In this document: positions 1 through 64,000 of the stretch, in pieces
How the letters are laid out: every line of letters starts with the position of its first letter
Numbering within the stretch: position 1 is the stretch's first letter
From: Microbispora amethystogenes
GTDB lineage: Bacteria > Actinomycetota > Actinomycetes > Streptosporangiales > Streptosporangiaceae
Length of the DNA stretch: 64,000 nucleotides
Assembly: GCF_016863015.1 (NCBI RefSeq)
Contig: NZ_BOOB01000002.1
Coordinates: 1-64,000 of the forward strand
Direction of reading: 5' to 3'
The notes under the pieces: model-generated
Told to the model about the DNA's origin: nothing
The model's database searches: none
What the model saw: only the letters and a program-made list of their open reading frames with translations
Translations under genes and position numbers: made by a program

Positions 1-189
1 TGCGGGAGCTTCCGCCGGGGTTTCCCGGCCGCTCCAGGCTCCCGCCCGGGCGCCGTCCGGCGCAGCGACGGAGCCACTACTCCCGATCTTGGGTGAGCCC
101 CCGCCTCCGGGGTGGGGCCTGCCCTACCATCCCGGCCCACAGGCGGCGGCCGGGCCTCGGCGACAGGGGGAGGATGAGGGCGCGGCGGG

Positions 190-305
190 GGAGTTGGTAC
201 CGTTGCGTCCGACGCGCGCAGCGCAGCGAAGTCCGGTGTGAACCCGGCGCTGTCCCGCAACTGTGGTTCCCCTCCCCGGGGACAAGCCAGGTCGCCTGCG
301 TTGTG
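190..305 (+). promoter_or_regulatory. Cobalamin (B12) riboswitch
   Basis: A cobalamin-binding leader RNA that should lower expression of the downstream uptake operon when adenosylcobalamin is plentiful. The conserved core is visible: GCAGCGAAGTCCGGTGTGAA begins at 223 and runs through GCTGTCCCGCAACTGTG (to about 264), and the B12-box-like AAGCCAGGTCGCCTGC lies at 284-299. The 5' boundary is approximate because the closing helix was not folded. The riboswitch ends about 90 nt before the btuF start, room for an expression platform. Bases 1-189 upstream show no supported gene. Confidence 0.93.
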
Positions 306-396
306 CGCCGACGCCATCAACCCTCGTGGAAAAGGGTGATCCGTCATATCCCGCGGGTCTCTCGATTTCCCGGCTTCCCCCCCTTGGAGGACCCTC

Positions 397-1371
397 GTGA
401 GGCCCCTGCGTACGGTCGTCGCGGGTGTGGTGCTGGGTGTGCTCGGACTGGCCGGCTGCGGCCAGAGCGACGGCGCCGCCACGTCCGCGTCCCCGCCACC
501 GTCTGCCCCCTCGAACGCCGCCGCTTCGAACACCGCCGGTTCGAACACCGCCGCCTTCCCCGTCACCATCCAGGCGGGCAACGGCGCGGTGACCATCGAC
601 AAGCGGCCCGAGCACATCGTGTCGCTGTCCCCGACGGCCACCGAGATCCTGTTCGCGATCGGCGCGGGCGGCCAGGTGAGCGCGGTGGACGACCAGTCGA
701 CCTACCCGCCCGAGGCGCCGAAGACGTCGCTGTCGGGCTTCAAGCCCAATCTCGAGGCGATCGCCGCCGCCAAGCCCGACCTCGTCGTGCTCGCCAACGA
801 CCTGAAGGGCGTGGTCGCCGGCCTGGGGAAGGTGGGCGTGCCGGTGCTGCTGGAGCCCGCCGCGACCAAGCTGGAGGACACCTACGACCAGATCAGGGAC
901 CTCGGCGCGGCCACCGGCAACGTGGACAAGGCCGAGGAGGTGGCCGACGGTGTCAAGCAGAAGATCGACGCGCTCGCCGCGGCGGCGCCCAAGGGCAAGA
1001 GCCTGACCTACTACCACGAGCTGGACACCACGCCGTACGCCGCCACGTCGAGCACGTTCATCGGGCAGGTCTACGCCCTGTTCGGGCTGAAGAACATCGC
1101 CGACGAGGCGCCCGACGCGGCGGGCGGCTACCCCAAGCTGTCGGCGGAGTTCGTGGCCAAGGCCGACCCCGACCTGATCTTCCTCGGCGACACCAAGTGC
1201 TGTGGTCAGAACGCCGCCGCGCTGGCCAAGCGGCCGGGCTGGTCCGGCCTGGCCGCCGTGAAGCAGGGCCGCGTGGTGGAGCTCGACGACGACGTCGCCT
1301 CCCGCTGGGGGCCGCGCGTCGCCGACCTCGCCCAGGTCGTCAGCGACGCCGTCCAGAAGGCGGCGGGCTGA
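397..1371 (+). CDS. btuF: Cobalamin ABC transporter substrate-binding lipoprotein (BtuF-like)
   Basis: Extracytoplasmic lipoprotein that captures corrinoid and delivers it to BtuCD. The 324-aa product has a lipoprotein signal with lipobox LAGC (Cys21), a Ser/Ala/Asn-rich tether to about residue 50, and a TroA/Peripla_BP_2-type binding domain recognisable from HIVSLSPTATEILFAIGAG and KPDLVVLAND. The GTG start at 397 is preceded by GGAGG at 386-390. The family also binds iron-siderophores or heme, but the B12 riboswitch upstream and cbiZ downstream favour a corrinoid ligand. First gene of a four-gene operon. Confidence 0.9.
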   Translation: MRPLRTVVAGVVLGVLGLAGCGQSDGAATSASPPPSAPSNAAASNTAGSNTAAFPVTIQAGNGAVTIDKRPEHIVSLSPTATEILFAIGAGGQVSAVDDQSTYPPEAPKTSLSGFKPNLEAIAAAKPDLVVLANDLKGVVAGLGKVGVPVLLEPAATKLEDTYDQIRDLGAATGNVDKAEEVADGVKQKIDALAAAAPKGKSLTYYHELDTTPYAATSSTFIGQVYALFGLKNIADEAPDAAGGYPKLSAEFVAKADPDLIFLGDTKCCGQNAAALAKRPGWSGLAAVKQGRVVELDDDVASRWGPRVADLAQVVSDAVQKAAG

Positions 1372-1450
1372 GCCGGTGGCGACGCGCACGCCCCCGGTGG
1401 CGGTGAGACCGCTGCCGTGGTGAAAGAGGTGTGGTGAAAGAGGTGCTCCG

Positions 1451-1489
1451 ATGAGAGCGGTCCGGCGGCGGGGCCGGGTGGCGGGGTGA
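1451..1489 (+). CDS. Possible 12-residue leader ORF overlapping the btuC start
   Basis: A 13-codon reading frame (ATG at 1451, TGA at 1487-1489) with a good ribosome-binding site (AAGAGG, about 7 nt upstream). Its stop overlaps the GTG start of btuC in the configuration GTGA. btuC itself has no clear Shine-Dalgarno sequence, so this mini-ORF could load ribosomes for btuC by translational coupling. The site lies just after a perfect 14-bp tandem duplication (1417-1444) that duplicates the AAAGAGG element. Whether it is translated cannot be known from sequence. Confidence 0.35.
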   Translation: MRAVRRRGRVAG

Positions 1490-2514
1490 CGGCGCCGGGC
1501 CGTCCGCGCCGGGCGCTCCTCGTCGTGTCCGTCGTGCTGCTGGTGAGCCTGATCGCCGGGCTGGCGGTCGGCGCGGCGGTCATCTCGCCCCGCGCCATCG
1601 CGCTGGCCCTGCTCGACCGGCTGCCGCTGGTGTCCCTGCACTCCGGCCTCCAGCCGAACGAGGAGGGGATCGTCTTCCAGCTCAGGGTGCCCCGGGTGCT
1701 GCTGGCCGCCGTCGTGGGCGGCCTGCTCGCCCTGGCGGGGGCGGGCTACCAGGGCGTCTTCCGCAACCCGCTGGCCGACCCGTACCTGCTCGGCGCGGCG
1801 GCCGGGGCCGGTCTCACGGTGACGCTCGTCGTGGTGTTCCTGGGCGGCGACGCGGGGGTGGCGGCCGTGCCGGTCGCCGCCTTCGCGGGGGCCGTCGGCG
1901 GGGTCGCCCTCGCGTACGCGCTGGGCCGCACGGCGGGCCGGGCCGGGGGCACCGCGACGCTCGTGCTCGCCGGGGTCGCGGTCACCTCGTTCCTCACCGC
2001 CATCCAGACCTTCGTGCAGCAGCTCAAGGTCGACGAGCTGCAGCGCATCTACTCCTGGATCCTCGGCGACGTCGGCGGCGGGTGGGAGCAGCTCCGCATG
2101 ATCGCGCCGTACGCCGTGGTGTCGACGGTGGTCATGCTGCTGCACGGGCGGCTGCTCGACGTGCTGTCGGTCGGCGACGAGGAGGCGGTCAGCCTTGGCC
2201 TGCACGCGACGCGCGTGCGGTTCGCCGTGCTGCTGGCCGCCTCGCTCGCCACCGCGTCCGCGGTGGCCGTCAGCGGGCTGATCGCCTTCGTCGGGATCGT
2301 GGTGCCGCATGTCGTGCGGCGGCTCGCCGGGTGGTCCTACCGCGTCGTGCTGCCGCTGTCGTTCCTCGGCGGGGCGGCGTTCCTCGTGCTGGCCGACACC
2401 GTCGCGCGTACGGTGCTCGCCCCGGCCGAACTGCCCATCGGGGTGGTCACCGCGTTCGTCGGGGCGCCCTTCTTCGTCGCCGTCCTGCGGATGACCCGGC
2501 GGGTGGAGACGTGA
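1486..2514 (+). CDS. btuC: Cobalamin ABC transporter permease (BtuC/FecCD family)
   Basis: Membrane permease that passes corrinoid across the cytoplasmic membrane. The 342-aa product is hydrophobic throughout, with about ten predicted helices, and has the FecCD-family hallmarks LRVPRVLLAAVVGGLLALAG, GAGYQGVFRNPLADPYLLG and, near the C-terminus, GLIAFVGIVVPHVVRRLAG. The GTG start at 1486 is the first start after an in-frame stop in the other candidate frame and is coupled to the short ORF ending at 1489. Its TGA overlaps the btuD GTG by 4 bp (GTGA), so btuC and btuD are translationally coupled. Confidence 0.92.
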   Translation: MTAPGRPRRALLVVSVVLLVSLIAGLAVGAAVISPRAIALALLDRLPLVSLHSGLQPNEEGIVFQLRVPRVLLAAVVGGLLALAGAGYQGVFRNPLADPYLLGAAAGAGLTVTLVVVFLGGDAGVAAVPVAAFAGAVGGVALAYALGRTAGRAGGTATLVLAGVAVTSFLTAIQTFVQQLKVDELQRIYSWILGDVGGGWEQLRMIAPYAVVSTVVMLLHGRLLDVLSVGDEEAVSLGLHATRVRFAVLLAASLATASAVAVSGLIAFVGIVVPHVVRRLAGWSYRVVLPLSFLGGAAFLVLADTVARTVLAPAELPIGVVTAFVGAPFFVAVLRMTRRVET

Positions 2515-3347
2515 GCGGCGACACCGCCCGCCCCGGCGCCCCGGCGGTGGAGACCCGCGGCCTGGGCGTCACGCTGGGCGGGCGGCAGGTGCTCGCGGAC
2601 GTCACCCTGTCGGCCGCGCCGGGTCAGTGGCTGGCGGTCATCGGCCCCAACGGCGCGGGCAAGTCGACGCTCCTGCGGGCCGTCGCCGGGCTGATCCCGC
2701 GCCAGGGCGAGGTGCTGGTGAACGGCGCGGCCGTGGAGGGCCTGCGCCCGCGCCGGCGGGCCCGGCTGGTCGCCTACGCCCCGCAGACCCCGGCACTGCC
2801 GCCCGACATGACCGTGTACGACTACGCGTTGCTCGGCCGCACGCCGTACATCTCCTATCTCGGCAGCGAGAGCGCCCGGGACCGCGAGGTGACGCGGTCG
2901 GTGCTGGACCGGCTCGACCTGGACGGCTTCGCGGCCCGGCCGCTCGGGCACCTGTCGGGCGGCGAGCGGCAGCGGGTGGTGCTCGCCCGCGCGCTGGTGC
3001 AGCAGGCGCCGGTGCTGCTGCTGGACGAGCCGACCACCGCCCTCGACCTGGGACACCAGCAGCAGGTGCTCGAACTCGTCGACCGGCTGCGCCTGGCAGA
3101 CCGCCTGACCGTCGTGACGACGCTGCACGACCTCAGCCTCGCGGGGCAGTACGCCGACGCGCTGGTGCTGCTCGCGGAGGGCCGCGCGGTCGCGGCGGGC
3201 CCGCCCGGGCGGGTGCTGGCCGAGCCGCTGCTGACCGAGCACTTCGGCGCCCGCGTCCGGGTGGAGCCCGGCGCCGACGGGCGGCCGGTCGTCCACCTGG
3301 TACGCCCGCCGCTGCCTGCACCGATCTCCGCGGTGGAGGAGGGGTGA
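2511..3347 (+). CDS. btuD: Cobalamin ABC transporter ATPase (BtuD-like)
   Basis: Cytoplasmic ATPase energising corrinoid import with BtuC. The 278-aa product has Walker A GPNGAGKS at residues 45-52, a Q-loop region (YAPQTPALPPDMTVYDYALLG), signature LSGGERQR, Walker B VLLLDEPTTALD and the switch histidine in TTLHDLSLA. The order matches the iron/B12 importer subfamily. The GTG start overlaps the btuC stop and its own TGA overlaps the cbiZ GTG (GTGA again), giving a chain of coupled genes btuC-btuD-cbiZ. Confidence 0.93.
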   Translation: MSGDTARPGAPAVETRGLGVTLGGRQVLADVTLSAAPGQWLAVIGPNGAGKSTLLRAVAGLIPRQGEVLVNGAAVEGLRPRRRARLVAYAPQTPALPPDMTVYDYALLGRTPYISYLGSESARDREVTRSVLDRLDLDGFAARPLGHLSGGERQRVVLARALVQQAPVLLLDEPTTALDLGHQQQVLELVDRLRLADRLTVVTTLHDLSLAGQYADALVLLAEGRAVAAGPPGRVLAEPLLTEHFGARVRVEPGADGRPVVHLVRPPLPAPISAVEEG

Positions 3348-4117
3348 CCGGCCTGCCGCGGCCCTTGCTGACGCACCGTGCCGAGGACGGCGCGCGCCTC
3401 GGCACGCTGGTGTGGCGGTTCGGGCCGGGCTGGCGGATGATCTCCTCGGCGATGCTGGGCGGCGGGATCGGCCCCCGGGAGTGGGTGCTGAACGCGCAGG
3501 TCGCGAGCGGCTACGCGCGGATGGACCCGGTGGAGCACATGGCCTCGCTCGGCCCGGAGGGCCCCGGAGTGGGCATGATGACGGCGGCGCTGGTCGAGCG
3601 GTTCCGCGTGGCCGCCGACGGGGGAGCGGAGGCCGTCGCCACGGTCGGCCTGGGCGTGCCCACCTGGGCGGCGTCACCCGAGGGCGTGCCCGACCCCGGC
3701 CTGCCCACGGTCCCGGAGCCCGATCGGGGCCCCGCACGGGAGGCGGCGGCAGGCGGGGACGCTCCGGAGCGCGGGCCGGAGGCCGCGCGGGAGGCCCTCG
3801 GCGCGGGCGGCGCGGGGGCGTGCGTGCCGCGCCCGGGGACGGTCAACATCCTGGTGGCGGTGCCCGTGGCGTTCTCCGACGCGGCGCTGGTCAACGCCGT
3901 CATGACGGTGACCGAGGCCAAGACCCAGGCGCTGCTGGAGGCGGGCTTCCCCTGCACCGGCACCGCGTCGGACGCCGTCTGCGTGGCCGTACGGCGGGAG
4001 GACCCGGCGGAGCCGTTCGGCGGCCCACGCTCCGTCTGGGGCGCGCGGATCGCCCGGGCGGTCCACCGGGCCGTCCTCGACGGCGCGCGTGACTGGGGGG
4101 ACCGTGCTACGGCGTGA
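3344..4117 (+). CDS. cbiZ: Adenosylcobinamide amidohydrolase (CbiZ)
   Basis: Removes the aminopropanol side chain from (adenosyl)cobinamide to give adenosylcobyric acid, letting the cell rebuild imported corrinoids with its own nucleotide loop. The 257-aa product carries the CbiZ-like segment SSAMLGGGIGPREWVLNAQV near residue 35 and a C-terminal NILVAVPVAFSDAALVNA / TEAKTQALLEAG / GTASDAV block. Between the two halves is a Pro/Gly/Ala-rich insert of about 60 residues (from PEGVPDPG), probably a disordered loop. GTG start coupled to the btuD stop. Last gene of the riboswitch-controlled operon, facing a convergent kinase gene 26 bp away. Confidence 0.88.
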   Translation: MTGLPRPLLTHRAEDGARLGTLVWRFGPGWRMISSAMLGGGIGPREWVLNAQVASGYARMDPVEHMASLGPEGPGVGMMTAALVERFRVAADGGAEAVATVGLGVPTWAASPEGVPDPGLPTVPEPDRGPAREAAAGGDAPERGPEAAREALGAGGAGACVPRPGTVNILVAVPVAFSDAALVNAVMTVTEAKTQALLEAGFPCTGTASDAVCVAVRREDPAEPFGGPRSVWGARIARAVHRAVLDGARDWGDRATA

Positions 4118-4143
4118 AGGCCGCCGTCACGTGATGGTCGCCG

Positions 4144-6126
4144 TCATTTGAAGGTCACGGTGTTCACCATGTGGTCGATCAGGCCGCGGTCGCACTTGCC
4201 GGATGGGCAGAAGAACGTGATCAGGACCGCCTGGCCGGAGTCGCCCTGCCGCACGAGGTAGGCGTAGAAGTCGAGCCGGCCGCCCTGCTGGGGGTCGCTG
4301 AGCACGCCCTCGACGAGGAACGCCGGCTTGGCCCCGACCGTCGTGGGGGACGGGACGCCGGTGTAGGCGACCGTGCCGGGGAAGGCCGTCTGCAGGCTGT
4401 CCTGGAGCTCCATCGGTGAGTCGGAGAGGCTCAGGGTATTGCTGACCTGGGCGAACACCCCTCTGGCGCGATCCGGCTGACCGGTGATGATCGGGTCCAC
4501 CTTCGACCAGTCGGTGTTGCCCGGCACCGCGAACAACGCGTCGAACTCGTCGACGGCGGGGGAGGCGATCATCCACTGGTCGGCGTTGGTCCTGGCCTCG
4601 CCCCAGGTCGAGGGGTAGGCCATGGTGAACGGCGCGGCGGTGCTGCCCGGGTAGGTGTTCCACGTCGCGGCGGTGTCCCCGCCCCGGGTGAGCAGCAGCG
4701 TGGCGGCGACGGCGATGGCCGTCAGGACCGCCAGGCCGCCGATCAGCGGTCCGAGCGGGAGCCTGCGCCGGGCCGGCGCCGCCCCCGCCGCGACCGTGGC
4801 CTGGGTGTGGGACGACCCCGGCGGATACGACCCGTGATGCGAGCCCTGATGGGAGCCCGCGGAGTGCGAGCCCGGAGGATACGACCCCTGATGCGAGCCG
4901 GGGTGAGAACCGGGGTGCGATCCGGCGGGGCCGCCGGAGTACGAGCCGGGGTGCGTGTCGGGGTACGAGCCGTGCTGGGCGCCGGGGTGCGTGCCCGGAT
5001 ACGAGCCGGGATACGAGCCGTGCTGGGCGCCGGGATACGAGCCCGGCTGCCCGGCCGAGGGCCGGGAGACCGGCGGCACCGAGGAGGGTGGCACCGACGA
5101 CGGCGGGACGGAGGACGACGCCGGGGGATAGGACCCCGCCTGATGGGACTGTGCTGGATGGGACTGTGCTGGATGGGACTGCGCTGGATGGGACTGCGCT
5201 GGACGAGATTGGGCGGGATGGGAGCCGCCGGGATAGGAGACCGGTGGGTGGGAGGAGCCCGCTTCGGCCGGGCCGCCCGCCCCGCCGCTGATCGCGTCGC
5301 GCAGGGCCGACACGAAGGCCAGGCAGGTCTCGTACCGGTCCTCGGGCGCCTTGGCGAGCGCCCGCGTCAGCACGGCGTTCACCGCGTGCGGCAGGTCCGG
5401 CCGGTACGGCGTGAGCGGCGGCGGGTCGTGCGAGACGTGGGCGTAGAGCAGGGCGAGCTCGGTGTCCCGCTGGAACGGCGGCTGCCCGGCGAGCGCCTCG
5501 TAGACGACGCAGGCGAAGGCGTACAGGTCGCTGCGCCCGTCGACCGGCAGGCCGCGGATCTGCTCGGGGGCGACGTAGCGCGGGGTGCCCATGAAGTGGC
5601 CGTGGCTGGTCAGCCCGGCCTCCGCCGACGAGCTCTTGGTCAGCCCGAAGTCGGTGAGGTAGACGTGCTCGGACCGGGTGACCAGGATGTTGGCCGGCTT
5701 CACGTCCCGGTGCACCAGGCCGTTGGCGTGCGCGGCGTCCAGCGCGGAGGCGATCTGCGCGAACAGCGGATTGGCCCGCCCGACCGGCAGCGGCCCCTCC
5801 GACTGCACCAGCTTGCGCATGTCGCTGCCCTCGACGTACCGCATCGCGATGAACAGCAGCTCGTCGCGCTCGCCGGCCTCGTACACGGGGATGATGTTGG
5901 GGTGGTCGATGCTCGCCACCAGCCGCGACTCCCGTACGAACCGGTCGCGGAAGCGGTCGTCCTGGGCGAGCTGCGGCGCGAGAACCTTCAGCGCCACGGC
6001 CCGACCGAGCCGCTGGTCGCGCGCCCGGTAGACCGTGGCCATCCCCCCGCGACCGACGATCGCCTCGATCGTGTAGTCGCCGAGTCGCCGCCCGATGAGC
6101 GGAGGCATCACCGGCCCCTCCGTCAT
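4144..6126 (-). CDS. Membrane Ser/Thr protein kinase with extracellular C-terminal domain
   Basis: Hanks-type kinase of the actinobacterial Pkn class. The 660-aa product has a kinase domain at residues 18-280 with glycine loop GRGGMATVY (25-33), Lys47, HRDVKPAN (139-146) and DFG (159-161), so it should be active. A linker at 282-450 is built of short Pro/Ser/His repeats; a 15-bp DNA repeat encoding AQSHP is at 5142-5216. One transmembrane helix follows at about 458-479, then about 180 extracellular residues with no PASTA motif recognised, perhaps a ligand sensor. ATG start with GGGGGGAA upstream. The neighbouring membrane pseudoprotease gene lies 28 bp upstream in the same orientation, so co-transcription is likely. 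Confidence 0.93.
   Translation of the reverse strand: MTEGPVMPPLIGRRLGDYTIEAIVGRGGMATVYRARDQRLGRAVALKVLAPQLAQDDRFRDRFVRESRLVASIDHPNIIPVYEAGERDELLFIAMRYVEGSDMRKLVQSEGPLPVGRANPLFAQIASALDAAHANGLVHRDVKPANILVTRSEHVYLTDFGLTKSSSAEAGLTSHGHFMGTPRYVAPEQIRGLPVDGRSDLYAFACVVYEALAGQPPFQRDTELALLYAHVSHDPPPLTPYRPDLPHAVNAVLTRALAKAPEDRYETCLAFVSALRDAISGGAGGPAEAGSSHPPVSYPGGSHPAQSRPAQSHPAQSHPAQSHPAQSHQAGSYPPASSSVPPSSVPPSSVPPVSRPSAGQPGSYPGAQHGSYPGSYPGTHPGAQHGSYPDTHPGSYSGGPAGSHPGSHPGSHQGSYPPGSHSAGSHQGSHHGSYPPGSSHTQATVAAGAAPARRRLPLGPLIGGLAVLTAIAVAATLLLTRGGDTAATWNTYPGSTAAPFTMAYPSTWGEARTNADQWMIASPAVDEFDALFAVPGNTDWSKVDPIITGQPDRARGVFAQVSNTLSLSDSPMELQDSLQTAFPGTVAYTGVPSPTTVGAKPAFLVEGVLSDPQQGGRLDFYAYLVRQGDSGQAVLITFFCPSGKCDRGLIDHMVNTVTFK
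5142..5216. repeat. 15-bp coding tandem repeat in the kinase linker
   Basis: Five consecutive 15-bp units (GATGGGACTGTGCTG and variants on the plus strand) within the kinase gene encode repeated AQSHP pentapeptides on the minus strand. The repeat keeps the reading frame and lengthens the cytoplasmic linker. It may vary in copy number between strains. Confidence 0.85.
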
Positions 6127-6154
6127 TCGGATTCCCCCCTGAACGTTCTTCGGA

Positions 6155-7801
6155 TCACTGATCGACCGGGTTCCCGCAGAAGCCGCAGAAACGGTGTCCC
6201 TGGCCCAGTCGCATGCCGCACTGCGTGCAGAACTTCAGCTGTGCCTGCCCCCGTGGCGGCGAGAGGTCCGGCGGGTACGACCGCCCCTGCGGATGCGACG
6301 GGTCCGGGGGGTGGGAGTGCCCGCCGGCCGGGGACGGGTCCACCGGCGTATGGGCGGCCGGTCCGCTCGTGGGCGGCGGCTGCATGACCTCGGGCGACCG
6401 GGCGGCCTCGGCTCCGAAGACCCGGGTGACCGCGTACGGCGGCCACGAGGGCCCGGCGTCCCCGGTCCCGCCCGCCGGCCTGTCGCCGTGCTGGTGCGCG
6501 CCGGGATGGCTGACGGGATAGGCGTCGTGATGGGCGTCAAGGTGGGCGCCGTTGGCGTGGGCGAGGTCCTGGGCCTCGGGAGCGGCGCGGCCCGCGGCGT
6601 TCCTGCGGCGCAGCAGCACGACGCCCGCGACGAGCAGGACCAGGACCACGACGCCGCCCGCGGCCCAGACCAGCGGCGACACCGAGGACTTGCGCTGCTC
6701 GGCCTGCACGGGCTGAACCGACGGCTTGGCGCCCGAGTCCTCCGCCGTGCCCGCCTTGGCCTTCGCGACCCGCAGGTGGTCGGCCGCGACGGCGTGGTCG
6801 GGCCGGAGCTTGAGCACCTGCTCCAGCACCGGCGCCGCGTTCGAGTAGAGCTTGTTGTGGTAGGAGGCGAGCGCGTTCTCGAAGACCACGTCGACCGGGC
6901 CGCGGCGGGGAGTGATCCCGACGCCGACGAGCGCGGTGCGGATCTCGTCGGCGGGCGTGATGGTCAGCGGGACGTCGCCGCCTCCGGCGAGCAGCCCCAC
7001 GACCTCGCTCCTGCCGTCGTCGATGAGGGCCGCGCCGGGCGCGCCCTCGGCGAGGAGCCCGGCGAGCTTCTCGCGCTCGTCGTCCTTGAAGGTCCGGCTG
7101 CCCGGCGGGTCGAGGTGCGCGGTGTCGAGCTTGGGCGGCAGCTTGGCCGACGGCCTGCCGGTCAGCGTCATCACGTCGAGCGACGCGATGGTGCCGGCGA
7201 TCGCGGTGCCCAGCGGCGCCGTGGGCAGCGACTGCTTCTCGCCGCCCTTGGTGACCTTGAGCACGGCCGGGGCCGCCGGGGAGGTCCCGGTCGTCAGGAT
7301 CTGCGCGGGCAGTCCTCCGGTCGGCGGGTCGAGGTAGGGGTAGACGGTGACATTGGTGGTGACCGTCGCGATGCAGGTCGAGTCGCTCTTCTGCGGGGGG
7401 TAGCACCCCTGGAGCCGCCGGTCGAGGTCGGCGTCGTCGAGCGTGTGCCGCTTGAAGTCCGCCGGCACCTTCACCTTGAAGTATTCGGCGAACACCCGGT
7501 TGGCGGCGTACACCCGGGGGTCCTGGGCGGACTGCACGACCTGGGTGGCGGTGACGATCACCCCGTCGGGGGTGACGGTGAAGCCGCTGCCTCCGTCGAG
7601 GTCCACGTCGTACTTCCGGGCGATCTGCTTGATGACGCCGCGGTCGTCCAGCAGCGTGATGGACACGGTGGAGGACGACTCGACGCGTACGGCACCCGGG
7701 GTGACGCGGTCGGTGGAACCGCTCGGGTGTGGGTGGAGCATGGGCGCCGCGAGCACGGCGAACGCGCCCAGCCCCGCGACAAGGGAGTGCAGGCGGGGCA
7801 T
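6155..7801 (-). CDS. Membrane-anchored trypsin-like pseudoprotease with cytoplasmic zinc ribbon
   Basis: 548 aa with a signal peptide (1-20), a trypsin-fold-like region recognisable from GSGFTVTPDGVIVTATQVV (72-90) and GAPGAALIDD (253-262), a short TPR-like helical stretch (about 306-350), one transmembrane helix (377-397), a Pro/His-rich region, and a C-terminal zinc ribbon with CTQCG and CGFCG pairs. In active homologues the first motif carries the catalytic His and the second reads GxSGxP. Here Gln88 and Pro255 replace His and Ser, so it is probably a non-catalytic sensor. Predicted topology is protease domain outside, zinc ribbon inside. ATG start with GAGGAG 7 nt upstream. Likely works with the adjacent kinase (inference). 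Confidence 0.75.
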   Translation of the reverse strand: MPRLHSLVAGLGAFAVLAAPMLHPHPSGSTDRVTPGAVRVESSSTVSITLLDDRGVIKQIARKYDVDLDGGSGFTVTPDGVIVTATQVVQSAQDPRVYAANRVFAEYFKVKVPADFKRHTLDDADLDRRLQGCYPPQKSDSTCIATVTTNVTVYPYLDPPTGGLPAQILTTGTSPAAPAVLKVTKGGEKQSLPTAPLGTAIAGTIASLDVMTLTGRPSAKLPPKLDTAHLDPPGSRTFKDDEREKLAGLLAEGAPGAALIDDGRSEVVGLLAGGGDVPLTITPADEIRTALVGVGITPRRGPVDVVFENALASYHNKLYSNAAPVLEQVLKLRPDHAVAADHLRVAKAKAGTAEDSGAKPSVQPVQAEQRKSSVSPLVWAAGGVVVLVLLVAGVVLLRRRNAAGRAAPEAQDLAHANGAHLDAHHDAYPVSHPGAHQHGDRPAGGTGDAGPSWPPYAVTRVFGAEAARSPEVMQPPPTSGPAAHTPVDPSPAGGHSHPPDPSHPQGRSYPPDLSPPRGQAQLKFCTQCGMRLGQGHRFCGFCGNPVDQ

Positions 7802-7997
7802 TCTGCGTCTCCTCGGCCTTCTCGGATCGGTTTAAAGCGTCTCAGTGCGGACGGTGCTCGACAAGGTGAGCACCGTGACCGACATCCACTTGATACAGGC
7901 CAATGATCAGGCAGTCACTTGACAACCGCTTGCAGGGCGATTGCGGGGCAGATTCGACTGATGCGCGTTATGCCGGATAAGAGTTACGCTGCGCGTC

Positions 7998-9182
7998 ATG
8001 CGCGTTTCCCCCCTCCGCTCGGTCCCCCGTGTCGACCTGTTGATCGGTCTGGCCATCATGGCACTGGGCACCCTTGAGGCGTTCACGGTCGCCGAGAGCT
8101 ACGGCGCGGCCGAGACCCCCGAGCTGTGGTGGGTCGGGCAGGCGGTGGTCACCGGCGTGCTGGTCTGGTACCGCCGCCGGTCGCCGGTGACGGTCTTCAT
8201 CCTGATGATCCTCGCGCAGTACATGTGGCACCGGCAGGGCTACGAGCAGTGCCCGGTCTGGCAGCTCGCCGCGCTGCTCATCGTCTTCCACACGATCGGC
8301 GCGCATCTGCCGGTGCGGCACGGCGGCCCCTGGGGGCTGGCGGGCATCCTGATCTTCGACTCGGGGGCCGTCGACCATCGGTTCCTGCCGTTCGACGAGG
8401 TCATCTTCCTCACCGTGATGTTCGGCTCGGCGTACGCCACGGGCCTGGCCCTGCGCGGCTATCTCCTGCGCGCGCACCGGATGGCCGAGCGGGCGGCGCG
8501 GCTGGAGATGGATCGGGAGCGCCGGGCCGCCGAGGCCGTCGCCGCCGAACGCAACCGCATCGCGCGGGAGCTGCACGACGTGGTGGCCCACAGCGTGAGC
8601 ATGATGGTCATGCAGGCCGGGGCGCTGCGGCGCAGGATGGCCGTGGCGCGGGAGGACGGCCCCGGCCCCGAGGCGACGATCCTCTCCGGCATCGAGCAGG
8701 CGGGCCGCGACGCGGTGGAGGAGCTGCGGATCATGCTCGGCGCGCTGCGGATGCCGCAGGACGAGGCGCTGCCCCAGCCGGGGCTCGACATGGTGCCCAA
8801 CCTCATCGCGACCGTCGCGTCCTCCGGCCTGCGCGTCACGCTGGAGACCGAGGGCGACCCCGTACGGCTCGCGCCCGGTCTCGACCTGTCGGCGTACCGC
8901 ATCGTCCAGGAGGCGCTCACCAACGCGGTCAAGTACGCCGGGGAGGCCGACGCCCGCATCGTCGTCGCCTACCGTCCCGACCGGCTGGAGCTGGAGATCG
9001 CCGACAACGGCGGGCGGGCCGCGACGGCGCTGTCCACGGGCAACGGGCTCATCGGCATGCGGGAGCGGGCCGAGCTGTTCGGCGGACGCCTGGAGGCGGG
9101 GCCGCGGCCCGAGGGCGGCTTCCGCGTCCACGCGACGCTGCCGATCGCGCAGGCGGCGCCGATGAGCGAGGCGGCGAGTTGA
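7998..9182 (+). CDS. NarL-type sensor histidine kinase
   Basis: Membrane sensor kinase of the HisKA_3 / HATPase_c class. The 394-aa product begins with four to five hydrophobic segments (to about residue 155), then a coiled stretch, the H-box RIARELHDVVAHSV with phosphoacceptor His193, and an ATP-binding domain with the N-box-like ALTNAVKYAG and the G-box regions DNGG and GNGLIGMRERAELFGG. No periplasmic sensor domain is obvious, so the signal may be sensed in the membrane. The stop overlaps the TTG start of the response regulator by 4 bp, making a coupled pair. Confidence 0.93.
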   Translation: MRVSPLRSVPRVDLLIGLAIMALGTLEAFTVAESYGAAETPELWWVGQAVVTGVLVWYRRRSPVTVFILMILAQYMWHRQGYEQCPVWQLAALLIVFHTIGAHLPVRHGGPWGLAGILIFDSGAVDHRFLPFDEVIFLTVMFGSAYATGLALRGYLLRAHRMAERAARLEMDRERRAAEAVAAERNRIARELHDVVAHSVSMMVMQAGALRRRMAVAREDGPGPEATILSGIEQAGRDAVEELRIMLGALRMPQDEALPQPGLDMVPNLIATVASSGLRVTLETEGDPVRLAPGLDLSAYRIVQEALTNAVKYAGEADARIVVAYRPDRLELEIADNGGRAATALSTGNGLIGMRERAELFGGRLEAGPRPEGGFRVHATLPIAQAAPMSEAAS

Positions 9183-9841
9183 CGATCCGCATCGTCCTCG
9201 CGGACGACCAGGCCATGATCCGGGCGGGGCTGCGCATGGTGGTCGAGAGCGAGCCCGGCATGGAGATCGTGGGCGAGGCCGCCGACGGCGCCGAGGCCGT
9301 CGCCCTGGCGAGCCGGGTGCGGCCGGACATCGTGCTGATGGACATCTCCATGCCGCGCATGGACGGGCTCGCCGCGGCCAGGCGGGTGCTCGACGCGCCC
9401 CATCCGCCCAAGGTCATCATGCTGACCACCTTCGACACCGACGAGAACCTGTACGCCGCGCTGCGGGCGGGCACCAGCGGCTTCCTGCTGAAGGTGTCGC
9501 CGCCCGAGCAGCTCGTGGAGGCGATCCGGGTCGTCGCCGGGGGAGACGGCCTGCTCGACCCCGCCGTCACGACGCGGGTGATCGCCTCGTTCGCGGGCCG
9601 GCACGAGCCGGTGCGGCCCCCGCAGCTCGCCGAGCTCACCCCGCGTGAGCTGGAGGTGCTGCGGATGCTCGCCCGCGGCCTCACCAACGCCGAGATCGCC
9701 AAGGAGCTCTTCGTCGGCGAGGCCACGGTCAAGACCCATGTCGCCCGCGTGCTCATGAAGCTGAACCTGCGCGACCGCGCTCAGGCGGTCGTGTTCGCGT
9801 ACGAGTCGGGCGTGGTGACGCCGGGGTCGGCGCTCGGGTAG
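9179..9841 (+). CDS. NarL/LuxR-family response regulator
   Basis: Transcription factor partner of the preceding kinase. The 220-aa product has a receiver domain with acidic pair Asp9-Asp10, phosphorylation site Asp55 (IVLMDISMP), and a C-terminal LuxR/GerE helix-turn-helix (LTPRELEVLRMLARGLTNAE, ATVKTHVARVL). The start is a TTG at 9179 that overlaps the kinase TGA (TTGA); no ATG or GTG fits the domain boundary, which supports TTG. The last 61 bp overlap the 3' end of the convergent membrane-protein gene. Confidence 0.92.
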   Translation: MTIRIVLADDQAMIRAGLRMVVESEPGMEIVGEAADGAEAVALASRVRPDIVLMDISMPRMDGLAAARRVLDAPHPPKVIMLTTFDTDENLYAALRAGTSGFLLKVSPPEQLVEAIRVVAGGDGLLDPAVTTRVIASFAGRHEPVRPPQLAELTPRELEVLRMLARGLTNAEIAKELFVGEATVKTHVARVLMKLNLRDRAQAVVFAYESGVVTPGSALG

Positions 9842-10491
9842 TACGACCGCCACTGGGCGTTGGTCATCTTGAGCACCTTGAGGCCGAGGTAGCCCATCGC
9901 GATGACGGGGGCGACCCAGAACGGGATCGTCAGCGGGCCGTAGGGCACCGCCACCGCGCCGAGGTAGCCCACGGCGACCACGGCCGGTACCCACCAGTGG
10001 ACGAACCCGGTGCGCGAGACGGCCAGCAGGAGCAGCGGCAGCCCGACCATGCCGAAGTAGATCCACGGCAGCGTGAAGCCGAAGATGACGCCGGGAAGCT
10101 CGAACACCTGGTCGAACATCTTCTGGCCCTGCTCGACCGGGTAGTGCTGCCCGAACCACCACTCCACGGGGTCCATGAGGAGCAGCGCCGAGACGCTCAT
10201 GTACCCGATGACCGTCATGCCGCCGGCGACGTGCCCGAGGACGACGGACTTCCTGCGCACGAGGTGCAGCAGGCCGAAGGCCGCGATCGGGACGAGCAGC
10301 CAGCTCCAGTGGTAGAGCGCCGACTCCAGCTGGGCCAGGGCCGGGTTGTCGCCGTAGCTGACCATCTCGCGGTCGTCGCCCCACGTGCCGGGGTCGACCA
10401 GGAGCGCGACGAACTGCAGCAGCGGCGCGACGAACAGCAGGACTCCGGTGACGCTTCGCCGGAAGGCCACCGAGTCGGACAGTTTGAACAT
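9781..10491 (-). CDS. Multi-pass membrane protein of unknown function
   Basis: 236-aa hydrophobic protein with about six predicted transmembrane helices (for example VTGVLLFVAPLLQFVALLV, SWLLVPIAAFGLLHLV, GVIFGFTLPWIYFGMVGLPL, VPAVVAVGYLGAVAV). No enzyme motif recognised. Hydrophilic loops carry conserved-looking aromatic residues (EWWFGQHYPVEQGQ). Its 3' end overlaps the response-regulator gene by 61 bp on the opposite strand, so the last 20 residues are encoded antisense to that gene. Function unknown. Confidence 0.75.
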   Translation of the reverse strand: MFKLSDSVAFRRSVTGVLLFVAPLLQFVALLVDPGTWGDDREMVSYGDNPALAQLESALYHWSWLLVPIAAFGLLHLVRRKSVVLGHVAGGMTVIGYMSVSALLLMDPVEWWFGQHYPVEQGQKMFDQVFELPGVIFGFTLPWIYFGMVGLPLLLLAVSRTGFVHWWVPAVVAVGYLGAVAVPYGPLTIPFWVAPVIAMGYLGLKVLKMTNAQWRSYYPSADPGVTTPDSYANTTA

Positions 10492-10664
10492 CGATCATTC
10501 CCCTTCGGGTCCGTCTTCCTACAGCCGGGACGGTAGGTGACGGAACGCGGGGGACTCGTCCGCCGTCCGGATGATGCCTCCTCATCCGCTGGGGCTACTT
10601 ATCGCCACCAGGGTAGGTATGTGTATATTTTCCGGAAGACGGCTCACACAACGGGAGATTTTAC

Positions 10665-12761
10665 ATGAAGGCATTCCCGTCGGTCCTGTTCGACGAGGCG
10701 CACAGCGAGGCCTGGACCATCCGGCGGGAGGTCGCCGAGGCCATCAATCCCGCCCACCCCGACGACAACAGCTACGCGGAGGCCGCCGGGACGCTGCGGC
10801 GGCTCGGCCACACGGTCCGCGCGCACACCGAGGGCCCCGTCACCCCGGCCGTACTGGACGGGTGCGACGTCTTCGTGCTGGCGCATCCCTCCGACGCCCG
10901 ATGGGAACGCACGACCGGCGCCGGCAGCCCGGTCTTCACCGACGGGGAGATCGACGCCGTCGAGGCGTACGTCGCGGGCGGCGGCGGGCTGATCGTGCTG
11001 GCCGAGCACGAGCAGGACAAGTACGGCAGCAACCTCGCCGCCCTGCTCGCCCGCTTCGGGGTCACGGTAGAGCACGCGACCGTGCAGGACCCCGGCAACT
11101 GCCACAACACCGTGGCCACCTGGGTCCTCGGCGTGCCCTCCGCGCAGGCCGTGAGCGAGCCCGGCGGCGTGGCCCAGGACCTGCTCGCCGAGGTACGCCG
11201 GGCCTGCTTCTACCGCGCCGGGACGCTCGGCGTCCCCGCCGGGGGGAGCGTGCTGTTCGCCGCCTCCGCGTCCGCCGACCCCGCGGGAGCCCCGCTCGCC
11301 GTCGCCGTACGGCACGGCAGGGGCCGGGTGGTCGTGCTGGCCGACTCCGACCTGTTCGGCGACGACTCGATCCGCGACTACGACCACGAGAAGCTGTGGG
11401 GCAACCTCGTGACCTGGGCCGCCCGGGTGCCGGAGGCGTCCGGCGCGGCGGCGCGCGGCGCGCGGCACGAGGAGGTCGCGGCCGGGTTCGCCGCGCTCGC
11501 GGCCGCCGTCGAGCGGCTGCGCCCGCTGCAGGCCAAGGACGGCTCGGTCACCGGCGACCACGACGAGGCCGTGGCGTGCATCAGCGAGATCGTCGACGGC
11601 GTCGCGCGGCTCGCGCCGCACTTCCCGCACGACGGCGAGTATCTCGACGCCGTCATGAAGGACTTCCGGGCGTGGGTGGCGGCGGGGCTGGGCGTGCCCG
11701 ACTTCCTCGACTCGCTGAACGCCTTCCACCCCGACACCCAGCGGACCGACGGCCTGGAGCACCTGGTCGTCTTCCCGATGTACACCCAGAACGGCAACCC
11801 CAACCGGAACGTCGAGGCGGTCTGGATCCGGGTCGTCTGGCCGGAGTGGCTGGCCGCGCTGGAGCGGAACGGCTACGACAACCCGATGTTCGTGCCGATC
11901 GCGTTCGAGGGCTTCACCTCCGGCTACGACACCAACTCGGCCGTGCTGTTCCCCGAGACCGTCGCCGTGCGGCAGACGCCGCCGCGCTTCACCTGGGGCG
12001 GCATCTTCTGCGACCGCGAGGCGGCCCGGTTCCGCCGGGTCAGCGAGGCGGCCGCCGCCACGCTCAAGCTGGAGCTGCCGCCGGACGCCGCCCGGCTGCT
12101 GGCCTCCCAGGACCTCGCCCAGGACACGTTCGTGCTCTGGGACCTCGTCCACGACCGCACGCACAGCCACGGCGACCTGCCGTTCGACCCGTTCATGATC
12201 AAGCAGCGCATGCCGTACTGGCTCTACAGCCTGGAGGAGCTGCGCTGCGACCTCACGGCGTACGGCGAGGCCGTGAAGCTGGAGGCCGCGGGCGTGCCGC
12301 ACGCGCGGTACGTGCAGTACGCCATCCTGTTCGACCGGCTGTTCCGGTTCCCGATCACCGGGGAGCGGGTGCGCAACTACGACGGGCTCGGCGGCCAGCT
12401 GCTGTTCGCCTACCTGCACCGGCAGGGGGTCGTCCGGTGGACGGACAACCGGCTCTCGATCGACTGGTCGAGGGTCGCGGACGGCGTCGCCGACCTGCGC
12501 GCCGAGGTGGAGAAGCTCTACCGGGACGGCATCGACCGGTCCAAGCGCGCCCACTGGCTGGCCGCGCACCGGCTCGTGGCCGCGTACGTCGAGCCCGACC
12601 CGGCCTCGGTGTGGCAGCGGGGCGCCGAGGCGCTGCCCGCCGAGCAGAAGGCCGCGGTCGACGCCGTGCTGCCCGACGAGTTCCCCCTGAGCATGTTCTA
12701 CGAGGCGCTGCGCCGTAAGCTCACCGACGTGGTGGAGTCGACCCGGGGCATCCGGGCGTGA
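10665..12761 (+). CDS. DUF6421 family protein with N-terminal glutamine-amidotransferase-like domain
   Basis: 698-aa protein of unknown function. The N-terminal ~260 residues resemble a class I glutamine amidotransferase / ThuA-like fold (LGHTVRAH, DVFVLAHPSD, EAYVAGGGGLIVLAEHEQDK) without a recognisable catalytic Cys-His pair. The C-terminal ~430 residues match what I recognise as DUF6421, with candidate metal-binding motifs such as HDRTHSHGD and conserved blocks FPMYTQNGNPNRN and FTWGGIFCDREAARF. ATG start with GGGAG 7 nt upstream. First gene of a probable operon with an SDR enzyme (46 bp downstream) and a threonine-aldolase-type PLP enzyme. A shared small-molecule pathway is likely, but the substrate is unknown. 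Confidence 0.75.
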   Translation: MKAFPSVLFDEAHSEAWTIRREVAEAINPAHPDDNSYAEAAGTLRRLGHTVRAHTEGPVTPAVLDGCDVFVLAHPSDARWERTTGAGSPVFTDGEIDAVEAYVAGGGGLIVLAEHEQDKYGSNLAALLARFGVTVEHATVQDPGNCHNTVATWVLGVPSAQAVSEPGGVAQDLLAEVRRACFYRAGTLGVPAGGSVLFAASASADPAGAPLAVAVRHGRGRVVVLADSDLFGDDSIRDYDHEKLWGNLVTWAARVPEASGAAARGARHEEVAAGFAALAAAVERLRPLQAKDGSVTGDHDEAVACISEIVDGVARLAPHFPHDGEYLDAVMKDFRAWVAAGLGVPDFLDSLNAFHPDTQRTDGLEHLVVFPMYTQNGNPNRNVEAVWIRVVWPEWLAALERNGYDNPMFVPIAFEGFTSGYDTNSAVLFPETVAVRQTPPRFTWGGIFCDREAARFRRVSEAAAATLKLELPPDAARLLASQDLAQDTFVLWDLVHDRTHSHGDLPFDPFMIKQRMPYWLYSLEELRCDLTAYGEAVKLEAAGVPHARYVQYAILFDRLFRFPITGERVRNYDGLGGQLLFAYLHRQGVVRWTDNRLSIDWSRVADGVADLRAEVEKLYRDGIDRSKRAHWLAAHRLVAAYVEPDPASVWQRGAEALPAEQKAAVDAVLPDEFPLSMFYEALRRKLTDVVESTRGIRA

Positions 12762-12807
12762 GCGCGGACAACGTGGACAGCGTGGACGAGATCGGGAGGC
12801 ACGTGCG

Positions 12808-13473
12808 ATGAGCAGGGTGATCGTGGTCACCGGGGCGGGCGGCCCGGCCGGACGCGCCGTCGTCGGGCGGCTCACCGCCCGGGGCGACACCGTCGTCTCC
12901 GTGGACAAGACCGGGGCCGACGGAGCCCTGGCCGTCGACCTGCTCGACCGGGAGGCCGTACGCGGCCTGGCCGAGCGGGTGCGGGCCGAGCACGGCCGGG
13001 TGGACGGCGTCGTCCACCTGGTCGGCGGCTGGCGCGGGTCGAAGAGCTTCGCCGAGACCTCGCTCGACGACTGGGACCTGCTGCACGACCTCCTGATCAG
13101 GACCCTGCAGAACGTCTCGCTGGAGTTCGAGCCGCTGCTGCGGGCGAGCGGGGACGGCCGCTTCGTGATCGTGTCGGCGCGGGCGGCGGGGAAGCCCACG
13201 AAGGGCGGCGCGGCCTACGCCGCCGCCAAGGCCGCCGCCGAGGCGTGGACGCTGTCGCTCGCCGACGCGTTCACCGGCACCTCCGCCGCGGCCGTGATCC
13301 TCGTCGTCACCGCGCTGGTACACGACGAGATGAGGGCGGCGAACCCGGAGAAGCCGTACCGTACCTTCACCGACGTGAAGGACCTGGCGGCGGCGGTCGC
13401 GGGCCTGTGGGACGAGGATGCGGCGGAGGTCAACGGCCGGCGCGTCGACCTCACGCCCGATCCGGCCGCCTGA
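12808..13473 (+). CDS. Short-chain dehydrogenase/reductase (SDR)
   Basis: 221-aa cytoplasmic NAD(P)-dependent oxidoreductase. It has the cofactor motif TGAGGPAG at residues 8-15, the NNAG-position variant HLVGGW, and the catalytic Tyr and Lys in YAAAK near residue 137, preceded by Ser in IVSARAAG. Short for the family, a minimal Rossmann enzyme. ATG start with GGGAGG about 8 nt upstream. Lies between the DUF6421 gene and the PLP aldolase, 46 bp after the former, so probably acts in the same pathway. Substrate unknown. Confidence 0.87.
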   Translation: MSRVIVVTGAGGPAGRAVVGRLTARGDTVVSVDKTGADGALAVDLLDREAVRGLAERVRAEHGRVDGVVHLVGGWRGSKSFAETSLDDWDLLHDLLIRTLQNVSLEFEPLLRASGDGRFVIVSARAAGKPTKGGAAYAAAKAAAEAWTLSLADAFTGTSAAAVILVVTALVHDEMRAANPEKPYRTFTDVKDLAAAVAGLWDEDAAEVNGRRVDLTPDPAA

Positions 13474-13524
13474 TCCGGGCTGCCGCTGTTCCGCCTTCGC
13501 TGAACTGTTGTGGGGAGAGATTTC

Positions 13525-14598
13525 GTGACAACCGATGCCGTGCGGCGGCACGACCCGGCGAGGCGCACCTTCGCGAGCGACAACTACGCGGGAGTGCACC
13601 CGGAGATCCTGGAGGCGATCGCCCTCGCCAACGAGGGGCACCAGGTCTCCTACGGCGACGACGTCTACACCGAGGCGCTGCAGGGGGTCTTCCGCCGCCA
13701 CTTCGGCGAGCAGGCCGAGGCGTTCCCGGTCTTCAACGGCACGGCGGCCAACGTGGTGTCGCTGCGGTCGATGTGCGCGCACTGGGAGGCGGTGATCTGC
13801 CCGGAGACCGCCCATGTCAACAGCGACGAGGGCGGCGCCCCGGAGGTCGTCGGCGGGTTCAAGCTGCTGACCGTGCCCACCCCGGACGGCAAGCTGACCC
13901 CCGATCTTCTCGACCGGCAGGCGTGGGGCTTCGGCGACGTGCACCGGTCACAGCCCCGGGCCGTGACGATCTCCAACGCGACCGAGGTGGGCACCGTCTA
14001 CACCCCGGCCGAGATCAGGGCCCTGTGCGACCACGCCCACGAGCTCGGCCTGGTCGTCCACCTCGACGGCTCGCGGCTCACCAACGCCGCGGCCGCCCTG
14101 GACGTGCCGCTGCGCGCCCTGACCACGGACGCCGGCGTCGACGTGCTGTCGTTCGGCGGCACCAAGATCGGGCTGATGCTGGGCGAGGCCGTCGTCGTGC
14201 TCAACCCCTCGGCGGCCCGGGGCCTGCCGTACCTGCGGAAGACGAGCATGCAGCTCGCCTCCAAGATGCGCTTCGTGTCGGTGCAGTTCGAGGCGCTGCT
14301 CGCGGGCGACCTGTGGCTGCGCAACGCGCGGCGGGCCAACGCGATGGCCCGGCGGCTCGCCGCGGCCGTACGGGACCTGCCCGGCGTGACCGTGCCGCGT
14401 CCGATCGAGGCCAACGGGGTCTTCGCGATCCTGCCCGCGGACGTGGCCGACCGGCTGCGCAAGCGGTTCCGGTTCTACAACTGGGACGAGCAGATCGGCG
14501 GCGGGATGATCGAGGTGCGGTGGATGTGCGCCTTCGACACCACCGAGGCCGACGTGGACGCCTTCGCCGCCGCGCTCACCGAGGAACTGCGCGCCTAG
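13525..14598 (+). CDS. Threonine-aldolase-type PLP-dependent lyase
   Basis: Fold-type I PLP enzyme of the beta-eliminating lyase / L-threonine aldolase family, which cleaves beta-hydroxy amino acids to glycine plus an aldehyde. Over 357 aa it shows ASDNYAGVHPEI at the N-terminus, HLDGSRLTNAA (the cofactor-contacting Asp and Arg) and the lysine motif SFGGTKIGLMLGE. Start chosen at GTG 13525, which has GGGGAGAG 5-6 nt upstream; a GTG at 13510 is in frame but lacks an RBS. Third gene of the DUF6421 operon, convergent with an AraC-type gene. The true substrate may differ from threonine. Confidence 0.88.
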   Translation: MTTDAVRRHDPARRTFASDNYAGVHPEILEAIALANEGHQVSYGDDVYTEALQGVFRRHFGEQAEAFPVFNGTAANVVSLRSMCAHWEAVICPETAHVNSDEGGAPEVVGGFKLLTVPTPDGKLTPDLLDRQAWGFGDVHRSQPRAVTISNATEVGTVYTPAEIRALCDHAHELGLVVHLDGSRLTNAAAALDVPLRALTTDAGVDVLSFGGTKIGLMLGEAVVVLNPSAARGLPYLRKTSMQLASKMRFVSVQFEALLAGDLWLRNARRANAMARRLAAAVRDLPGVTVPRPIEANGVFAILPADVADRLRKRFRFYNWDEQIGGGMIEVRWMCAFDTTEADVDAFAAALTEELRA

Positions 14599-14618
14599 GG
14601 GAGTGCGTCCCCCCGGGA

Positions 14619-15497
14619 TCAGGGCCCCGCACTGCCGGCCGACGGGAGATCCGGTCTGGCGGGAGTCTCCCGGCTGGGCCATGCGATGTCGTCGACCGCC
14701 AGAAACGGCTCGCCTGCCACGTTCGCCGGGGTCACCCCGACGAACTCCATGACGTCTCGATGCAGATGGGACTGGTCGGCGTAGCCGGCCTCCACCGCGA
14801 CCCGGGCCGCGCTGCCGCCCGCGACCAGGCGGTGGGCGGCGTGATCGAAGCGGACCAGCTTCGCGGCGCGCTTGGGCGGCAGGCCGATCTGCGAGTGGAA
14901 TCGGGACCACAGGCGTTTACGGCTCCATCCGAGCTCGGCGGCCAGCCGGTCGACCCGGACCAGGCCGCGACCTCCGGCGATCCGGCGCCAGGCCCAGGCC
15001 ACCTCAGGGTCCACCGGCGGCCCCGCCTCATGCCGGCGGGCGAGCAGCGCGCCGGTCAACGCGAAGCGATCCTCCCAGGAGGAGACGCCGGCCAGCCGCT
15101 CACGGATCCGCGACGCCTCCCGGCCCCACAGGTCGTCGAGGGCCACCACGGCGCCGTCGAGGTCGGCGGGGGAGACGCCCAGAATCGCGCGCGCGGTGAC
15201 CGGGGACAGGCGTACCTGCACGCACTCGACGTTCTCGCCCCGTGCCCAGGCCGCGCCTCCGGACCCGAGCCCGGGCCCCGCGACGAGGCTTCCGCGCTGC
15301 CGCCGCCCGGCGGCGTAGTCCACGACGGGCGAACCGGCGCCGAACTCCAGCAGCAGCGTCACGGCCGGGTGCGGGACCATCCGGAGCGCGTCCAGGTCGC
15401 CGACGCGGAACCCGGCCATGGTGACACCGGCCACCCGGCCGGGCCCCCGCGGGGAGGCGACGTCCCACACCGCCTCCCCGTGCACGAAAGTCGACAC
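14619..15497 (-). CDS. AraC-family transcriptional regulator
   Basis: 292-aa regulator with an N-terminal ligand-binding-like half (VHGEAVWDVASPRG, LLLEFGAGSPVV, ECVQVRLSPVTARAILG) and a C-terminal AraC DNA-binding domain with two helix-turn-helices: VDRLAAELGWSRKRLWSRFH, then EAGYADQSHLHRDVMEFVG. The frame is open far upstream; GTG at 15497 is chosen because it precedes the conserved domain, but no strong RBS is visible, so the start is uncertain. Divergent from an alpha/beta hydrolase across 141 bp that holds a 13-bp iteron array, suggesting it controls the hydrolase and itself. Confidence 0.85.
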   Translation of the reverse strand: MSTFVHGEAVWDVASPRGPGRVAGVTMAGFRVGDLDALRMVPHPAVTLLLEFGAGSPVVDYAAGRRQRGSLVAGPGLGSGGAAWARGENVECVQVRLSPVTARAILGVSPADLDGAVVALDDLWGREASRIRERLAGVSSWEDRFALTGALLARRHEAGPPVDPEVAWAWRRIAGGRGLVRVDRLAAELGWSRKRLWSRFHSQIGLPPKRAAKLVRFDHAAHRLVAGGSAARVAVEAGYADQSHLHRDVMEFVGVTPANVAGEPFLAVDDIAWPSRETPARPDLPSAGSAGP

Positions 15498-15524
15498 GGC
15501 CGCCAGGCTATGCGAGCGCCACGC

Positions 15525-15589
15525 GGAACGACCGAAGGGAACGACCGGAGGGAACGACCGGAGGGAACGACCGGAGGGAACGACCGAGG
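15525..15589. repeat. Five 13-bp iterons between araC-type and hydrolase genes
   Basis: Five head-to-tail copies of GGAACGACCGGAG, the first and last with one or two changes, followed by a partial GGAAC. They fill the gap between two divergent genes. A 13-bp period is not a codon multiple, so this is noncoding. Candidate operator array for the AraC-type regulator, or a simple slippage repeat. Confidence 0.85.
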
Positions 15590-15638
15590 GGAACATTCGT
15601 TCAAGACGCCCGCGCGCACCGGCGGCGACAGTGGGCGC

Positions 15639-16487
15639 ATGACTGTTTCCGAGGGTGATCGGCATGCGGAAGCCGAGACCACCGAAAGTTCGACGCTGTC
15701 CCTGGACGACGGCGACATCCACGTGTGCCAGGACGGCCCCCGCGACGCCCCGGCACTCCTGCTGATCCACGGGTCCGCCTCCTCGGCCCGCTCGTGGGAC
15801 TCCCTGGTTCCGCTGCTGACCGGATCGCATCGCGTCATCCGGATCGACCTGCTCGGGCACGGGCGGTCGGCCAAACCGGCCGGCCCGAGCTACGCGACCC
15901 CGGACCAGGGACGCCGGGCCGGCGTGGCACTGGACCGGCTCGGCGTCGAGCGCGCGATCGTGGTCGGTCATTCCAGCGGCGGCGCGGTCGCCACCGCTCT
16001 CGCCGAGCGACGACCCGACCTGGTGATCGCGCTCGCGCTCGTCAACACCGGACCCGGCATGGCCGCCTTCATCGCAGCCGAGTCCGCTCCGATCACACCG
16101 TCGCAGTGGCCGCCTGCCGACGAGCGGATCTGCCGGTTCGCCAGCACCGGTTTCAGCCGCGCGGGCTATCGGATCCCACAGGAGCTTCTGGACGAGGTGC
16201 GCATGATGACCCACCACACGCTCACCGCGACGATGGCGGGCACCCGCGCCTACCTGGAGGAACAGGCGCTTCCGGAGCGGCTGACGGCCCTCGGCAAGCC
16301 GCTTTTGGTGATCTTCGGCGAGGACGACCGCAGATGGCGATCCTCGTCCGCCGCCGACTACCGGACGGTTCCAGGCGCGAAGGTCGAGTTGCTGCCCGGC
16401 CTCGGGCACTCGCCCATGCTCGAGGACCCTGTGAGGACCGCCGGCCCCCTGCTGGCCTTCACCGCGATCCACGCCGAGAGGGGCTGA
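15639..16487 (+). CDS. Alpha/beta hydrolase
   Basis: 282-aa cytoplasmic hydrolase with no signal peptide. The oxyanion region LLIHGSASSARSWD, nucleophile elbow GHSSGG (catalytic Ser), acid GEDD and His in GLGHSPMLEDP form the expected triad and order. It resembles esterases, haloperoxidase-like hydrolases and lactonases; the substrate cannot be assigned. ATG at 15639; the frame runs open upstream but the conserved fold begins here. Transcribed away from the AraC-type regulator, which probably controls it through the iteron region. Confidence 0.88.
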   Translation: MTVSEGDRHAEAETTESSTLSLDDGDIHVCQDGPRDAPALLLIHGSASSARSWDSLVPLLTGSHRVIRIDLLGHGRSAKPAGPSYATPDQGRRAGVALDRLGVERAIVVGHSSGGAVATALAERRPDLVIALALVNTGPGMAAFIAAESAPITPSQWPPADERICRFASTGFSRAGYRIPQELLDEVRMMTHHTLTATMAGTRAYLEEQALPERLTALGKPLLVIFGEDDRRWRSSSAADYRTVPGAKVELLPGLGHSPMLEDPVRTAGPLLAFTAIHAERG

Positions 16488-16537
16488 CGGCCCGGCCCGC
16501 CGTCACCCACAGCCGACGGTGGGCCGGCCGGAGAGGG

Positions 16538-17206
16538 TCACGGCGCGGGCAGGGGCTGGGCGCCGCGGGCGGCCAGGAACTCCTTCATCGTGCGGATCTC
16601 GGCGTTCTGGCTGTCCACGATGTGCTGGGCGAAGGCCCGCACCTCGTCCCGGGACGACAGCCGGAGCAGGCCCTCGGCCATCTCCACCCCGCCCTGGTGA
16701 TGCCGGATCATGAGCTGGAGGAAGAGGATCTCGGCGTCCCTGCCGGCGGCCGCCTTCAGCTTGTCCATCTCGGCGGGGGTGGCCATGCCGGGCATGGTCC
16801 CACCGGGCGCCGTCGCGGTGGCGGCCCCGCCGCCGTGACCGTGCCCGGACATCCAGGCCATCGGGGGGCGGCTCGCGCTCTGGTCCAGCCCCCACTGCTG
16901 CAGCCAGCCCATGAAAATTCCACGCTGCGTGCTCTGCGTCGTGATGATGTCGTACGCCAGGCCGCGCAGCGCCTGGTCGGAGGTCTTGTCGCGGAGGACG
17001 AAGGACATCTCGACCGCCTGGGCGTGATGGACCCCCATGTCCCGCGCGAACCCCGCCTCGGGGGAGGAGTCCGAGGGCGTTCCCGACCTGGTGAAGAACA
17101 GCACGAGCACCGCCGCCGCGAGCAGTACGGCGATCAGCCCGAGCAGGGGGAAGGAGCGCCGGGGCGGGGAGGCGGTCTCCACCGCGGCGTCGAGGTCAGT
17201 GCTCAT
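16538..17206 (-). CDS. DUF305 membrane-anchored ferritin-like protein
   Basis: 222 aa with an N-terminal transmembrane helix (LLGLIAVLLAAAVLVLFF) and two DUF305 halves outside the membrane: FARDMGVHHAQAVEMS and LFLQLMIRHHQGGVEMAEG, with a His/Met-rich linker (MSGHGHGGG, GGTMPGMA). The paired HH motifs and Met/His residues are typical of the family, which has been linked to metal, especially copper, contexts; the function is unproven. Start chosen at ATG 17206 rather than an upstream in-frame codon because it directly precedes the membrane anchor. Divergent from the DUF3105 gene. Confidence 0.87.
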   Translation of the reverse strand: MSTDLDAAVETASPPRRSFPLLGLIAVLLAAAVLVLFFTRSGTPSDSSPEAGFARDMGVHHAQAVEMSFVLRDKTSDQALRGLAYDIITTQSTQRGIFMGWLQQWGLDQSASRPPMAWMSGHGHGGGAATATAPGGTMPGMATPAEMDKLKAAAGRDAEILFLQLMIRHHQGGVEMAEGLLRLSSRDEVRAFAQHIVDSQNAEIRTMKEFLAARGAQPLPAP

Positions 17207-17244
17207 CGCCCACAGGGTACCGCCGCCAAACAAGATCTACCCGA

Positions 17245-17263
17245 AGTGGTAGGTATAACCACT
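17245..17263. promoter_or_regulatory. Inverted repeat in the DUF305/DUF3105 divergent promoter
   Basis: Perfect 6-bp arms AGTGGT and ACCACT around a 7-bp A/T-rich centre (aggtata), 39 bp from one start codon and 49 bp from the other. Candidate operator controlling both genes. The centre also resembles a -10 element. Confidence 0.45.
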
Positions 17264-17311
17264 ATTCTCCATACCCAGCGGGGGCGTCAGTGATCAGTGC
17301 TTGGAGGAGCG

Positions 17312-17989
17312 ATGACCAAGGAGAAAGCGCAGGCGAGGCGTGAGCACCTCGCCCGCATGCGCGCCGACCAGAAGCGCAAGGAGCGGCGCGCCGCGCTTCT
17401 CATGTGGGGCATAGGTGGCCTCGTCATCGTGGTCCTGGTCGCTCTTGTCGCCGTCTGGGTGGTGAAGGACCGTTCGGGCAAGTCGCTCGGCGCGGTCAAG
17501 TCCTTCAATTACAAGGGCTCCGACCACTCCTGGACGAAGGTGGACTACAAGGAGAACCCACCCGTCGGCGGCCAGCACAACTACTACTGGCAGAACTGCG
17601 GCATCTACGACAAGCCCATCCACAACGAGCACGGCGTCCATTCGCTGGAGCACGGCGCGGTGTGGATCACCTACCGCCCCGACCTGCCGAAGGCGGAGGT
17701 CGACAAGCTGAAGACCATCGCCTCGGCCGACTACATGCTGCTGAGCCCGTACCCGAACCTGCCGGCCAAGGTCGTCGCCTCGTCCTGGGACCACCAGATC
17801 ACCCTCGACGGCGCGGAGGACCCCCGCCTGCCGGAGTTCGTGAAGAAGTACAAGCAGAACCCGACCTACACCCCCGAGTACGGCGCGTCCTGCACGGGCG
17901 GCATCGGCACCACCTCCGACCAGCCGCTCCCGCCGCCGCAGGCGGAGACCAGCCAGGAGCCGATGCCGAGCGCGTCCCCGGCCTCCTGA
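17312..17989 (+). CDS. DUF3105 family membrane-anchored protein
   Basis: 225 aa with a basic N-terminus, one transmembrane helix ([19 protein letters not shown], about residues 33-52) and an extracellular DUF3105 domain with [25 protein letters not shown] and YGASCTGG. The conserved His and Cys residues could bind metal or form a disulfide. Start at ATG 17312 with GGAGGAGCG immediately upstream; an upstream in-frame codon at 17297 lacks an RBS. Divergent partner of the DUF305 gene, suggesting a shared role at the cell surface. Function unknown. Confidence 0.87.
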
Positions 17990-17999
17990 CCGGAAGGGC

Positions 18000-19127
18000 T
18001 CAGGGAACCAGCACGCGGTCCACGGGCACGGCCTCGAGCCCGTGGGCCTCGGCCACCGGGCGGCTCGTGAGGTGGCCCTGATGGGTGCTCAGGCCGAGGG
18101 CGAGCGCGGGGTCGGCGGTCAGCGCCCCGCGCCAGCCCAGGTCGGCGATCGACAGCGCGTACGGAAGCGTCACGTTGGTCAGCGCGTACGTCGAGGTGTG
18201 CGGCACCGCCCCGGGCATGTTGGCCACGCAGTAGAACACCGACCCGTGCACCCGGTAGACCGGGTCGGCGTGCGTGGTCGGCCGGGAGTCCTCGAAACAG
18301 CCGCCCTGGTCGACCGAGATGTCGACGAGCACCGACCCCGGCTTCATCCGGGCCACGAGATCGTTGCTCACCAGGGTCGGCGCCTTGGCGCCCGGCACGA
18401 GCACCGCGCCGACCACCAGGTCGGCGTCCACCACCGCCCGCTCGACCTCGTACGCGTTGGACGCGATGGTCTGGCAGTTCCCCCGGAAGACCAGGTCGGC
18501 CTGGCGCAACCGGTCCACGTCGCGGTCGAGCAGCAGCACCTGGGCCCGCATGCCGACCGCGACGGCGGCGGCGTTCATGCCGGACACGCCCGCGCCGATC
18601 ACCACGACCTTGGCCGGATAGGTGCCGGGGACGCCGCTCATCAGCACCCCCCGCCCGCCGCCCTGCCGCATGAGGTGGTAGGCGCCCACCTGGGGGGCCA
18701 GCCGTCCGGCGACCTCCGACATGGGCGCGAGCAGCGGCAGTGTGCGGTCGGGCAGTTGCACGGTCTCGTAGGCGATGCCCGTGACGCCGGACTCCAGCAT
18801 GGCCCGGGTGCACGGCTCCGAGGCGGCCAGGTGGAGATAGGTGAACAGCACCTGGCCCTCGCGCATCCGGGGGTACTCCTCCGGTTCGGGTTCCTTGACC
18901 TTCAGGATCAGGTCGCCCTCCGCCCACACCTCGTCGGCGGAGTCGAGGACCACCGCCCCCGCGGAGGCGAAGTCCTCGTCGGGGATCGCCGACCCCCTTC
19001 CGGCGTCCTGCTCCACGACGACCTGGTGGCCCTTGCGGACGAACTCGTTGACCCCGGCGGGGGTGAGCGCGACGCGGTACTCATGGGTCTTGATCTCTCG
19101 GGGCACTCCCACCTTCATGTAGTCCAC
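18000..19127 (-). CDS. ald: Alanine dehydrogenase
   Basis: NAD-dependent enzyme interconverting L-alanine and pyruvate plus ammonia. Typical length. It shows [19 protein letters not shown] at the N-terminus, KVKEPEPEE (active-site Lys region), YLHLAAS with its His, and the nucleotide-binding [14 protein letters not shown]. Start chosen at GTG 19127 because GGGGAG lies 6 nt upstream; ATG 19118 three codons later is the alternative and gives the common N-terminus MKVGVPRE. Convergent with the DUF3105 gene (10 bp apart) and divergent from a surface-protein gene. Confidence 0.94.
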
Positions 19128-19275
19128 TGTCCGCTCCCCGTGTTTGCCCTGGCAGCGGACAACGAGCACCATTTTGTCGGGCATTCATGACAAATGGTCA
19201 AGGTTGGACGGTGCTGAACCGCGTAGGGTCACCCGGTTACCTACCGTTGGCATAGGTCGGTAGGCTCTGCGAGCG

Positions 19276-21048
19276 ATGTCAGGGATCGAGGTGGGGATGC
19301 AGAACGTGCCCGTGCCGGGAGACGAGGAACCCGGTCCGCGGCCCGGCGGACCGACCCCGGGGACTGAGACGGCACCGTTGTGGGGTCCGGCCGGCCCGGA
19401 CGACGCCGGCGGTGTGCCCGCCGAGACGTACGACCGGCCCGGCGGCAGCCACGCCGCGACATACGGCGTGCCCGGAGACGGAGCGAGTGCGGCAGGCGCC
19501 CCGTACGGGCCGCCCGGTGGTAGCCATGCCGCCACATACGGCGTGCCCGGAGACGGAGCGGGTGCGGTAAGCGACCCGTACGGCCCGCGGGAGATCCCGC
19601 CGGACGGCTTCGGGCAGACCGAGGTGATCGGCGCCGTACCCGGTGCGGGCAGTGGCGTGTACGGTCCCGGCGCGGCCGACGACCCGTACGGGGTCGCGGG
19701 CCTGCCCGGCGGCGACCCCGGCGTCGCGGACGCACCCGCGGGACTCGGCGCGCCCGGGCTTCCCGGCGCCGGCGGGCCGGGCGACCTGTCTTCCGGCGCG
19801 TTCGCGGACGTTCCTCCCGGCGTTCCCGTCGACGTTCCAGTCGGCGTTCCGGCCGACGTTCCTCCCGGTGTTCCGGTCGAGGTGCTCGCCGACCTTCCTC
19901 CCGTGCCGTCCGACGTCGTGGTCGAGGTGGTCGAGGAGGTTCCGGGTGACGTGCCCCTCGACGCGCCCGCCGACCCGGCGGCGCCGGAGGGGCCCTCGGA
20001 GCCCCGCGCGGCGAGGGGGACGACGATCGCCCTCGTGGTGGCGCTCGTGACGGTGGTCGTGATGTCCGGAGTCCTCGGGGCGGTCGCCGTGCTGATGACC
20101 CGCAATCCGGACGCGCCGCCGCTCAAGCAGACGCCCGTCCACACGCTGGGCACTCCCGTGCACTTCGCCCCGGTCACCGGGGTGCGGCCCGCGCCCTGCG
20201 AGGGGACCGACGCGATTCCGGACGACAAGGGGACCACCTGCTACCTGCTCGACCCGGGGGTCACGGTCAAGACCGTGCAGAAGATCGAGGAGGTGCCCGA
20301 CAACGACGGCACCTATACGGTCCGGCTCGTGCTGTCGCCGCCGAGCCGCGAGGAGATCGCCCAGCTCACCCGGGACACCGTCAAGCAGCAGCTCGCGGTC
20401 GTGGTGGGGGAGAAGGTCGTCGCGGCGCCCCGCGTCGCCCAGGAGATCACGCAGGACAGCCTCGGCATCGCGGGCTTCGACAAGGCGCAGGCGGACGCGA
20501 TCATCGGCCTGCTGACCGGAGGATCGGCCCCCGCGGGCCAGCAGCCGAATCCCTCTCCCGGCGCCGGTCAGCCGGACGGGACGCAGCAGGGCGGCACTCA
20601 ACCGGGTGGAACCCAGCCGGACGGCACCCAGCAGGGCGGGACCCAGCCTGGTGGCACGCAGCCGGACGGCACCCAGCAGGGCGGGACTCAGCCTGGTGGC
20701 ACGCAGCCGGGCCTCGACCAGTCCGGCACGAACCAGAACGCCCCCCAGCCCGGCTCGACCCCGCCCGGCGTCTCTCAGCAGAACGGCGGGCAGGGCACGA
20801 TCAGCTCCGGCTCCGGCTCCGGCTCCGGGACCGGCGCCGCCCAGCCCGGCGCCGCCCAGCCCGGCGCCACACAGGCCACGCTCACCTCCGGCGGCGCGGC
20901 CGGAGGGAACGGCGGCCGGTACGCCTCGTGCAAGGAGGCGAAGGCCCACGGCGCTGGGCCGTACACGAAGGGCCGCCACCCCGAGTACGCCTGGTACGTC
21001 GACGTCGACCACGACGGCGTCGCCTGCGACCCCGACGACATGGTCTGA
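19276..21048 (+). CDS. Single-pass surface protein with SecDF-P1-head-like and Excalibur domains
   Basis: 590 aa: a cytoplasmic Pro/Gly-rich region (1-245) with a 15-residue duplication around GGSHAATYGVPGDGA, one transmembrane helix (about 250-274), an extracellular domain (about 305-415) resembling the SecD/SecDF P1 head (CYLLDPGVTVKTVQKIEEV, VVGEKVVAAPRVAQEI), a Gly/Gln/Thr-rich repeat region, and a C-terminal Excalibur calcium-binding domain (YASCKEAKAHG, DVDHDGVACD). ATG 19276 taken; ATG 19297 with GAGG upstream is an alternative. Probably an envelope protein; the combination is unusual. Divergent from ald. Confidence 0.8.
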   Translation: MSGIEVGMQNVPVPGDEEPGPRPGGPTPGTETAPLWGPAGPDDAGGVPAETYDRPGGSHAATYGVPGDGASAAGAPYGPPGGSHAATYGVPGDGAGAVSDPYGPREIPPDGFGQTEVIGAVPGAGSGVYGPGAADDPYGVAGLPGGDPGVADAPAGLGAPGLPGAGGPGDLSSGAFADVPPGVPVDVPVGVPADVPPGVPVEVLADLPPVPSDVVVEVVEEVPGDVPLDAPADPAAPEGPSEPRAARGTTIALVVALVTVVVMSGVLGAVAVLMTRNPDAPPLKQTPVHTLGTPVHFAPVTGVRPAPCEGTDAIPDDKGTTCYLLDPGVTVKTVQKIEEVPDNDGTYTVRLVLSPPSREEIAQLTRDTVKQQLAVVVGEKVVAAPRVAQEITQDSLGIAGFDKAQADAIIGLLTGGSAPAGQQPNPSPGAGQPDGTQQGGTQPGGTQPDGTQQGGTQPGGTQPDGTQQGGTQPGGTQPGLDQSGTNQNAPQPGSTPPGVSQQNGGQGTISSGSGSGSGTGAAQPGAAQPGATQATLTSGGAAGGNGGRYASCKEAKAHGAGPYTKGRHPEYAWYVDVDHDGVACDPDDMV

Positions 21049-21103
21049 CCCTTCACCGTCGCTGGGCGGCGGAGCGGTGCGGCGGCGTGCGGCATGACGG
21101 CAG

Positions 21104-21290
21104 ACGCCGCGTCCGCCGACGGCCCGTGCCCACCGTCGGCCCGTGCCCACCGTCGGCCCGTGCCCACCGTCGGCCCGCGTCTACCGATGGCCCGTGCCCG
21201 CCGTCGGCCCGCGTCTACCGTCGGCCCGTGCCCGCCGACGGCCCGCGTCGACCGACGGCCCGTGCCCGCCGTCGGCCCGCGTCCGCGCAT
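21104..21290. repeat. 17-bp noncoding tandem repeat array, about 11 units
   Basis: Ten clear 17-bp units from 21121 to 21290 (type GGCCCGTGCCCACCGTC), preceded by one degenerate unit. From 21172 two subtypes alternate (GTGCC-containing and GCGTC-containing), giving a 34-bp higher-order period. The period is not a multiple of three and lies between two genes, so it is noncoding. It fills most of the 337-bp gap 21049-21385, which otherwise shows nothing besides the promoter region of the next gene. Confidence 0.85.
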
Positions 21291-21385
21291 GGGCGCGGCG
21301 CCGATGTGCGGCCGGCGGGGCCGACCGGTGGACGTGCAAGCGGTGGGCAATCGGGGTGCAAGCAGGGGCCGATAATGTGCGGGGC

Positions 21386-22120
21386 GTGTCAGCACCATGG
21401 TTGCGAGGCGTGGCCGGTTCGGCCGCGGCCGCCGCGTTGCTTCTCCCCGCCGCTCCTGCCCTCGCGCACTCCGCATCTTCTGCGCAGTCCGCGCACTCCG
21501 CATCCTCTGCGCAGTCCGCGTACTCCGCCGCGCAGGCCTCGGCTCCAACCGCCGCACAGGCGGCGTCCGCGCGCGTGAAGCCCGCGCCCGCGACGGTCGC
21601 CAGGAAACTGTTCGACGCCTGGCTGCGCCGGGACCGCCACGCGGCCTCCCGGGTCGCCACCGCCGGCGCGGTCTCCACGATCTTCGCCTACCCCTTCCGG
21701 GCCCCGAACCGGTTCGCGGGCTGCACCGGAGGGCGTGACTGCCGGTTCGTCCACACCAGTGTGAACGTCCCGGGCGGGCTCGACGGCATCCTGATGGTCG
21801 TCTCGGGCTCCAAGGTCGTGAAGGTGTACGAGTCCCGCCACCTCGTCACGCCGTCCGCCGCCGCCACCCGCCTGTTCCAGGCGTGGCGCGCGGGCGACCG
21901 CTACCGGGGTCTGGAGGCCGCCACGAACAAGGCCGTCACCAAGCTCTTCTTCCACAGGTACGACCCCAGGGGCGTGGCCTACATGTTCCAGGGCTGCAAC
22001 CGCGATGCGAAGGGCTACAGCTGCGCCTACTCCTACGAGGGCGGCGCCATGTTCATGCGGGTCGGCGGTTCGAAGGCCCGCGGCTACGAGGTGACGTCCA
22101 TCGGCTACATCGCCGACTGA
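21386..22120 (+). CDS. Secreted protein with an internal domain duplication
   Basis: 244 aa with a Sec signal peptide (GVAGSAAAAALLLPAAPALA) and an SSAQSA-repeat linker, then two related halves. The first contains ARKLFDAWLRRDRHAA, FAGCTGGRDCRF and VVSGSKVVKVYESR; the second TRLFQAWRAGDRYRGLE, FQGCNRDAKGYSCAYSYEGG and MRVGGSKARGYEV. Each half has one Cys pair, probably a disulfide. Start at GTG 21386 is the best fit to the signal peptide, but a weak RBS makes it uncertain; GTG 21377 is also possible. No family recognised; function unknown. Confidence 0.75.
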   Translation: MSAPWLRGVAGSAAAAALLLPAAPALAHSASSAQSAHSASSAQSAYSAAQASAPTAAQAASARVKPAPATVARKLFDAWLRRDRHAASRVATAGAVSTIFAYPFRAPNRFAGCTGGRDCRFVHTSVNVPGGLDGILMVVSGSKVVKVYESRHLVTPSAAATRLFQAWRAGDRYRGLEAATNKAVTKLFFHRYDPRGVAYMFQGCNRDAKGYSCAYSYEGGAMFMRVGGSKARGYEVTSIGYIAD

Positions 22121-22264
22121 CCCCGTCGGCCGGCCCGCTCGGGAGCCGGCTGAGCCCGCACCGGACGATCCCGCCCGCCCGCCCGCCCGCACGGACGGGC
22201 TGGCGGCCGCGGCTCTTCGGCGGCTCACCGGAACACCCACAGCGTGGAAGCCCGGTCCTTCGGT

Positions 22265-24598
22265 TCAGGGCCGGGAAGCCGGCACGAGGGCGATGTCCTC
22301 GGGCCGGATCGGCACGCGGGGGAGATCCAGCCCGGTCGCGGCCCTGACGGCGGCGGCCACGGCCGGGGTCGACGACAGCGTGGGCGGCTCGCCCGCCCCG
22401 CGCAGCCCGTACGGCGCGTGCGGGTCGGGGTTCTCCAGGATCGACAGCCGCATCGGCGGCATGTCGAGGATGGTGGGGATCAGGTAGTCGGTGAACGAGG
22501 GGTTGAGCACCCGGCCCTCCCTGACCTGGATCTCCTCCATCAGGGCGAGCCCCAGGCCCTGCGCCGAGCCGCCGTGGATCTGCCCTTCGAGGGCGAGCGG
22601 GTTGAGGATCTTCCCCACGTCCTGCACGGCGGCGAGCTCGACCACCCTGACCAGGCCGAGGTCCACGTCCACGTCGACCACCGCGCGGTGCACGCACAGC
22701 GCGAGCTGGGTGTGGGAGTTCCCCTGGCCGGTGACCGGGTCCATCGGGAAGGTCGGCCGGTGACGGAACTCCCGGGTCTCCTCCACCGGCCCGCACCGCT
22801 CCAGCACCTCCACGAGCGACAGCTCCGGATGCGCGGCGCGCAGCGCGCCGAGACGTTCCCGCACCGCCACGCAGGCGGCCCGGACGGCCCCGCCCGTGAC
22901 GTACGACTGCCGGGAGGCCGAGGACGACCCGGCCGAGCCGACCCCGGTGTCCGCCGGGGCGACGGTGACCCGTTCGACGCCCAGTTCCGTACGGGCGATC
23001 TGGGCCTGCACGGTGACGAGGCCCTGGCCCACCTCGGCGGCGGCGGTGCGCACGAGCACGTGGGGCTCGTCGCCGGCGGCCTCGATCCGCACCCGCGCCG
23101 TCGAGTAGTCGTCGAAGCCCTCGGAGAAGCAGATGTTCTTGATGCCGACGCCGTAGCCCACGCCCCGCCGCACGCCCTCGCCGCGCGTCGCCTGGGCGAC
23201 GCCGCCGGGCAGCAGGCGCAGGTCGGGCCCGGCGCCGTCCATCCCGGCGCCTGCCGGGTCCGTGGGTAGCGGCATCGCGGCCAGTTCGGTGAGCATCTCC
23301 GCGAGCGGCGCGGGGCTGTCGATCAGCTGCCCGGTGGCCAGTCGCGACCCCTGCGACACCGCGTTGCGGACCCGGATCTCCACCGGTGACAGCCCGCAGG
23401 CCGCCGCGAGGCGGTCCATCTGCGACTCGTACGCGTAACAGGCCTGCACCGCCCCGAACCCGCGCATCGCGCCGCAGGGCGGGTTGTTGGTGTAGACGCC
23501 GTACGCGTCGATCCAGACGTTGTCCACCTCGTACGGCCCGACGCCGAGGGAGGCGGCGTTGCCGACCACGGCGAGCGTGGACGAGCAGTAGGCCCCGCCG
23601 TCGAGCAGGATCTCGGCCCGCACGTAGACGAGCCGCCCGTCGGCCGTCGCGCCGTGCTCGTACCGCATCCGGGCGGGATGCCGGTGGACGTGGCCGAAGA
23701 ACGACTCCTCGCGGCCGTACACCATCTTGACGGGGCGGCCGGTCCGCAGCGCCAGCATCGAGGCGTGAACCTGCATCGACAGGTCCTCTCTCGCGCCGAA
23801 CGCGCCGCCGACCCCGGCGAGCGTCAGGCGCACCTTCTCCGGCGGCAGGCCGAGACACGGCGCCACCTGTCCCTGGTCGACGTGCAGCCACTGCGTGGCG
23901 ACGAACAGGTCCACCCCGCCGTCCTCGGCGGGCACGGCCAGGCCCGACTCCGGCCCGAGGAACGCCTGGTCCTGCATGCCGACCTCGTACTCGCCGGTGA
24001 CGACCACCTCGGCCGCGAAGGTGCTCCCCACCCTGACCGGCTGGTGCCGTACGAGGTTGCCCCCGGGGTGGACGGCCGGGCAGGACAGGTCGAAGGCGGC
24101 CCGGCGGGGGTCGGTGACGGCCGGCCGCACCTCGTAGTCCACGACGATCGCGGCGGCGGCCCGGCGCGCGGTCTCCGGATGGTCGGCGGCCACGATCGCC
24201 ACGGGCTCGCCCTGGTAGCGGACCTGGTCGATCGCCAGCACCGGCTGGTCCCGGTGCTCCAGCCCGTAGAACCTCTCGCCGGGAACGTCCTCGTGGGTCA
24301 GCACGGCGAACACGCCGGGCATCGCGAGGGCGGGGCCGACGTCCATCGAACGGATCCACGCCGACGGGTGCGGGCTGCGCAGGGTGGCGCCCCAGAGCAT
24401 GCCTTCCAGCCACAGGTCCGAGGAGTAGGCGAACTCACCGCTCACCTTCAGGTTGCCGTCCGGGCGCGGCACGCTCTCGCCGATCCCCGAAGGCATCCCG
24501 GAGGGCCGCTCTGTGTCCGTCGTCAATGGCCGCGTCACCCTCGTAGTACAGCAACCCGGCCGGGCCGGGCCTATCGGCGTGGTCATGGGAAACGGCAT
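22265..24598 (-). CDS. Xanthine dehydrogenase-type molybdopterin-binding subunit
   Basis: Large subunit of a xanthine dehydrogenase / molybdenum hydroxylase, hydroxylating purines or a similar heterocycle. The 777-aa product has the N-terminal a/b hammerhead (GIGESVPRPDGNLKVSGEFAY), Mo-cofactor motifs GVGGAFGARED and GAMRGFGAVQ, and the catalytic Glu in GAGEPPTL near the C-terminus. ATG 24598 is taken; the open frame extends further but only as antisense to pucR. The FAD and 2Fe-2S subunits that normally accompany this subunit are not adjacent. Divergent from the PucR-type regulator, 48 bp apart, which suggests purine-linked control. Confidence 0.88.
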   Translation of the reverse strand: MPFPMTTPIGPARPGCCTTRVTRPLTTDTERPSGMPSGIGESVPRPDGNLKVSGEFAYSSDLWLEGMLWGATLRSPHPSAWIRSMDVGPALAMPGVFAVLTHEDVPGERFYGLEHRDQPVLAIDQVRYQGEPVAIVAADHPETARRAAAAIVVDYEVRPAVTDPRRAAFDLSCPAVHPGGNLVRHQPVRVGSTFAAEVVVTGEYEVGMQDQAFLGPESGLAVPAEDGGVDLFVATQWLHVDQGQVAPCLGLPPEKVRLTLAGVGGAFGAREDLSMQVHASMLALRTGRPVKMVYGREESFFGHVHRHPARMRYEHGATADGRLVYVRAEILLDGGAYCSSTLAVVGNAASLGVGPYEVDNVWIDAYGVYTNNPPCGAMRGFGAVQACYAYESQMDRLAAACGLSPVEIRVRNAVSQGSRLATGQLIDSPAPLAEMLTELAAMPLPTDPAGAGMDGAGPDLRLLPGGVAQATRGEGVRRGVGYGVGIKNICFSEGFDDYSTARVRIEAAGDEPHVLVRTAAAEVGQGLVTVQAQIARTELGVERVTVAPADTGVGSAGSSSASRQSYVTGGAVRAACVAVRERLGALRAAHPELSLVEVLERCGPVEETREFRHRPTFPMDPVTGQGNSHTQLALCVHRAVVDVDVDLGLVRVVELAAVQDVGKILNPLALEGQIHGGSAQGLGLALMEEIQVREGRVLNPSFTDYLIPTILDMPPMRLSILENPDPHAPYGLRGAGEPPTLSSTPAVAAAVRAATGLDLPRVPIRPEDIALVPASRP

Positions 24599-24646
24599 GG
24601 CGGGCGGGGTCGATGCTTGTACATACCTCCAAATAGGCTGTCGGTC

Positions 24647-26170
24647 GTGCTGCTGCGTGATCTGCTCTCCGCTCCGGAGCTGCGGCTCGTCCTGCTGACC
24701 GGAGACGAGACGCCGGACCGTGAGATCAGCGGGGTGCTCATCACCGATCTGCCCGACCCCCGGCGCTACCTGTCGGGCGGCGAGCTGGTGCTGACCGGCC
24801 TCATGTGGCGGCGGTCTCCCGGCGACTCCGCGCGGTTCGTGGCCGCCCTGGCCGAGGCGGGGGTGGCCGCGATCGGCGCGGGCGACGCTCGGCTCGGGAT
24901 GGTGCCCGACGACCTGGTGGCGGCCTGCAGGGAACACGGCCTGCCGCTGCTGGAGGTGCCCGTCGAGGTGTCGTTCGGCGCCGTCACCGACTTCGTGGGC
25001 CGGCGCGTCGCCGCCGTGCAGGCGGGTGACCTGCGCGGCGCTCTCGGGCGGCACCGCAGGATCGTCGCGGCCGTGGCCGAGGGAGCAGGGCTGGGGGAGC
25101 TGTTCGCCCTCGTGGAGACCGAGCTCGGCGTCACGGCCGCCGTGGTGTCCGCCTGCGGCTCGGTCGTCGCGGGCGCCCTGCCCGAAGACCAGGCCGTACG
25201 GCTGGCCCGCGACTACCTCGCCGCCGTACGCCTGCCCGTGGTGGTGGACCGTGGCGGTGCGTTCACGCTGTTCGCCGTGGACCGCGCGCACCGGGCCGCC
25301 GGCTGGGCCCTCGTGTGCCGGGGGGAGGTCGACGCGGAGATCGGCTTCGAGCTGGCGGCGTGCGTCGCCCTGGAGCGCACCCGTGCGGAGGCGGGCCGGC
25401 GGGTGGAGCGGCGGCTGGCCGAACAGCTGATCGCCCTGGCCTGCGCCGGAGGGGAGCCGACGGAGCTGTCGGCGCGGCTGCGGACCTGCGGCGTCGACCC
25501 GGCGGAGCCGTACGCGGTGGTCGCCGCGGCGGCGAGCCGGCGTGGGGCGACCGACGGCCCCGACCCCGCCCTGCTGGGCGGCCGGATCGTGGAGGAACTG
25601 CTGGACCGGCGGGTGGTGGCGGTGGCCGGCGCCGACGCGTCGGTGACGCTGGTCCCGCTGCGCGGCGACGCGTACGGGGACGACCGCGACGCCCTCGCGG
25701 AGCGGCTGCGCGACCGGGCCGCGGTGATCGCGGACGGGCTGCCGGCGCTCACGGTGTCGATGGGAGTGAGCGGGGCGCTGACCGGGCCGCAGGCGATCCG
25801 GGGCGGGGTGGAGGAGGCGGGCCACGCCCGGCGGCTGGCCGAGGCGCGCGGCGGGGGAGTCGTCACCGGCGACGAGATCTACACGCACGCGCTGCTGCTG
25901 GCGACCGCACCGGGCGAGGTGCGGTCGTCCTTCGCCGAGCGGCTGCTCGGGCCGCTGTTCGACTACGACCGGCGGCACGGCGCCGATCTGGTGCGTACGC
26001 TCGGCGCGTTCCTCGACTGCACCGGTTCGTGGAACGCCTGCGCCGAGCGCCTGCACGTCCACGTCAACACGGTGCGCTACAGGATCAGGCGGGTCGAGGA
26101 GCTGACCGGCAGGGACCTGTCGTCCATGGCCGACCGCGTCGACCTCTTCCTCGCCCTGCGCGCCGGTTAG
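24647..26170 (+). CDS. pucR: PucR-family transcriptional regulator
   Basis: 507-aa regulator of the PucR/CdaR class, likely controlling the divergent xanthine-dehydrogenase gene. The N-terminal PucR domain reads LLRDLLSAPELRLVLLTGDE, ISGVLITDLPDPRRYLSGGELVLTGL. The middle has a GGDEF-like CdaR region, and the C-terminal helix-turn-helix (HTH_30) is TLGAFLDCTGSWNACAERLHVHVNTVRYRIRRVEELTG. Start at GTG 24647 gives the conserved N-terminus MLLRDLL; no clear RBS, so translation may be leaderless. Ends 22 bp before the convergent SARP gene. Confidence 0.88.
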   Translation: MLLRDLLSAPELRLVLLTGDETPDREISGVLITDLPDPRRYLSGGELVLTGLMWRRSPGDSARFVAALAEAGVAAIGAGDARLGMVPDDLVAACREHGLPLLEVPVEVSFGAVTDFVGRRVAAVQAGDLRGALGRHRRIVAAVAEGAGLGELFALVETELGVTAAVVSACGSVVAGALPEDQAVRLARDYLAAVRLPVVVDRGGAFTLFAVDRAHRAAGWALVCRGEVDAEIGFELAACVALERTRAEAGRRVERRLAEQLIALACAGGEPTELSARLRTCGVDPAEPYAVVAAAASRRGATDGPDPALLGGRIVEELLDRRVVAVAGADASVTLVPLRGDAYGDDRDALAERLRDRAAVIADGLPALTVSMGVSGALTGPQAIRGGVEEAGHARRLAEARGGGVVTGDEIYTHALLLATAPGEVRSSFAERLLGPLFDYDRRHGADLVRTLGAFLDCTGSWNACAERLHVHVNTVRYRIRRVEELTGRDLSSMADRVDLFLALRAG

Positions 26171-26192
26171 CCCCCCCGCCGCCCTCAGTGGC

Positions 26193-29102
26193 TCAGCGCA
26201 TCCTCCGCGACGCGCGGCGGCGAGACCTCCACACGGGGAACGCCTCCCCGATCTCGCGCAGCTCGTCCTCCGCCTGACGGCACAGATGCTCGTCCCCGGA
26301 CCGCTGCCCGATGGCCAGGGCCTCCAGCGCGCAAGCCAGGGCAGGCTCAGGCGCGCGCAGCAATCGGTGAGCCCTCGCCAACATGATGAAGGCTTCGCAC
26401 TCATTCTTCACGTGGCTCAGTTCTCGGGCGTGCGACAGGGCGCGATCGAGGTGACGCTGCGCGGTGAGTGGTTCACCGCGTTCCAGGTAGATCCTGGCCA
26501 GCGTCAAGAGGCCGTCGCATTCGTGGTAGTGATCTCCCGCCGCCTCCGCAAGAGTGACGGCCTCGCCGAGAAGGGCGATGGCTGCGGACATCTCGCCCAG
26601 GCCCAGGCAGGCACTTCCCCCTGTGAGCAGCGAATGACGCTCCCCGACCTGGGAGCCGATCTCCCTCGCGATCACACGCTGTGCCTCGGTGCACTCACGT
26701 GCCTCGGCGTACCGCTCCAAATGGAGATGAACGAGGCCCAGGTTGCCCAACGCGCGCATTTCGCCGAACCGGTCTCCCTGCGCACGTCTCAGTCCTAGCT
26801 CGGCCTCCTGGTGGGGTAGCGCCTCGGCCGGTCGGTTCACTGCGATCAGGGCCCACATCAGCTGCATGTGGGCGAGAGGCAGGATCTCCTGGTCACCGAT
26901 TCGTTCACCCACTTTCAGCGCCTGCCGGCTCAGGCTGAGGTGCTCGCGAAGGTGAGTACCTCTCGTCAGCTCCCAGATGAGGGCGAACCCAACGTAGGCC
27001 CCCAGACGCGCGATCTCGTCGTCCTCGCTCGCCATCGCCTGTGAGGCGGCGGAGATGACATGTGGCAGTTCCTTGTTCAGCCAGGCTCTGGCCTCGGCGG
27101 GAGTGCCCAGCGCCAATGGACGCTGCGGCACGTCGGGCCAGGGAGAATGCACGCGGTGCGGATCGAGCAGGGTGCTGGCGTGACGTGTGGTCGCGCCATA
27201 GAAGCCGAGCGCCCGCATGAGCGCGTCCTTACGGGACTGCGGCGTGAGATGCGTGTTCGCGAGTTCGATCGTGAAGAGCCGCACGAGGTCATGCGGCTGG
27301 TATCGGCCGACTTCGCCGGTCTCCAGCAGATGCGCCCGAACCAGGCGGTCGAGGGCCCGTTCGGCGGCGTCGGCGGGTTCGCCGACGAGGGCGGCCACCA
27401 CATCGGCGGTCACGCTCGCCACGGGCAGGACGCCGAGATGACACAGCGTCCGCGCGGCCAGCCGATCGAGCGCGCCGCCACGGGCGAGCGCCTCATAGCT
27501 CAGTTCTAGACTGGAGCGAACGGCGATCTGGCCCGCCTCCAGCTCGTGCAGCGTGCGCCGCCGGTCCTCCAGCCTCCCCCCGAGGTCGCGTACGCTCCAG
27601 TCCGGCCGCTCGCCGAGCCGCGCGGCGGCCAGACGCAGGGCGAGCGGCAGCCCGCCGCACAACTCGACCAGATGGGATACGGCGGCCGGATCCGCCGAGA
27701 TCCGCTCCGCGCCGACGAGCTTCGACAGGACGGTGACCCCCTCGGACCGCCGCATCCTACGGAGGACGAGCCGGACGCAGTCGTCGGCCATGGAGAAGGA
27801 CTCCCGGCTCGTGATGAGCACGGTGTTGCCCGACGGCAGGTCCAGCAGGGAACGGACCTGCTCCGGCCCGGCCGCGTCGTCGAGCAGGATGAGGGTCCTG
27901 CGGCCGTCCAGCCGGTCGCGCAGCACCGCCGCGGCCTCGTCCTCCTCGGACGGCACGGCCTTGCCCTCCAGCCCGAGCGCACGTAGCAGCCTGCCGAGCA
28001 CACCGATCGGCTCCAGGCGTTCCACCCCGGGCGTCGCTCCCAGGAGATTCACGTAGAGCTGGCCGTCGGGGAACGCGTGGGCCGCGGTGTGTGCGGCCTG
28101 GACGGCCAAGGCGGACTTGCCCGTTCCGGGAGCACCGGTGATCGCGACCACGGCCTGCGGGACGCCGCCGTCCCACGGGGTGAGCAGCGATCGCAGGCGG
28201 ACCAGCTCCTCGACCCGGCCCACGAAGCCGGTGGCCGCGCGCGGAAGCTGACGCGGCGGACGAGGCTGCGTGCCCCCAGGGGTCGTTTCGCTCTGAGCCG
28301 GGTCAAGGGAGGGGTCGGCCCGCAGGATCAGTTCGTACCGCTCCCGCAGGGCCTCGCCGGGGTCCACACCGAGCCGCTCGGCGAGCAGCCGCTTGACGTC
28401 GAGATAGGTGTCGAGCGCGTCGGCCTGCCTGCCCGACCGGTAGAGCGCCAGCATGAGCAGGTCACGCGTCCGCTCCCGCAGGGGAGCCTCCGCGACCAGT
28501 TCGGTGAGGGTGGTCACGGCCTCCTGGTGCAGGTCCAGGTCGAGCAGCGCGCCGGCCCGGTCCTCCATCGCCGTCAGGCGCAGTTCCTCCAGCCGGACCC
28601 GCTCGGCCTCGGCGAAGGGGCCGGGGACGCCGCAGAGGGCGGGCCCCGACCAGCACTCGGTGGCGGCCTCCAACGCGCGCAGGACCCCGCGCGGATCCCC
28701 TGTGGCCTGGAGCCGCCGAGCCTCGGCCAGGTGGCGTTCGAAGTCGCCGACGTCCGCCTCAACCGTCCCGCGCTCCAGCACATAGCCCCGCGACCGGGAG
28801 ATCAGGGTGCTGTAGGGGCCGCGCCGGCCCGGCTCCGCCTCCAGCACCCGTCGCAGACCGGCGATGTAGGTGTAGATGCTCTGCTCGGCGGTGTTCGGCG
28901 GACGATCCCCCCAGAGTCCGCCGATCAGTGTGTCCTTCGTGATGATCCGCCCCGCGCGGACGGCGAGGACGCACAAGGCCGCACGCTGCAGCGGCGGCCC
29001 GAGGTCGACGGTCCGGCCCTCACGCCACGCCGCCACAGGCCCCAGAAGCTGCAGACGATAAGGTGAGTGTTGCGGCGTTCCGTGCTCTTTCGCGTTATCC
29101 AT
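26193..29102 (-). CDS. SARP-family regulator with NB-ARC ATPase and TPR domains (AfsR-like)
   Basis: Large transcriptional activator. The 969-aa product has an OmpR-type winged helix (RLQLLGPVAAW to about residue 95), a BTAD domain (to about 255), an NB-ARC/STAND ATPase with Walker A GAPGTGKSAL and Walker B LILLDDA, and a C-terminal TPR array. Start at ATG 29102 fits the domain; GTG 29132 is in frame too. SARPs usually activate secondary-metabolite genes, but no biosynthetic cluster is in this window. A pair of heptamer direct repeats with 11-bp spacing upstream (29321-29338) looks like a SARP site, so it may autoregulate. Confidence 0.9.
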   Translation of the reverse strand: MDNAKEHGTPQHSPYRLQLLGPVAAWREGRTVDLGPPLQRAALCVLAVRAGRIITKDTLIGGLWGDRPPNTAEQSIYTYIAGLRRVLEAEPGRRGPYSTLISRSRGYVLERGTVEADVGDFERHLAEARRLQATGDPRGVLRALEAATECWSGPALCGVPGPFAEAERVRLEELRLTAMEDRAGALLDLDLHQEAVTTLTELVAEAPLRERTRDLLMLALYRSGRQADALDTYLDVKRLLAERLGVDPGEALRERYELILRADPSLDPAQSETTPGGTQPRPPRQLPRAATGFVGRVEELVRLRSLLTPWDGGVPQAVVAITGAPGTGKSALAVQAAHTAAHAFPDGQLYVNLLGATPGVERLEPIGVLGRLLRALGLEGKAVPSEEDEAAAVLRDRLDGRRTLILLDDAAGPEQVRSLLDLPSGNTVLITSRESFSMADDCVRLVLRRMRRSEGVTVLSKLVGAERISADPAAVSHLVELCGGLPLALRLAAARLGERPDWSVRDLGGRLEDRRRTLHELEAGQIAVRSSLELSYEALARGGALDRLAARTLCHLGVLPVASVTADVVAALVGEPADAAERALDRLVRAHLLETGEVGRYQPHDLVRLFTIELANTHLTPQSRKDALMRALGFYGATTRHASTLLDPHRVHSPWPDVPQRPLALGTPAEARAWLNKELPHVISAASQAMASEDDEIARLGAYVGFALIWELTRGTHLREHLSLSRQALKVGERIGDQEILPLAHMQLMWALIAVNRPAEALPHQEAELGLRRAQGDRFGEMRALGNLGLVHLHLERYAEARECTEAQRVIAREIGSQVGERHSLLTGGSACLGLGEMSAAIALLGEAVTLAEAAGDHYHECDGLLTLARIYLERGEPLTAQRHLDRALSHARELSHVKNECEAFIMLARAHRLLRAPEPALACALEALAIGQRSGDEHLCRQAEDELREIGEAFPVWRSRRRASRRMR

Positions 29103-29314
29103 ACGTCGCCGGACTCCATAGGGTAACGACACAGACGCGATCTGTGGAAGCCTGTCAGGATCGTTTGAAGGCGCCGGGCGCGCGACAAGCGGTGACCGCC
29201 CTCATCGAGTCCCCCGGCGTTCCTCCAGTACTAGGTGCATTACGAAGTCATCCCCGTGTCCGCCGTACTGGCGGACCCTTGCCCCCCAGTTTGGTGGAAC
29301 TCTAAATATGCCAT

Positions 29315-29341
29315 CACATATCTAGATTCTGTCTAGATGTG
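29315..29341. promoter_or_regulatory. Candidate SARP-binding direct repeat within an inverted repeat
   Basis: Two identical heptamers TCTAGAT at 29321-29327 and 29332-29338, separated by 4 bp, giving the 11-bp period that SARP regulators are known to recognise. The surrounding sequence also forms an imperfect inverted repeat (CACAT...ATGTG). It lies about 220 bp upstream of the SARP gene start, oriented either way. Confidence 0.5.
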
Positions 29342-29415
29342 AGGACGGCATGGGTCAGTCCGTGTCCGGACGCGAGGTGGGGTGCTTCCCGTGGTGATGG
29401 AGCGCCGGTCGGCGG

Positions 29416-29430
29416 GAGCGTATGGCGCTC
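29416..29430. repeat. Hairpin GAGCG-TATGG-CGCTC, left copy
   Basis: A 5-bp stem with a TATGG loop. The identical 15-mer recurs at 31481-31495, inside a longer hairpin on the other side of the peptide / XRE-TPR locus. Terminator-like or a dispersed repeat; function unknown. Confidence 0.55.
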
Positions 29431-29835
29431 TGGGCTCGGAAGCCTGCTGGGCGACGGTTTGATGGCCTTTGTGTCACTACGGGAACTAAGACCAGAGTAG
29501 GGCGCTTCGCGGGAAGCTGTGGCCCGATGGCCCGGCCCCGGAGGGGGCGGCGGCGGGGTGGGAAGGCCTGCGCGGCGGCCGCTCTTGCGATTGAGGGACG
29601 GGAGATGCTTCCCATTCGCAGTCCGCTGAATACATCGAAGCCGGGCTGGAGAATATGGCGCCGAAATCGGTGCCGGCCCCGCAGGGAATGGTGACGGCAA
29701 CGCCCCGTGAAAGTGATTCACTTCTCCGGAATCGGTAAGGGGCCCTCCGGGGTTGACTTATACGACCGCATATGGCGTTCGGTATATCCCCGAAAGTGTC
29801 GGCATGAAGACGGCCTATATTTTCCGCGGAGGGTG

Positions 29836-29898
29836 CCGGGACGCCGGAGAGAGCGCGTGATGCCGGACGACGCGTGATCTTCGTCGCCGGCGTCCCGG
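29836..29898 (-). terminator. Inverted repeat after the small peptide gene
   Basis: Perfect 12-bp arms (CCGGGACGCCGG at 29836-29847 and CCGGCGTCCCGG at 29887-29898) with a 39-nt loop, starting 26 bp beyond the peptide stop on the minus strand. It could fold into a strong stem that ends or protects the peptide mRNA. No U tract is visible. Confidence 0.5.
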
Positions 29899-29924
29899 GC
29901 GCAGAGGCCGAACGGTTGCCGTGG

Positions 29925-30059
29925 TCAGCAGCACTCGCACGCTGCGGTGTATTTCGATGGCACAGGAGACGTAGCGGCACTGGCTAGCGTAGCATCGGCT
30001 CCAACGGCCAGTAGGGCCGAAATGATGACGGTAAGAACGAGTAGGGCAAGGCGGCGCAC
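29925..30059 (-). CDS. Small secreted Cys-ended peptide precursor (putative signal peptide pheromone)
   Basis: 44 codons. GTG start at 30059 with GGGAG 7 nt upstream. The product begins MRRLALLVLTVIISALLAVG, a classic Sec signal peptide, with a cleavage motif ASA or SAA at residues 26-29. The remainder, SPVPSKYTAACECC, is about 15 residues with three Cys, two of them the last two residues. A longer in-frame reading to 30149 would overlap the divergent XRE-TPR gene and lacks an RBS. The start codons of this gene and the XRE-TPR regulator are 55 bp apart, an arrangement seen in peptide-receptor signalling pairs. I recognise no family; secretion and signalling roles are inference. Confidence 0.6.
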   Translation of the reverse strand: MRRLALLVLTVIISALLAVGADATLASAATSPVPSKYTAACECC

Positions 30060-30092
30060 GGTGGATCTCCCATCAGCTCTGACTGCCGGGCC

Positions 30093-30107
30093 TACAATAT
30101 TCCAGGA
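30093..30107 (+). promoter_or_regulatory. -10-like box and RBS of the XRE-TPR gene
   Basis: TACAAT at 30093-30098 resembles a -10 element, and AGGAG at 30103-30107 sits 7 nt before the ATG at 30115. If both are used, the 5' leader is very short. No matching -35 was found. Confidence 0.4.
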
Positions 30108-30114
30108 GTTGCCA

Positions 30115-31407
30115 ATGGCCGCGCAAGATCTGGTCGGACAGCGCATCAAGGCGATTCGCCGGCAGCGGGGGCTCTCGCAAGCGCAGTTGGCACATCCTGA
30201 ACTCTCCGATAGTTACGTATCACTGATCGAAAGCGGTAAGCGCACCCCCACCCCCGCCGTTCTGGAACTGCTCGCGCAGAAGCTCGACTGCTCGCTGACC
30301 TATCTCGTCAACGGCGTCACCGCCGAGCAGATGGAGGACCTCGAGGTCGGCCTCAGCTTCGCCCGCATGGCTCTGGAGAACGGCGAGGTCGCCGAGGCCC
30401 GCCGCCGGTACGCCGAACTGCTCGCCGACGGCAACCTCCTGGGTCTCCCCTCCCTTCGGGTGGAGGCCCGCTACGGCTACGCGCTGGCCTCCGAGGCGTG
30501 CGGAGAGGTCGCCGAGGCGATCTCCGTTCTGGAGGAGCTCGGCAAGTCCGAGACCGAGGTGATCAGTCAGGAACGCAAGGTCGCCGTGGCCCTGGCGCTG
30601 TGCCGGTGCCATCGGGAGCGGGGCGACTACTCGGCCGCCGTCCAAGTCGGCGAGCACGCGCTGGAGACGATGTCCCGGTCAGGGTGGAACGACGCGTTGG
30701 TCGAGCTCGGCGCCACGCTGCTGAGCGTCTATCTGCGCCGGGGCGACATGCTGCGGGCCAGGCATTTCGCCGCTGAACTGCTGGCGGCCGCCGAGACCCT
30801 GGGCTCCCCGCGGGCCGCCGTCGCGTCCTCCTGGAACGCCGCTCTCGTCGCGGAGCAGACGGGACGCGGCGAGGAGGCTCTCTCCCTGATCGAGCGAGCG
30901 CTCGCGATCCAGTCCGAGACCGGCGAGCCGCGCAACCTGGCGCGCCTCCGGCAGGCGTACGCGAACATGGTTCTCAGGCTGCACCCCGAGGAGTCGGAGA
31001 AGGCGCGCGATCTCCTGCTGCGGGCGCAGCTGGAGATGGAGGGGGCGGCCACCAGCACCTTCGACAGAGCCCTGTGCGCGCTGGCTCTTGCCTGGGCGGA
31101 GATCGTTCTTCACTATCCCGAGAGGGCCGTCGAGTACGCCGAGGCCGCCGTCGACCTGGTGCGCGGCACCTCGGGGTGGCTGGAGACACGAGCCGCCCTC
31201 CTCCTCAGCCAGGCGCGTTTCCTGCTGCACCAGGATGACGAGGCGGCGAGCGAACTGGACACTGTGAGCGACTGGCTGGAGACCGCGCTGCCCACACGGA
31301 AGACGGCCGAGGACTGGATGACCATCGGCGAGATGCGTCGGCGGATCGGTGACGAACAGCAGAGCGTGGCCGCCTACCAGCGGGCCCTCGCCTGCGCCGG
31401 GCTGTGA
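30115..31407 (+). CDS. XRE-family regulator with C-terminal TPR sensor domain
   Basis: 430-aa regulator: an XRE helix-turn-helix at residues 5-65 (IKAIRRQRGLSQAQLAHPEL, YVSLIESGKRTPTPAVLELL) followed by about 360 residues of TPR helices (for example ARMALENGEVAEARRRYAEL, ALSLIERALAIQSETGEPRN). HTH plus TPR is the architecture of peptide-binding quorum-sensing receptors of the RRNPP type, though these are known mainly from Firmicutes. ATG 30115 with AGGAG 7 nt upstream. Divergent from a 44-aa secreted peptide gene. It may bind the peptide through the TPR domain (inference). Followed by two strong hairpins. Confidence 0.9.
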   Translation: MAAQDLVGQRIKAIRRQRGLSQAQLAHPELSDSYVSLIESGKRTPTPAVLELLAQKLDCSLTYLVNGVTAEQMEDLEVGLSFARMALENGEVAEARRRYAELLADGNLLGLPSLRVEARYGYALASEACGEVAEAISVLEELGKSETEVISQERKVAVALALCRCHRERGDYSAAVQVGEHALETMSRSGWNDALVELGATLLSVYLRRGDMLRARHFAAELLAAAETLGSPRAAVASSWNAALVAEQTGRGEEALSLIERALAIQSETGEPRNLARLRQAYANMVLRLHPEESEKARDLLLRAQLEMEGAATSTFDRALCALALAWAEIVLHYPERAVEYAEAAVDLVRGTSGWLETRAALLLSQARFLLHQDDEAASELDTVSDWLETALPTRKTAEDWMTIGEMRRRIGDEQQSVAAYQRALACAGL

Positions 31408-31430
31408 CGGACGTCCCGTCGCATCGCTCG

Positions 31431-31464
31431 TCTACGGGGCCTCATATATAGGCCCCGTGTAGAC
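31431..31464 (+). terminator. Terminator-like hairpin after the XRE-TPR gene
   Basis: Arms TCTACGGGGCCT (31431-31442) and AGGCCCCGTGTAGA (31450-31463) pair with a 2-base bulge and an A/T-rich loop, 24 bp after the stop. Probably ends transcription before copC. Confidence 0.6.
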
Positions 31465-31472
31465 CTGACGTA

Positions 31473-31503
31473 CCGGGCCGGAGCGTATGGCGCTCCGGCC
31501 CGG
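31473..31503 (+). terminator. Perfect 13-bp hairpin with TATGG loop
   Basis: Arms CCGGGCCGGAGCG (31473-31485) and CGCTCCGGCCCGG (31491-31503) enclose TATGG. The inner 15 bases are identical to 29416-29430. Second hairpin in tandem with the one at 31431, consistent with strong termination or insulation. Confidence 0.65.
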
Positions 31504-31609
31504 CTCCGTCTGTGCGCCCGGGCCTGTGAGCAGGGGATAGCACAGGTCGTTCCCGTCTTCCGGTGCGGGGGTATGGACCGGACACACGCGTCGGTAGCCT
31601 GGGACTGTC

Positions 31610-32218
31610 ATGAAGAGACCCATCCTCGCCGCCTTCGCCGGCCTCGCCGCGTTCCTGGTGGCGCTCCTGCTGTGCGCGGCCCCGGTCCTGCCGGCCCAGG
31701 CGCACACCTCGCTCAAGAGCAGCGACCCGCAGAAGAACGCCAAGGTCACGACCTTGACCAAGGTCACCCTGGAGTTCGCGGAGTCCGTGCGCTTCCCGGT
31801 CGTGGTCGTCCGCGGTGAGGACGGCAAGCGCTACGAGAAGGGCGCTCCGGCCGTCAACGGCCCCAAGGTCACCGAGGCGGTGGCCGACCAGGTGCCGCCG
31901 GGCCGGTACACGATCGCCTGGCGGGTGGTCTCTCCGGACGGTCACCCGCTGGAGGGGGAGATCCCCTTCACCGTGGTGGGCGACCAGGCGCTGGGCAGCG
32001 CGACCTCCGTGGCCGAGCCTCAGGACACTGCCTCCGCGGCCGCCGCCGTGCCCGGCGCGTCGTCCGCCGCCGCATCGGACGCCACGTCCGACCTGGCACA
32101 GGCCTCCCACACGGCCGACGACCAGGGGGGCGGCGTGCCCGGCTGGTTCTGGGCCGTGGTCTTCGGCATCGCCGGGATCGGCATCGGCATGTTCCTGAGC
32201 CTGCGGAAGAAGCCGTGA
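31610..32218 (+). CDS. copC: Copper-binding protein CopC
   Basis: 202-aa extracytoplasmic copper-binding protein. After a signal peptide ending AQA, the mature protein begins HTSLKSSDP, with the N-terminal His of the Cu(II) site. A second ligand region is DGHPLEGEIPFTV. An Ala/Ser/Asp-rich linker leads to a C-terminal transmembrane helix (WFWAVVFGIAGIGIGMF) and basic tail, so it stays membrane-bound. Coupled by a 4-bp overlap (GTGA) to the copD-ctaG gene, which should receive or handle the copper. Confidence 0.92.
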   Translation: MKRPILAAFAGLAAFLVALLLCAAPVLPAQAHTSLKSSDPQKNAKVTTLTKVTLEFAESVRFPVVVVRGEDGKRYEKGAPAVNGPKVTEAVADQVPPGRYTIAWRVVSPDGHPLEGEIPFTVVGDQALGSATSVAEPQDTASAAAAVPGASSAAASDATSDLAQASHTADDQGGGVPGWFWAVVFGIAGIGIGMFLSLRKKP

Positions 32219-34209
32219 GCAGGGTCGCGCGCCTGACCGTCGCGGCGCTGTGCGCGGCGGCGGGCGCGCTCGTGGTCGCGATGGTGGTCGGCGGCGCCGC
32301 GACCCCGCGGATCATCCCCGGCCTGCCCGACGAGGGCACGCTGACGCGCTGGATGCTTCCGCTGTCGAAGCTCGCGATGGACGTCTCCGGCGTCGTGACC
32401 GTGGGACTGCTGGCCGTGGCCGCGGCCTTCCTGCCCAGCGACAAGGGGTTGCTCGGCAGGCAGGCCCAGAGCTACGTGAAGGGCGCCTCGTGGTCCGCGC
32501 TGGCCTGGGCGGTCGCCGCGGCGGTGGCGCTGGTCTTCAGCCTGTCGGAGACCCTCGGCGCGCCGGTGGGGGAGATCCTCGCCGGCAACGAGCTCACCAG
32601 CTACGCCAGTCAGGTGCCGCAGGGCATCGCGCTGACCCTGGTCGTGCTGTTCGCCGTCGCCATCGCGTTGTTCGCGCGGGGCGCGATCACCGCGGGCGCC
32701 GCCGCCGGGTTGCTGGTCTTCGCGCTGGTCACGCTCCTGCCGCCCGCGCTCACCGGGCACTCCTCCTCCGCGCCCAACCACGGCCTGGCCACCACCTCCG
32801 TCGGCATGCACCTGCTCTTCCTCGCGCTGTGGGTCGGGGGCCTCGCTGCGCTCTGCTTCCACGCGCTGCGCGGGCAGGCGCAGATCGACGTCGCCGCCAC
32901 GCGCTTCTCGCGGATGGCGCTGTGGTGCTTCATCGGGGTCGGCGTCTCCGGCGTCGCCGCCGGCGCCTCGCGCCTGGCCACGATCGGTGACCTGTTCACC
33001 TCCACCTACGGCCTGCTCCTGCTCGTCAAGGTCGCCGCCTTCGCCGCGCTCGGGTTCCTGGGATGGCGCCACCGGGGCGGCACGCTGCCGAGGCTGTCGG
33101 CGGGAGAGCCGCACGCGTTCCTGCGCCTGGCCCTCGGCGAGATCGTGCTCATGGGAGCGACGATGGGGGTCGGCGTGGCGCTCTCCCGGACCGCCCCGCC
33201 GCCCGTCAGGACGCCGATCGACCGCGCGTTCGAGCTTCTCGGCTACCTGATCCCGCCTCCGCTGTCGCTCGCGAACCTGCTCACGCTGTGGTGGTTCGAC
33301 CTGTTCTTCGCCGTGCTCGCCGCGGTCCTGGCCGGTCTGTACGGCGCGGGGGTCATGCGGCTGGCCCGGCGGGGTGACAAGTGGCCGGTGGGCCGCACCG
33401 TGAGCTGGTACCTCGGCGTCGTCATCCTGGTGCTCAGCACCCAGAGCGGCATCGCGCGCTACGCGCCCGTGCTGTTCAGCGTGCACATGACCGAGCACAT
33501 GATCCTGTCGATGCTGGTCCCGATCTTCTTCGTGCTCGGCGCGCCGGTGACGCTGGCGCTGCGCGCGCTCAAGCCCGCCGTACGGCGCGGTGACCGCGGG
33601 CCCCGCGAGTGGATCACGGTGATCCTGCACAGCAGGGTGATGAAGTTCGTCAGCCACCCCGCGATCGCGACGGCGATCTTCGTGGTGTCGACGTTCGCGC
33701 TCTACTTCACCCCGCTGTTCGCCGCCGCGATGGAGGAGCACCTCGGGCACATCGCGATGACGACCCACTTCCTGCTGAGCGGCTCCCTGTTCTTCTGGGT
33801 GATCATCGGTGTGGACCCGGCGCCGCACAAGCTGCCGCACGCCGGGCGGCTGCTGCTGCTCATGGTGACCATGCCGTTCCACGCGTTCTTCGGCATCGCC
33901 CTGATGAGCATGGGCACGGTGCTGGCCGGCGCGTACTACGACCAGCTCGGGCGCACCTGGGGCGCCTCGTCCCTGGCCGACCAGCAGACCGGAGGCGGCA
34001 TCGCGTGGGGCTTCGGCGAGATCCCCACCCTGATCGTGCTGCTCGCGCTGGGCTTCCAGTGGTGGCGCGCCGACGAGCGCGTCGCCCGCCGGGCCGACCG
34101 CCGGGCCGACGCCGCCGCGGCGAAGCCGGGCGGCGGTACTGGAGACGCCGAGCTGGACGCCTACAACGACTATCTGTCCAAGCTGAACCGGCGCGACCGG
34201 TCCCGCTGA
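32215..34209 (+). CDS. CopD - CtaG fusion membrane protein
   Basis: 664 aa, multi-pass. The N-terminal half (about 1-320) is CopD-like, a copper-transport membrane protein, with conserved histidines such as TGHSSSAPNHGLATTSVGMH. The C-terminal half is the caa3_CtaG family (VHMTEHMILSMLVPIFFVLGAP, GHIAMTTHFLLSGSLFFWVIIG, MPFHAFFGIALMS), associated with cytochrome oxidase copper assembly. GTG start overlaps the copC stop. The fusion fits copper delivery to a respiratory oxidase. Such CopD-CtaG proteins are common in actinobacteria. Ends 43 bp before the convergent map gene. Confidence 0.92.
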   Translation: MSRVARLTVAALCAAAGALVVAMVVGGAATPRIIPGLPDEGTLTRWMLPLSKLAMDVSGVVTVGLLAVAAAFLPSDKGLLGRQAQSYVKGASWSALAWAVAAAVALVFSLSETLGAPVGEILAGNELTSYASQVPQGIALTLVVLFAVAIALFARGAITAGAAAGLLVFALVTLLPPALTGHSSSAPNHGLATTSVGMHLLFLALWVGGLAALCFHALRGQAQIDVAATRFSRMALWCFIGVGVSGVAAGASRLATIGDLFTSTYGLLLLVKVAAFAALGFLGWRHRGGTLPRLSAGEPHAFLRLALGEIVLMGATMGVGVALSRTAPPPVRTPIDRAFELLGYLIPPPLSLANLLTLWWFDLFFAVLAAVLAGLYGAGVMRLARRGDKWPVGRTVSWYLGVVILVLSTQSGIARYAPVLFSVHMTEHMILSMLVPIFFVLGAPVTLALRALKPAVRRGDRGPREWITVILHSRVMKFVSHPAIATAIFVVSTFALYFTPLFAAAMEEHLGHIAMTTHFLLSGSLFFWVIIGVDPAPHKLPHAGRLLLLMVTMPFHAFFGIALMSMGTVLAGAYYDQLGRTWGASSLADQQTGGGIAWGFGEIPTLIVLLALGFQWWRADERVARRADRRADAAAAKPGGGTGDAELDAYNDYLSKLNRRDRSR

Positions 34210-34252
34210 AGCTGACCACGCGGGCTCACGTGGGCCGGCGCGGGGCGCGGCC

Positions 34253-35101
34253 TCAGGGCAGGGTCAGGATCTCGTGGCCGGTCTCCGTCACCACGATCGT
34301 GTGCTCGAACTGGGCGGTGCGCTTGCGGTCCTTGGTGACGGCGGTCCAGCGGTCGGGCCAGATCTCGTAGTCGATCGTGCCCAGCGTGAGCATCGGCTCG
34401 ATCGTGAACGTCATGCCGGGCACCAGCGTCACCGACAGCGACGTGTCCTCGTAGTGGGGGACGATCAGCCCCGAGTGGAACGACGTCGCGATGCCGTGAC
34501 CGGTGAAGTCGCGGACGACCCCGTAGCCGAAGCGCTTGGCGTACGCCTCGATGACCCGGCCGACGATGTTGAGCTGCCGGCCCGGCGCGACCGCTTTGAT
34601 CGCCCGCATCGTCGCCTCACGGGTCCGCTCGACCAGCAGGCGCGACTCCTCGTCGACGTCCCCGACGAGGAAGGTGGCGTCGGTGTCGCCGTGCACCCCG
34701 CCGATGAAGGCGGTGATGTCCACGTTCACGATGTCGCCGTCGCGCAGGACGGTGTCGTCGGGGATCCCGTGGCAGATCACCTCGTTGATCGACGTGCAGA
34801 GCGACTTCGGATAGCCGCGGTAGCCGAGCGTCGAGGGATACGCGTCGTGGTCGCAGAGGAACTCGTGGCCGATGCGGTCGAGCTCGTCGGTCGTCACGCC
34901 GGGGGCGACGTGCCTGCCGACCTCCTCCAGAGCCTGCGCGGCGATCCGGCCCGCGATCCGCATCTTCTCGATGGTCTCGGGGGTCTGGACGTCGCTGCCG
35001 CCCTTCCTGGGCTCGGCCCTGCCCACGTACTCGGGGCGGGGGATGTGGGCGGGGACCTTGCGGGTGGGCGAGATACGCCCGGGGCGCAGCAGCGTGGACA
35101 T
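34253..35101 (-). CDS. map: Methionine aminopeptidase, type I
   Basis: Removes N-terminal methionine from nascent proteins. The 282-aa product has the pita-bread fold with metal ligands in [19 protein letters not shown] (two Asp), TGHGIAT (His), FTIEPMLT (Glu) and QFEHTIVV (Glu). The N-terminal extension with [18 protein letters not shown] is typical of the longer actinobacterial MetAP. Start at ATG 35101, the position that gives this extension; the RBS is weak. Divergent from a small conserved protein gene 43 bp away. Confidence 0.94.
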
Positions 35102-35144
35102 GCCGCCAAGTCTAGTTGCGCTTCCGCTGGGCACGATTAGTGCC

Positions 35145-35321
35145 GTGAGCGATCAATGGTGGTTCTGCCTGAAGCACATGACCGTCGAGCCGGAGAAGGG
35201 CTGCCCCAACAAGGACCGGCTCGGGCCCTACGACTCCCAGGACGCCGCCTCCCACGCCCTGCAGACGGCGGCCGAGCGCAACAAGAAGTGGAAGGAACAG
35301 GACAAGGAGTGGGACGACTGA
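35145..35321 (+). CDS. Small conserved actinobacterial protein (58 aa)
   Basis: 58-aa charged protein beginning [20 protein letters not shown], then [20 protein letters not shown] and a Lys/Glu/Asp-rich tail. I recognise similar small proteins in streptomycetes, next to genes such as map, but no function is known. The CLKH and distant Cys could bind a metal. GTG start at 35145. Convergent with the next gene. Confidence 0.75.
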
Positions 35322-35346
35322 CCCCGATCCCCTGACGTACGGGGGT

Positions 35347-35715
35347 TCAGCCGGCCGGGGTGTCGGCGGCCTGGACCCCGCCCGCCTGGCCACCGCCTGC
35401 CTGGACCCTGGCGGCAGGGGGTGCAGAGGCAGGGGGCGCGGCGCTCGCGGACCCGGCCGCCCGGCGCCGCGCCGCCCGGCGGGCCACGAGCCGGCCGAGC
35501 GCCCACACGCCGATGCCGCTCCACACCAGGTTGAGGATCGCCGAAGGCCAGGCCGAGTGGTAGGCGCTGTTGACCATCAGCGCGGCCGCCCCGCCCAGGT
35601 TGAGGAGCTGGTAGGGCAGCCCGTCCCCGGACATCCGGCCCGACGACACCATGGCGTACGCCGCCAGCAGGACGACGGCCCCCACGGTGCCGATGATCGT
35701 GATGAAGGCGGACAT
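35347..35715 (-). CDS. Small membrane protein (CBU_0592-like)
   Basis: 122 aa with three hydrophobic segments (IIGTVGAVVLLAAYAMVSS, YQLLNLGGAAALMVNSAYH, ILNLVWSGIGVWALGRL) and a long Ala/Pro-rich C-terminal tail. The pattern matches the CBU_0592-type small membrane domain. No catalytic residues. ATG 35715. Lies downstream of the SIS-like gene on the same strand, about 55 bp away. Confidence 0.7.
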   Translation of the reverse strand: MSAFITIIGTVGAVVLLAAYAMVSSGRMSGDGLPYQLLNLGGAAALMVNSAYHSAWPSAILNLVWSGIGVWALGRLVARRAARRRAAGSASAAPPASAPPAARVQAGGGQAGGVQAADTPAG

Positions 35716-35770
35716 CAGGACTGCCCTCCGTCCGGAGAAGTGCTCATGCCCAATGATCCCGCCGTTCGCG

Positions 35771-36361
35771 TCAGTCGCTCACGCGCGGGCCGGTGATGCG
35801 GTCGGCCAGCAGGGCCAGGCGTTCCCGCAGGCCGGCCCGGCGGCGTACCTCACCGGCCGCGCTGCTCACGAGGTGCTGGGCCGCGTCGAAGCTGAGCACG
35901 CCCCCCTCGGGCGGTACGGCGATCGCGTCGTGGGCGAGCGACTCCAGCTCCGGATCGCCGCCGTCGACGGCGAGGATCGTGGCGCCGGTGCGGCGGGCGT
36001 CGTCCACGCGCTCCAGCAGCGGCACGGGGGCCCGCTGCTCGGCCACCACAAAGAGCGTCTCGCCCCGCCCCGCGCTCCGCAGCCGGTCCATCCCGACGCG
36101 CAGATGAGGGGGAGCGCCGGGCGGCGGCGCCCAGCGGACGAGCGTGGGGGAGAGCTGGGCGAGGCCCGACAGCCGGGCCTCGTCGGCGAGATGGGCGGTG
36201 ACGTGCCAGGGCTCGTCCTCGGGGGTGCCGACGACCAGGAGCCCGCCGGGCGACCTGGTGGCCCGGAGGGCGAGGCCGAGCTCGCGCGTGCGTTCCAGCC
36301 AGCCGGAGGAGGCGAGCACCTCCCGCAGCAGATTCACCGATGCGGCGTCCATGAACGTCAT
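35771..36361 (-). CDS. Conserved hypothetical protein, SIS-domain-like
   Basis: 196-aa cytoplasmic protein. Residues 105-160 (GETLFVVAEQRAPVPLLERV, GATILAVDGGDPELESLAHD) resemble the phosphosugar-binding SIS fold, but the sugar-binding motif is not clear. Start at ATG 36361 (MTFMDAASVNLL); a longer frame to 36409 is less likely. Partner of the small membrane protein downstream. Function unknown. Confidence 0.65.
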   Translation of the reverse strand: MTFMDAASVNLLREVLASSGWLERTRELGLALRATRSPGGLLVVGTPEDEPWHVTAHLADEARLSGLAQLSPTLVRWAPPPGAPPHLRVGMDRLRSAGRGETLFVVAEQRAPVPLLERVDDARRTGATILAVDGGDPELESLAHDAIAVPPEGGVLSFDAAQHLVSSAAGEVRRRAGLRERLALLADRITGPRVSD

Positions 36362-36484
36362 GGTGCCTGACAGACACGAGTGAAGTCCCGCCGATCCGGT
36401 TCTTGACACACCGTTACCGGAGGATGACGATCAGCCCACGGCGCTGAGATCGTCATGTGCACCCAACGGCCGGAAGGCGGCTCG

Positions 36485-37633
36485 ATGAACCTGCGCGTTC
36501 GCGCCCTCGTGTCCATGATCGGGGTCTTCCTCCTGCTGCCCGCGCTGGGCGGCACCGCGCGGGCGACCTCGGCCGGGGAGGTCGTCGAGGCCCGTGCCAC
36601 CACCGTCTACCTCGCGCCGGGCAGGCTGCTGGAGGTGCCGGTGAAGGCGTGGCACCTCCGCTACCGCTCCACCTCCGCGACGGGTCAGCCGAACGTCGTC
36701 TCCGGCACCCTCCTCGTGCCGGCCGCCCCCTACCTCCTGGGCAGGCGGCCCGTCGTCGGCTACGCCGTCGGGACCCACGGCCTGGGCGACCAGTGCGCCC
36801 CCTCGGCCGCCATGGCGAACGGCACCGAGGCCGAGCTCGCGATCATGAGCCTGATGCTGCTCAAGGGCTGGGCCGTCGCGGTCACCGACTACGAGGGCCT
36901 CGGCACGCCGGGCGACCACACGTTCATGGCGGGCCTCTCCCAGGGGCACGCCGTGCTCGACTCGATCAGGGCCGCGGTCCGGGTGCCGGACGCGAACCTC
37001 TCCGACGCCGCGCCGGTCGTGGTCATGGGCTACTCCCAGGGCGGCTCGTCGGCGGCGTGGGCGGCGCAGCTCCAGCCGTCGTACGCGCCCGAGCTGCGGC
37101 TCAGGGGGGTTGCCGCGGGTGGGGTCCCGGCCGACCTGCGGGCGGTGGCCGATCACCTGGACGGCACGGGGAACTTCGGGCTGGCCGCCGCGGCGGGCCT
37201 CGGGCTGGACGCCGCCTATCCGGAGCTGCGCCTGGAGAGCCACCTCACCCCCGAGGGCGCCGCGCTGTTCGGCGACGCGCGGGACGACTGCGTGAGCGAC
37301 CTGCGGGCGAAGCTCGGCGGCCGGCGCCTGTCGGAGCTGACCACGACCGACGTGCTGAACCTGCCCGACTGGCGGGCCCGCCTCGCCGAGAACCGCCTCG
37401 GCGCGTCCGCGCCGAAGGCGCCGCTGTTCCTGTACCACGCGACGGGCGACGAGATCATCCCGTACGAGCTGGGCCGGACGCTGCGGCGGGACTACTGCGC
37501 GCGTGGGGCGAACGTCCTGTGGACCGGCGTGCCGGCCGGCAGCCACGTGCTCGGCGTGGTGGAAGGAGCGCCGCTGGCGGTGGCCTGGCTGGCGACCCGG
37601 GTCGCCGGGCTGCCCGCAGTCGGCAACTGCTGA
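36485..37633 (+). CDS. Secreted lipase/esterase (LIP family)
   Basis: 382-aa secreted hydrolase. Signal peptide MNLRVRALVSMIGVFLLLPA to about residue 28, then a LIP-type alpha/beta hydrolase with nucleophile elbow GYSQGG, acid in HATGDEIIP and His in AGSHVLGV. The motif ALLKGWAVAVTDYEGLG region is typical of secretory lipases. Start chosen at ATG 36485 with GGAAGG upstream rather than an in-frame ATG at 36455. Probably cleaves lipids or esters outside the cell. Confidence 0.9.
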   Translation: MNLRVRALVSMIGVFLLLPALGGTARATSAGEVVEARATTVYLAPGRLLEVPVKAWHLRYRSTSATGQPNVVSGTLLVPAAPYLLGRRPVVGYAVGTHGLGDQCAPSAAMANGTEAELAIMSLMLLKGWAVAVTDYEGLGTPGDHTFMAGLSQGHAVLDSIRAAVRVPDANLSDAAPVVVMGYSQGGSSAAWAAQLQPSYAPELRLRGVAAGGVPADLRAVADHLDGTGNFGLAAAAGLGLDAAYPELRLESHLTPEGAALFGDARDDCVSDLRAKLGGRRLSELTTTDVLNLPDWRARLAENRLGASAPKAPLFLYHATGDEIIPYELGRTLRRDYCARGANVLWTGVPAGSHVLGVVEGAPLAVAWLATRVAGLPAVGNC

Positions 37634-37704
37634 GCCGTTCGCGTCCCCGGACGCGCCCCGCCCGGGCGGTTCCCCGCCCCCGGCCTGCTGGCATGATCTG
37701 AGGC

Positions 37705-38373
37705 ATGGCTGAGCACACCACAGACGTTCCCGACGTGTCCGGGCTGACCATCGGCATCCTGGGCGGCACCGGAGACCAGGGCAAGGGGCTGGCCCGCCGG
37801 TTCTCGCTCGCCGGTCACACCGTGCTGATCGGCTCGCGGAGCGCCGGGCGCGCGGAGGAGGCCGCACGGGAGATCGGCGTGCGGGGGGCCGCGAACGCCG
37901 ACGTGGCGGCCGAGGCCGACGTCGTGATCGTCGCCGTGCCCTGGGAGGGGCACAGGGAGCTGCTGGAGTCGCTGCGCGAGCCGCTCACCGGCAAGATCGT
38001 GGTCGACTGCGTGAACCCGCTCGGCTTCGACAAGCAGGGGGCGTACGCGCTGCCCGTGGAGGAGGGGAGCGCGGCCCAGCAGGCGGCGGCCGTGCTGACC
38101 GGCAGCCGCGTGGTCGCGGCGTTCCACCACGTGTCGGCGGTGCTGCTGCTCGACCCCTCGGTGGCGGAGATCGACCTCGACATCCTCGTGCTCGGCGACG
38201 ACCGGGAGGCCACCGACGTCGTGCGGGCGCTCGCCGCCCGCATCCCCGGCGCGCGCGGAATTTACGCGGGACGGCTGCGGAACGCCCACCAGATCGAGGC
38301 GCTGACCGCCAACCTCATCTCGGTCAACCGCAGGTACAAGGCCCACGCCGGCATCCGGGTCACCGATGTGTAG
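37705..38373 (+). CDS. npdG: F420H2:NADP oxidoreductase (Fno/NpdG)
   Basis: 222-aa reductase exchanging electrons between NADPH and coenzyme F420, which supplies reduced F420 for other enzymes. The nucleotide-binding motif is GILGGTGDQGKGLARRF near residue 17, followed by LIGSRSAGRAEEAA (NADP phosphate region) and VVDCVNPLGFDKQG. The C-terminal block VVAAFHHVSAVLL is typical. ATG 37705. Its presence shows the organism makes and uses F420. Confidence 0.93.
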   Translation: MAEHTTDVPDVSGLTIGILGGTGDQGKGLARRFSLAGHTVLIGSRSAGRAEEAAREIGVRGAANADVAAEADVVIVAVPWEGHRELLESLREPLTGKIVVDCVNPLGFDKQGAYALPVEEGSAAQQAAAVLTGSRVVAAFHHVSAVLLLDPSVAEIDLDILVLGDDREATDVVRALAARIPGARGIYAGRLRNAHQIEALTANLISVNRRYKAHAGIRVTDV

Positions 38374-38459
38374 CCATCCGGGCTTCACCTGATCTTCACG
38401 GTGGAGACGTGGTCGTTCACTACCTTCGGGCGCTGTCGTCGCTCTCTGAAAGGTCTCCA

Positions 38460-39752
38460 GTGCCACGTCACGTCTTCGCCGGTCTGGCCGTCGCCGCCGC
38501 GCTCACCCTCACCTCCACCGGTACGGTCGCCGCCACCCCGGCCAGGGGCCCGGTCGTCGTCGCCGACGTCACGCTGCCCGCTCCCGCGCTGAAGCGGCTG
38601 CAGCCGTCCATCGCCGACGACCGCGGCGTGCGGTTCGGCGGGGCCGGCAGCGGCCTGTTCCCGGCCGGCCGGGCCGGTGAGTTCTGGCTCGTCACGGACC
38701 GCGGGCCGAACGGTCAGCCGACCGTGGACGGAGAGAAGCGCCGCACCTTCCCGGTGCCCGACTTCGCGCCGGCGATCGTCCGGGTCGCCCTCGGGCGCGG
38801 CACGGCCACGATCAAGCAGTACATCCCGATCAACGGGGCCTCGGGCAGGCCCGTGACCGGCCTGTCGAACCAGGCGGGACACGACGAGACGCCGTACACC
38901 TGGGACGGCCGCACGGCTCTGCCGTACAACCCGAGCGGGCTGGACGTCGAGGACCTGGTGCGCACCCGTGACGGCGACTTCTGGCTGGTCGACGAGTACA
39001 GCCCGTCGCTGGTGCGGGTGTCGCGTGACGGCCGGGTGCTGGAGCGCCACGTCCCGGCGGGGCTCGGACTGACCGGCGCGGACTATCCGGTGAAGGAGAC
39101 GCTGCCCGCGATCCTGGCGAGCCGCCAGCAGAACCGCGGCTTCGAGGGCCTCGCGATCTCGTCCGACCAGCGCACGCTCTACCTGGCCGTGCAGAGCCCG
39201 CTGGCCAACCCCGACAAGAAGACGGCCAAGAAGTCGCGGATCGGGCGCATCCTCACGTTCGACCTGCACCGCCGGAAGGTGACCGGGGAGTACCCGTACC
39301 AGTTCGAGGACGTCACGACCTTCGACCCGAAGGTGAACGGCGACCAGAGCGAGATGAAGATCTCCGGCCTGGCCTACGCCGGCCCGGGCCGCCTGCTCGT
39401 GGACGAGCGCACCGACAACGTCGCGCGGGTGTACTCGATCGACCTGACCCGGGCGGCGAACCTGCTCGGCGGGTCCTACGACGACCCGAAGACCAGCCCG
39501 TCGCTGGAGGAGGGGACGGGCGCCGGCCTCATGCTGCCTTCCAAGTCGCTCGTGCTGGAGCCGAACGCGCTGGTGCCGTCGCTGCCCGGCAAGATCGAGG
39601 GACTGGCGGTGCTCGACCCCCACACGATCGCGCTGGCCAACGACAACGACTTCGGCCTCGGCGACTTCGGTCCCGACGGCAGGCTGGTGGACAGCGGCGT
39701 GCCGAACCGCCTCGTCGTCGTCCGGCTCCCTCGCCCGCTCGGCGCCCGCTGA
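38460..39752 (+). CDS. Secreted phytase-like esterase (PF13449 type)
   Basis: 430-aa secreted protein of the esterase-like phytase family. Signal peptide HVFAGLAVAAALTLTSTGTVA, then a beta-propeller-like domain with FWLVTDRGPNG, GLDVEDLVRTRDGDFWLVDEY, GFEGLAISSDQRTLYLAVQS and IEGLAVLDPHTIALANDNDF. Start at GTG 38460 with GAAAGG 6 nt upstream gives a clean signal peptide. The last codons overlap the first copy of a 13-bp tandem repeat array that continues past the stop. Possible phosphatase/esterase role. Confidence 0.87.
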   Translation: MPRHVFAGLAVAAALTLTSTGTVAATPARGPVVVADVTLPAPALKRLQPSIADDRGVRFGGAGSGLFPAGRAGEFWLVTDRGPNGQPTVDGEKRRTFPVPDFAPAIVRVALGRGTATIKQYIPINGASGRPVTGLSNQAGHDETPYTWDGRTALPYNPSGLDVEDLVRTRDGDFWLVDEYSPSLVRVSRDGRVLERHVPAGLGLTGADYPVKETLPAILASRQQNRGFEGLAISSDQRTLYLAVQSPLANPDKKTAKKSRIGRILTFDLHRRKVTGEYPYQFEDVTTFDPKVNGDQSEMKISGLAYAGPGRLLVDERTDNVARVYSIDLTRAANLLGGSYDDPKTSPSLEEGTGAGLMLPSKSLVLEPNALVPSLPGKIEGLAVLDPHTIALANDNDFGLGDFGPDGRLVDSGVPNRLVVVRLPRPLGAR

Positions 39753-39848
39753 GGCCACCCGCTGAGGCCACCCGCTGAGGACGCCTGCTGAAGACATCCA
39801 CTGAAGACACCCACTGAGGGCGCCTGCTGAGGGCGCCCGCTGGAGGCG
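39745..39848. repeat. Eight 13-bp tandem repeats between convergent genes
   Basis: Eight units related to CCCGCTGAGGCCA fill the gap after the phytase-like gene. The first unit overlaps its final codons and stop. The period is not a codon multiple. The array sits between convergent gene ends and may affect transcription end or mRNA stability. Confidence 0.85.
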
Positions 39849-39856
39849 CCCGCCCG

Positions 39857-40537
39857 TCACATGGCGGTGGCGACGAGCCAGTCGGCCACCGCCTCGGGGG
39901 CGACGAGCTGGTGCAGGTGCTCCCCGGGGATGCGCGCGACCGGCCAGCCGCGCTCGCCGGCCTCCCCGGCCAGGGCGGCGTACGCGTCCCCGAACCACAG
40001 GTAGCCGCTCCTGACGTGGTCCCAGCGGGCGGGCACGGGGATCTCCTCCTGGTAGTACGCGAGCGGCAGGCGCGGCTGCTCGGCCACGACCACCTGGCGT
40101 GTCACGGGGTCGGGCAGGAGGGCGGCGACGTCCCCCTCGGGCCACCAGTCGGTCCACCGCGGCAGGACGCCCGCGTCGTCGGCGAGGGAGCGCAGGAAGC
40201 CGAGGTGCTCCGGCTCCGCCGTGTGGCACACGCCGTCGCGCGGCGGCAGGGCGGCGTCCACGAACAGGCACGCGGCGACCTGCCCGGCGAGTGCCTGGGC
40301 GATCAGCGGCACGAACAGCCCGGCGTTGCTGTGCGCCACGACCGCCAGCGGCCCGCGCGGCGCGCTCGCCGTGACCTGCCGCACCAGGCCCGGCCAGTAC
40401 GGCGGCGGGCCGGCCGTCACGTCGGTCAGCGGCGGCACGACCGCGAGGTGGCCCCGCGCCCGGAGGGCCTCGGCGACCGGTGCCCAGGTCGAGGGACCGA
40501 CGGAGGGGCTGTGCACCAGGAGGAAGCTGACGTCCAT
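39857..40537 (-). CDS. Alpha/beta hydrolase (AB_hydrolase_6-like)
   Basis: 226-aa hydrolase with FLLVHSPSVGPSTWAPVA at the start, nucleophile AHSNAG (Ser), acid WFGD and His in PGEHLHQLVAP. No signal peptide. Start at ATG 40537, followed by the conserved LLVHSP. Convergent with the phytase-like gene and divergent from the Cys/Met PLP enzyme. Substrate unknown. Confidence 0.85.
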   Translation of the reverse strand: MDVSFLLVHSPSVGPSTWAPVAEALRARGHLAVVPPLTDVTAGPPPYWPGLVRQVTASAPRGPLAVVAHSNAGLFVPLIAQALAGQVAACLFVDAALPPRDGVCHTAEPEHLGFLRSLADDAGVLPRWTDWWPEGDVAALLPDPVTRQVVVAEQPRLPLAYYQEEIPVPARWDHVRSGYLWFGDAYAALAGEAGERGWPVARIPGEHLHQLVAPEAVADWLVATAM

Positions 40538-40650
40538 TCCCTCATCTTCGCCGTGGGCGGCGGCGACGGGATCGGTCTCCGCTCGCCGCGTAACCGGTCG
40601 TCGGCGGCCCAAACTGACAAGAGCCTCTTTTGTGGGTCATTCTGGACGAC

Positions 40651-41829
40651 ATGAGCTCCCTGCGTCCGGAAACGCGTGTCGTCCACCTGCCCCGGCCCGT
40701 GCCCGAGGGCAGCATCCCGATCTCCATGCCCATCTACCAGACCTCGGGGTTCGTCTTCGACGACCCGGCCGTCTTCGCCGACGGCATGGGGCGGCCCGAC
40801 GGGGCGTACGTCTACGGCAGGCTCTCCAACCCGACCGTGCGGGCCCTCGAGGAGGCGGTCGCCGGTCTGGAGGGCGGCGTGGCCGCCGTGGCCACCGGCT
40901 CCGGCATGGGCGCGATCAACGCCGTGCTGCTCGGGCTGCTCAAGTCGGGCGACCACGTGATCGCCCAGTCGGCGCTGTACGGGGCCACCGCCCAGACGCT
41001 GGCCGACCTCGCGCGGCGCTTCGGCGTCGAGGTGACCCACGTGCCGCAGGACGACCCCGCCGCCGTGCGCGCCGCCGTGCGGCCGACGACGCGGCTGCTG
41101 TACCTGGAGACCATCGCCAACCCGATGACGCAGGTGGCCGACCTGCCGGGGATGTGCGCGGCGGCGCGCGAGGCCGGGATCCTGACCGTCGTCGACAACA
41201 CCTTCGCCTCGCCGATCCTGTGCCGTCCCATCGAGCACGGCGCGGACGTCGTCGTGCACTCCGTCACGAAGTACCTCTCCGGGCACACCGACGTCGTCGG
41301 CGGGATCGCCGTCTTCGCCGACGCCGACCTGCACCGCGAGGTGTGGTCGTACGCCGTGGAACTCGGCGCGACGGCCGACCCGTTCGCCGCGTGGCTGACC
41401 CTGCGCGGGATCCAGACGCTGCCGCTGCGCATGGAGCGGCACTGCGCCAACGCCCGCCTGCTCGCGACGCGGCTCGCGGATCACCCGGCCGTGGCCGCGG
41501 TCCACTGGCCGGGCCTGCCGTCGCATCCGTCGTACGAACTCGCGGCCAAGCTGCTGCCCGACTTCGGCGGGGTGTTCTCCTTCGACCTCGCCGGAGGACG
41601 CGCCGCCGGCGAGGCGTTCATGCGGGGTGTGCGGCTCGCGCTGCTCGCGCCGTCGCTCGGCGGCGTCGAGACGCTGATCCTCCACCCGGCCACCACCTCG
41701 CACCGTACGGTGGACGCCGCGGGCCTCGCCGCGGCCGGCATCGGCGAGGGGACGGTGCGGGTGGCCGTCGGCATCGAGCACCCGGAGGACCTGTGGGCCG
41801 ACTTCGCCCAGGCGCTCGACGCCGTCTGA
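40651..41829 (+). CDS. Cys/Met metabolism PLP-dependent enzyme (cystathionine synthase/lyase family)
   Basis: 392-aa fold-type I PLP enzyme. Motifs: QTSGFVFDD, YGRLSNPTVRALEEAVAGLEG, SALYGATAQTL, VVDNTFASPI and the PLP lysine in HSVTKYLSGHTDVVGG, with the C-terminal SLGGVETLILHPATTSH. These fit cystathionine gamma-synthase, gamma-lyase or methionine gamma-lyase; sequence alone does not decide which. Start at ATG 40651 rather than an upstream in-frame ATG (40630), which would add residues before the conserved N-terminus. Confidence 0.9.
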   Translation: MSSLRPETRVVHLPRPVPEGSIPISMPIYQTSGFVFDDPAVFADGMGRPDGAYVYGRLSNPTVRALEEAVAGLEGGVAAVATGSGMGAINAVLLGLLKSGDHVIAQSALYGATAQTLADLARRFGVEVTHVPQDDPAAVRAAVRPTTRLLYLETIANPMTQVADLPGMCAAAREAGILTVVDNTFASPILCRPIEHGADVVVHSVTKYLSGHTDVVGGIAVFADADLHREVWSYAVELGATADPFAAWLTLRGIQTLPLRMERHCANARLLATRLADHPAVAAVHWPGLPSHPSYELAAKLLPDFGGVFSFDLAGGRAAGEAFMRGVRLALLAPSLGGVETLILHPATTSHRTVDAAGLAAAGIGEGTVRVAVGIEHPEDLWADFAQALDAV

Positions 41830-41880
41830 CCGGCTCGTGAAACGGCTCGCGAGGCGGGTCGCGAGGCGGCTCCGGAGGGA

Positions 41881-42726
41881 TTACCGGTAGCTGTGCTCCG
41901 GCGTGGGGAACACGCCGGAGACGACCTCGTCGGCGTAGGCCCGCACGGCGCGGTCCATCTCGCCCGCGAGGTCGAAGTACTTCTTCACGAACTTGGCCGG
42001 CTGGGGCGTGAGGCCCATCAGGTCCTGCCAGACGAGCACCTGGGCGTCGGTGCAGGGCCCGGCGCCGATGCCGACCGTGGGGATGCTCAGCGAGGTGGTG
42101 ACCCGCGCGGCGAGGTCGCTCGGCACGCACTCCAGCACCACGGCGAAGGCGCCCGCGTGCTCCAGGGCCTTGGCGTCGGCCATCAGCTCGTCGCCCGCCT
42201 GGCCGCGGCCCTGCACCCGGTAGCCGCCGAAGGCGTTGACGGACTGCGGGGTCAGGCCGAGGTGGGCCATGACCGGGATGCCGGCCGACACGAGCATCTC
42301 CACCTGCGGGAGCACGCGGTGGCCGCCCTCCAGCTTGACGGCGTGCGCGCCGGCCTCCTTCATGAAGCGGGCGGCGGTCTCCAGCGCCTGCTGCGGCGAG
42401 GCCTGGTAGGAGCCGAACGGAAGGTCGGCCACGACCATCGCGCGTGACGAGCCGCGCACCACGGCGGCCGTGAGGGGGATCAGGTCGTCGACGGTGACCG
42501 GCAGCGTCGAGTCGTAGCCGTACACGACCATCGCGGCGGAGTCGCCGACGAGCATCACCGGGATCCCGGCCTCGTCGAACACCCTCGCGGTCATGGCGTC
42601 GTACGCCGTGACCATCGGCCACTTCTCGTGCCGCTCCTTGGCGGCCGCGATGTCGCGGACGGTGACCCTGCGACCCGCGGCACCCCCGTAGAGGGCGGAA
42701 GTGGACACAGCTGTAACAGAGGACAT
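41881..42726 (-). CDS. panB: 3-Methyl-2-oxobutanoate hydroxymethyltransferase (PanB)
   Basis: First step of pantothenate synthesis: transfers a hydroxymethyl group from methylene-THF to alpha-ketoisovalerate. The 281-aa product has [38 protein letters not shown] (metal ligand Asp), [15 protein letters not shown] and [19 protein letters not shown]. Start at ATG 42726 with GGAGG 6 nt upstream. The long upstream open frame is antisense. Divergent from an MFS exporter. Confidence 0.95.
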
Positions 42727-42782
42727 GGCTACCTCCAGGCCTCGTGGCGCCCCTGTGGCGTCCCCGGACAGTCCGATCATTG

Positions 42783-42799
42783 CATGCCGACATGGCATG
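42783..42799. promoter_or_regulatory. Inverted repeat between panB and MFS gene
   Basis: CATGCC and GGCATG with a 5-bp spacer in the 188-bp divergent promoter region. Could be an operator or a chance hairpin. Confidence 0.3.
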
Positions 42800-42914
42800 G
42801 AACACCCCGGATCGGCGGCGTAATCCAGGGGTGTGACGGGTGGGACGCATGGGGCCCCGGCGCCGAAGTTGTCGGACCCACCAGGCACAATGCCTCCGGA
42901 GGTAAGGAACCACA

Positions 42915-44237
42915 ATGGCTTTTGATCGTTACCGGCGGGTGCTCGCCCTGCCGGGCGTGCGGGCACTGCTGCTGGTCGGCATGATCGCGAGAATCCCCCT
43001 GACCGGCACCGGGATGACCCTGACCCTGCACGTGGTGAACCACCAGAAGCTGGGGTTCCTCCAGGCCGGCCTCATCGGCGCGGCGTCCATGGCGGGCGCC
43101 GCGGTCGGCTCGCCGCTCGTCGGAAGGTTCGTCGACCGGCGCGGGCTGCGGCCGGTCATGGTCGTCACGACGGTGGTGCAGCTGTGCCTGTGGTGCGCCG
43201 CGCCCGCGATGCCGTACGCCGTGCTGCTGCCGGGCGCGCTCATCGGCGGGCTGTTCAGCCAGCCCGTCTTCGGGGCGGTGCGGCAGTGCATCGCCGCGAT
43301 GGTGCCCAGGGAGAACCACCAGACCGGCTTCGCCCTCGACTCGATGGGCGTGGAGCTGTCGTACATGGTCGGGCCCGCGCTCGCGGTCACGTGCGTGACG
43401 GCGTTCGGCAGCACGGCGACGATGTACGGCCTGGCGGCCGGGCTCGTCGGTGCGGGAGTGGCGTTCTACCTGCTCAACCCGCCCACGCGCTCCGCCGAGG
43501 AGGCCGCGGGGCGCGAGGGGGCCGTCCCCCGGCGGCAGTGGCTGCGGCCCGCGTTGTTCGCCCTGTTCGGGATGGTGACGGGGCTGACCTTCGTGCTCAC
43601 GACGACCGAGCTGGCCGTCGTCGCGATGCTGAAGGCCGGTGACGCGACCGCCTGGACCGGGCTGGTCGTCGCGCTGTGGTGCGCGTACTCGCTGGTCGGC
43701 GGCTTCGTGTACGGCGGGCTGCCGCGGGGGCTGTCACCCGTGCTGCTCGCGGGCGGCCTGTGCGCGCTGACCGTGCCCGTCGGGCTGGTCGGCGGCGGCT
43801 GGTGGTGGCTCTGCCTGGCGCTGGTGCCGTCCGGGCTGCTGTGCGCGCCGGCGCTGTCGTCCACGGTGGACGCGGTCAACCGGCGCGTCCCGGCGGCGGC
43901 CAGGGGAGAGGCGATGGGCCTCCACGGCGCCTCACTGACGATCGGCGGGGCCCTGGCCGGGCCGATCGCCGGCGGGATCCTCGACGCCCACGGTCCCGCC
44001 TGGGCCTTCGCCGTGTCCGGAGCGGCCGGTCTCGTGCCGGCCGTGATCGCCGCGCTGGTCTGGCGCAGGGCGCCGGCCGCCGCCCCCGGCGCGGCCGTTT
44101 CGGTCATGCCGGTTTCGGACGTGCCGACTTCGAACGTGTCGGCGTCGGATGCGGCGGCCGCCCTGGAGGTCCCGGGCGCCGGTGGCACCGTCGCGGGGGC
44201 GGAGGCCGCCGCCTCCCTGCGCGCGTCCGCCGAGTAG
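42915..44237 (+). CDS. MFS transporter
   Basis: 440-aa major-facilitator membrane protein with about twelve helices and the loop 2-3 motif [13 protein letters not shown]. An extra C-terminal Ala/Ser/Val-rich tail of about 45 residues follows the last helix ([14 protein letters not shown] onward). ATG start with GGAGG and AAGGAA just upstream. Substrate unknown; probably an exporter of a small molecule. Divergent from panB. Confidence 0.88.
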
Positions 44238-44295
44238 AAGCGGGGAATAGAACCCGCTCCCGGGCGCTTGGTACGGAGGTATCCGGCGATTATGA

Positions 44296-44307
44296 AACGG
44301 TGCCGTT
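44296..44307. promoter_or_regulatory. 12-bp palindrome upstream of the DHA2 exporter
   Basis: AACGGTGCCGTT is a perfect palindrome, 73 bp before the exporter ATG and within the region a TetR repressor could bind. Two related elements follow near 44346 and 44362 (AACTCAAGCGT and AAATCAAGCGT). Candidate operator for the TetR-family gene at 45963. Confidence 0.4.
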
Positions 44308-44380
44308 GCGTATCGGAACCGCCTAGCGCTACGCTGGCGTTGCGAAACTCAAGCGTATCGAAATCAAGCGTGCCGCAATC

Positions 44381-45955
44381 ATGGGGGATTCCTTGGAAGC
44401 GCATACCGGTCATCCACGCCGCTGGCAGATCCTCGGCGTGATGGTGTTCAGCCTGCTGGCCGTCGTCCTCGACAACACCATCCTCAACGTGGCGATCAAG
44501 ACGATCGCCGATCCCGTCCACGGGCTGGGCGCAACCCAGAGCGAGCTCGAATGGGCGATGAACTCCTACACCCTGGTGTTCGCCGGCCTGCTGTTCACGT
44601 TCGGGGTGCTGGGCGACCGCTACGGGCGCAAGCGGATGCTCCTCGTCGGCATGGTCCTGTTCGGCCTGGCCTCCCTGGCCAGCGCGTACGCCCAGGACCC
44701 GATGCAGCTCATCGCGGCGAGGGCGCTGATGGGCCTCGGGGGCGCGGCCATCATGCCGGCCACGCTGGCGGTCATCTCGAACGTCTTCCCGATCCACGAG
44801 CGGGGCAAGGCGATCGGGATCTGGGCGGGCGGCGTCGGCATCGCCGTCGCGATCGGCCCGATCACCGGGGGCGTGCTGCTTGAGCACTTCTGGTGGGGCT
44901 CGGTCTTCCTCGTCAACGTGCCGATCGTCATCATCGGCCTCGTGCTGATCGCCGCGCTCGTCCCCGACTCCAGGGACCCGAGCAAGAACAGCCTCGACCC
45001 GGTCGGTGTGCTGCTGTCCATCGCCGGTCTGATCAGCCTCGTCTACGGCATCGTCCGGATCAGCGACCTCGGCACCGTCGCGGACGTCTCGGTCATCGCG
45101 CCGTCGCTGCTGGGGCTCGCGATCCTCGCCGCGTTCGTGTGGTACGAGAGCCGCATCGAGCACCCGGCGTTCGACGTGCGCAACTTCCGCAACGCGGGCT
45201 TCTCCACCGCGATCGCCAGCGTCGGCCTGGTGTTCTTCGCGGCCATGGGCGTCATGTTCTTCCTGGCCTTCTACTGGCAGATCGTGCGCGGATACTCGCC
45301 GCTGCAGTCGGGCGCGCTCGTGCTCCCGTTCGCCGCGGCCCAGCTGATCTTCGCGCCGCAGAGCGCGCGCATGGTCCAGAAGTACGGCGCGCGGGCCGTC
45401 GGCACGGTCGCGATGCTGGTCATCACGCTGGCCCTCGCCTCCTACGCCTTCGTGCAGGTGGACACCCCGGTCTGGCTGCTGCTCGTCATCACGTTCGTCC
45501 AGGGCGCGGCGATGGCCAACATCATGCCCCCGGCGACCACTGCCATCATGAACGCGCTGCCGAGGGAGAAGGCCGGTGTGGGCTCCTCGATGAGCAACGT
45601 CGTCCGGCAGGTCGGCGGCACGCTCGGCATCGCGATCCTGGGCGCCGTCCTGTCCGCGAGCTACCGCGGTGACATGGAGGGCAAGGCCACCGCCCTGCCG
45701 GAGGAGCTCCGCCATGTCGTCACCGAGTCCATCTCGGGCGCGGCGGGGGTCGCCGGTCACCTGGGCGCGCGGGGCGCGAGCCTGCTCGACACGGCCAACG
45801 CCGCGTTCGTCACCGGCATCCACTGGGCGGCTCTCGGCTCGGCCCTCGTCGCCCTCCTCGGCACCCTCGTGGTGGCCCGCTGGATGCCGGGCAAGGCTCC
45901 GGCCGAGGTCACGGCCGACAAGGCCGGGACCGAAAAGGAAGCGGCGGTAGTCTGA
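44381..45955 (+). CDS. DHA2-family MFS drug exporter (EmrB/QacA-like)
   Basis: 524-aa proton-driven multidrug exporter with about fourteen helices. Motif C-like [20 protein letters not shown] and motif [11 protein letters not shown] are visible, as are [10 protein letters not shown] in helix 1 and [20 protein letters not shown] near the end. ATG 44381; a TTG at 44393 with GGGGGA upstream is an alternative. The tetR gene follows after 7 bp, so repressor and pump are co-transcribed. Confidence 0.92.
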
Positions 45956-45962
45956 GCACGCC

Positions 45963-46580
45963 ATGAATACGCAGCAGACGGCTGAAGGGGCGGCCCGTCC
46001 GGCGGGCCGCCCGCGCAGCGAGAAGGCGGAGCGGTCGATCATCGAGGCCACCCTCGATCTGCTCGGCGAGGGCATCGGCGTGTCGGAGCTGTCCATCGAG
46101 TCGATCGCCAGCCGCGCCGGTGTCGGCAAGACCACGATCTACCGCAGGTGGTCCAACAAGGAAGACCTCGTGGTGGACGCCCTGGCGACCCTCAAGCCGC
46201 CGATCCCGTTGCCCCAGGGCGGGACCGTCCGGGACGACCTGGTGACCTACCTCCGGGTGATCCAGGAGGAGACACGCCACGCCCGCACCCGCTGCATCAT
46301 GAACATCGCCATGAGCGACTCCGAGCGGCATCCCCGGCTGGCGGAGCGGTTCCGCGAGCTGGCCGTGGAGCCGCGCAGAGCGGTGGTGGCGGCCGTCCTG
46401 CGCCATGGCATGGACACCGGTGAGCTACGGGCGGACCTCGACGTCGACATGGCGCTGGCGCTGCTCAGCGGCGCCATGGTGTGGCTCACGAAGTGGTCCG
46501 ACGGGCACTCCCCGGCCGACCTGCCCGAGCGGATCGTCGACGAGGCGCTGAAGGGCTTCCGCCCCCGCCCCGCCGAGTAG
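45963..46580 (+). CDS. TetR-family transcriptional regulator
   Basis: 205-aa repressor with an N-terminal helix-turn-helix (IIEATLDLLGEGI, LSIESIASRAGVGKTTIYRRW) and a C-terminal ligand-binding domain of the TetR_C_11-like type. Follows the DHA2 exporter by 7 bp in one operon and probably represses it, releasing when a drug-like ligand binds. ATG 45963. Convergent with nadE across a long hairpin. Confidence 0.92.
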   Translation: MNTQQTAEGAARPAGRPRSEKAERSIIEATLDLLGEGIGVSELSIESIASRAGVGKTTIYRRWSNKEDLVVDALATLKPPIPLPQGGTVRDDLVTYLRVIQEETRHARTRCIMNIAMSDSERHPRLAERFRELAVEPRRAVVAAVLRHGMDTGELRADLDVDMALALLSGAMVWLTKWSDGHSPADLPERIVDEALKGFRPRPAE

Positions 46581-46664
46581 CCCGCCGAGTCACCCCCGCG
46601 CGGCCGGCCACCCCCGGCCGCGCGAACCGCCATTGCGCTCTCCACAACCTTCACCGGGGGAGCG

Positions 46665-46740
46665 GAGCGGAAGGAACCGAGTACCGCGGCTAAAGCCCGG
46701 CGAAGCGGGCTTCGCGAGGACCGGAGGTTCCTTCCGGCTC
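46665..46740. terminator. Large hairpin between convergent tetR and nadE
   Basis: Outer arms GAGCGGAAGGAACC (46665-46678) and GGTTCCTTCCGGCTC (46726-46740) pair with a 1-base bulge. An inner stem CGAAGC / GCTTCG lies near 46701-46714. Lying between convergent gene ends, it suits a bidirectional terminator. The 46581-46774 gap contains nothing else recognisable. Confidence 0.65.
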
Positions 46741-46774
46741 GGTGACCGGCCCGGCCAAGGTCGTGGTCATTCCG

Positions 46775-48541
46775 CTACAGACGCTCGCGCCAGCGGTTGG
46801 TGATGGGCAGGCGGCGGTCGCGGCCGAAGTTCTTGGGCGTGATCTTCGGGCCCGGCGGGTACTGGCGGCGCTTGTACTCGGCCAGGTCCACCAGGCGGAT
46901 CACCTTGGTGACCAGCTCTGGGTCGTGCCCCGCCGCGATCAGTTCGTCGCGTCCCATGTCCCCCTCCACGTAGTCGCGCAGCAGGGCGTCGAGCACCTCG
47001 TACGGCGGCAGCGAGTCGGTGTCGCGCTGGTCGGGCCGCAGCTCCGCGCTCGGCTCCTTGGTGATGGAGTTCTCCGGGATCGGCGGCCGTCCCGGCTGGG
47101 CGTTGCGCCACTCCGAGAGCTTCCAGACGACGCTCTTGAGCACGTCCTTGATCGGCGCGTAGCCGCCCGCCGAGTCGCCGTACAGCGTGGAGTAACCGGT
47201 GGCGAGCTCGCTCTTGTTGCCGGTGGTCAGCACCAGGTGGCCGTGCTCGTTCGACAGGCTCATCAGCAGCATGCCGCGCACCCGGGCCTGCAGGTTCTCC
47301 GCGGCCAGGCCGGTCAGCCCGATCTCCTTCTCGAACGCCGAGACGATGTCGGCGATCGGCACGACCTGCGCGTGCACCCCCTGGCGGCGCACCAGCTCCT
47401 CGGCGTCGGTGATCGAGTGGTCCGAGGAGTACCGCGACGGCATCAGCACCGTGTGGACCCGCTCGGGCCCGATGGCGTCGGCCGCGATCGTGGCGGTCAG
47501 GGCCGAGTCGATGCCGCCGGAAAGACCGAGGATGACCGACTTGAAGCCGTTCTTCCGCACGTAGTCGCGCACTCCGGTCACGAGTGCCTGGTAGATCTCC
47601 GCGAGGTCGTCCAGCCGCTCGGCGACGACCGGCGGCTCCGGCTCGTACGGCTCGACCGGGGCGGCCGACAGCAGCACCCGCTCGACCGTGATGACCGTCC
47701 CGTCGTGGGCGTCGTAGGCCTCGTGACGCGGCTCGCCGGGCTCGCCGGGCTCGGCCGCGGCCTCCGGCAGCTCCAGATCGGTGACGAACAGCTCCTCCCG
47801 GAACTGGGACGCGCGGGCGACCAGCGCGCCGGAGGCGTCCACGACGAGGGAGTCGCCGTCGAAGACCAGCTCGTCCTGGCCGCCGACCATGTTCACGTAC
47901 GCGAGGGCGCAGCCCGCCTCGCGGGCCCGCCGCGCGCACAGCTCCAGCCGCACGTCGTCCTTGTTCGTCTCGTACGGCGAGCCGTTGGGCACGACGAGGA
48001 GCCCGGCGCCCGCCTCGGCGACCACCGAGACCGGCCCGCCCTCCTGCCACAGGTCCTCGCAGAGGGCCACCGCGACGTCCACGCCGTGCAGCCGGAAGAT
48101 CGGCAGCCGGTCGCCGCGCACGAAGTAGCGGTACTCGTCGAACACCCCGTAGTTGGGCAGGTGGTGCTTGGCCGACTTCGCCACGACCCTGCCCCGGTAG
48201 AGCACGGCGGCGGCGTCGAGAGGGGCGCCCTTAGGCTGCCCGACGCGGGGGGCGAGGTCGGCCCGGTCGAGATATCCCACGACGACGGGGAGATCGCCGA
48301 GCCCCTCGCCGGCGAGCCGCGCCGCCACCTCGGACAGCGTCGCGATCGACGCCTCGGCGAACGACGACCGGAGCACCAGGTCCTCGGCCGGGTAGCCGGT
48401 CAGGAACATCTCGGGGAAGACGACGAGGTGAGCGCCGCGCCCGGCGGCCCGGCGGGTCCACTCGACGAGGGTCTCCGCGTTGCCGGCGATGTCTCCGACG
48501 ACGGGATTGGTCTGGGCGAGAGCGATACGCAGTTGAGCCAC
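46775..48541 (-). CDS. nadE: Glutamine-dependent NAD+ synthetase
   Basis: Last step of NAD synthesis: amidates nicotinic acid adenine dinucleotide with glutamine nitrogen. The 588-aa product has an N-terminal nitrilase-type glutaminase (Glu in FPEMFLTGYP, Lys in KSAKHHLPNYGVFDEYRYF, Cys in ALCEDLW) and a C-terminal synthetase with the ATP motif LGLSGGIDSALT and TTGNKSELATGYSTLYGD. GTG start with GGTGGGGG upstream. A perfect inverted repeat 30-44 bp upstream may be an operator. Confidence 0.95.
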   Translation of the reverse strand: MAQLRIALAQTNPVVGDIAGNAETLVEWTRRAAGRGAHLVVFPEMFLTGYPAEDLVLRSSFAEASIATLSEVAARLAGEGLGDLPVVVGYLDRADLAPRVGQPKGAPLDAAAVLYRGRVVAKSAKHHLPNYGVFDEYRYFVRGDRLPIFRLHGVDVAVALCEDLWQEGGPVSVVAEAGAGLLVVPNGSPYETNKDDVRLELCARRAREAGCALAYVNMVGGQDELVFDGDSLVVDASGALVARASQFREELFVTDLELPEAAAEPGEPGEPRHEAYDAHDGTVITVERVLLSAAPVEPYEPEPPVVAERLDDLAEIYQALVTGVRDYVRKNGFKSVILGLSGGIDSALTATIAADAIGPERVHTVLMPSRYSSDHSITDAEELVRRQGVHAQVVPIADIVSAFEKEIGLTGLAAENLQARVRGMLLMSLSNEHGHLVLTTGNKSELATGYSTLYGDSAGGYAPIKDVLKSVVWKLSEWRNAQPGRPPIPENSITKEPSAELRPDQRDTDSLPPYEVLDALLRDYVEGDMGRDELIAAGHDPELVTKVIRLVDLAEYKRRQYPPGPKITPKNFGRDRRLPITNRWRERL

Positions 48542-48570
48542 GCCCCCACCCTAAGGTGTCCGAATTTTTG

Positions 48571-48585
48571 TCGTCAAACTGACGA
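48571..48585. promoter_or_regulatory. Perfect inverted repeat upstream of nadE
   Basis: TCGTCA-AAC-TGACGA, 30-44 bp before the nadE GTG on the minus strand and overlapping a TTGACG that could serve as a -35 element. Candidate operator, for example for an NAD-responsive repressor; which regulator is unknown. Confidence 0.5.
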
Positions 48586-48593
48586 TAAGTGGT

Positions 48594-50096
48594 TCAGGCT
48601 CCGGGTGACCCCGGGCTGACCAGACCTCTCTCGTACGCGAGGACCACCAGTTGGGCGCGGTCGACCAGCCCCAGCGCGCGCAGCAGCGCCGTCACGTCGC
48701 CGGCGACCTCGGCTTCCGGCACGTCCAGGGTCATCGCGATCTGCCGGTTGGTGAAGCCCCGGGCGACGAGCTTGATCAGGTCGATGTCGGCGTCGGACAG
48801 GCCCTCCGGCGCCGACGGGTCGCGCCGCCCGGCGAAGGCGGAGATGAGGTGGGTCGTGACCGCCGGGTCCAGCAGCGCGTCACCCGCGACGGCGGCCCTG
48901 ACCGCCGCGATGAGCTGCTCGGGCGCCGAGGTCTTCAGCACGAAACCGCTCACCCCGGCCCGCAGTGCCGCGTACAGATTCTCGTCGGTGCCGAAGGTGG
49001 TCATCATGATCACCTTGGGCGGGGCCTCCGCCGCGAGGATCCGCCGGGCCGCCGCCAGGCCGTCCAGGCGCGGCATCTGGATGTCCATGAGCACCACGTC
49101 GGGCCGTGCGTCCCGGACGAGCGCGATGGCCCGCTCGCCGTTCTCCGCCTCTCCGACGAGGTCGAGCCCCGGCTCGCTGTCGAGGATCACCTTCAGCCCG
49201 GTGCGCACCAGCGCCTGGTCGTCGGCGATCAGCACGCGCAGGGCCCGCGTGCCGGCCCGTGCCGGCTCCGTTCCACGCGACCCGTCGGGCGCGTTGGGAA
49301 CGGGGGAAGCGGCCCGCGCGAGGGCCGGAGCGCCCGCATCGGGAGCGTCGAGGTGCCCCGCCTGCGCGAGGATGTCCTGCTCCAGACGCTGCAGGGTGGG
49401 GCCGAGGTCGAGGCCGAGTTCGTCGCGCAGCGCCTCCCTGGCCCGCCGCAGCGCGCCGAGCGCGTCGCCCTGCCGCCCCGCGCGGTAGAGCGCGAGCGCG
49501 AGCAGCCGCCAGGCCTCCTCCCGCAGCGGGTGCGCCGAGGCGTGCGCCTCCAGGTCCGGGATCAGGGCGCCGGTGCGGCCGAGCCGCAGGGCGGCGTCCG
49601 CGCGACGCTCCACGGCGAGGAGACGCAGCTCGTCCAGCCGCATCGCCTCGGCCTGCGCCCACATCAGCTCCTGGAACCCGGCGAGCGCGGGCCCCCGCCA
49701 GAGCCCGAGGGCCGTCTCCATCCGCTCCAGCGTCGCCGCCGGGCCGTCGTGCTCGTTCTTGACGAGGTGCTCGAAGTGCCAGGAGTCCACGTCCTCGACG
49801 CCGGCGCGCAGCGCGTACCCGGGGGGAGCCGAGACCAGGATGCCCGCCTCCTCGCGCGGCGCGCGGCCGGGTTCGAGCGCCCGCCGCAGCCGCGAGACGT
49901 ACCCCTGGATGGTGGACAGCGCCTGGGCGGGCGGCTCGCCGGGCCACAGCTCGTCGATGAGCGCGCTCACCGGCACCGCGCGCCCTCCGGCCACGAGTAG
50001 CCGGGCGAGCACGGCCTGCTGCCGTTGCCCGCCCAGATCGAGCGTCTCACCATCGGAAATAGCCTCGAACGGCCCCAGAGCACGAAAAATCACCAT
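48594..50096 (-). CDS. SARP-receiver-LuxR fusion transcriptional regulator
   Basis: 500 aa combining two regulator types: OmpR-like winged helix (1-95), BTAD domain (about 100-245), a linker, a receiver domain (287-402) with phosphorylation site Asp338 and acidic pair Asp292-Asp293, and a C-terminal NarL/LuxR-type domain (about 433-492). The recognition helix of the LuxR part (AEVAGDVTALL) differs from active homologues (ATVKTHVARVL in the regulator at 9179), so it may not bind DNA. Start at ATG 50096, RBS weak. Two kinases with matching HisKA_3 domains lie upstream on the same strand and could phosphorylate it. No other window gene has this layout. Confidence 0.88.
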   Translation of the reverse strand: MVIFRALGPFEAISDGETLDLGGQRQQAVLARLLVAGGRAVPVSALIDELWPGEPPAQALSTIQGYVSRLRRALEPGRAPREEAGILVSAPPGYALRAGVEDVDSWHFEHLVKNEHDGPAATLERMETALGLWRGPALAGFQELMWAQAEAMRLDELRLLAVERRADAALRLGRTGALIPDLEAHASAHPLREEAWRLLALALYRAGRQGDALGALRRAREALRDELGLDLGPTLQRLEQDILAQAGHLDAPDAGAPALARAASPVPNAPDGSRGTEPARAGTRALRVLIADDQALVRTGLKVILDSEPGLDLVGEAENGERAIALVRDARPDVVLMDIQMPRLDGLAAARRILAAEAPPKVIMMTTFGTDENLYAALRAGVSGFVLKTSAPEQLIAAVRAAVAGDALLDPAVTTHLISAFAGRRDPSAPEGLSDADIDLIKLVARGFTNRQIAMTLDVPEAEVAGDVTALLRALGLVDRAQLVVLAYERGLVSPGSPGA

Positions 50097-50154
50097 CGCA
50101 CGGGTAAGCGTAAGGGCAGCGACCGCCGAAGACGCGCCGAGCGCCTCTCGGTTG

Positions 50155-50172
50155 TGTCACGAGGTCGTGACA
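50155..50172. promoter_or_regulatory. 18-bp perfect palindrome upstream of the SARP-receiver gene
   Basis: TGTCACGAGGTCGTGACA, 59 bp before the start of the fusion regulator, in the 271-bp gap between it and the kinase gene. Strong operator candidate for autoregulation or another factor. Confidence 0.6.
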
Positions 50173-50220
50173 TGCCTGCTCCCGGCCCACTTCCGCTCTG
50201 CTCCCGCCGGTCGGGGAAGC

Positions 50221-50283
50221 GCCACCCGGCACAGCGCGAACGCCACCCGGCACAGCGCGAACGCCGCCTGGCAGAGGGCGGAC
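50221..50283. repeat. Three 21-bp tandem repeats upstream of the SARP-receiver gene
   Basis: Two identical 21-bp copies (50221-50241 and 50242-50262, beginning GCCACCCGGCACAGCG) and a degenerate third to 50283. A 21-bp period is two helical turns, which would place binding sites on the same DNA face. Confidence 0.75.
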
Positions 50284-50367
50284 GCGGCCGGTGTGCGGCA
50301 CAAGCGGCTCTCCCAGGGGTGGGGCACCGCCCGGGAGCGGAGCCGGGGGTTTCTGTCGCGACGAGGG

Positions 50368-52527
50368 TCAGGCGGTGAGCGGGAACCGGGCCTCGACGAC
50401 CGTGCCGCCGATGTCGGGGGCGGTGACCGTGCAGCTGCCGCCGAGCTCCGCCGCGCGTTCGCGCATCGAGGACATGCCCACCCCCGCGCGCAGATGGGCG
50501 GGCAGGCCGATCCCGTCGTCGGCGATCCGCACCCGCAGCTCGCCGCCGCCGTCCTCCGCCCCGGCTCCCGGTCCTGCCGCTGCCCCGGCTCCTGGCCTCG
50601 CTTCCGCTTCCGGCCCTGCCGCCGCCTCCGTCTCCGCCTCGGTTTCCGGCCCCGCTCCGGTCCGGGTGACCTCGACCTGGACCCGGGTGGCCCGCGCGTG
50701 CCGGCGCACGTTGTTCAGCGCCTCCTGCACGATGCGGTAGACCGCGACCTCCACGGCGGCGGGCAGCCCGGCGAGGTCGCCCTCGACCCGCACCGCGACG
50801 TCCACCGGCGCCTGAGCGCCCTCCTCGTGCCCGGAATCACCGGCGGGCAGCGTCTCCTCCGCGAGGGCACGGACGGCCCCCGCCAGCCCTAGGTCGTCGA
50901 GGGCGGGCGGGCGCAGGCCGTACACGACCTCGCGGATGTCGCCGGCCACGGCGTCCATGCCGACCCGCAGGTCCCGCAGCAGGCCGTCGGCGGCGGCGGG
51001 CGACCGGGTGAGGCTCACCCGCGCCATGTTGATCGTCATCGCCATCGCCCCGAGGGTCTGGCCGAGCCCGTCGTGCAGGTCGCGGCGCAGCCGCCGGCGC
51101 TCCTCCTCGCGGGCGGCCAGGATGCGCTCCCGCGACCGCTGCAGGTCGGCGGCCATGCGTACGGCGTGGGCCACGTCGGCCACGTAGGGGAGCAGGGTGG
51201 CGAGCACCCGCTCGTCGTGCGCGGCGGCGAACCTCGTGGCGCCCGGGCGGCCCACCAGCAGCCGGCCCACCGGCTCGCCGTGCCAGACCAGCGGCACCTC
51301 GCGGGGCGAGGGACCGATGTGGCCGCTCTCGACGTACCGCGGCCTGCCATCGGTGATCTCGACGGCGACCCCGCTCACGGCGAGGCCCTCCCGCACGACC
51401 GTCACCACCGAGGCGAGCGCGTCGGCGGGGTCGGCCCGCCGCACCTCCTGGGTGAGCCGCTCGGCCAGCAGCGCCGGGTCGCCCACCGGCCCGTACAGCG
51501 CGCGGTCCACGACGCGCTGCAGCGCCCGGCGCAGCGGCTGGAAGAACGCGCCCGCGAACAGCGCCGCGGCGAGCCCGGCCACCTGGTGATACCCGGAGAC
51601 GAACAGGCTGGAGGCGGCTCCGACGCCGAAGTACACGGCGCCGACCACGACGAGCAGCCCGGCCGTGACGAACGTCCGGCTGATGACGGTGTCGATGCCG
51701 TACAACCGGTAACGCAGGGCCGCGAAGAGGATCGTGAACGGGATGAACGCCGTCACGACGGTCGCCGGAACCCACATCGCCGGGCCGAGCAGGTACAACA
51801 CGACGTAGAGCGCGAAGGCGGACAGCGGCCAGGCGATCTGCCGCCGGGTCACGGGGTCGGCGCGGCGCAGCCGGAGGGCGAGCGAGGCCAGCGCCGCCAC
51901 CACGCAGATCTGCACCGCGTACTGCAGGACTCCCCACACCGTGCCGTAATAGGGAGCGAGGGCCCTGACCTGCAGCGGGTTGTGGATCACCGCGGGCCAG
52001 GGGTAGTCAGCGGGGTCGGGGTCGGGCCGCAGCAGGCCCAGGGCGATCTCCGTGAGGGTGACGACGACGCCGAGGACGACGACGACCCGCCAGCGGCGGG
52101 ACGAGAGGGTCCCGGTGGGGGAGTAGAGCGGGACCAGGACCGCCAGCATCAGGCCCGCCACCGCCCAGCACACGAGCTGGACCGCCCGGGCCGCGATCGC
52201 CGCCCGCATGTCGCCCTGGGAGGCCCAGTGGAACATCAGCGCCTCGGAGGCGACGTTCCCCGAGCCCAGCAGGCCGCCGGCGCAGATCAGCCAGGCGATG
52301 CTGAGCCGGGGGCGCTGGGACACCAGGAACGCCCCGGTCAGCGGAAACGTCAGCGCGACGCCGAAGTCCGGGCTCAGCGGGGTCTGCGGCTGCCATTCGG
52401 CCGGGAGCCGGAGCTGGACCAGCACCCCCACGAGGGTCAGGACCAGCGCCACGGCCGCCATGACCCAGGCCGCCGCCCGCCCGGAGAAGCCGGAGAAGCC
52501 GGAGAGGGCCGGGGGATTTGTGTCCAT
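50368..52527 (-). CDS. Multi-pass sensor histidine kinase (HisKA_3)
   Basis: 719-aa kinase with about eight N-terminal transmembrane helices, a GAF-like region (about 380-470), H-box RRDLHDGLGQTLGAMAM and an ATP domain with VYRIVQEALNNVRRHA and DDGIGLPAHLRAGVGMSSMRER. A Gly/Ala/Glu-rich insert lies within the ATP domain. ATG 52527 chosen; a GTG at 52545 is in frame. Closely similar in layout to the kinase at 54955-57006, a probable duplication. Has no partner gene directly adjacent except the SARP-receiver regulator downstream. Confidence 0.9.
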   Translation of the reverse strand: MDTNPPALSGFSGFSGRAAAWVMAAVALVLTLVGVLVQLRLPAEWQPQTPLSPDFGVALTFPLTGAFLVSQRPRLSIAWLICAGGLLGSGNVASEALMFHWASQGDMRAAIAARAVQLVCWAVAGLMLAVLVPLYSPTGTLSSRRWRVVVVLGVVVTLTEIALGLLRPDPDPADYPWPAVIHNPLQVRALAPYYGTVWGVLQYAVQICVVAALASLALRLRRADPVTRRQIAWPLSAFALYVVLYLLGPAMWVPATVVTAFIPFTILFAALRYRLYGIDTVISRTFVTAGLLVVVGAVYFGVGAASSLFVSGYHQVAGLAAALFAGAFFQPLRRALQRVVDRALYGPVGDPALLAERLTQEVRRADPADALASVVTVVREGLAVSGVAVEITDGRPRYVESGHIGPSPREVPLVWHGEPVGRLLVGRPGATRFAAAHDERVLATLLPYVADVAHAVRMAADLQRSRERILAAREEERRRLRRDLHDGLGQTLGAMAMTINMARVSLTRSPAAADGLLRDLRVGMDAVAGDIREVVYGLRPPALDDLGLAGAVRALAEETLPAGDSGHEEGAQAPVDVAVRVEGDLAGLPAAVEVAVYRIVQEALNNVRRHARATRVQVEVTRTGAGPETEAETEAAAGPEAEARPGAGAAAGPGAGAEDGGGELRVRIADDGIGLPAHLRAGVGMSSMRERAAELGGSCTVTAPDIGGTVVEARFPLTA

Positions 52528-52530
52528 CCT

Positions 52531-52552
52531 GAAAGGGATTATCACCCCTTTC
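52531..52552. promoter_or_regulatory. Inverted repeat at the kinase start
   Basis: GAAAGGG and CCCTTTC around an 8-bp A/T-rich spacer, between the MFS stop and the kinase ATG. It overlaps the alternative GTG start. Candidate operator or mRNA hairpin. Confidence 0.4.
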
Positions 52553-52592
52553 GCTGGATGCTGTGACCGTCCGCCACCTTACGTATGGGGAA

Positions 52593-53819
52593 CTACACGG
52601 TCACTTCGAAGGAGCGGCGGCGGACCGCGCGGCCGAGGAGAAGCTGGGCTCCCGCCGCGAGCAGGCCGAGGCCGCCCAGCACCGGCCAGACCAGGCTCGG
52701 CGCGTCCGCCAGCAGCCGGGTGCCGACGAGGGGCGCGAGCAGCGCTCCGGCCGACCACGACAGTCCGTACAGGCCGGAGTAACGTCCCCGCAGGTGCGCG
52801 GGGGCGAGCGTCGCGACGATCGCCCCCGGGATCCCGGCGGTCAGTGCCTCGCCGAGCGTCCAGACGGCCACGGTCGCCGCGTACCCGGCTCCCGACGACA
52901 CCAGGGAGGTCAGCGCGAACCCGAGCCCGACGAGCGCGAACCCGGCCGCGAGCACCCTGGACGGGTCGAACCGGGCCAGCCAGACGGTCGTGACCGGCTG
53001 CACGACCACGATCAGCAGGCCGTTCACCGCCATCGCCATGCCGTACGCGCTGGTCGGCAGGCCCTGCCCGGTCATCGCGAGCGGCAGTGTGCTGTGGACC
53101 TGCAGGTAGACCAGCGCGTACCCCAGGTTGGCCAGCACGAAGGCCACCATCACCCGGTCACGCAGCACGTCGGCGAACCGTCCGGGCGGCGCGTCGTCAC
53201 GGGACGGGCGGGTCTCCGGGATCGCCCGCCACACGAGGACGCCGAAGACCAGGCAGGTGACGGCGTCCACCCAGAACAACACCGTGAAGCCCGAGCGGGC
53301 GAGCCAGCCGCCGGCCACCATCGCCACCGCGAACCCGAGGTTGACCGCCCAGAACAGCAGCCCGAAGGCCCGGGGCCGGTCCTCCGGCGGCACCAGGTCG
53401 GCGACGATCGCCTGCGACGCCGGGCGGTAGGCGTCCACCACGATCCCCAGCACGAGCATCCCCGCGACGAGCCCCGGCACGCTCGTGGTGTAGCCGAGCG
53501 CGAGCATGGTGACGGCCGTCGCGACCATCCCGCCCGTCAGGGTGGCGCGGCGTCCGAGGTGGTCGCTGAGCCACCCCGCGACGGGCTGCGCCAGCAGCGA
53601 CCCCACCCCGAACATGGTCATCACCAGTCCGGCGGTCGCCAGCGGCAGGCCCCGCGCCTGCGTGAGGTAGACGCCGATGAACGGCTCCACCATCGTGCCG
53701 AGACGGTTCACGAACGAGCCGCCGAACAGCACCCAGAACGGCCGGGGCAGGCCGCCGGCCCTCGACCGGAGGAACCCGGTCCCGCCTGCCCTGCCGGTGA
53801 AGGTTGTCACGCCGATCAC
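52593..53819 (-). CDS. MFS transporter
   Basis: 408-aa twelve-helix exporter with motif A GWLSDHLGRRATLTGG, FVNRLGTMVEPFIGVYL in helix 1 and PGAIVATLAPAHLRGRYSGL in the second half. GTG 53819, with GTG 53810 as an alternative. Divergent from an ArsR-like regulator gene across a 78-bp gap with an inverted repeat; such pairs usually form a drug-sensing module. The kinase gene lies 65 bp downstream on the same strand. Confidence 0.9.
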   Translation of the reverse strand: MIGVTTFTGRAGGTGFLRSRAGGLPRPFWVLFGGSFVNRLGTMVEPFIGVYLTQARGLPLATAGLVMTMFGVGSLLAQPVAGWLSDHLGRRATLTGGMVATAVTMLALGYTTSVPGLVAGMLVLGIVVDAYRPASQAIVADLVPPEDRPRAFGLLFWAVNLGFAVAMVAGGWLARSGFTVLFWVDAVTCLVFGVLVWRAIPETRPSRDDAPPGRFADVLRDRVMVAFVLANLGYALVYLQVHSTLPLAMTGQGLPTSAYGMAMAVNGLLIVVVQPVTTVWLARFDPSRVLAAGFALVGLGFALTSLVSSGAGYAATVAVWTLGEALTAGIPGAIVATLAPAHLRGRYSGLYGLSWSAGALLAPLVGTRLLADAPSLVWPVLGGLGLLAAGAQLLLGRAVRRRSFEVTV

Positions 53820-53847
53820 TGTTGGACATGCCGGGTCCGCCGTGCGA

Positions 53848-53871
53848 ATGTTTTAGGCCTCGCTGAAACAT
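53848..53871. promoter_or_regulatory. ArsR-type operator candidate
   Basis: ATGTTT and AAACAT arms separated by 12 bp, with a central AGGCCT, in the gap between the MFS and ArsR-like genes. The 24-bp size and placement fit an ArsR-family site. Confidence 0.55.
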
Positions 53872-53897
53872 GGGGCACTGGAACATGGGGGCGCGCG

Positions 53898-54857
53898 GTG
53901 CCGGTGGAGTGGCGGTTCACGCCGGACGACGTGGCGCGGCTGAGGTTCGCCTTCTCCCCGATGTGGGAGCTCGTGGCCAGCCTCAGGGTGCTGCGGGCCC
54001 CGGACCGCCACTCGCCGCACCTGCCGTGGCTGCGAGCCGTACGGCCGCGCCTGCGGGGGCTCGACCTCACCGACCTGTTCGCGCTGGTGCCGGTGAGCGG
54101 CTATCTGCCCGACTTCCTCACGCCGCCGCCGGACACGCCGCTGCCCGGCTTCCCCGCCGAGCTGGAGCGGGTCCGCGCCACGCCTCCCGGCACGGCGTAC
54201 GAGGAGGCGGCGTGGGTGCAGACGCCCGATCCCGCGGCCCTCGCGCGGTTCACGGCCGACCCCGCCGCGGGCGTACGGCGGGCGGCGGACCTGCTGGAAC
54301 GGTACTGGACGGTCGCCCTGGAGGAGTTCTGGCCGGCGGTCCGCGCGCTGCTGGAGGCGGACGTGATGTGGCGCGCCCGCACGCTCGCGGCCGGGGGAGT
54401 GCGTGAGCTGTTCGCGGACCTGCACCCCGAGGTCGCCTGGCACGGCGACCGGCTGGTGACCGCCAGGAGATGCGCCTACGACGGCGACCTCGGCGGCGAC
54501 GGCCTCGTCCTGGTGCCGAGCGCCTTCTCCCGGCCGGGCGTCGCCGTCATGTACGAGCCGTACCGGCCCATGCTGTGTTACCCGGCGCGCGGGGTGGGCA
54601 CGCTGTGGTCGGCCGGCGTGCCCTGCACCCCGGAGCTGGCCGCGCTCATCGGCCGCACCCGGGCCCAGGTGCTGACCGCGCTGGCCGAGCCCGGCACGAC
54701 CACCGCGCTCGCCCGGCGGCTCGGCCTCACACCGGGCGCGGTGAGCCAGCACCTCACCGTGCTGTCCGGCGGCGGGCTCGTGACGCGGCAGCGGCTCGGC
54801 CGCGAGGTGCTCTACCGGCGGACCCCGGTCGGGGACGCGCTGACCGGGGTCCGCTGA
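53898..54857 (+). CDS. ArsR-like winged-helix regulator (DUF5937 type)
   Basis: 319 aa. An N-terminal domain of about 230 residues (RFTPDDVARLRFAFSPMWEL) is typical of the DUF5937-containing ArsR group; the C-terminal winged helix reads TRAQVLTALAEPGTTTALARRLGLTPGAVSQHLTVL. Start at GTG 53898 with GGGGG upstream; there is no in-frame ATG near the domain start. Probably represses the divergent MFS exporter. No Cys-rich metal site seen. Confidence 0.88.
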   Translation: MPVEWRFTPDDVARLRFAFSPMWELVASLRVLRAPDRHSPHLPWLRAVRPRLRGLDLTDLFALVPVSGYLPDFLTPPPDTPLPGFPAELERVRATPPGTAYEEAAWVQTPDPAALARFTADPAAGVRRAADLLERYWTVALEEFWPAVRALLEADVMWRARTLAAGGVRELFADLHPEVAWHGDRLVTARRCAYDGDLGGDGLVLVPSAFSRPGVAVMYEPYRPMLCYPARGVGTLWSAGVPCTPELAALIGRTRAQVLTALAEPGTTTALARRLGLTPGAVSQHLTVLSGGGLVTRQRLGREVLYRRTPVGDALTGVR

Positions 54858-54868
54858 TCCGGCCCCAT

Positions 54869-54938
54869 CGACTTGAGCTCGCCGACTTGGGCTCGCCGAC
54901 TTGGGCTAGCCGGCCTGTGCTCGCCGACCCGTGTCCGC
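54869..54938. repeat. Five 14-bp tandem repeats after the ArsR-like gene
   Basis: Units of CGACTTGGGCTCGC type, five copies, the last two degenerate, between the convergent ArsR-like and kinase genes. The period is not a codon multiple, so noncoding. Confidence 0.8.
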
Positions 54939-54954
54939 CTGTTCGGCGCGGCCG

Positions 54955-57006
54955 TCAGGACCACGCGCCGCCGAGGGACGGCCCGGGTACGGCCGGCAGA
55001 CGGGCCGTGACGGTCGCGCCCCGGCCGGGCTCGGAGGTGACGGTGCAGGTGCCGCCCAGCTCGGCCGCCCGCTCCGCCATCGAGCACAGGCCGACCCCCG
55101 CCCTGCGGTCGGCCGGGAGCCCCACGCCGTCGTCGGACACCGTCACCCGCAGCTCGCCGTTCCGGTGCAGGGCCACCCGCACGCGCCGCGCCCGCGCGTG
55201 CTTGCGCACGTTGGTCAGCGCCTCCTGCACGATCCGGTAGGCCGCCACCTCCGCGGCGGCGGGCAGCCCGGCGAGGTCGCCGGTCACCTCGACCTCGGCG
55301 ACCGACTCCGCCCCGGCCGCCAGGCCCGGCCGGGCCTCCTCCACCAGGGCCCGTACGGCTCCCGCCAGCCCGAGGTCGTCGAGCGCGGGGGGACGCAGGC
55401 CGTACACGAGCTGGCGGACGTCGGCGGTGACGGTGTCCATGCCTTCGCGCAGGCCGCGCAGCAGCGTGTCGGCGGCGTCGGGGGAGCGTTCCAGGCTGAC
55501 CCGCGCCGCGTTGAGCGTCATCGCCATCGACGCCAGCGTCTGCCCGAGCCCGTCGTGCAGGTCGCGGCGGAGCCGCCGCCGCTCCTCCTCCCCGGCGGTC
55601 AGGATGCGTTCGCGGGAGCGCTGCAGCGCGGTGGTCAGCAGCACCGTGTGCGCGGCGTCCGCGACGTACGGCGCCAGCACCGCGATCACCCGCTCGTCGT
55701 GGGCGGCGGGGAACCGGCGGCGGCCCGGCGGCCCGATCAGCATCCGGCCGACCGGCTCGCCGTGCCACACCAGCGGCATCTCGCGCGCCACCGGGCCGAC
55801 CCGGCCGCTGGTCGTGGTCTTCCCGTCGGGGTCCCCGTCGATCTGCACCGCGATGCCGGTGACCGACAGGCCGTCGCGCAGCACGTCCAGGGCGGTGAGC
55901 AGGGCGTGCGCGGGGTCGGTGTGCGGCAGTCGCCGCCGGAGACCGGCGGCCAGCGCGTGCGGGTCGCCGCCCCTGCCGTACAACGCGTGGTCGGCCAGGC
56001 GCTGCAGGCCGCGGCGGATCGGATGGAAGAACGCCCCGGCGAACAGGGCCGCGGCCAGCCCGGCGAAGCGGTCGACGCCGGACAGCACCAGGCTGGAGCC
56101 CGCGCCCACGAGCACGTAGACGGCGGCGACCACGCCGACCAGTCCGGCGCCGACGAGGGTGCGGCTGATCAGCGTGTCGATGCCGTAGAGCCGGTAGCGC
56201 AGCACGGCGACCGCGATCGCGGCCGGCACCAGGGGCAGCGTCAGGGTGGCCGTCCACCAGACCGGATAGCCGATCACCCACGGGACGACCAGGCCGGCCA
56301 TGGCGACCAGCGGCCAGAGGATCTGCCGGCGCTCGATCCCGTCGGCCCGGTGGAACCGCACGACGAGCGAGGAGAACGCCAGCGCCATCCCCACCGCGAC
56401 GACCATGTGCAGGCCCTGCCGGGTGTGGTCGTAGTAGGGCGCGAAGGCCGCCACCTCCAGCGCGTTGCCGCCGGTGCGGACGCTCGACGGGGCGATCCAC
56501 GAGCACAGCCAGTCGAGGCCGAGGGCCGTCGCGGTGATCGCCCCGGGCACGCACCACCGCTTGGAGAGGATCCGCCCGGTCGGATACAGCAACGGCAGCA
56601 GCACGCCGAGGGCGTACGTCGTGAGGTTCCACACCCCGTCGGCGAACACCCACAGCGGGTGGACCAGCGGATGCCCCCCGTTCAGGACGAGCAGGGCCGC
56701 CGTGTTGGCCGCGAGGATGTTGGCGGCCGAGCCCAGGCCGCCCAGGCACAGCAGCCAGCCGAGCAGCAGCCGGGGCCGGGAGATCACCAGCAGCGCCCCG
56801 AAGATCGGGAACGTGGTGCCGGCCACGTCCTCCGGGGCGAACGGCAGCGGGTTGTAGGGGGACGGCGGCAGTTGCGCGGTCACCCAGATGTCGCCGATCT
56901 CCAGGGCGATCGCCGCGCACGCGATGGCCACCGCGACGGCCGGGCCGTACGCCCGCACCCGGCCGGGCCAGTCGGGGGCGCGCGTGTCGAGCGGCGGTCG
57001 TGCCAC
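54955..57006 (-). CDS. Multi-pass sensor histidine kinase (HisKA_3), paralogue
   Basis: 683 aa, about eight N-terminal helices, GAF-like region, H-box RRDLHDGLGQTLASMAM and ATP domain with YRIVQEALTNVRKHA and DDGVGLPADRRAGVGLCSM. Start at GTG 57006 chosen because AAGGAG lies 9 nt upstream; ATG 57039 is an alternative. Paralogue of the kinase at 50368, sharing the segments YRLYGIDT-ISRT and LYG. Divergent from glnA2. No dedicated response regulator adjacent. Confidence 0.9.
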   Translation of the reverse strand: MARPPLDTRAPDWPGRVRAYGPAVAVAIACAAIALEIGDIWVTAQLPPSPYNPLPFAPEDVAGTTFPIFGALLVISRPRLLLGWLLCLGGLGSAANILAANTAALLVLNGGHPLVHPLWVFADGVWNLTTYALGVLLPLLYPTGRILSKRWCVPGAITATALGLDWLCSWIAPSSVRTGGNALEVAAFAPYYDHTRQGLHMVVAVGMALAFSSLVVRFHRADGIERRQILWPLVAMAGLVVPWVIGYPVWWTATLTLPLVPAAIAVAVLRYRLYGIDTLISRTLVGAGLVGVVAAVYVLVGAGSSLVLSGVDRFAGLAAALFAGAFFHPIRRGLQRLADHALYGRGGDPHALAAGLRRRLPHTDPAHALLTALDVLRDGLSVTGIAVQIDGDPDGKTTTSGRVGPVAREMPLVWHGEPVGRMLIGPPGRRRFPAAHDERVIAVLAPYVADAAHTVLLTTALQRSRERILTAGEEERRRLRRDLHDGLGQTLASMAMTLNAARVSLERSPDAADTLLRGLREGMDTVTADVRQLVYGLRPPALDDLGLAGAVRALVEEARPGLAAGAESVAEVEVTGDLAGLPAAAEVAAYRIVQEALTNVRKHARARRVRVALHRNGELRVTVSDDGVGLPADRRAGVGLCSMAERAAELGGTCTVTSEPGRGATVTARLPAVPGPSLGGAWS

Positions 57007-57147
57007 GGGTGGGAACTCCTTCTGGTCGTGCACCGGCATGCGGGGACCGTAGAACGCGCGGGTCGATGCTCACTGGACGCCGGATCAACACCGGATCAAT
57101 GGCATCGACGACGCGTGGGCCCGGTTGGTTCGCTCTCACACCCCCTC

Positions 57148-57163
57148 GTAACCCCTGTGAAAC
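57148..57163 (+). promoter_or_regulatory. GlnR-type box upstream of glnA2
   Basis: GTAAC-ccctgt-GAAAC matches the actinobacterial GlnR consensus gTnAc-n6-GaAAc exactly, 55 bp before the glnA2 start. It suggests nitrogen-status control of glnA2 and possibly of the divergent kinase gene. One box pair only; binding not shown. Confidence 0.6.
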
Positions 57164-57217
57164 ACTGACGAGGCAGACTGGTAGACACGCCGTTCTGTGA
57201 ACTCCGAGAGGTACGCC

Positions 57218-58579
57218 TTGGACCGCCAGCAGGAATTCGTCCTCCGCACGCTCGAAGAGCGAGACATCCGGTTCATCCGGCTGTGGTTCACCGACGTGCT
57301 CGGCTTCCTGAAGTCGGTGGCGATCGCCCCGGCCGAACTGGAGGGCGCCTTCGCCGAGGGCATCGGGTTCGACGGCTCGGCGATCGAGGGCTTCTCGCGG
57401 GTCTACGAGTCGGACATGCTGGCCAAGCCCGACCCCTCGACGTTCCAGATCCTGCCGTGGCGCAGCGAGACGCCGGGCGCCGCCCGCATGTTCTGCGACA
57501 TCCTGATGCCGGACGGCTCGCCGTCGCACGCCGACCCGCGTTTCGTGCTCAAGCGGACGCTGGCCAAGGCGGCCGACATGGGCTTCACCTTCTACACCCA
57601 CCCCGAGGTCGAGTTCTTCCTGCTGCGCAACCGGCCGGAGAAGGGCAGCAGGCCCGAGCCGATAGACGAGGGCGGCTACTTCGACCACACCCCGCACAGC
57701 GCGGGCCACGACTTCCGCCGCAACGCGATCATGATGCTCGAGTCGATGGGCATCTCGGTGGAGTTCAGCCACCACGAGGGCGCCCCGGGCCAGCAGGAGA
57801 TCGACCTGCGGTACGCCGACGCGCTCACCACCGCCGACAACATCATGACGTTCCGGCTGGTCATGAAGGAGGTGGCGCTGGAGCAGGGGGTGTGGGCCTC
57901 GTTCATGCCCAAGCCGTTCACCGACTATCCCGGCTCCGGCATGCACACGCACATGTCGCTGTTCGAGGGCGACCGCAACGCCTTCTACGAGCCCGGCTCC
58001 GACTATCAGCTCTCCAAGATCGGCCGGTCGTTCATCGGCGGCCTGCTGAAGCACGCCGCGGAGATCACCGCCGTGTGCAACCAGTGGGTGAACTCCTACA
58101 AGCGGCTGTGGGGCGGCGCCGAGGCGATCGCCGGAGCCGGCGGCGAGGCCCCCGCGTACATCTGCTGGGGCCACAACAACCGCTCCGCGCTCGTGCGGGT
58201 GCCGATGTACAAGCCGCACAAGGGCGGCTCCACCCGCATCGAGTTCCGGTCGCTCGACTCCTCCTGCAACCCCTACCTCGCCTTCGCCGTCATCCTGGCG
58301 GCCGGGCTCAAGGGCATCGAGGAGGGGTACGAGATGCCGCCGGGGGCCGAGGACGACGTGTGGGCGCTGACCAGCGCGGAGCGGCGGGCGCTCGGCATCC
58401 AGCCGCTGCCCCAGTCGCTCGACGAGGCCATCGCGGCGATGGAGCACAGCGAGCTCGTCGCCGAGACGCTCGGGGAGCACGTCTTCGACTACTTCCTGCG
58501 CAACAAGCGCTCGGAGTGGCAGGAGTACCGCCGCCAGGTGACCGAGTACGAGCTCGGCCGCTACCTGCCGGTGCTCTGA
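57218..58579 (+). CDS. glnA2: Glutamine synthetase-like GlnA2 (gamma-glutamylpolyamine synthetase type)
   Basis: 453 aa, GS type I fold, most likely the GlnA2 paralogue because it neighbours glnE as in M. tuberculosis. Motifs: EGIGFDGSAIEGFSRVYESD, HPEVEFFLLR, GSGMHTHMSLF, NNRSALVRVPMYKP. The C-terminal region lacks the NLYDLP adenylylation motif of true GlnA, so it is probably not modified by GlnE. Start at TTG 57218 with GAGAGG 6 nt upstream, giving MDRQQEFVLRTLEERDI; GTG 57197 is in frame. In S. coelicolor GlnA2 makes gamma-glutamylpolyamines. Confidence 0.88.
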   Translation: MDRQQEFVLRTLEERDIRFIRLWFTDVLGFLKSVAIAPAELEGAFAEGIGFDGSAIEGFSRVYESDMLAKPDPSTFQILPWRSETPGAARMFCDILMPDGSPSHADPRFVLKRTLAKAADMGFTFYTHPEVEFFLLRNRPEKGSRPEPIDEGGYFDHTPHSAGHDFRRNAIMMLESMGISVEFSHHEGAPGQQEIDLRYADALTTADNIMTFRLVMKEVALEQGVWASFMPKPFTDYPGSGMHTHMSLFEGDRNAFYEPGSDYQLSKIGRSFIGGLLKHAAEITAVCNQWVNSYKRLWGGAEAIAGAGGEAPAYICWGHNNRSALVRVPMYKPHKGGSTRIEFRSLDSSCNPYLAFAVILAAGLKGIEEGYEMPPGAEDDVWALTSAERRALGIQPLPQSLDEAIAAMEHSELVAETLGEHVFDYFLRNKRSEWQEYRRQVTEYELGRYLPVL

Positions 58580-58643
58580 TCCGCCGCCCGGCGTCACGGC
58601 GACGTTACAGGTTGCAAATCTTCCTGACACTCCCGTCTGTTTA

Positions 58644-58666
58644 ACTGTTTCCTATGCCGGAACAGT
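58644..58666. promoter_or_regulatory. Inverted repeat between glnA2 and the hotdog gene
   Basis: ACTGTT...AACAGT with nearly symmetric inner bases, followed by an A-rich stretch. Either the glnA2 terminator region or an operator for the next gene. Confidence 0.4.
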
Positions 58667-58736
58667 AAAATCGGCACACTTGTTGCGACCCTTACGGGTG
58701 AGCCGTATCGACGTGACTCAGGGAGGGCGTGGCCAT

Positions 58737-59492
58737 ATGACGGCGGCTGCGGGGCTGCAGACCGTTCTGACCGTACCGAAGCGCTTCCGGGGACCCGAGG
58801 GCACCGCCAACGGCGGATGGATCGCGGGCACCCTCGCCGGCACGCTGACGGGGGCCGGTCATGAATCTCCGGTGGAGGTCACCCTCCGCAGACCGGTCCC
58901 GCTCGAAACCGGGCTGACACTCGAACAGGTCGGCAACGCCGTCGTCCTGAGCGGTGGCGAGAGCGGCGGCGAGAGCCATCTCGCCGAGGCCATCCCCGTC
59001 GCGGAGCCGCTGACGCCGCCGCCGTTCGTGTCGTTCACCGACGCGGCGCGGGCGGAGGCGGGCTTCCCCGGGCGGGACGGCCACGCCATCGCGGGCTGCT
59101 TCGCCTGCGGACTGCGCGAGCCGGGCGACGGCCTGCGGATCTTCCCGGGCCCGGTGGACGGCACCGACCTGGTGGCCGCCGGGTGGCGGGTGCCGTTCAA
59201 CGTCACCGACGAGCAGGGCGTGGTCCCCGGCTCGATCGTCTGGGCGGCGCTCGACTGCGCCACCGGGTGGGCGCACCACCGCGCGTTCACCGGCGCGGAA
59301 CCCGCCCGGCCGCCGCTCCTCGGGCGGCTGACCGGGCAGGTGTTCCGCCGGGTCTACCCGATGGGCAGGTATTCCGTCGTCGCCCGCGCGACCGGCCGCG
59401 AGGGCCGCAAGATCTTCGGCACGAGCGCGGTCTACGAGGTGGACGGCACGCTGGTGGCCGCCGCCCAGGCGACCTGGATCACCCCCAAGTGA
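58737..59492 (+). CDS. Hotdog-fold protein (thioesterase-like)
   Basis: 251-aa cytoplasmic protein. Two hotdog-like halves: GTANGGWIAGTLAG early, then GCFACGLREPGDGLRIF (a CxxC), SIVWAALDCATGWAHH and YSVVARATGREGRKIF. Resembles acyl-CoA thioesterase families, but the catalytic residue is not clear. Start at ATG 58737 with GGGAGGG 9 nt upstream; the frame opens earlier without RBS. Confidence 0.7.
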   Translation: MTAAAGLQTVLTVPKRFRGPEGTANGGWIAGTLAGTLTGAGHESPVEVTLRRPVPLETGLTLEQVGNAVVLSGGESGGESHLAEAIPVAEPLTPPPFVSFTDAARAEAGFPGRDGHAIAGCFACGLREPGDGLRIFPGPVDGTDLVAAGWRVPFNVTDEQGVVPGSIVWAALDCATGWAHHRAFTGAEPARPPLLGRLTGQVFRRVYPMGRYSVVARATGREGRKIFGTSAVYEVDGTLVAAAQATWITPK

Positions 59493-59520
59493 CCAAGTGA
59501 CCCAAGTGATCAGTCGGTGA

Positions 59521-60399
59521 TCAGTCGGCGGTGAGGCGGGCGGCCACGAGCGCGGCGCAGCGGGGATCGAACAGGATCGTGTAGTGGTTGCAGTCCGGCA
59601 CGACCTCGTCGCGCAGCCCCGGCAGTTCCGCCTTCCACCGCGCGGTGAGGTCGTCGGGCAGCAGCCCGACGTCCTGGTTCAGCAACCCCCTCGGCGCGCG
59701 GAGCAGGAGCGGCGCGGGCTCGATCGCCTTCAGCGCCGCGCCGATCTCCGCGTGTCTCGTCAGCGGCCAGCGGCCGTCCTGCCGTACGGCCTCCTCACGG
59801 ACGCGTGACCGCACGGCGCCGTCCGGCCCGGTGGCGTCGTAGCGGACGTACTCCTCGACGACCGGGGACCAGTTCTCCGCCAGCGCGGGATGGGCGCGGA
59901 ACAGGTCGAGATACGCCTCCACGTCCGGGAAGGTCTGGGAGAGCCGGGCGATGGCGGGGCCGAGCGTCGCCGCCATCACCGCGTCGGGGTCCGCGCCCGG
60001 CGGCAGCGGCAGCGGGAGGCCGCCGTCCACCAGCACGACCCGGGCGTAGCGCCACCCCCCGGCCCCTGTTCGAGCGGCGGCGTGCAGGGCGGCCACATAG
60101 GCGCCCATCGAGTGCCCGGTGAGCACGCTGGTGCCGTCCGCGCCCACGTGCTCGGCCACCAGTTCCAGGTCGCCGGCGTGCCGGTCCAGGCCGTACGGGC
60201 CGGGCAGGCCGGCGCTGTGGCCGCGGCCGCGCAGGTCGGCGGCGACCAGCGACCAGCCGGGCGGCAGCGCGTCGCCCACCGCGCGCCAGGACATGAGGGA
60301 GGCGCTGATGCCGTGCGCCGCGATGATCAGGCGTGGGCCGTCGCCGAACCGGGCGATCCGCAGCCGCCCGCCGGGGACGGCGACTTCGTCGAACTTCAT
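59521..60399 (-). CDS. Alpha/beta hydrolase
   Basis: 292-aa cytoplasmic hydrolase: HGISASLMSWRAVG, DLRGRGHSAGL, nucleophile GHSMGA, and His in DCNHYTILF. Resembles esterases and chloroperoxidase-like enzymes. ATG 60399. Divergent from the amidotransferase gene 68 bp away. Substrate unknown. Confidence 0.87.
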   Translation of the reverse strand: MKFDEVAVPGGRLRIARFGDGPRLIIAAHGISASLMSWRAVGDALPPGWSLVAADLRGRGHSAGLPGPYGLDRHAGDLELVAEHVGADGTSVLTGHSMGAYVAALHAAARTGAGGWRYARVVLVDGGLPLPLPPGADPDAVMAATLGPAIARLSQTFPDVEAYLDLFRAHPALAENWSPVVEEYVRYDATGPDGAVRSRVREEAVRQDGRWPLTRHAEIGAALKAIEPAPLLLRAPRGLLNQDVGLLPDDLTARWKAELPGLRDEVVPDCNHYTILFDPRCAALVAARLTAD

Positions 60400-60467
60400 G
60401 TGCGGACTGTACGGTACGACCCGCTCAGGTATCGCCTGTCCTGTTGTGTGTCTTTAAGCTGCGCGCT

Positions 60468-61217
60468 ATGGGTGAACGTCTGCTCGTCATCGAGCACGAG
60501 GCCGAGGCGGGCCTGGGCTACTTCGCCGGCTGGCTGGAGGCCGCCGGCGTCGGCGTCGAGGTCGTCCGGCCGTACAAGGGAGAGGCGGTGCCCGCGACCG
60601 CCGGTGGCGGGCTGCTCGTCCTCGGCGGCGCCGCGGCGGCGTGGGACGACGAGGGATATCCGTGGCTGCCCGCGACCAGGGACCTGCTCGCCCGCGCGGT
60701 GGACGGCGTCGTGCCGGTTCTCGGCATCTGCCTCGGCGCCCAGCTCATGACCATGGCCTGCGGCGGGACCGTCGAGCGCGGCGACGCGGGCCCGGAGATC
60801 GGCCTGTGCGAGATCGAGCGCCTGCCCGAGGCGGCGGACGACCCGCTCCTGTCCGCACCGCCCGGCCTGACGGTGCTTCCTGAGCCGGCGCCTTCCCGGA
60901 CGGCGCCGCTGCGGGCGGTGCAGTACCACTACGACGCGATGACCACGCTGCCGTCCGGCGCGGTGCGGCTCGCGACCGGCGCGCGGTACGCCAACCAGGC
61001 CTACCGGCTCGGCGACCGCGCCTGGGCGGTGCAGTTCCACCCCGAGGCCACGCCCGCGATCTTCACCTCCTGGGCCGAGAGCGGCGATCTTCCGCCCGGG
61101 ACGGCGGCGGAGCTGAACGCGCGGGTCACGGCGGCCGGGCTGGAGCTCGAACAGGCCTGGAGGCCGCTGGCCGAGGCGTTCGCGGCCCAGGTGACGACCC
61201 AGATGACGCGGCCGTGA
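60468..61217 (+). CDS. Class I glutamine amidotransferase-like protein
   Basis: 249 aa with the GATase1 triad: Cys in GICLGAQL, and His and Glu in QFHPEAT. Resembles the GMP-synthase-like or guaA-related amidotransferases that hydrolyse glutamine or gamma-glutamyl compounds. Start at ATG 60468, where the domain begins (MGERLLVIEHEAEAG); the frame is open upstream without RBS. Placement between glnA2 and glnE hints at gamma-glutamyl metabolism, inference only. Confidence 0.85.
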   Translation: MGERLLVIEHEAEAGLGYFAGWLEAAGVGVEVVRPYKGEAVPATAGGGLLVLGGAAAAWDDEGYPWLPATRDLLARAVDGVVPVLGICLGAQLMTMACGGTVERGDAGPEIGLCEIERLPEAADDPLLSAPPGLTVLPEPAPSRTAPLRAVQYHYDAMTTLPSGAVRLATGARYANQAYRLGDRAWAVQFHPEATPAIFTSWAESGDLPPGTAAELNARVTAAGLELEQAWRPLAEAFAAQVTTQMTRP

Positions 61218-61521
61218 CGCGGCTCTGACCTGCCGTCCCGCCGCGCCGGAGAGGCGGGGAAGGGGCGCGGCCAAACCGCGTGATGCGCCGATTACGCAGA
61301 GAAACCGCTAAGGACGCCGCACAACCCACCGGGTTACCGTGTGCGCGAGCCCGGCACGTGCCGAGCTGCGACATCCATGGACGCCGGGAGGCGTCCGGTC
61401 GAGAATCGGGTCCCGAGGGGGGACCGATCTCTGCGAGGAGGCGTCCATCCCTGTGTACGGTTACTGGGAAGGCATGTCTCGGGGGACCGACGTGATCGAC
61501 GTCGGGGTGGAGGAAGGAACG
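61218..61521 (+). promoter_or_regulatory. glnE leader with competing hairpins
   Basis: The gap before glnE holds an element ATGGACGCC (61377-61385) that can pair with GGCGTCC at 61390-61396 or with GGCGTCCAT at 61440-61448. GGAGGCGTCC occurs twice (61387, 61438). A separate stem GGTCCC / GGGACC lies near 61409-61425. This looks like an alternative-fold leader; no known riboswitch recognised. Confidence 0.4.
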
Positions 61522-64000
61522 GTGAACGCGGCGCCGCGGATACAGACGACGGCCGGGCGCCTGGCCGCACTGGGATTCGCCGACGGCGCGCGGGCCGAAC
61601 GGTTGCTCGACGACCTCGGCCCCGAGGCGGTCGGCGATTTCGCGCTGCTCGACGACCTGGTCAGGGCGGCCGACCCCGATCTCGCGCTCACCACGCTGAG
61701 CCGCCTGGTCGAGCGGGACCCGAGCGTGCTCGGAACGTTCCGCGACGATCCCGCCCTGCGCCACAGGCTGCTCGGCGTGTTCGGGATCAGCGCGGCGCTC
61801 GGCGAGCACGTCGTACGGCACCCGGAGTGCCTGGCGGTGGCCGGGTCGCCGCAGTGGCCGGTCGCCCGTGAGCTGTGCGAGGAGATGCTGCTGGCGGTCG
61901 GCGCGGACCCGGACGACGCCGAGCCGGTGGCCGGCGGGGCCACAGTGGGCGCGGCCGAGCCGGGGGCGACGGCCCAGGCGATGGACGCGCTGCGCGTCGC
62001 CCACCGGACCAGGCTGCTGGACCTGGCCGCCCGGGACGTGACCGGCGAGTGCACGCTCGCGGAGACCGCGGCCGCGCTGGCCGACCTGGCCGCCGCGTCG
62101 CTCGACGCCGCCCTCGCCATCGCCAGGGCGGAGGTGGCCGACGCCGGTGACGTGCGGCTGGCCGTCATCGGCATGGGCAAGTGCGGGGCGCGCGAGCTGA
62201 ACTACATCTCCGACGTCGACGTCGTCTTCGTGGCCGAGCCCAGGGAGGGCGTCGACGAGACGAAGGCGCTGCAGATCGCGACGCGGCTCGCGCAGGGCAT
62301 GATGCGGGCCTGCTCGTCGAGCACCCGTGAGGGCGCGCTGTGGGAGGTGGACGCCAACCTGCGTCCCGAGGGCAAGATGGGCCCGCTCGTCCGCAGCATG
62401 GAGAGCCACCTGGCCTACTATCGCCGCTGGGCCAAGACCTGGGAGTTCCAGGCTCTGCTGAAGGCCCGGCCCGTCGCCGGCGACCTGGAGCTCGGCCAGC
62501 AGTACGTCGCCGCGGTCAACGACCTGGTGTGGCAGGCCGCGGCGCGGCCCAACTTCGTCGAGGACGTGCAGTCCATGCGCCGCCGGGTGGAGGCGCACGT
62601 GCCGGTGGACGAGGCCGACCGGCAGATCAAGCTGGGCCCCGGCGGCCTGCGGGACATCGAGTTCGCCGTCCAGCTCCTGCAACTCGTGCACGGCCGCTCC
62701 GACCCGCTGCTGCGCCGCAGGGCGACGCTGTCGGCCCTCGCCGCCCTGTCGCGGGGCGGTTACGTCGGGCGCGACGACGCCAAGGCCCTCGCCGAGGCGT
62801 ACACCTTCCTGCGGCAGGTCGAGCACATGCTCCAGTTGCACCGGCTGCGCCGCACGCATGTGGTGCCGTCCGACACCGCCGACCTGCGGCGCATCGGCCG
62901 CGGGCTCGGCATGACGACCGACCCGGTCGGCGAGTTCACCACCACCTGGAAGCGGCACGCGCTGGAGGTGCGGCGGCTGCACGAGAAGCTGTTCTACCGG
63001 CCGCTGCTGCAGGCCGTCGCCCGCCTGCCGGAGTCCGAGGCCCGCCTGTCCACGGCCGCCGCCACCGCGCGCCTCCAGGCGCTCGGGTACGCCGACCCCG
63101 AGGGCGCTTTACGGCACATCGCCGCGCTCACCAGCGGCGTCTCCCGCCGCGCGGCCATCCAGCGCACGCTGCTGCCGGTCATGCTCGGCTGGTTCGCCGA
63201 CGCCCCCGACCCGGACGCCGGGCTGCTCGGGTTCCGCCAGGTGAGCGACAAGCTCGGCAGCACGCCGTGGTACCTGCGCCTGCTGCGGGACGAGACCGCC
63301 GTGGCCGAGCGCCTCGCCCACCTGCTCGGCACCAGCAAGTACGTCACCGGCCTGCTGCTGCACGCCCCGGACGCGGTCGGCATGCTGGGCTCGCCCGCCG
63401 AGCTCGCCGTACGGCCGGCCGCGACGCTGGCCGGCGAGGCCGCCGCCGCGGTGAGCCGCTACGCGGAGGACGCCGAGACCGCCGTCGCCGCCGCCCGCGC
63501 GCTGCGCCGCCGGGAACTGCTCCGTACGGCCTGCGCCGACCTGTCCGGCCTGATCGACATCGAGGAGGTCGGCCAGGCGCTCTCGTCGCTCAACGACGTG
63601 ACGATCCAGGCGGCGCTGGGCGCGGCGATCAACAAGGTCACGCTGGAGCGGCGGGAGCCGTTCCCGACCCGCATCGCCGTGATCGCCATGGGCCGCCTCG
63701 GCGGCCTGGAGAGCTCCTACGCCAGCGACGCCGACGTGATGTTCGTGCACGCGCCGCTGCCCGGCGTCGCCGAGCGGGACGCGACCGACGCGGCCCACGC
63801 GGTGGCCGAGGAGACGCGCAGGCTGCTCGCGCGGCCCGCCCCCGACCCGCCGCTGCAGATCGACGCCGGGCTGCGGCCGGAGGGACGGCAGGGGCCGCTC
63901 GTCCGCACGATCGCCTCCTACAAGGCCTACTACGACCGCTGGGCCTCGCACTGGGAGGCGCAGGCGCTGTTGCGCGCCCGGTTCTGCGCGGGTGACGCCG
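61522..64000 (+). CDS. glnE: Bifunctional glutamine-synthetase adenylyltransferase GlnE (partial)
   Basis: Adds and removes AMP on glutamine synthetase in response to nitrogen status. The reading frame is open to the window end, about 826 codons, so the C-terminus is missing. It carries two nucleotidyltransferase motifs: VIGMGKCGARELNYISDVDV near residue 215 and, in the second half, IAMGRLGGLESSYASDADVM. Start at GTG 61522 with AGGAAGGA upstream; in-frame GTG 61492 and ATG 61474 are alternatives. Adjacent to glnA2 in mycobacteria too. Confidence 0.93.
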   Translation, partial: MNAAPRIQTTAGRLAALGFADGARAERLLDDLGPEAVGDFALLDDLVRAADPDLALTTLSRLVERDPSVLGTFRDDPALRHRLLGVFGISAALGEHVVRHPECLAVAGSPQWPVARELCEEMLLAVGADPDDAEPVAGGATVGAAEPGATAQAMDALRVAHRTRLLDLAARDVTGECTLAETAAALADLAAASLDAALAIARAEVADAGDVRLAVIGMGKCGARELNYISDVDVVFVAEPREGVDETKALQIATRLAQGMMRACSSSTREGALWEVDANLRPEGKMGPLVRSMESHLAYYRRWAKTWEFQALLKARPVAGDLELGQQYVAAVNDLVWQAAARPNFVEDVQSMRRRVEAHVPVDEADRQIKLGPGGLRDIEFAVQLLQLVHGRSDPLLRRRATLSALAALSRGGYVGRDDAKALAEAYTFLRQVEHMLQLHRLRRTHVVPSDTADLRRIGRGLGMTTDPVGEFTTTWKRHALEVRRLHEKLFYRPLLQAVARLPESEARLSTAAATARLQALGYADPEGALRHIAALTSGVSRRAAIQRTLLPVMLGWFADAPDPDAGLLGFRQVSDKLGSTPWYLRLLRDETAVAERLAHLLGTSKYVTGLLLHAPDAVGMLGSPAELAVRPAATLAGEAAAAVSRYAEDAETAVAAARALRRRELLRTACADLSGLIDIEEVGQALSSLNDVTIQAALGAAINKVTLERREPFPTRIAVIAMGRLGGLESSYASDADVMFVHAPLPGVAERDATDAAHAVAEETRRLLARPAPDPPLQIDAGLRPEGRQGPLVRTIASYKAYYDRWASHWEAQALLRARFCAGDA

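Follow-up and report, generated by a model that had tools for sequence, protein, structure and literature searches.

The window, a 64,000-nt stretch of DNA from a Microbispora amethystogenes contig (NZ_BOOB01000002.1), contains two divergently transcribed genes (Table 1). One encodes a 44-aa propeptide whose C-terminal stretch is SPVPSKYTAACECC, and the other a 430-aa regulator. The first-pass annotation had placed their start codons 55 bp apart and given the short ORF a ribosome-binding site of its own; both statements hold in the window, where the GTG start is preceded by GGGAG, and an SD-like motif lies 5′ of the mini-ORF start in all 82 relatives examined. The propeptide is predicted to be secreted on the basis of an Arg-rich N-terminus, a hydrophobic stretch and an AxA motif, all conserved in relatives. 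At 44 aa (approximately 40–70 aa in relatives), it lies within the 10–100 aa size range of RRNPPA propeptides. No model for the peptide was found in the protein-family libraries searched, though one propeptide relative gave a weak match to Phr_nterm (E 0.0058), and no second propeptide copy was detected at a significant score in the same genome.

Table 1. Features of the propeptide-receptor locus (positions in the window)
Feature	Position	Strand	Comment
Propeptide gene, 44 aa, VRRLALLVLTVIISALLAVGADATLASAATSPVPSKYTAACECC	29925..30059	-	GTG start at 30059; stop ends 29925; product ends Cys-Cys
Signal peptide, residues 1-28, VRRLALLVLTVIISALLAVGADATLASA	29976..30059	-	Conserved in Streptosporangiaceae; putative cleavage site, from AxA
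Start and hypervariable core of predicted mature peptide, ATSPVPSKYTAACE	29934..29975	-	Core is residues 33-42
Terminal Cys-Cys codons	29928..29933	-	Cys-Cys in 72/82 close homologues and in distant families
Propeptide Shine-Dalgarno GGGAG	30067..30071	-	5′ of GTG
Probable receptor promoter inside propeptide ORF	29966..29995	+	-35-like GAGACG 29966-29971, 18-bp spacer, -10-like TAGCAT 29990-29995; putative
Receptor/regulator gene, 430 aa, HTH and nine TPRs	30115..31407	+	ATG 30115; last sense codon ends 31404; stop 31405-31407
HTH DNA-binding domain, residues 1-68	30115..30318	+	Zero amino-acid changes among seven Microbispora
Part of TPR array, residues 196-274, with T201, A237, W240, N241, N274	30700..30936	+	Proposed holder of the peptide C-terminus
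Receptor Shine-Dalgarno AGGAG	30104..30108	+	

The regulator had been described from its sequence as an HTH and TPR protein, and both Pfam HTH_3 and TPR_12 score above their cut-offs. An AlphaFold2 model built from 64 sequences (pLDDT 90.5) shows the HTH followed by nine TPR helix pairs. In structure comparison, NprR was the top bacterial quorum sensor (Z 25.4 over 347 residues), with a Rap-peptide complex next among bacterial quorum sensors (Z 24.1); the structural alignments to Rap and NprR have about 11–14% identity. Foldseek matched PlcR-PapR7-DNA at E 4.3e-7, and the sequence profile of the regulator matches PlcR across both HTH and TPR (E 1.1e-7). Eukaryotic TPR proteins score equally high against the model, TPR superhelices resembling one another, so the fold match supports an RRNPPA class assignment but does not prove it and is weak when taken alone. 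For the named RRNPPA subfamilies (Rgg, Rap, PlcR, ComR etc.), no NCBIfam or Pfam model exceeded its cut-off with the regulator, and PADLOC matched it at the HTH level only. The length of the protein and its TPRs fall within the 250–500-aa TPR receptor description of RRNPPA, and the short distance between the two start codons corresponds to the adjacency of propeptide and receptor in that family. Model and profile likewise agree with an HTH followed by five or nine TPRs, a TPR fold that unrelated proteins share.

A scan of GTDB genomes yielded 80 loci with 82 homologous regulators, almost all of the loci belonging to named Streptosporangiaceae of many genera. A divergent mini-ORF, in which a conserved signal peptide is followed by a hypervariable core, adjoins 81 of them; the one exception, in L130, stands second in a tandem of two regulators and has no mini-ORF of its own. 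The first-pass annotation would have given up its proposal had the small ORF not been conserved beside homologous regulators, and it is conserved, in these close homologues and in many distant ones. At 72 of the 82 regulators the mini-ORF ends exactly in Cys-Cys (CC), and nine mini-ORFs with a similar signal peptide (Streptosporangium, Planomonospora and Planobispora) end in a Trp/Pro motif (such as WNHPD, WSYPD or WVYPG). The start codons lie 47–62 bp apart across relatives. When one rule was applied to both strands of the 80 loci (1.14 Mb), hydrophobic short ORFs ending in CC turned up 62 times at the divergent site and once elsewhere; the count is lower than 72 because this rule is stricter than the one behind the larger number. 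The co-occurrence of the CC-ending mini-ORF with the regulator therefore exceeds chance.

In L042, a secreted mini-ORF between two receptor copies (2362-2545, minus strand) ends in GLCCYE, that is, CC plus two residues, and one of the two receptor copies has lost the signature residues described below. A paralogous XRE-TPR regulator with 32% identity (L002, G000:C26:37743-39014) has no recognizable propeptide and belongs to a clade conserved across the family.

Beyond the Streptosporangiaceae, a search of 297 genomes of the class found regulators approximately 30% identical in further families, from which 34 loci were fetched. Of these, 24 have a CC-ending secreted mini-ORF alongside the regulator, and contig ends cut 2 of the remainder; such cassettes occur in seven families besides that of the window. 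Most are divergent, four are convergent (L141, L149, L156, L162) and one is co-directional (L147). Because all three orientations occur, the mini-ORF is linked to its partner gene and not to a DNA element. Streptomyces plasmids (L176, L180) also carry a related regulator, with the CC-ending secreted ORF downstream, and some homologous regulator clades are without an adjacent peptide. The two-gene unit is real and widespread.

On three Streptomyces plasmids, L176 (4036-4543), L190 and L191, two consecutive small secreted ORFs lie downstream of the regulator: one ends in IPLCC, and the other in DPREKM (L176 and L190) or a different sequence (L191). Carriage by phages was considered and set aside, as viral_contigs held no viral relative; one scaffold with an unverified phage label has a receptor-like fragment, beside which no CC ORF was detected.

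Within the propeptide, signal peptide, core and terminus evolve differently. Seven Microbispora peptides, all 44 aa long and aligned without gaps, have a pN/pS of 0.48 in the signal peptide and 1.43 in the core (residues 33–42), and their two terminal Cys codons never change. The three-Cys tail proposed at first reading is present in the window, where the terminal pair is the conserved part and the third Cys (position 41) is specific to the strain. The receptor HTH is unchanged in amino acids at a pS of 0.31, and pN/pS is 0.27 in the TPR part. The receptor of the window shares 94.9% identity with that of L006, whereas the two peptide cores match at 0 of 10 positions. Such a combination of diversifying core and unchanging end typically marks a signal that carries specificity and has a fixed anchor.

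Positions in the receptor change along with the peptide end. On a tree of 142 receptors, those with Trp/Pro peptides form one clade nested among CC-type receptors, and the positions separating this clade include E197, T201, A237, N241, N274 and A319. Four of these, T201, A237, N241 and N274, follow the C-terminus of the peptide. CC-type receptors, 75 near and 33 far, conserve them (at 94, 79, 88 and 67%, respectively, in the distant ones), receptors without a peptide show them relaxed to 44, 22, 44 and 25%, and the nine Trp/Pro-type receptors have replaced them (T201 in 7 of 9). Of the 175 positions that are conserved, 12 are specific to the CC type and another set of 12 is switched in the Trp/Pro clade, with 4 belonging to both sets (Fisher p = 0.005), a value that overstates independence because the Trp/Pro covariation is that of a single clade and essentially one evolutionary event. 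Counted by hand from G210 and G250, residues 197/201 and 237/241 occupy positions 2 and 6 in the first helices of TPR4 and TPR5, and in other TPR proteins these positions face the ligand. The pattern points to a propeptide and receptor that evolve together like a chemical message and its receptor.

We consider it likely that the two genes form a cassette of peptide pheromone and receptor, operating in the manner of RRNPPA quorum sensing in Bacillota; this reading is based on the anatomy of the unit and on covariation, and makes it a candidate member in the strict sense. The resemblance to RRNPP peptide-receptor systems raised by the first-pass annotation is supported by the hypervariable core, the invariant end, the covariation and the RRNPP-type fold of the model. 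In the mechanism we propose, the propeptide would be made from its own short gene, as the conserved ORF, SD and codon-level selection suggest, and would be exported by Sec and cleaved after AxA. Proteases may then shorten it to its C-terminal part, the variable core with Cys-Cys, and an oligopeptide ABC permease would re-import the product. Import is possible given the 13 oligopeptide-type (SBP_bac_5) binding proteins in the genome, which indicate capacity only. Inside the cell, the Cys-Cys end is predicted from the covariation to dock in the TPR superhelical groove, close to T201/A237/N241/N274, with the peptide core conferring strain specificity. By analogy with RRNPPA, binding would alter how strongly the invariant HTH holds DNA and so switch the cassette itself and other genes.

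A small, Cys-containing peptide that is predicted to be secreted and has a diversifying core could also be an effector, bacteriocin-like or otherwise directed at competitors, with hypervariability as the mark of an arms race and the XRE-TPR protein merely controlling its gene. We regard this as improbable: genes for immunity, modification or dedicated export were not seen conserved beside the cassette, the orientation of peptide and regulator varies, and receptor groove residues change with the peptide end, which a mere regulator would not need. An action of the peptide on the regulator that involves no communication between cells is similarly improbable; examples would be a membrane microprotein that stays uncleaved, or a monitor of how much the producing cell can secrete. 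Receptor-peptide covariation would look identical in that case, but the Arg-rich N-terminus places the tail on the outer side of the membrane, and between closely related species AxA is kept and the core diversifies, the pattern that a strain-specific signal would show.

The neighbouring genes raise another possibility, a copper- or thiol-handling unit in which Cu(I) is bound by the Cys-Cys peptide and the adjacent copC-copD/ctaG are under the control of the regulator. CopC and CopD/CtaG are encoded directly downstream of the receptor (31610-34209, plus strand, in the window) in 77–78 of the 80 Streptosporangiaceae loci. However, the same genes adjoin the nine Trp/Pro-ending peptides, which lack Cys, none was seen beside the distant CC cassettes in the stretches examined, and the core between signal peptide and CC diversifies. 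We therefore rejected copper binding, which is very unlikely given that Cys is not indispensable and the copper genes are not linked throughout; their position looks like a reflection of family synteny. On the other side of the peptide gene lies an AfsR/SARP-type BTAD-NB-ARC-TPR regulator (26193-29132, minus strand), similar to a gene found in 25 of the 80 loci; a BTAD regulator also adjoins the Streptomyces plasmid cassettes.

The propeptide ORF overlaps a second conserved feature. A CGTANCAT(T) element at 29988-29996 on the plus strand, about 118–128 bp upstream of the receptor start, is fixed at the nucleotide level in 77 of 82 loci, and a conserved GAC sits about 18 bp upstream of it. The rare Asn codon AAT accompanies CGTANCAT in 70 of 71 cases, while receptor genes use AAC in 93%. 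The element is probably the receptor promoter, to judge from this conservation, and would give overlapping divergent transcripts; a scan for consensus promoters listed nothing, the CGTANCAT element included, and a dyad search of about 80 intergenic regions found no convincing palindrome that could serve as an operator. Because CGTANCAT is fixed in DNA, the conserved N-x-T and part of S-S in the peptide may reflect DNA constraint. That the mini-ORF is no gene at all and owes its conservation entirely to this embedded promoter is scarcely credible, despite the overlap with a nucleotide-conserved element, since CGTANCAT covers the N-x-T codons only, and cassettes of distant families and other orientations that lack it still have the SD, the signal peptide and the terminal CC.

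The pheromone cassette we propose can be set beside known systems. Members of RRNPPA (Rgg, Rap, NprR, PrgX, PlcR, AimR and kin) likewise pair a small Sec-secreted propeptide with an adjacent TPR receptor of 250–500 aa, often with an N-terminal HTH, and part of them share the HTH and nine-TPR architecture of the regulator. The cassette differs from them in its Actinomycetota host, its Cys-Cys end (a Trp/Pro motif in one clade), its strongly conserved signal peptide and its usually divergent genes with starts about 55 bp apart. NprR of the Bacillus cereus group, the best bacterial match over the full TPR structure, also combines an HTH with TPRs; its partner NprX is not known to end in CC, and the NprR-NprX pair differs in gene order and phylum. 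ComR of streptococci has five TPRs. A doubled aromatic residue, WW, is the class signature of its type II XIP peptides, comparable to CC here, the peptide C-terminus is buried in the TPR pocket, and an Asn on a TPR helix contacts the peptide backbone (PMC5131891). The BldK permease pathway of Streptomyces provides an actinobacterial case in which an extracellular oligopeptide signal is imported by an ABC permease; the part of that account consulted names neither an intracellular TPR receptor nor a CC propeptide (PMC11303876).

An HTH with nine TPRs is a recognized RRNPPA architecture, and the structural phylogeny of the family covers Bacillota (PMC12700828). RRNPP_detector, which looks for a small secreted propeptide adjacent to a 250–500-aa TPR receptor, was applied to Firmicutes and viruses alone (PMC10075063). 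The cassette has this form, with secretion judged from sequence features. In the papers searched, RRNPPA is reported only from Bacillota, cytoplasmic receptors for peptide pheromones being treated as a speciality of that phylum, and a search that left out preprints and most subscription journals returned no paper on an actinobacterial pair of this kind. New in the cassette are the phylum, the Cys-Cys anchor and the divergent arrangement.

More tentatively, the cassettes could represent a pheromone family that spans the actinobacterial class and has a signal chemistry dependent on the vicinal Cys-Cys end; we think this possible but less likely than not. One possible example is redox gating, in which a disulphide would close the peptide outside the cell and be reduced inside it, making recognition depend on redox state. 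If true, such chemistry would set these pheromones apart from the RRNPPA peptides known so far.

Antibiotics come mainly from actinomycetes, whose signalling is believed to rely mostly on small molecules, gamma-butyrolactones among them. The cassette points to a peptide 'language' in bacteria where such a kind was not known. The receptor-peptide covariation set is one from which a recognition code could be read, and a chromosomally conserved cassette with species-specific peptides would offer defined, synthesizable molecules for testing control of development or silent metabolism.
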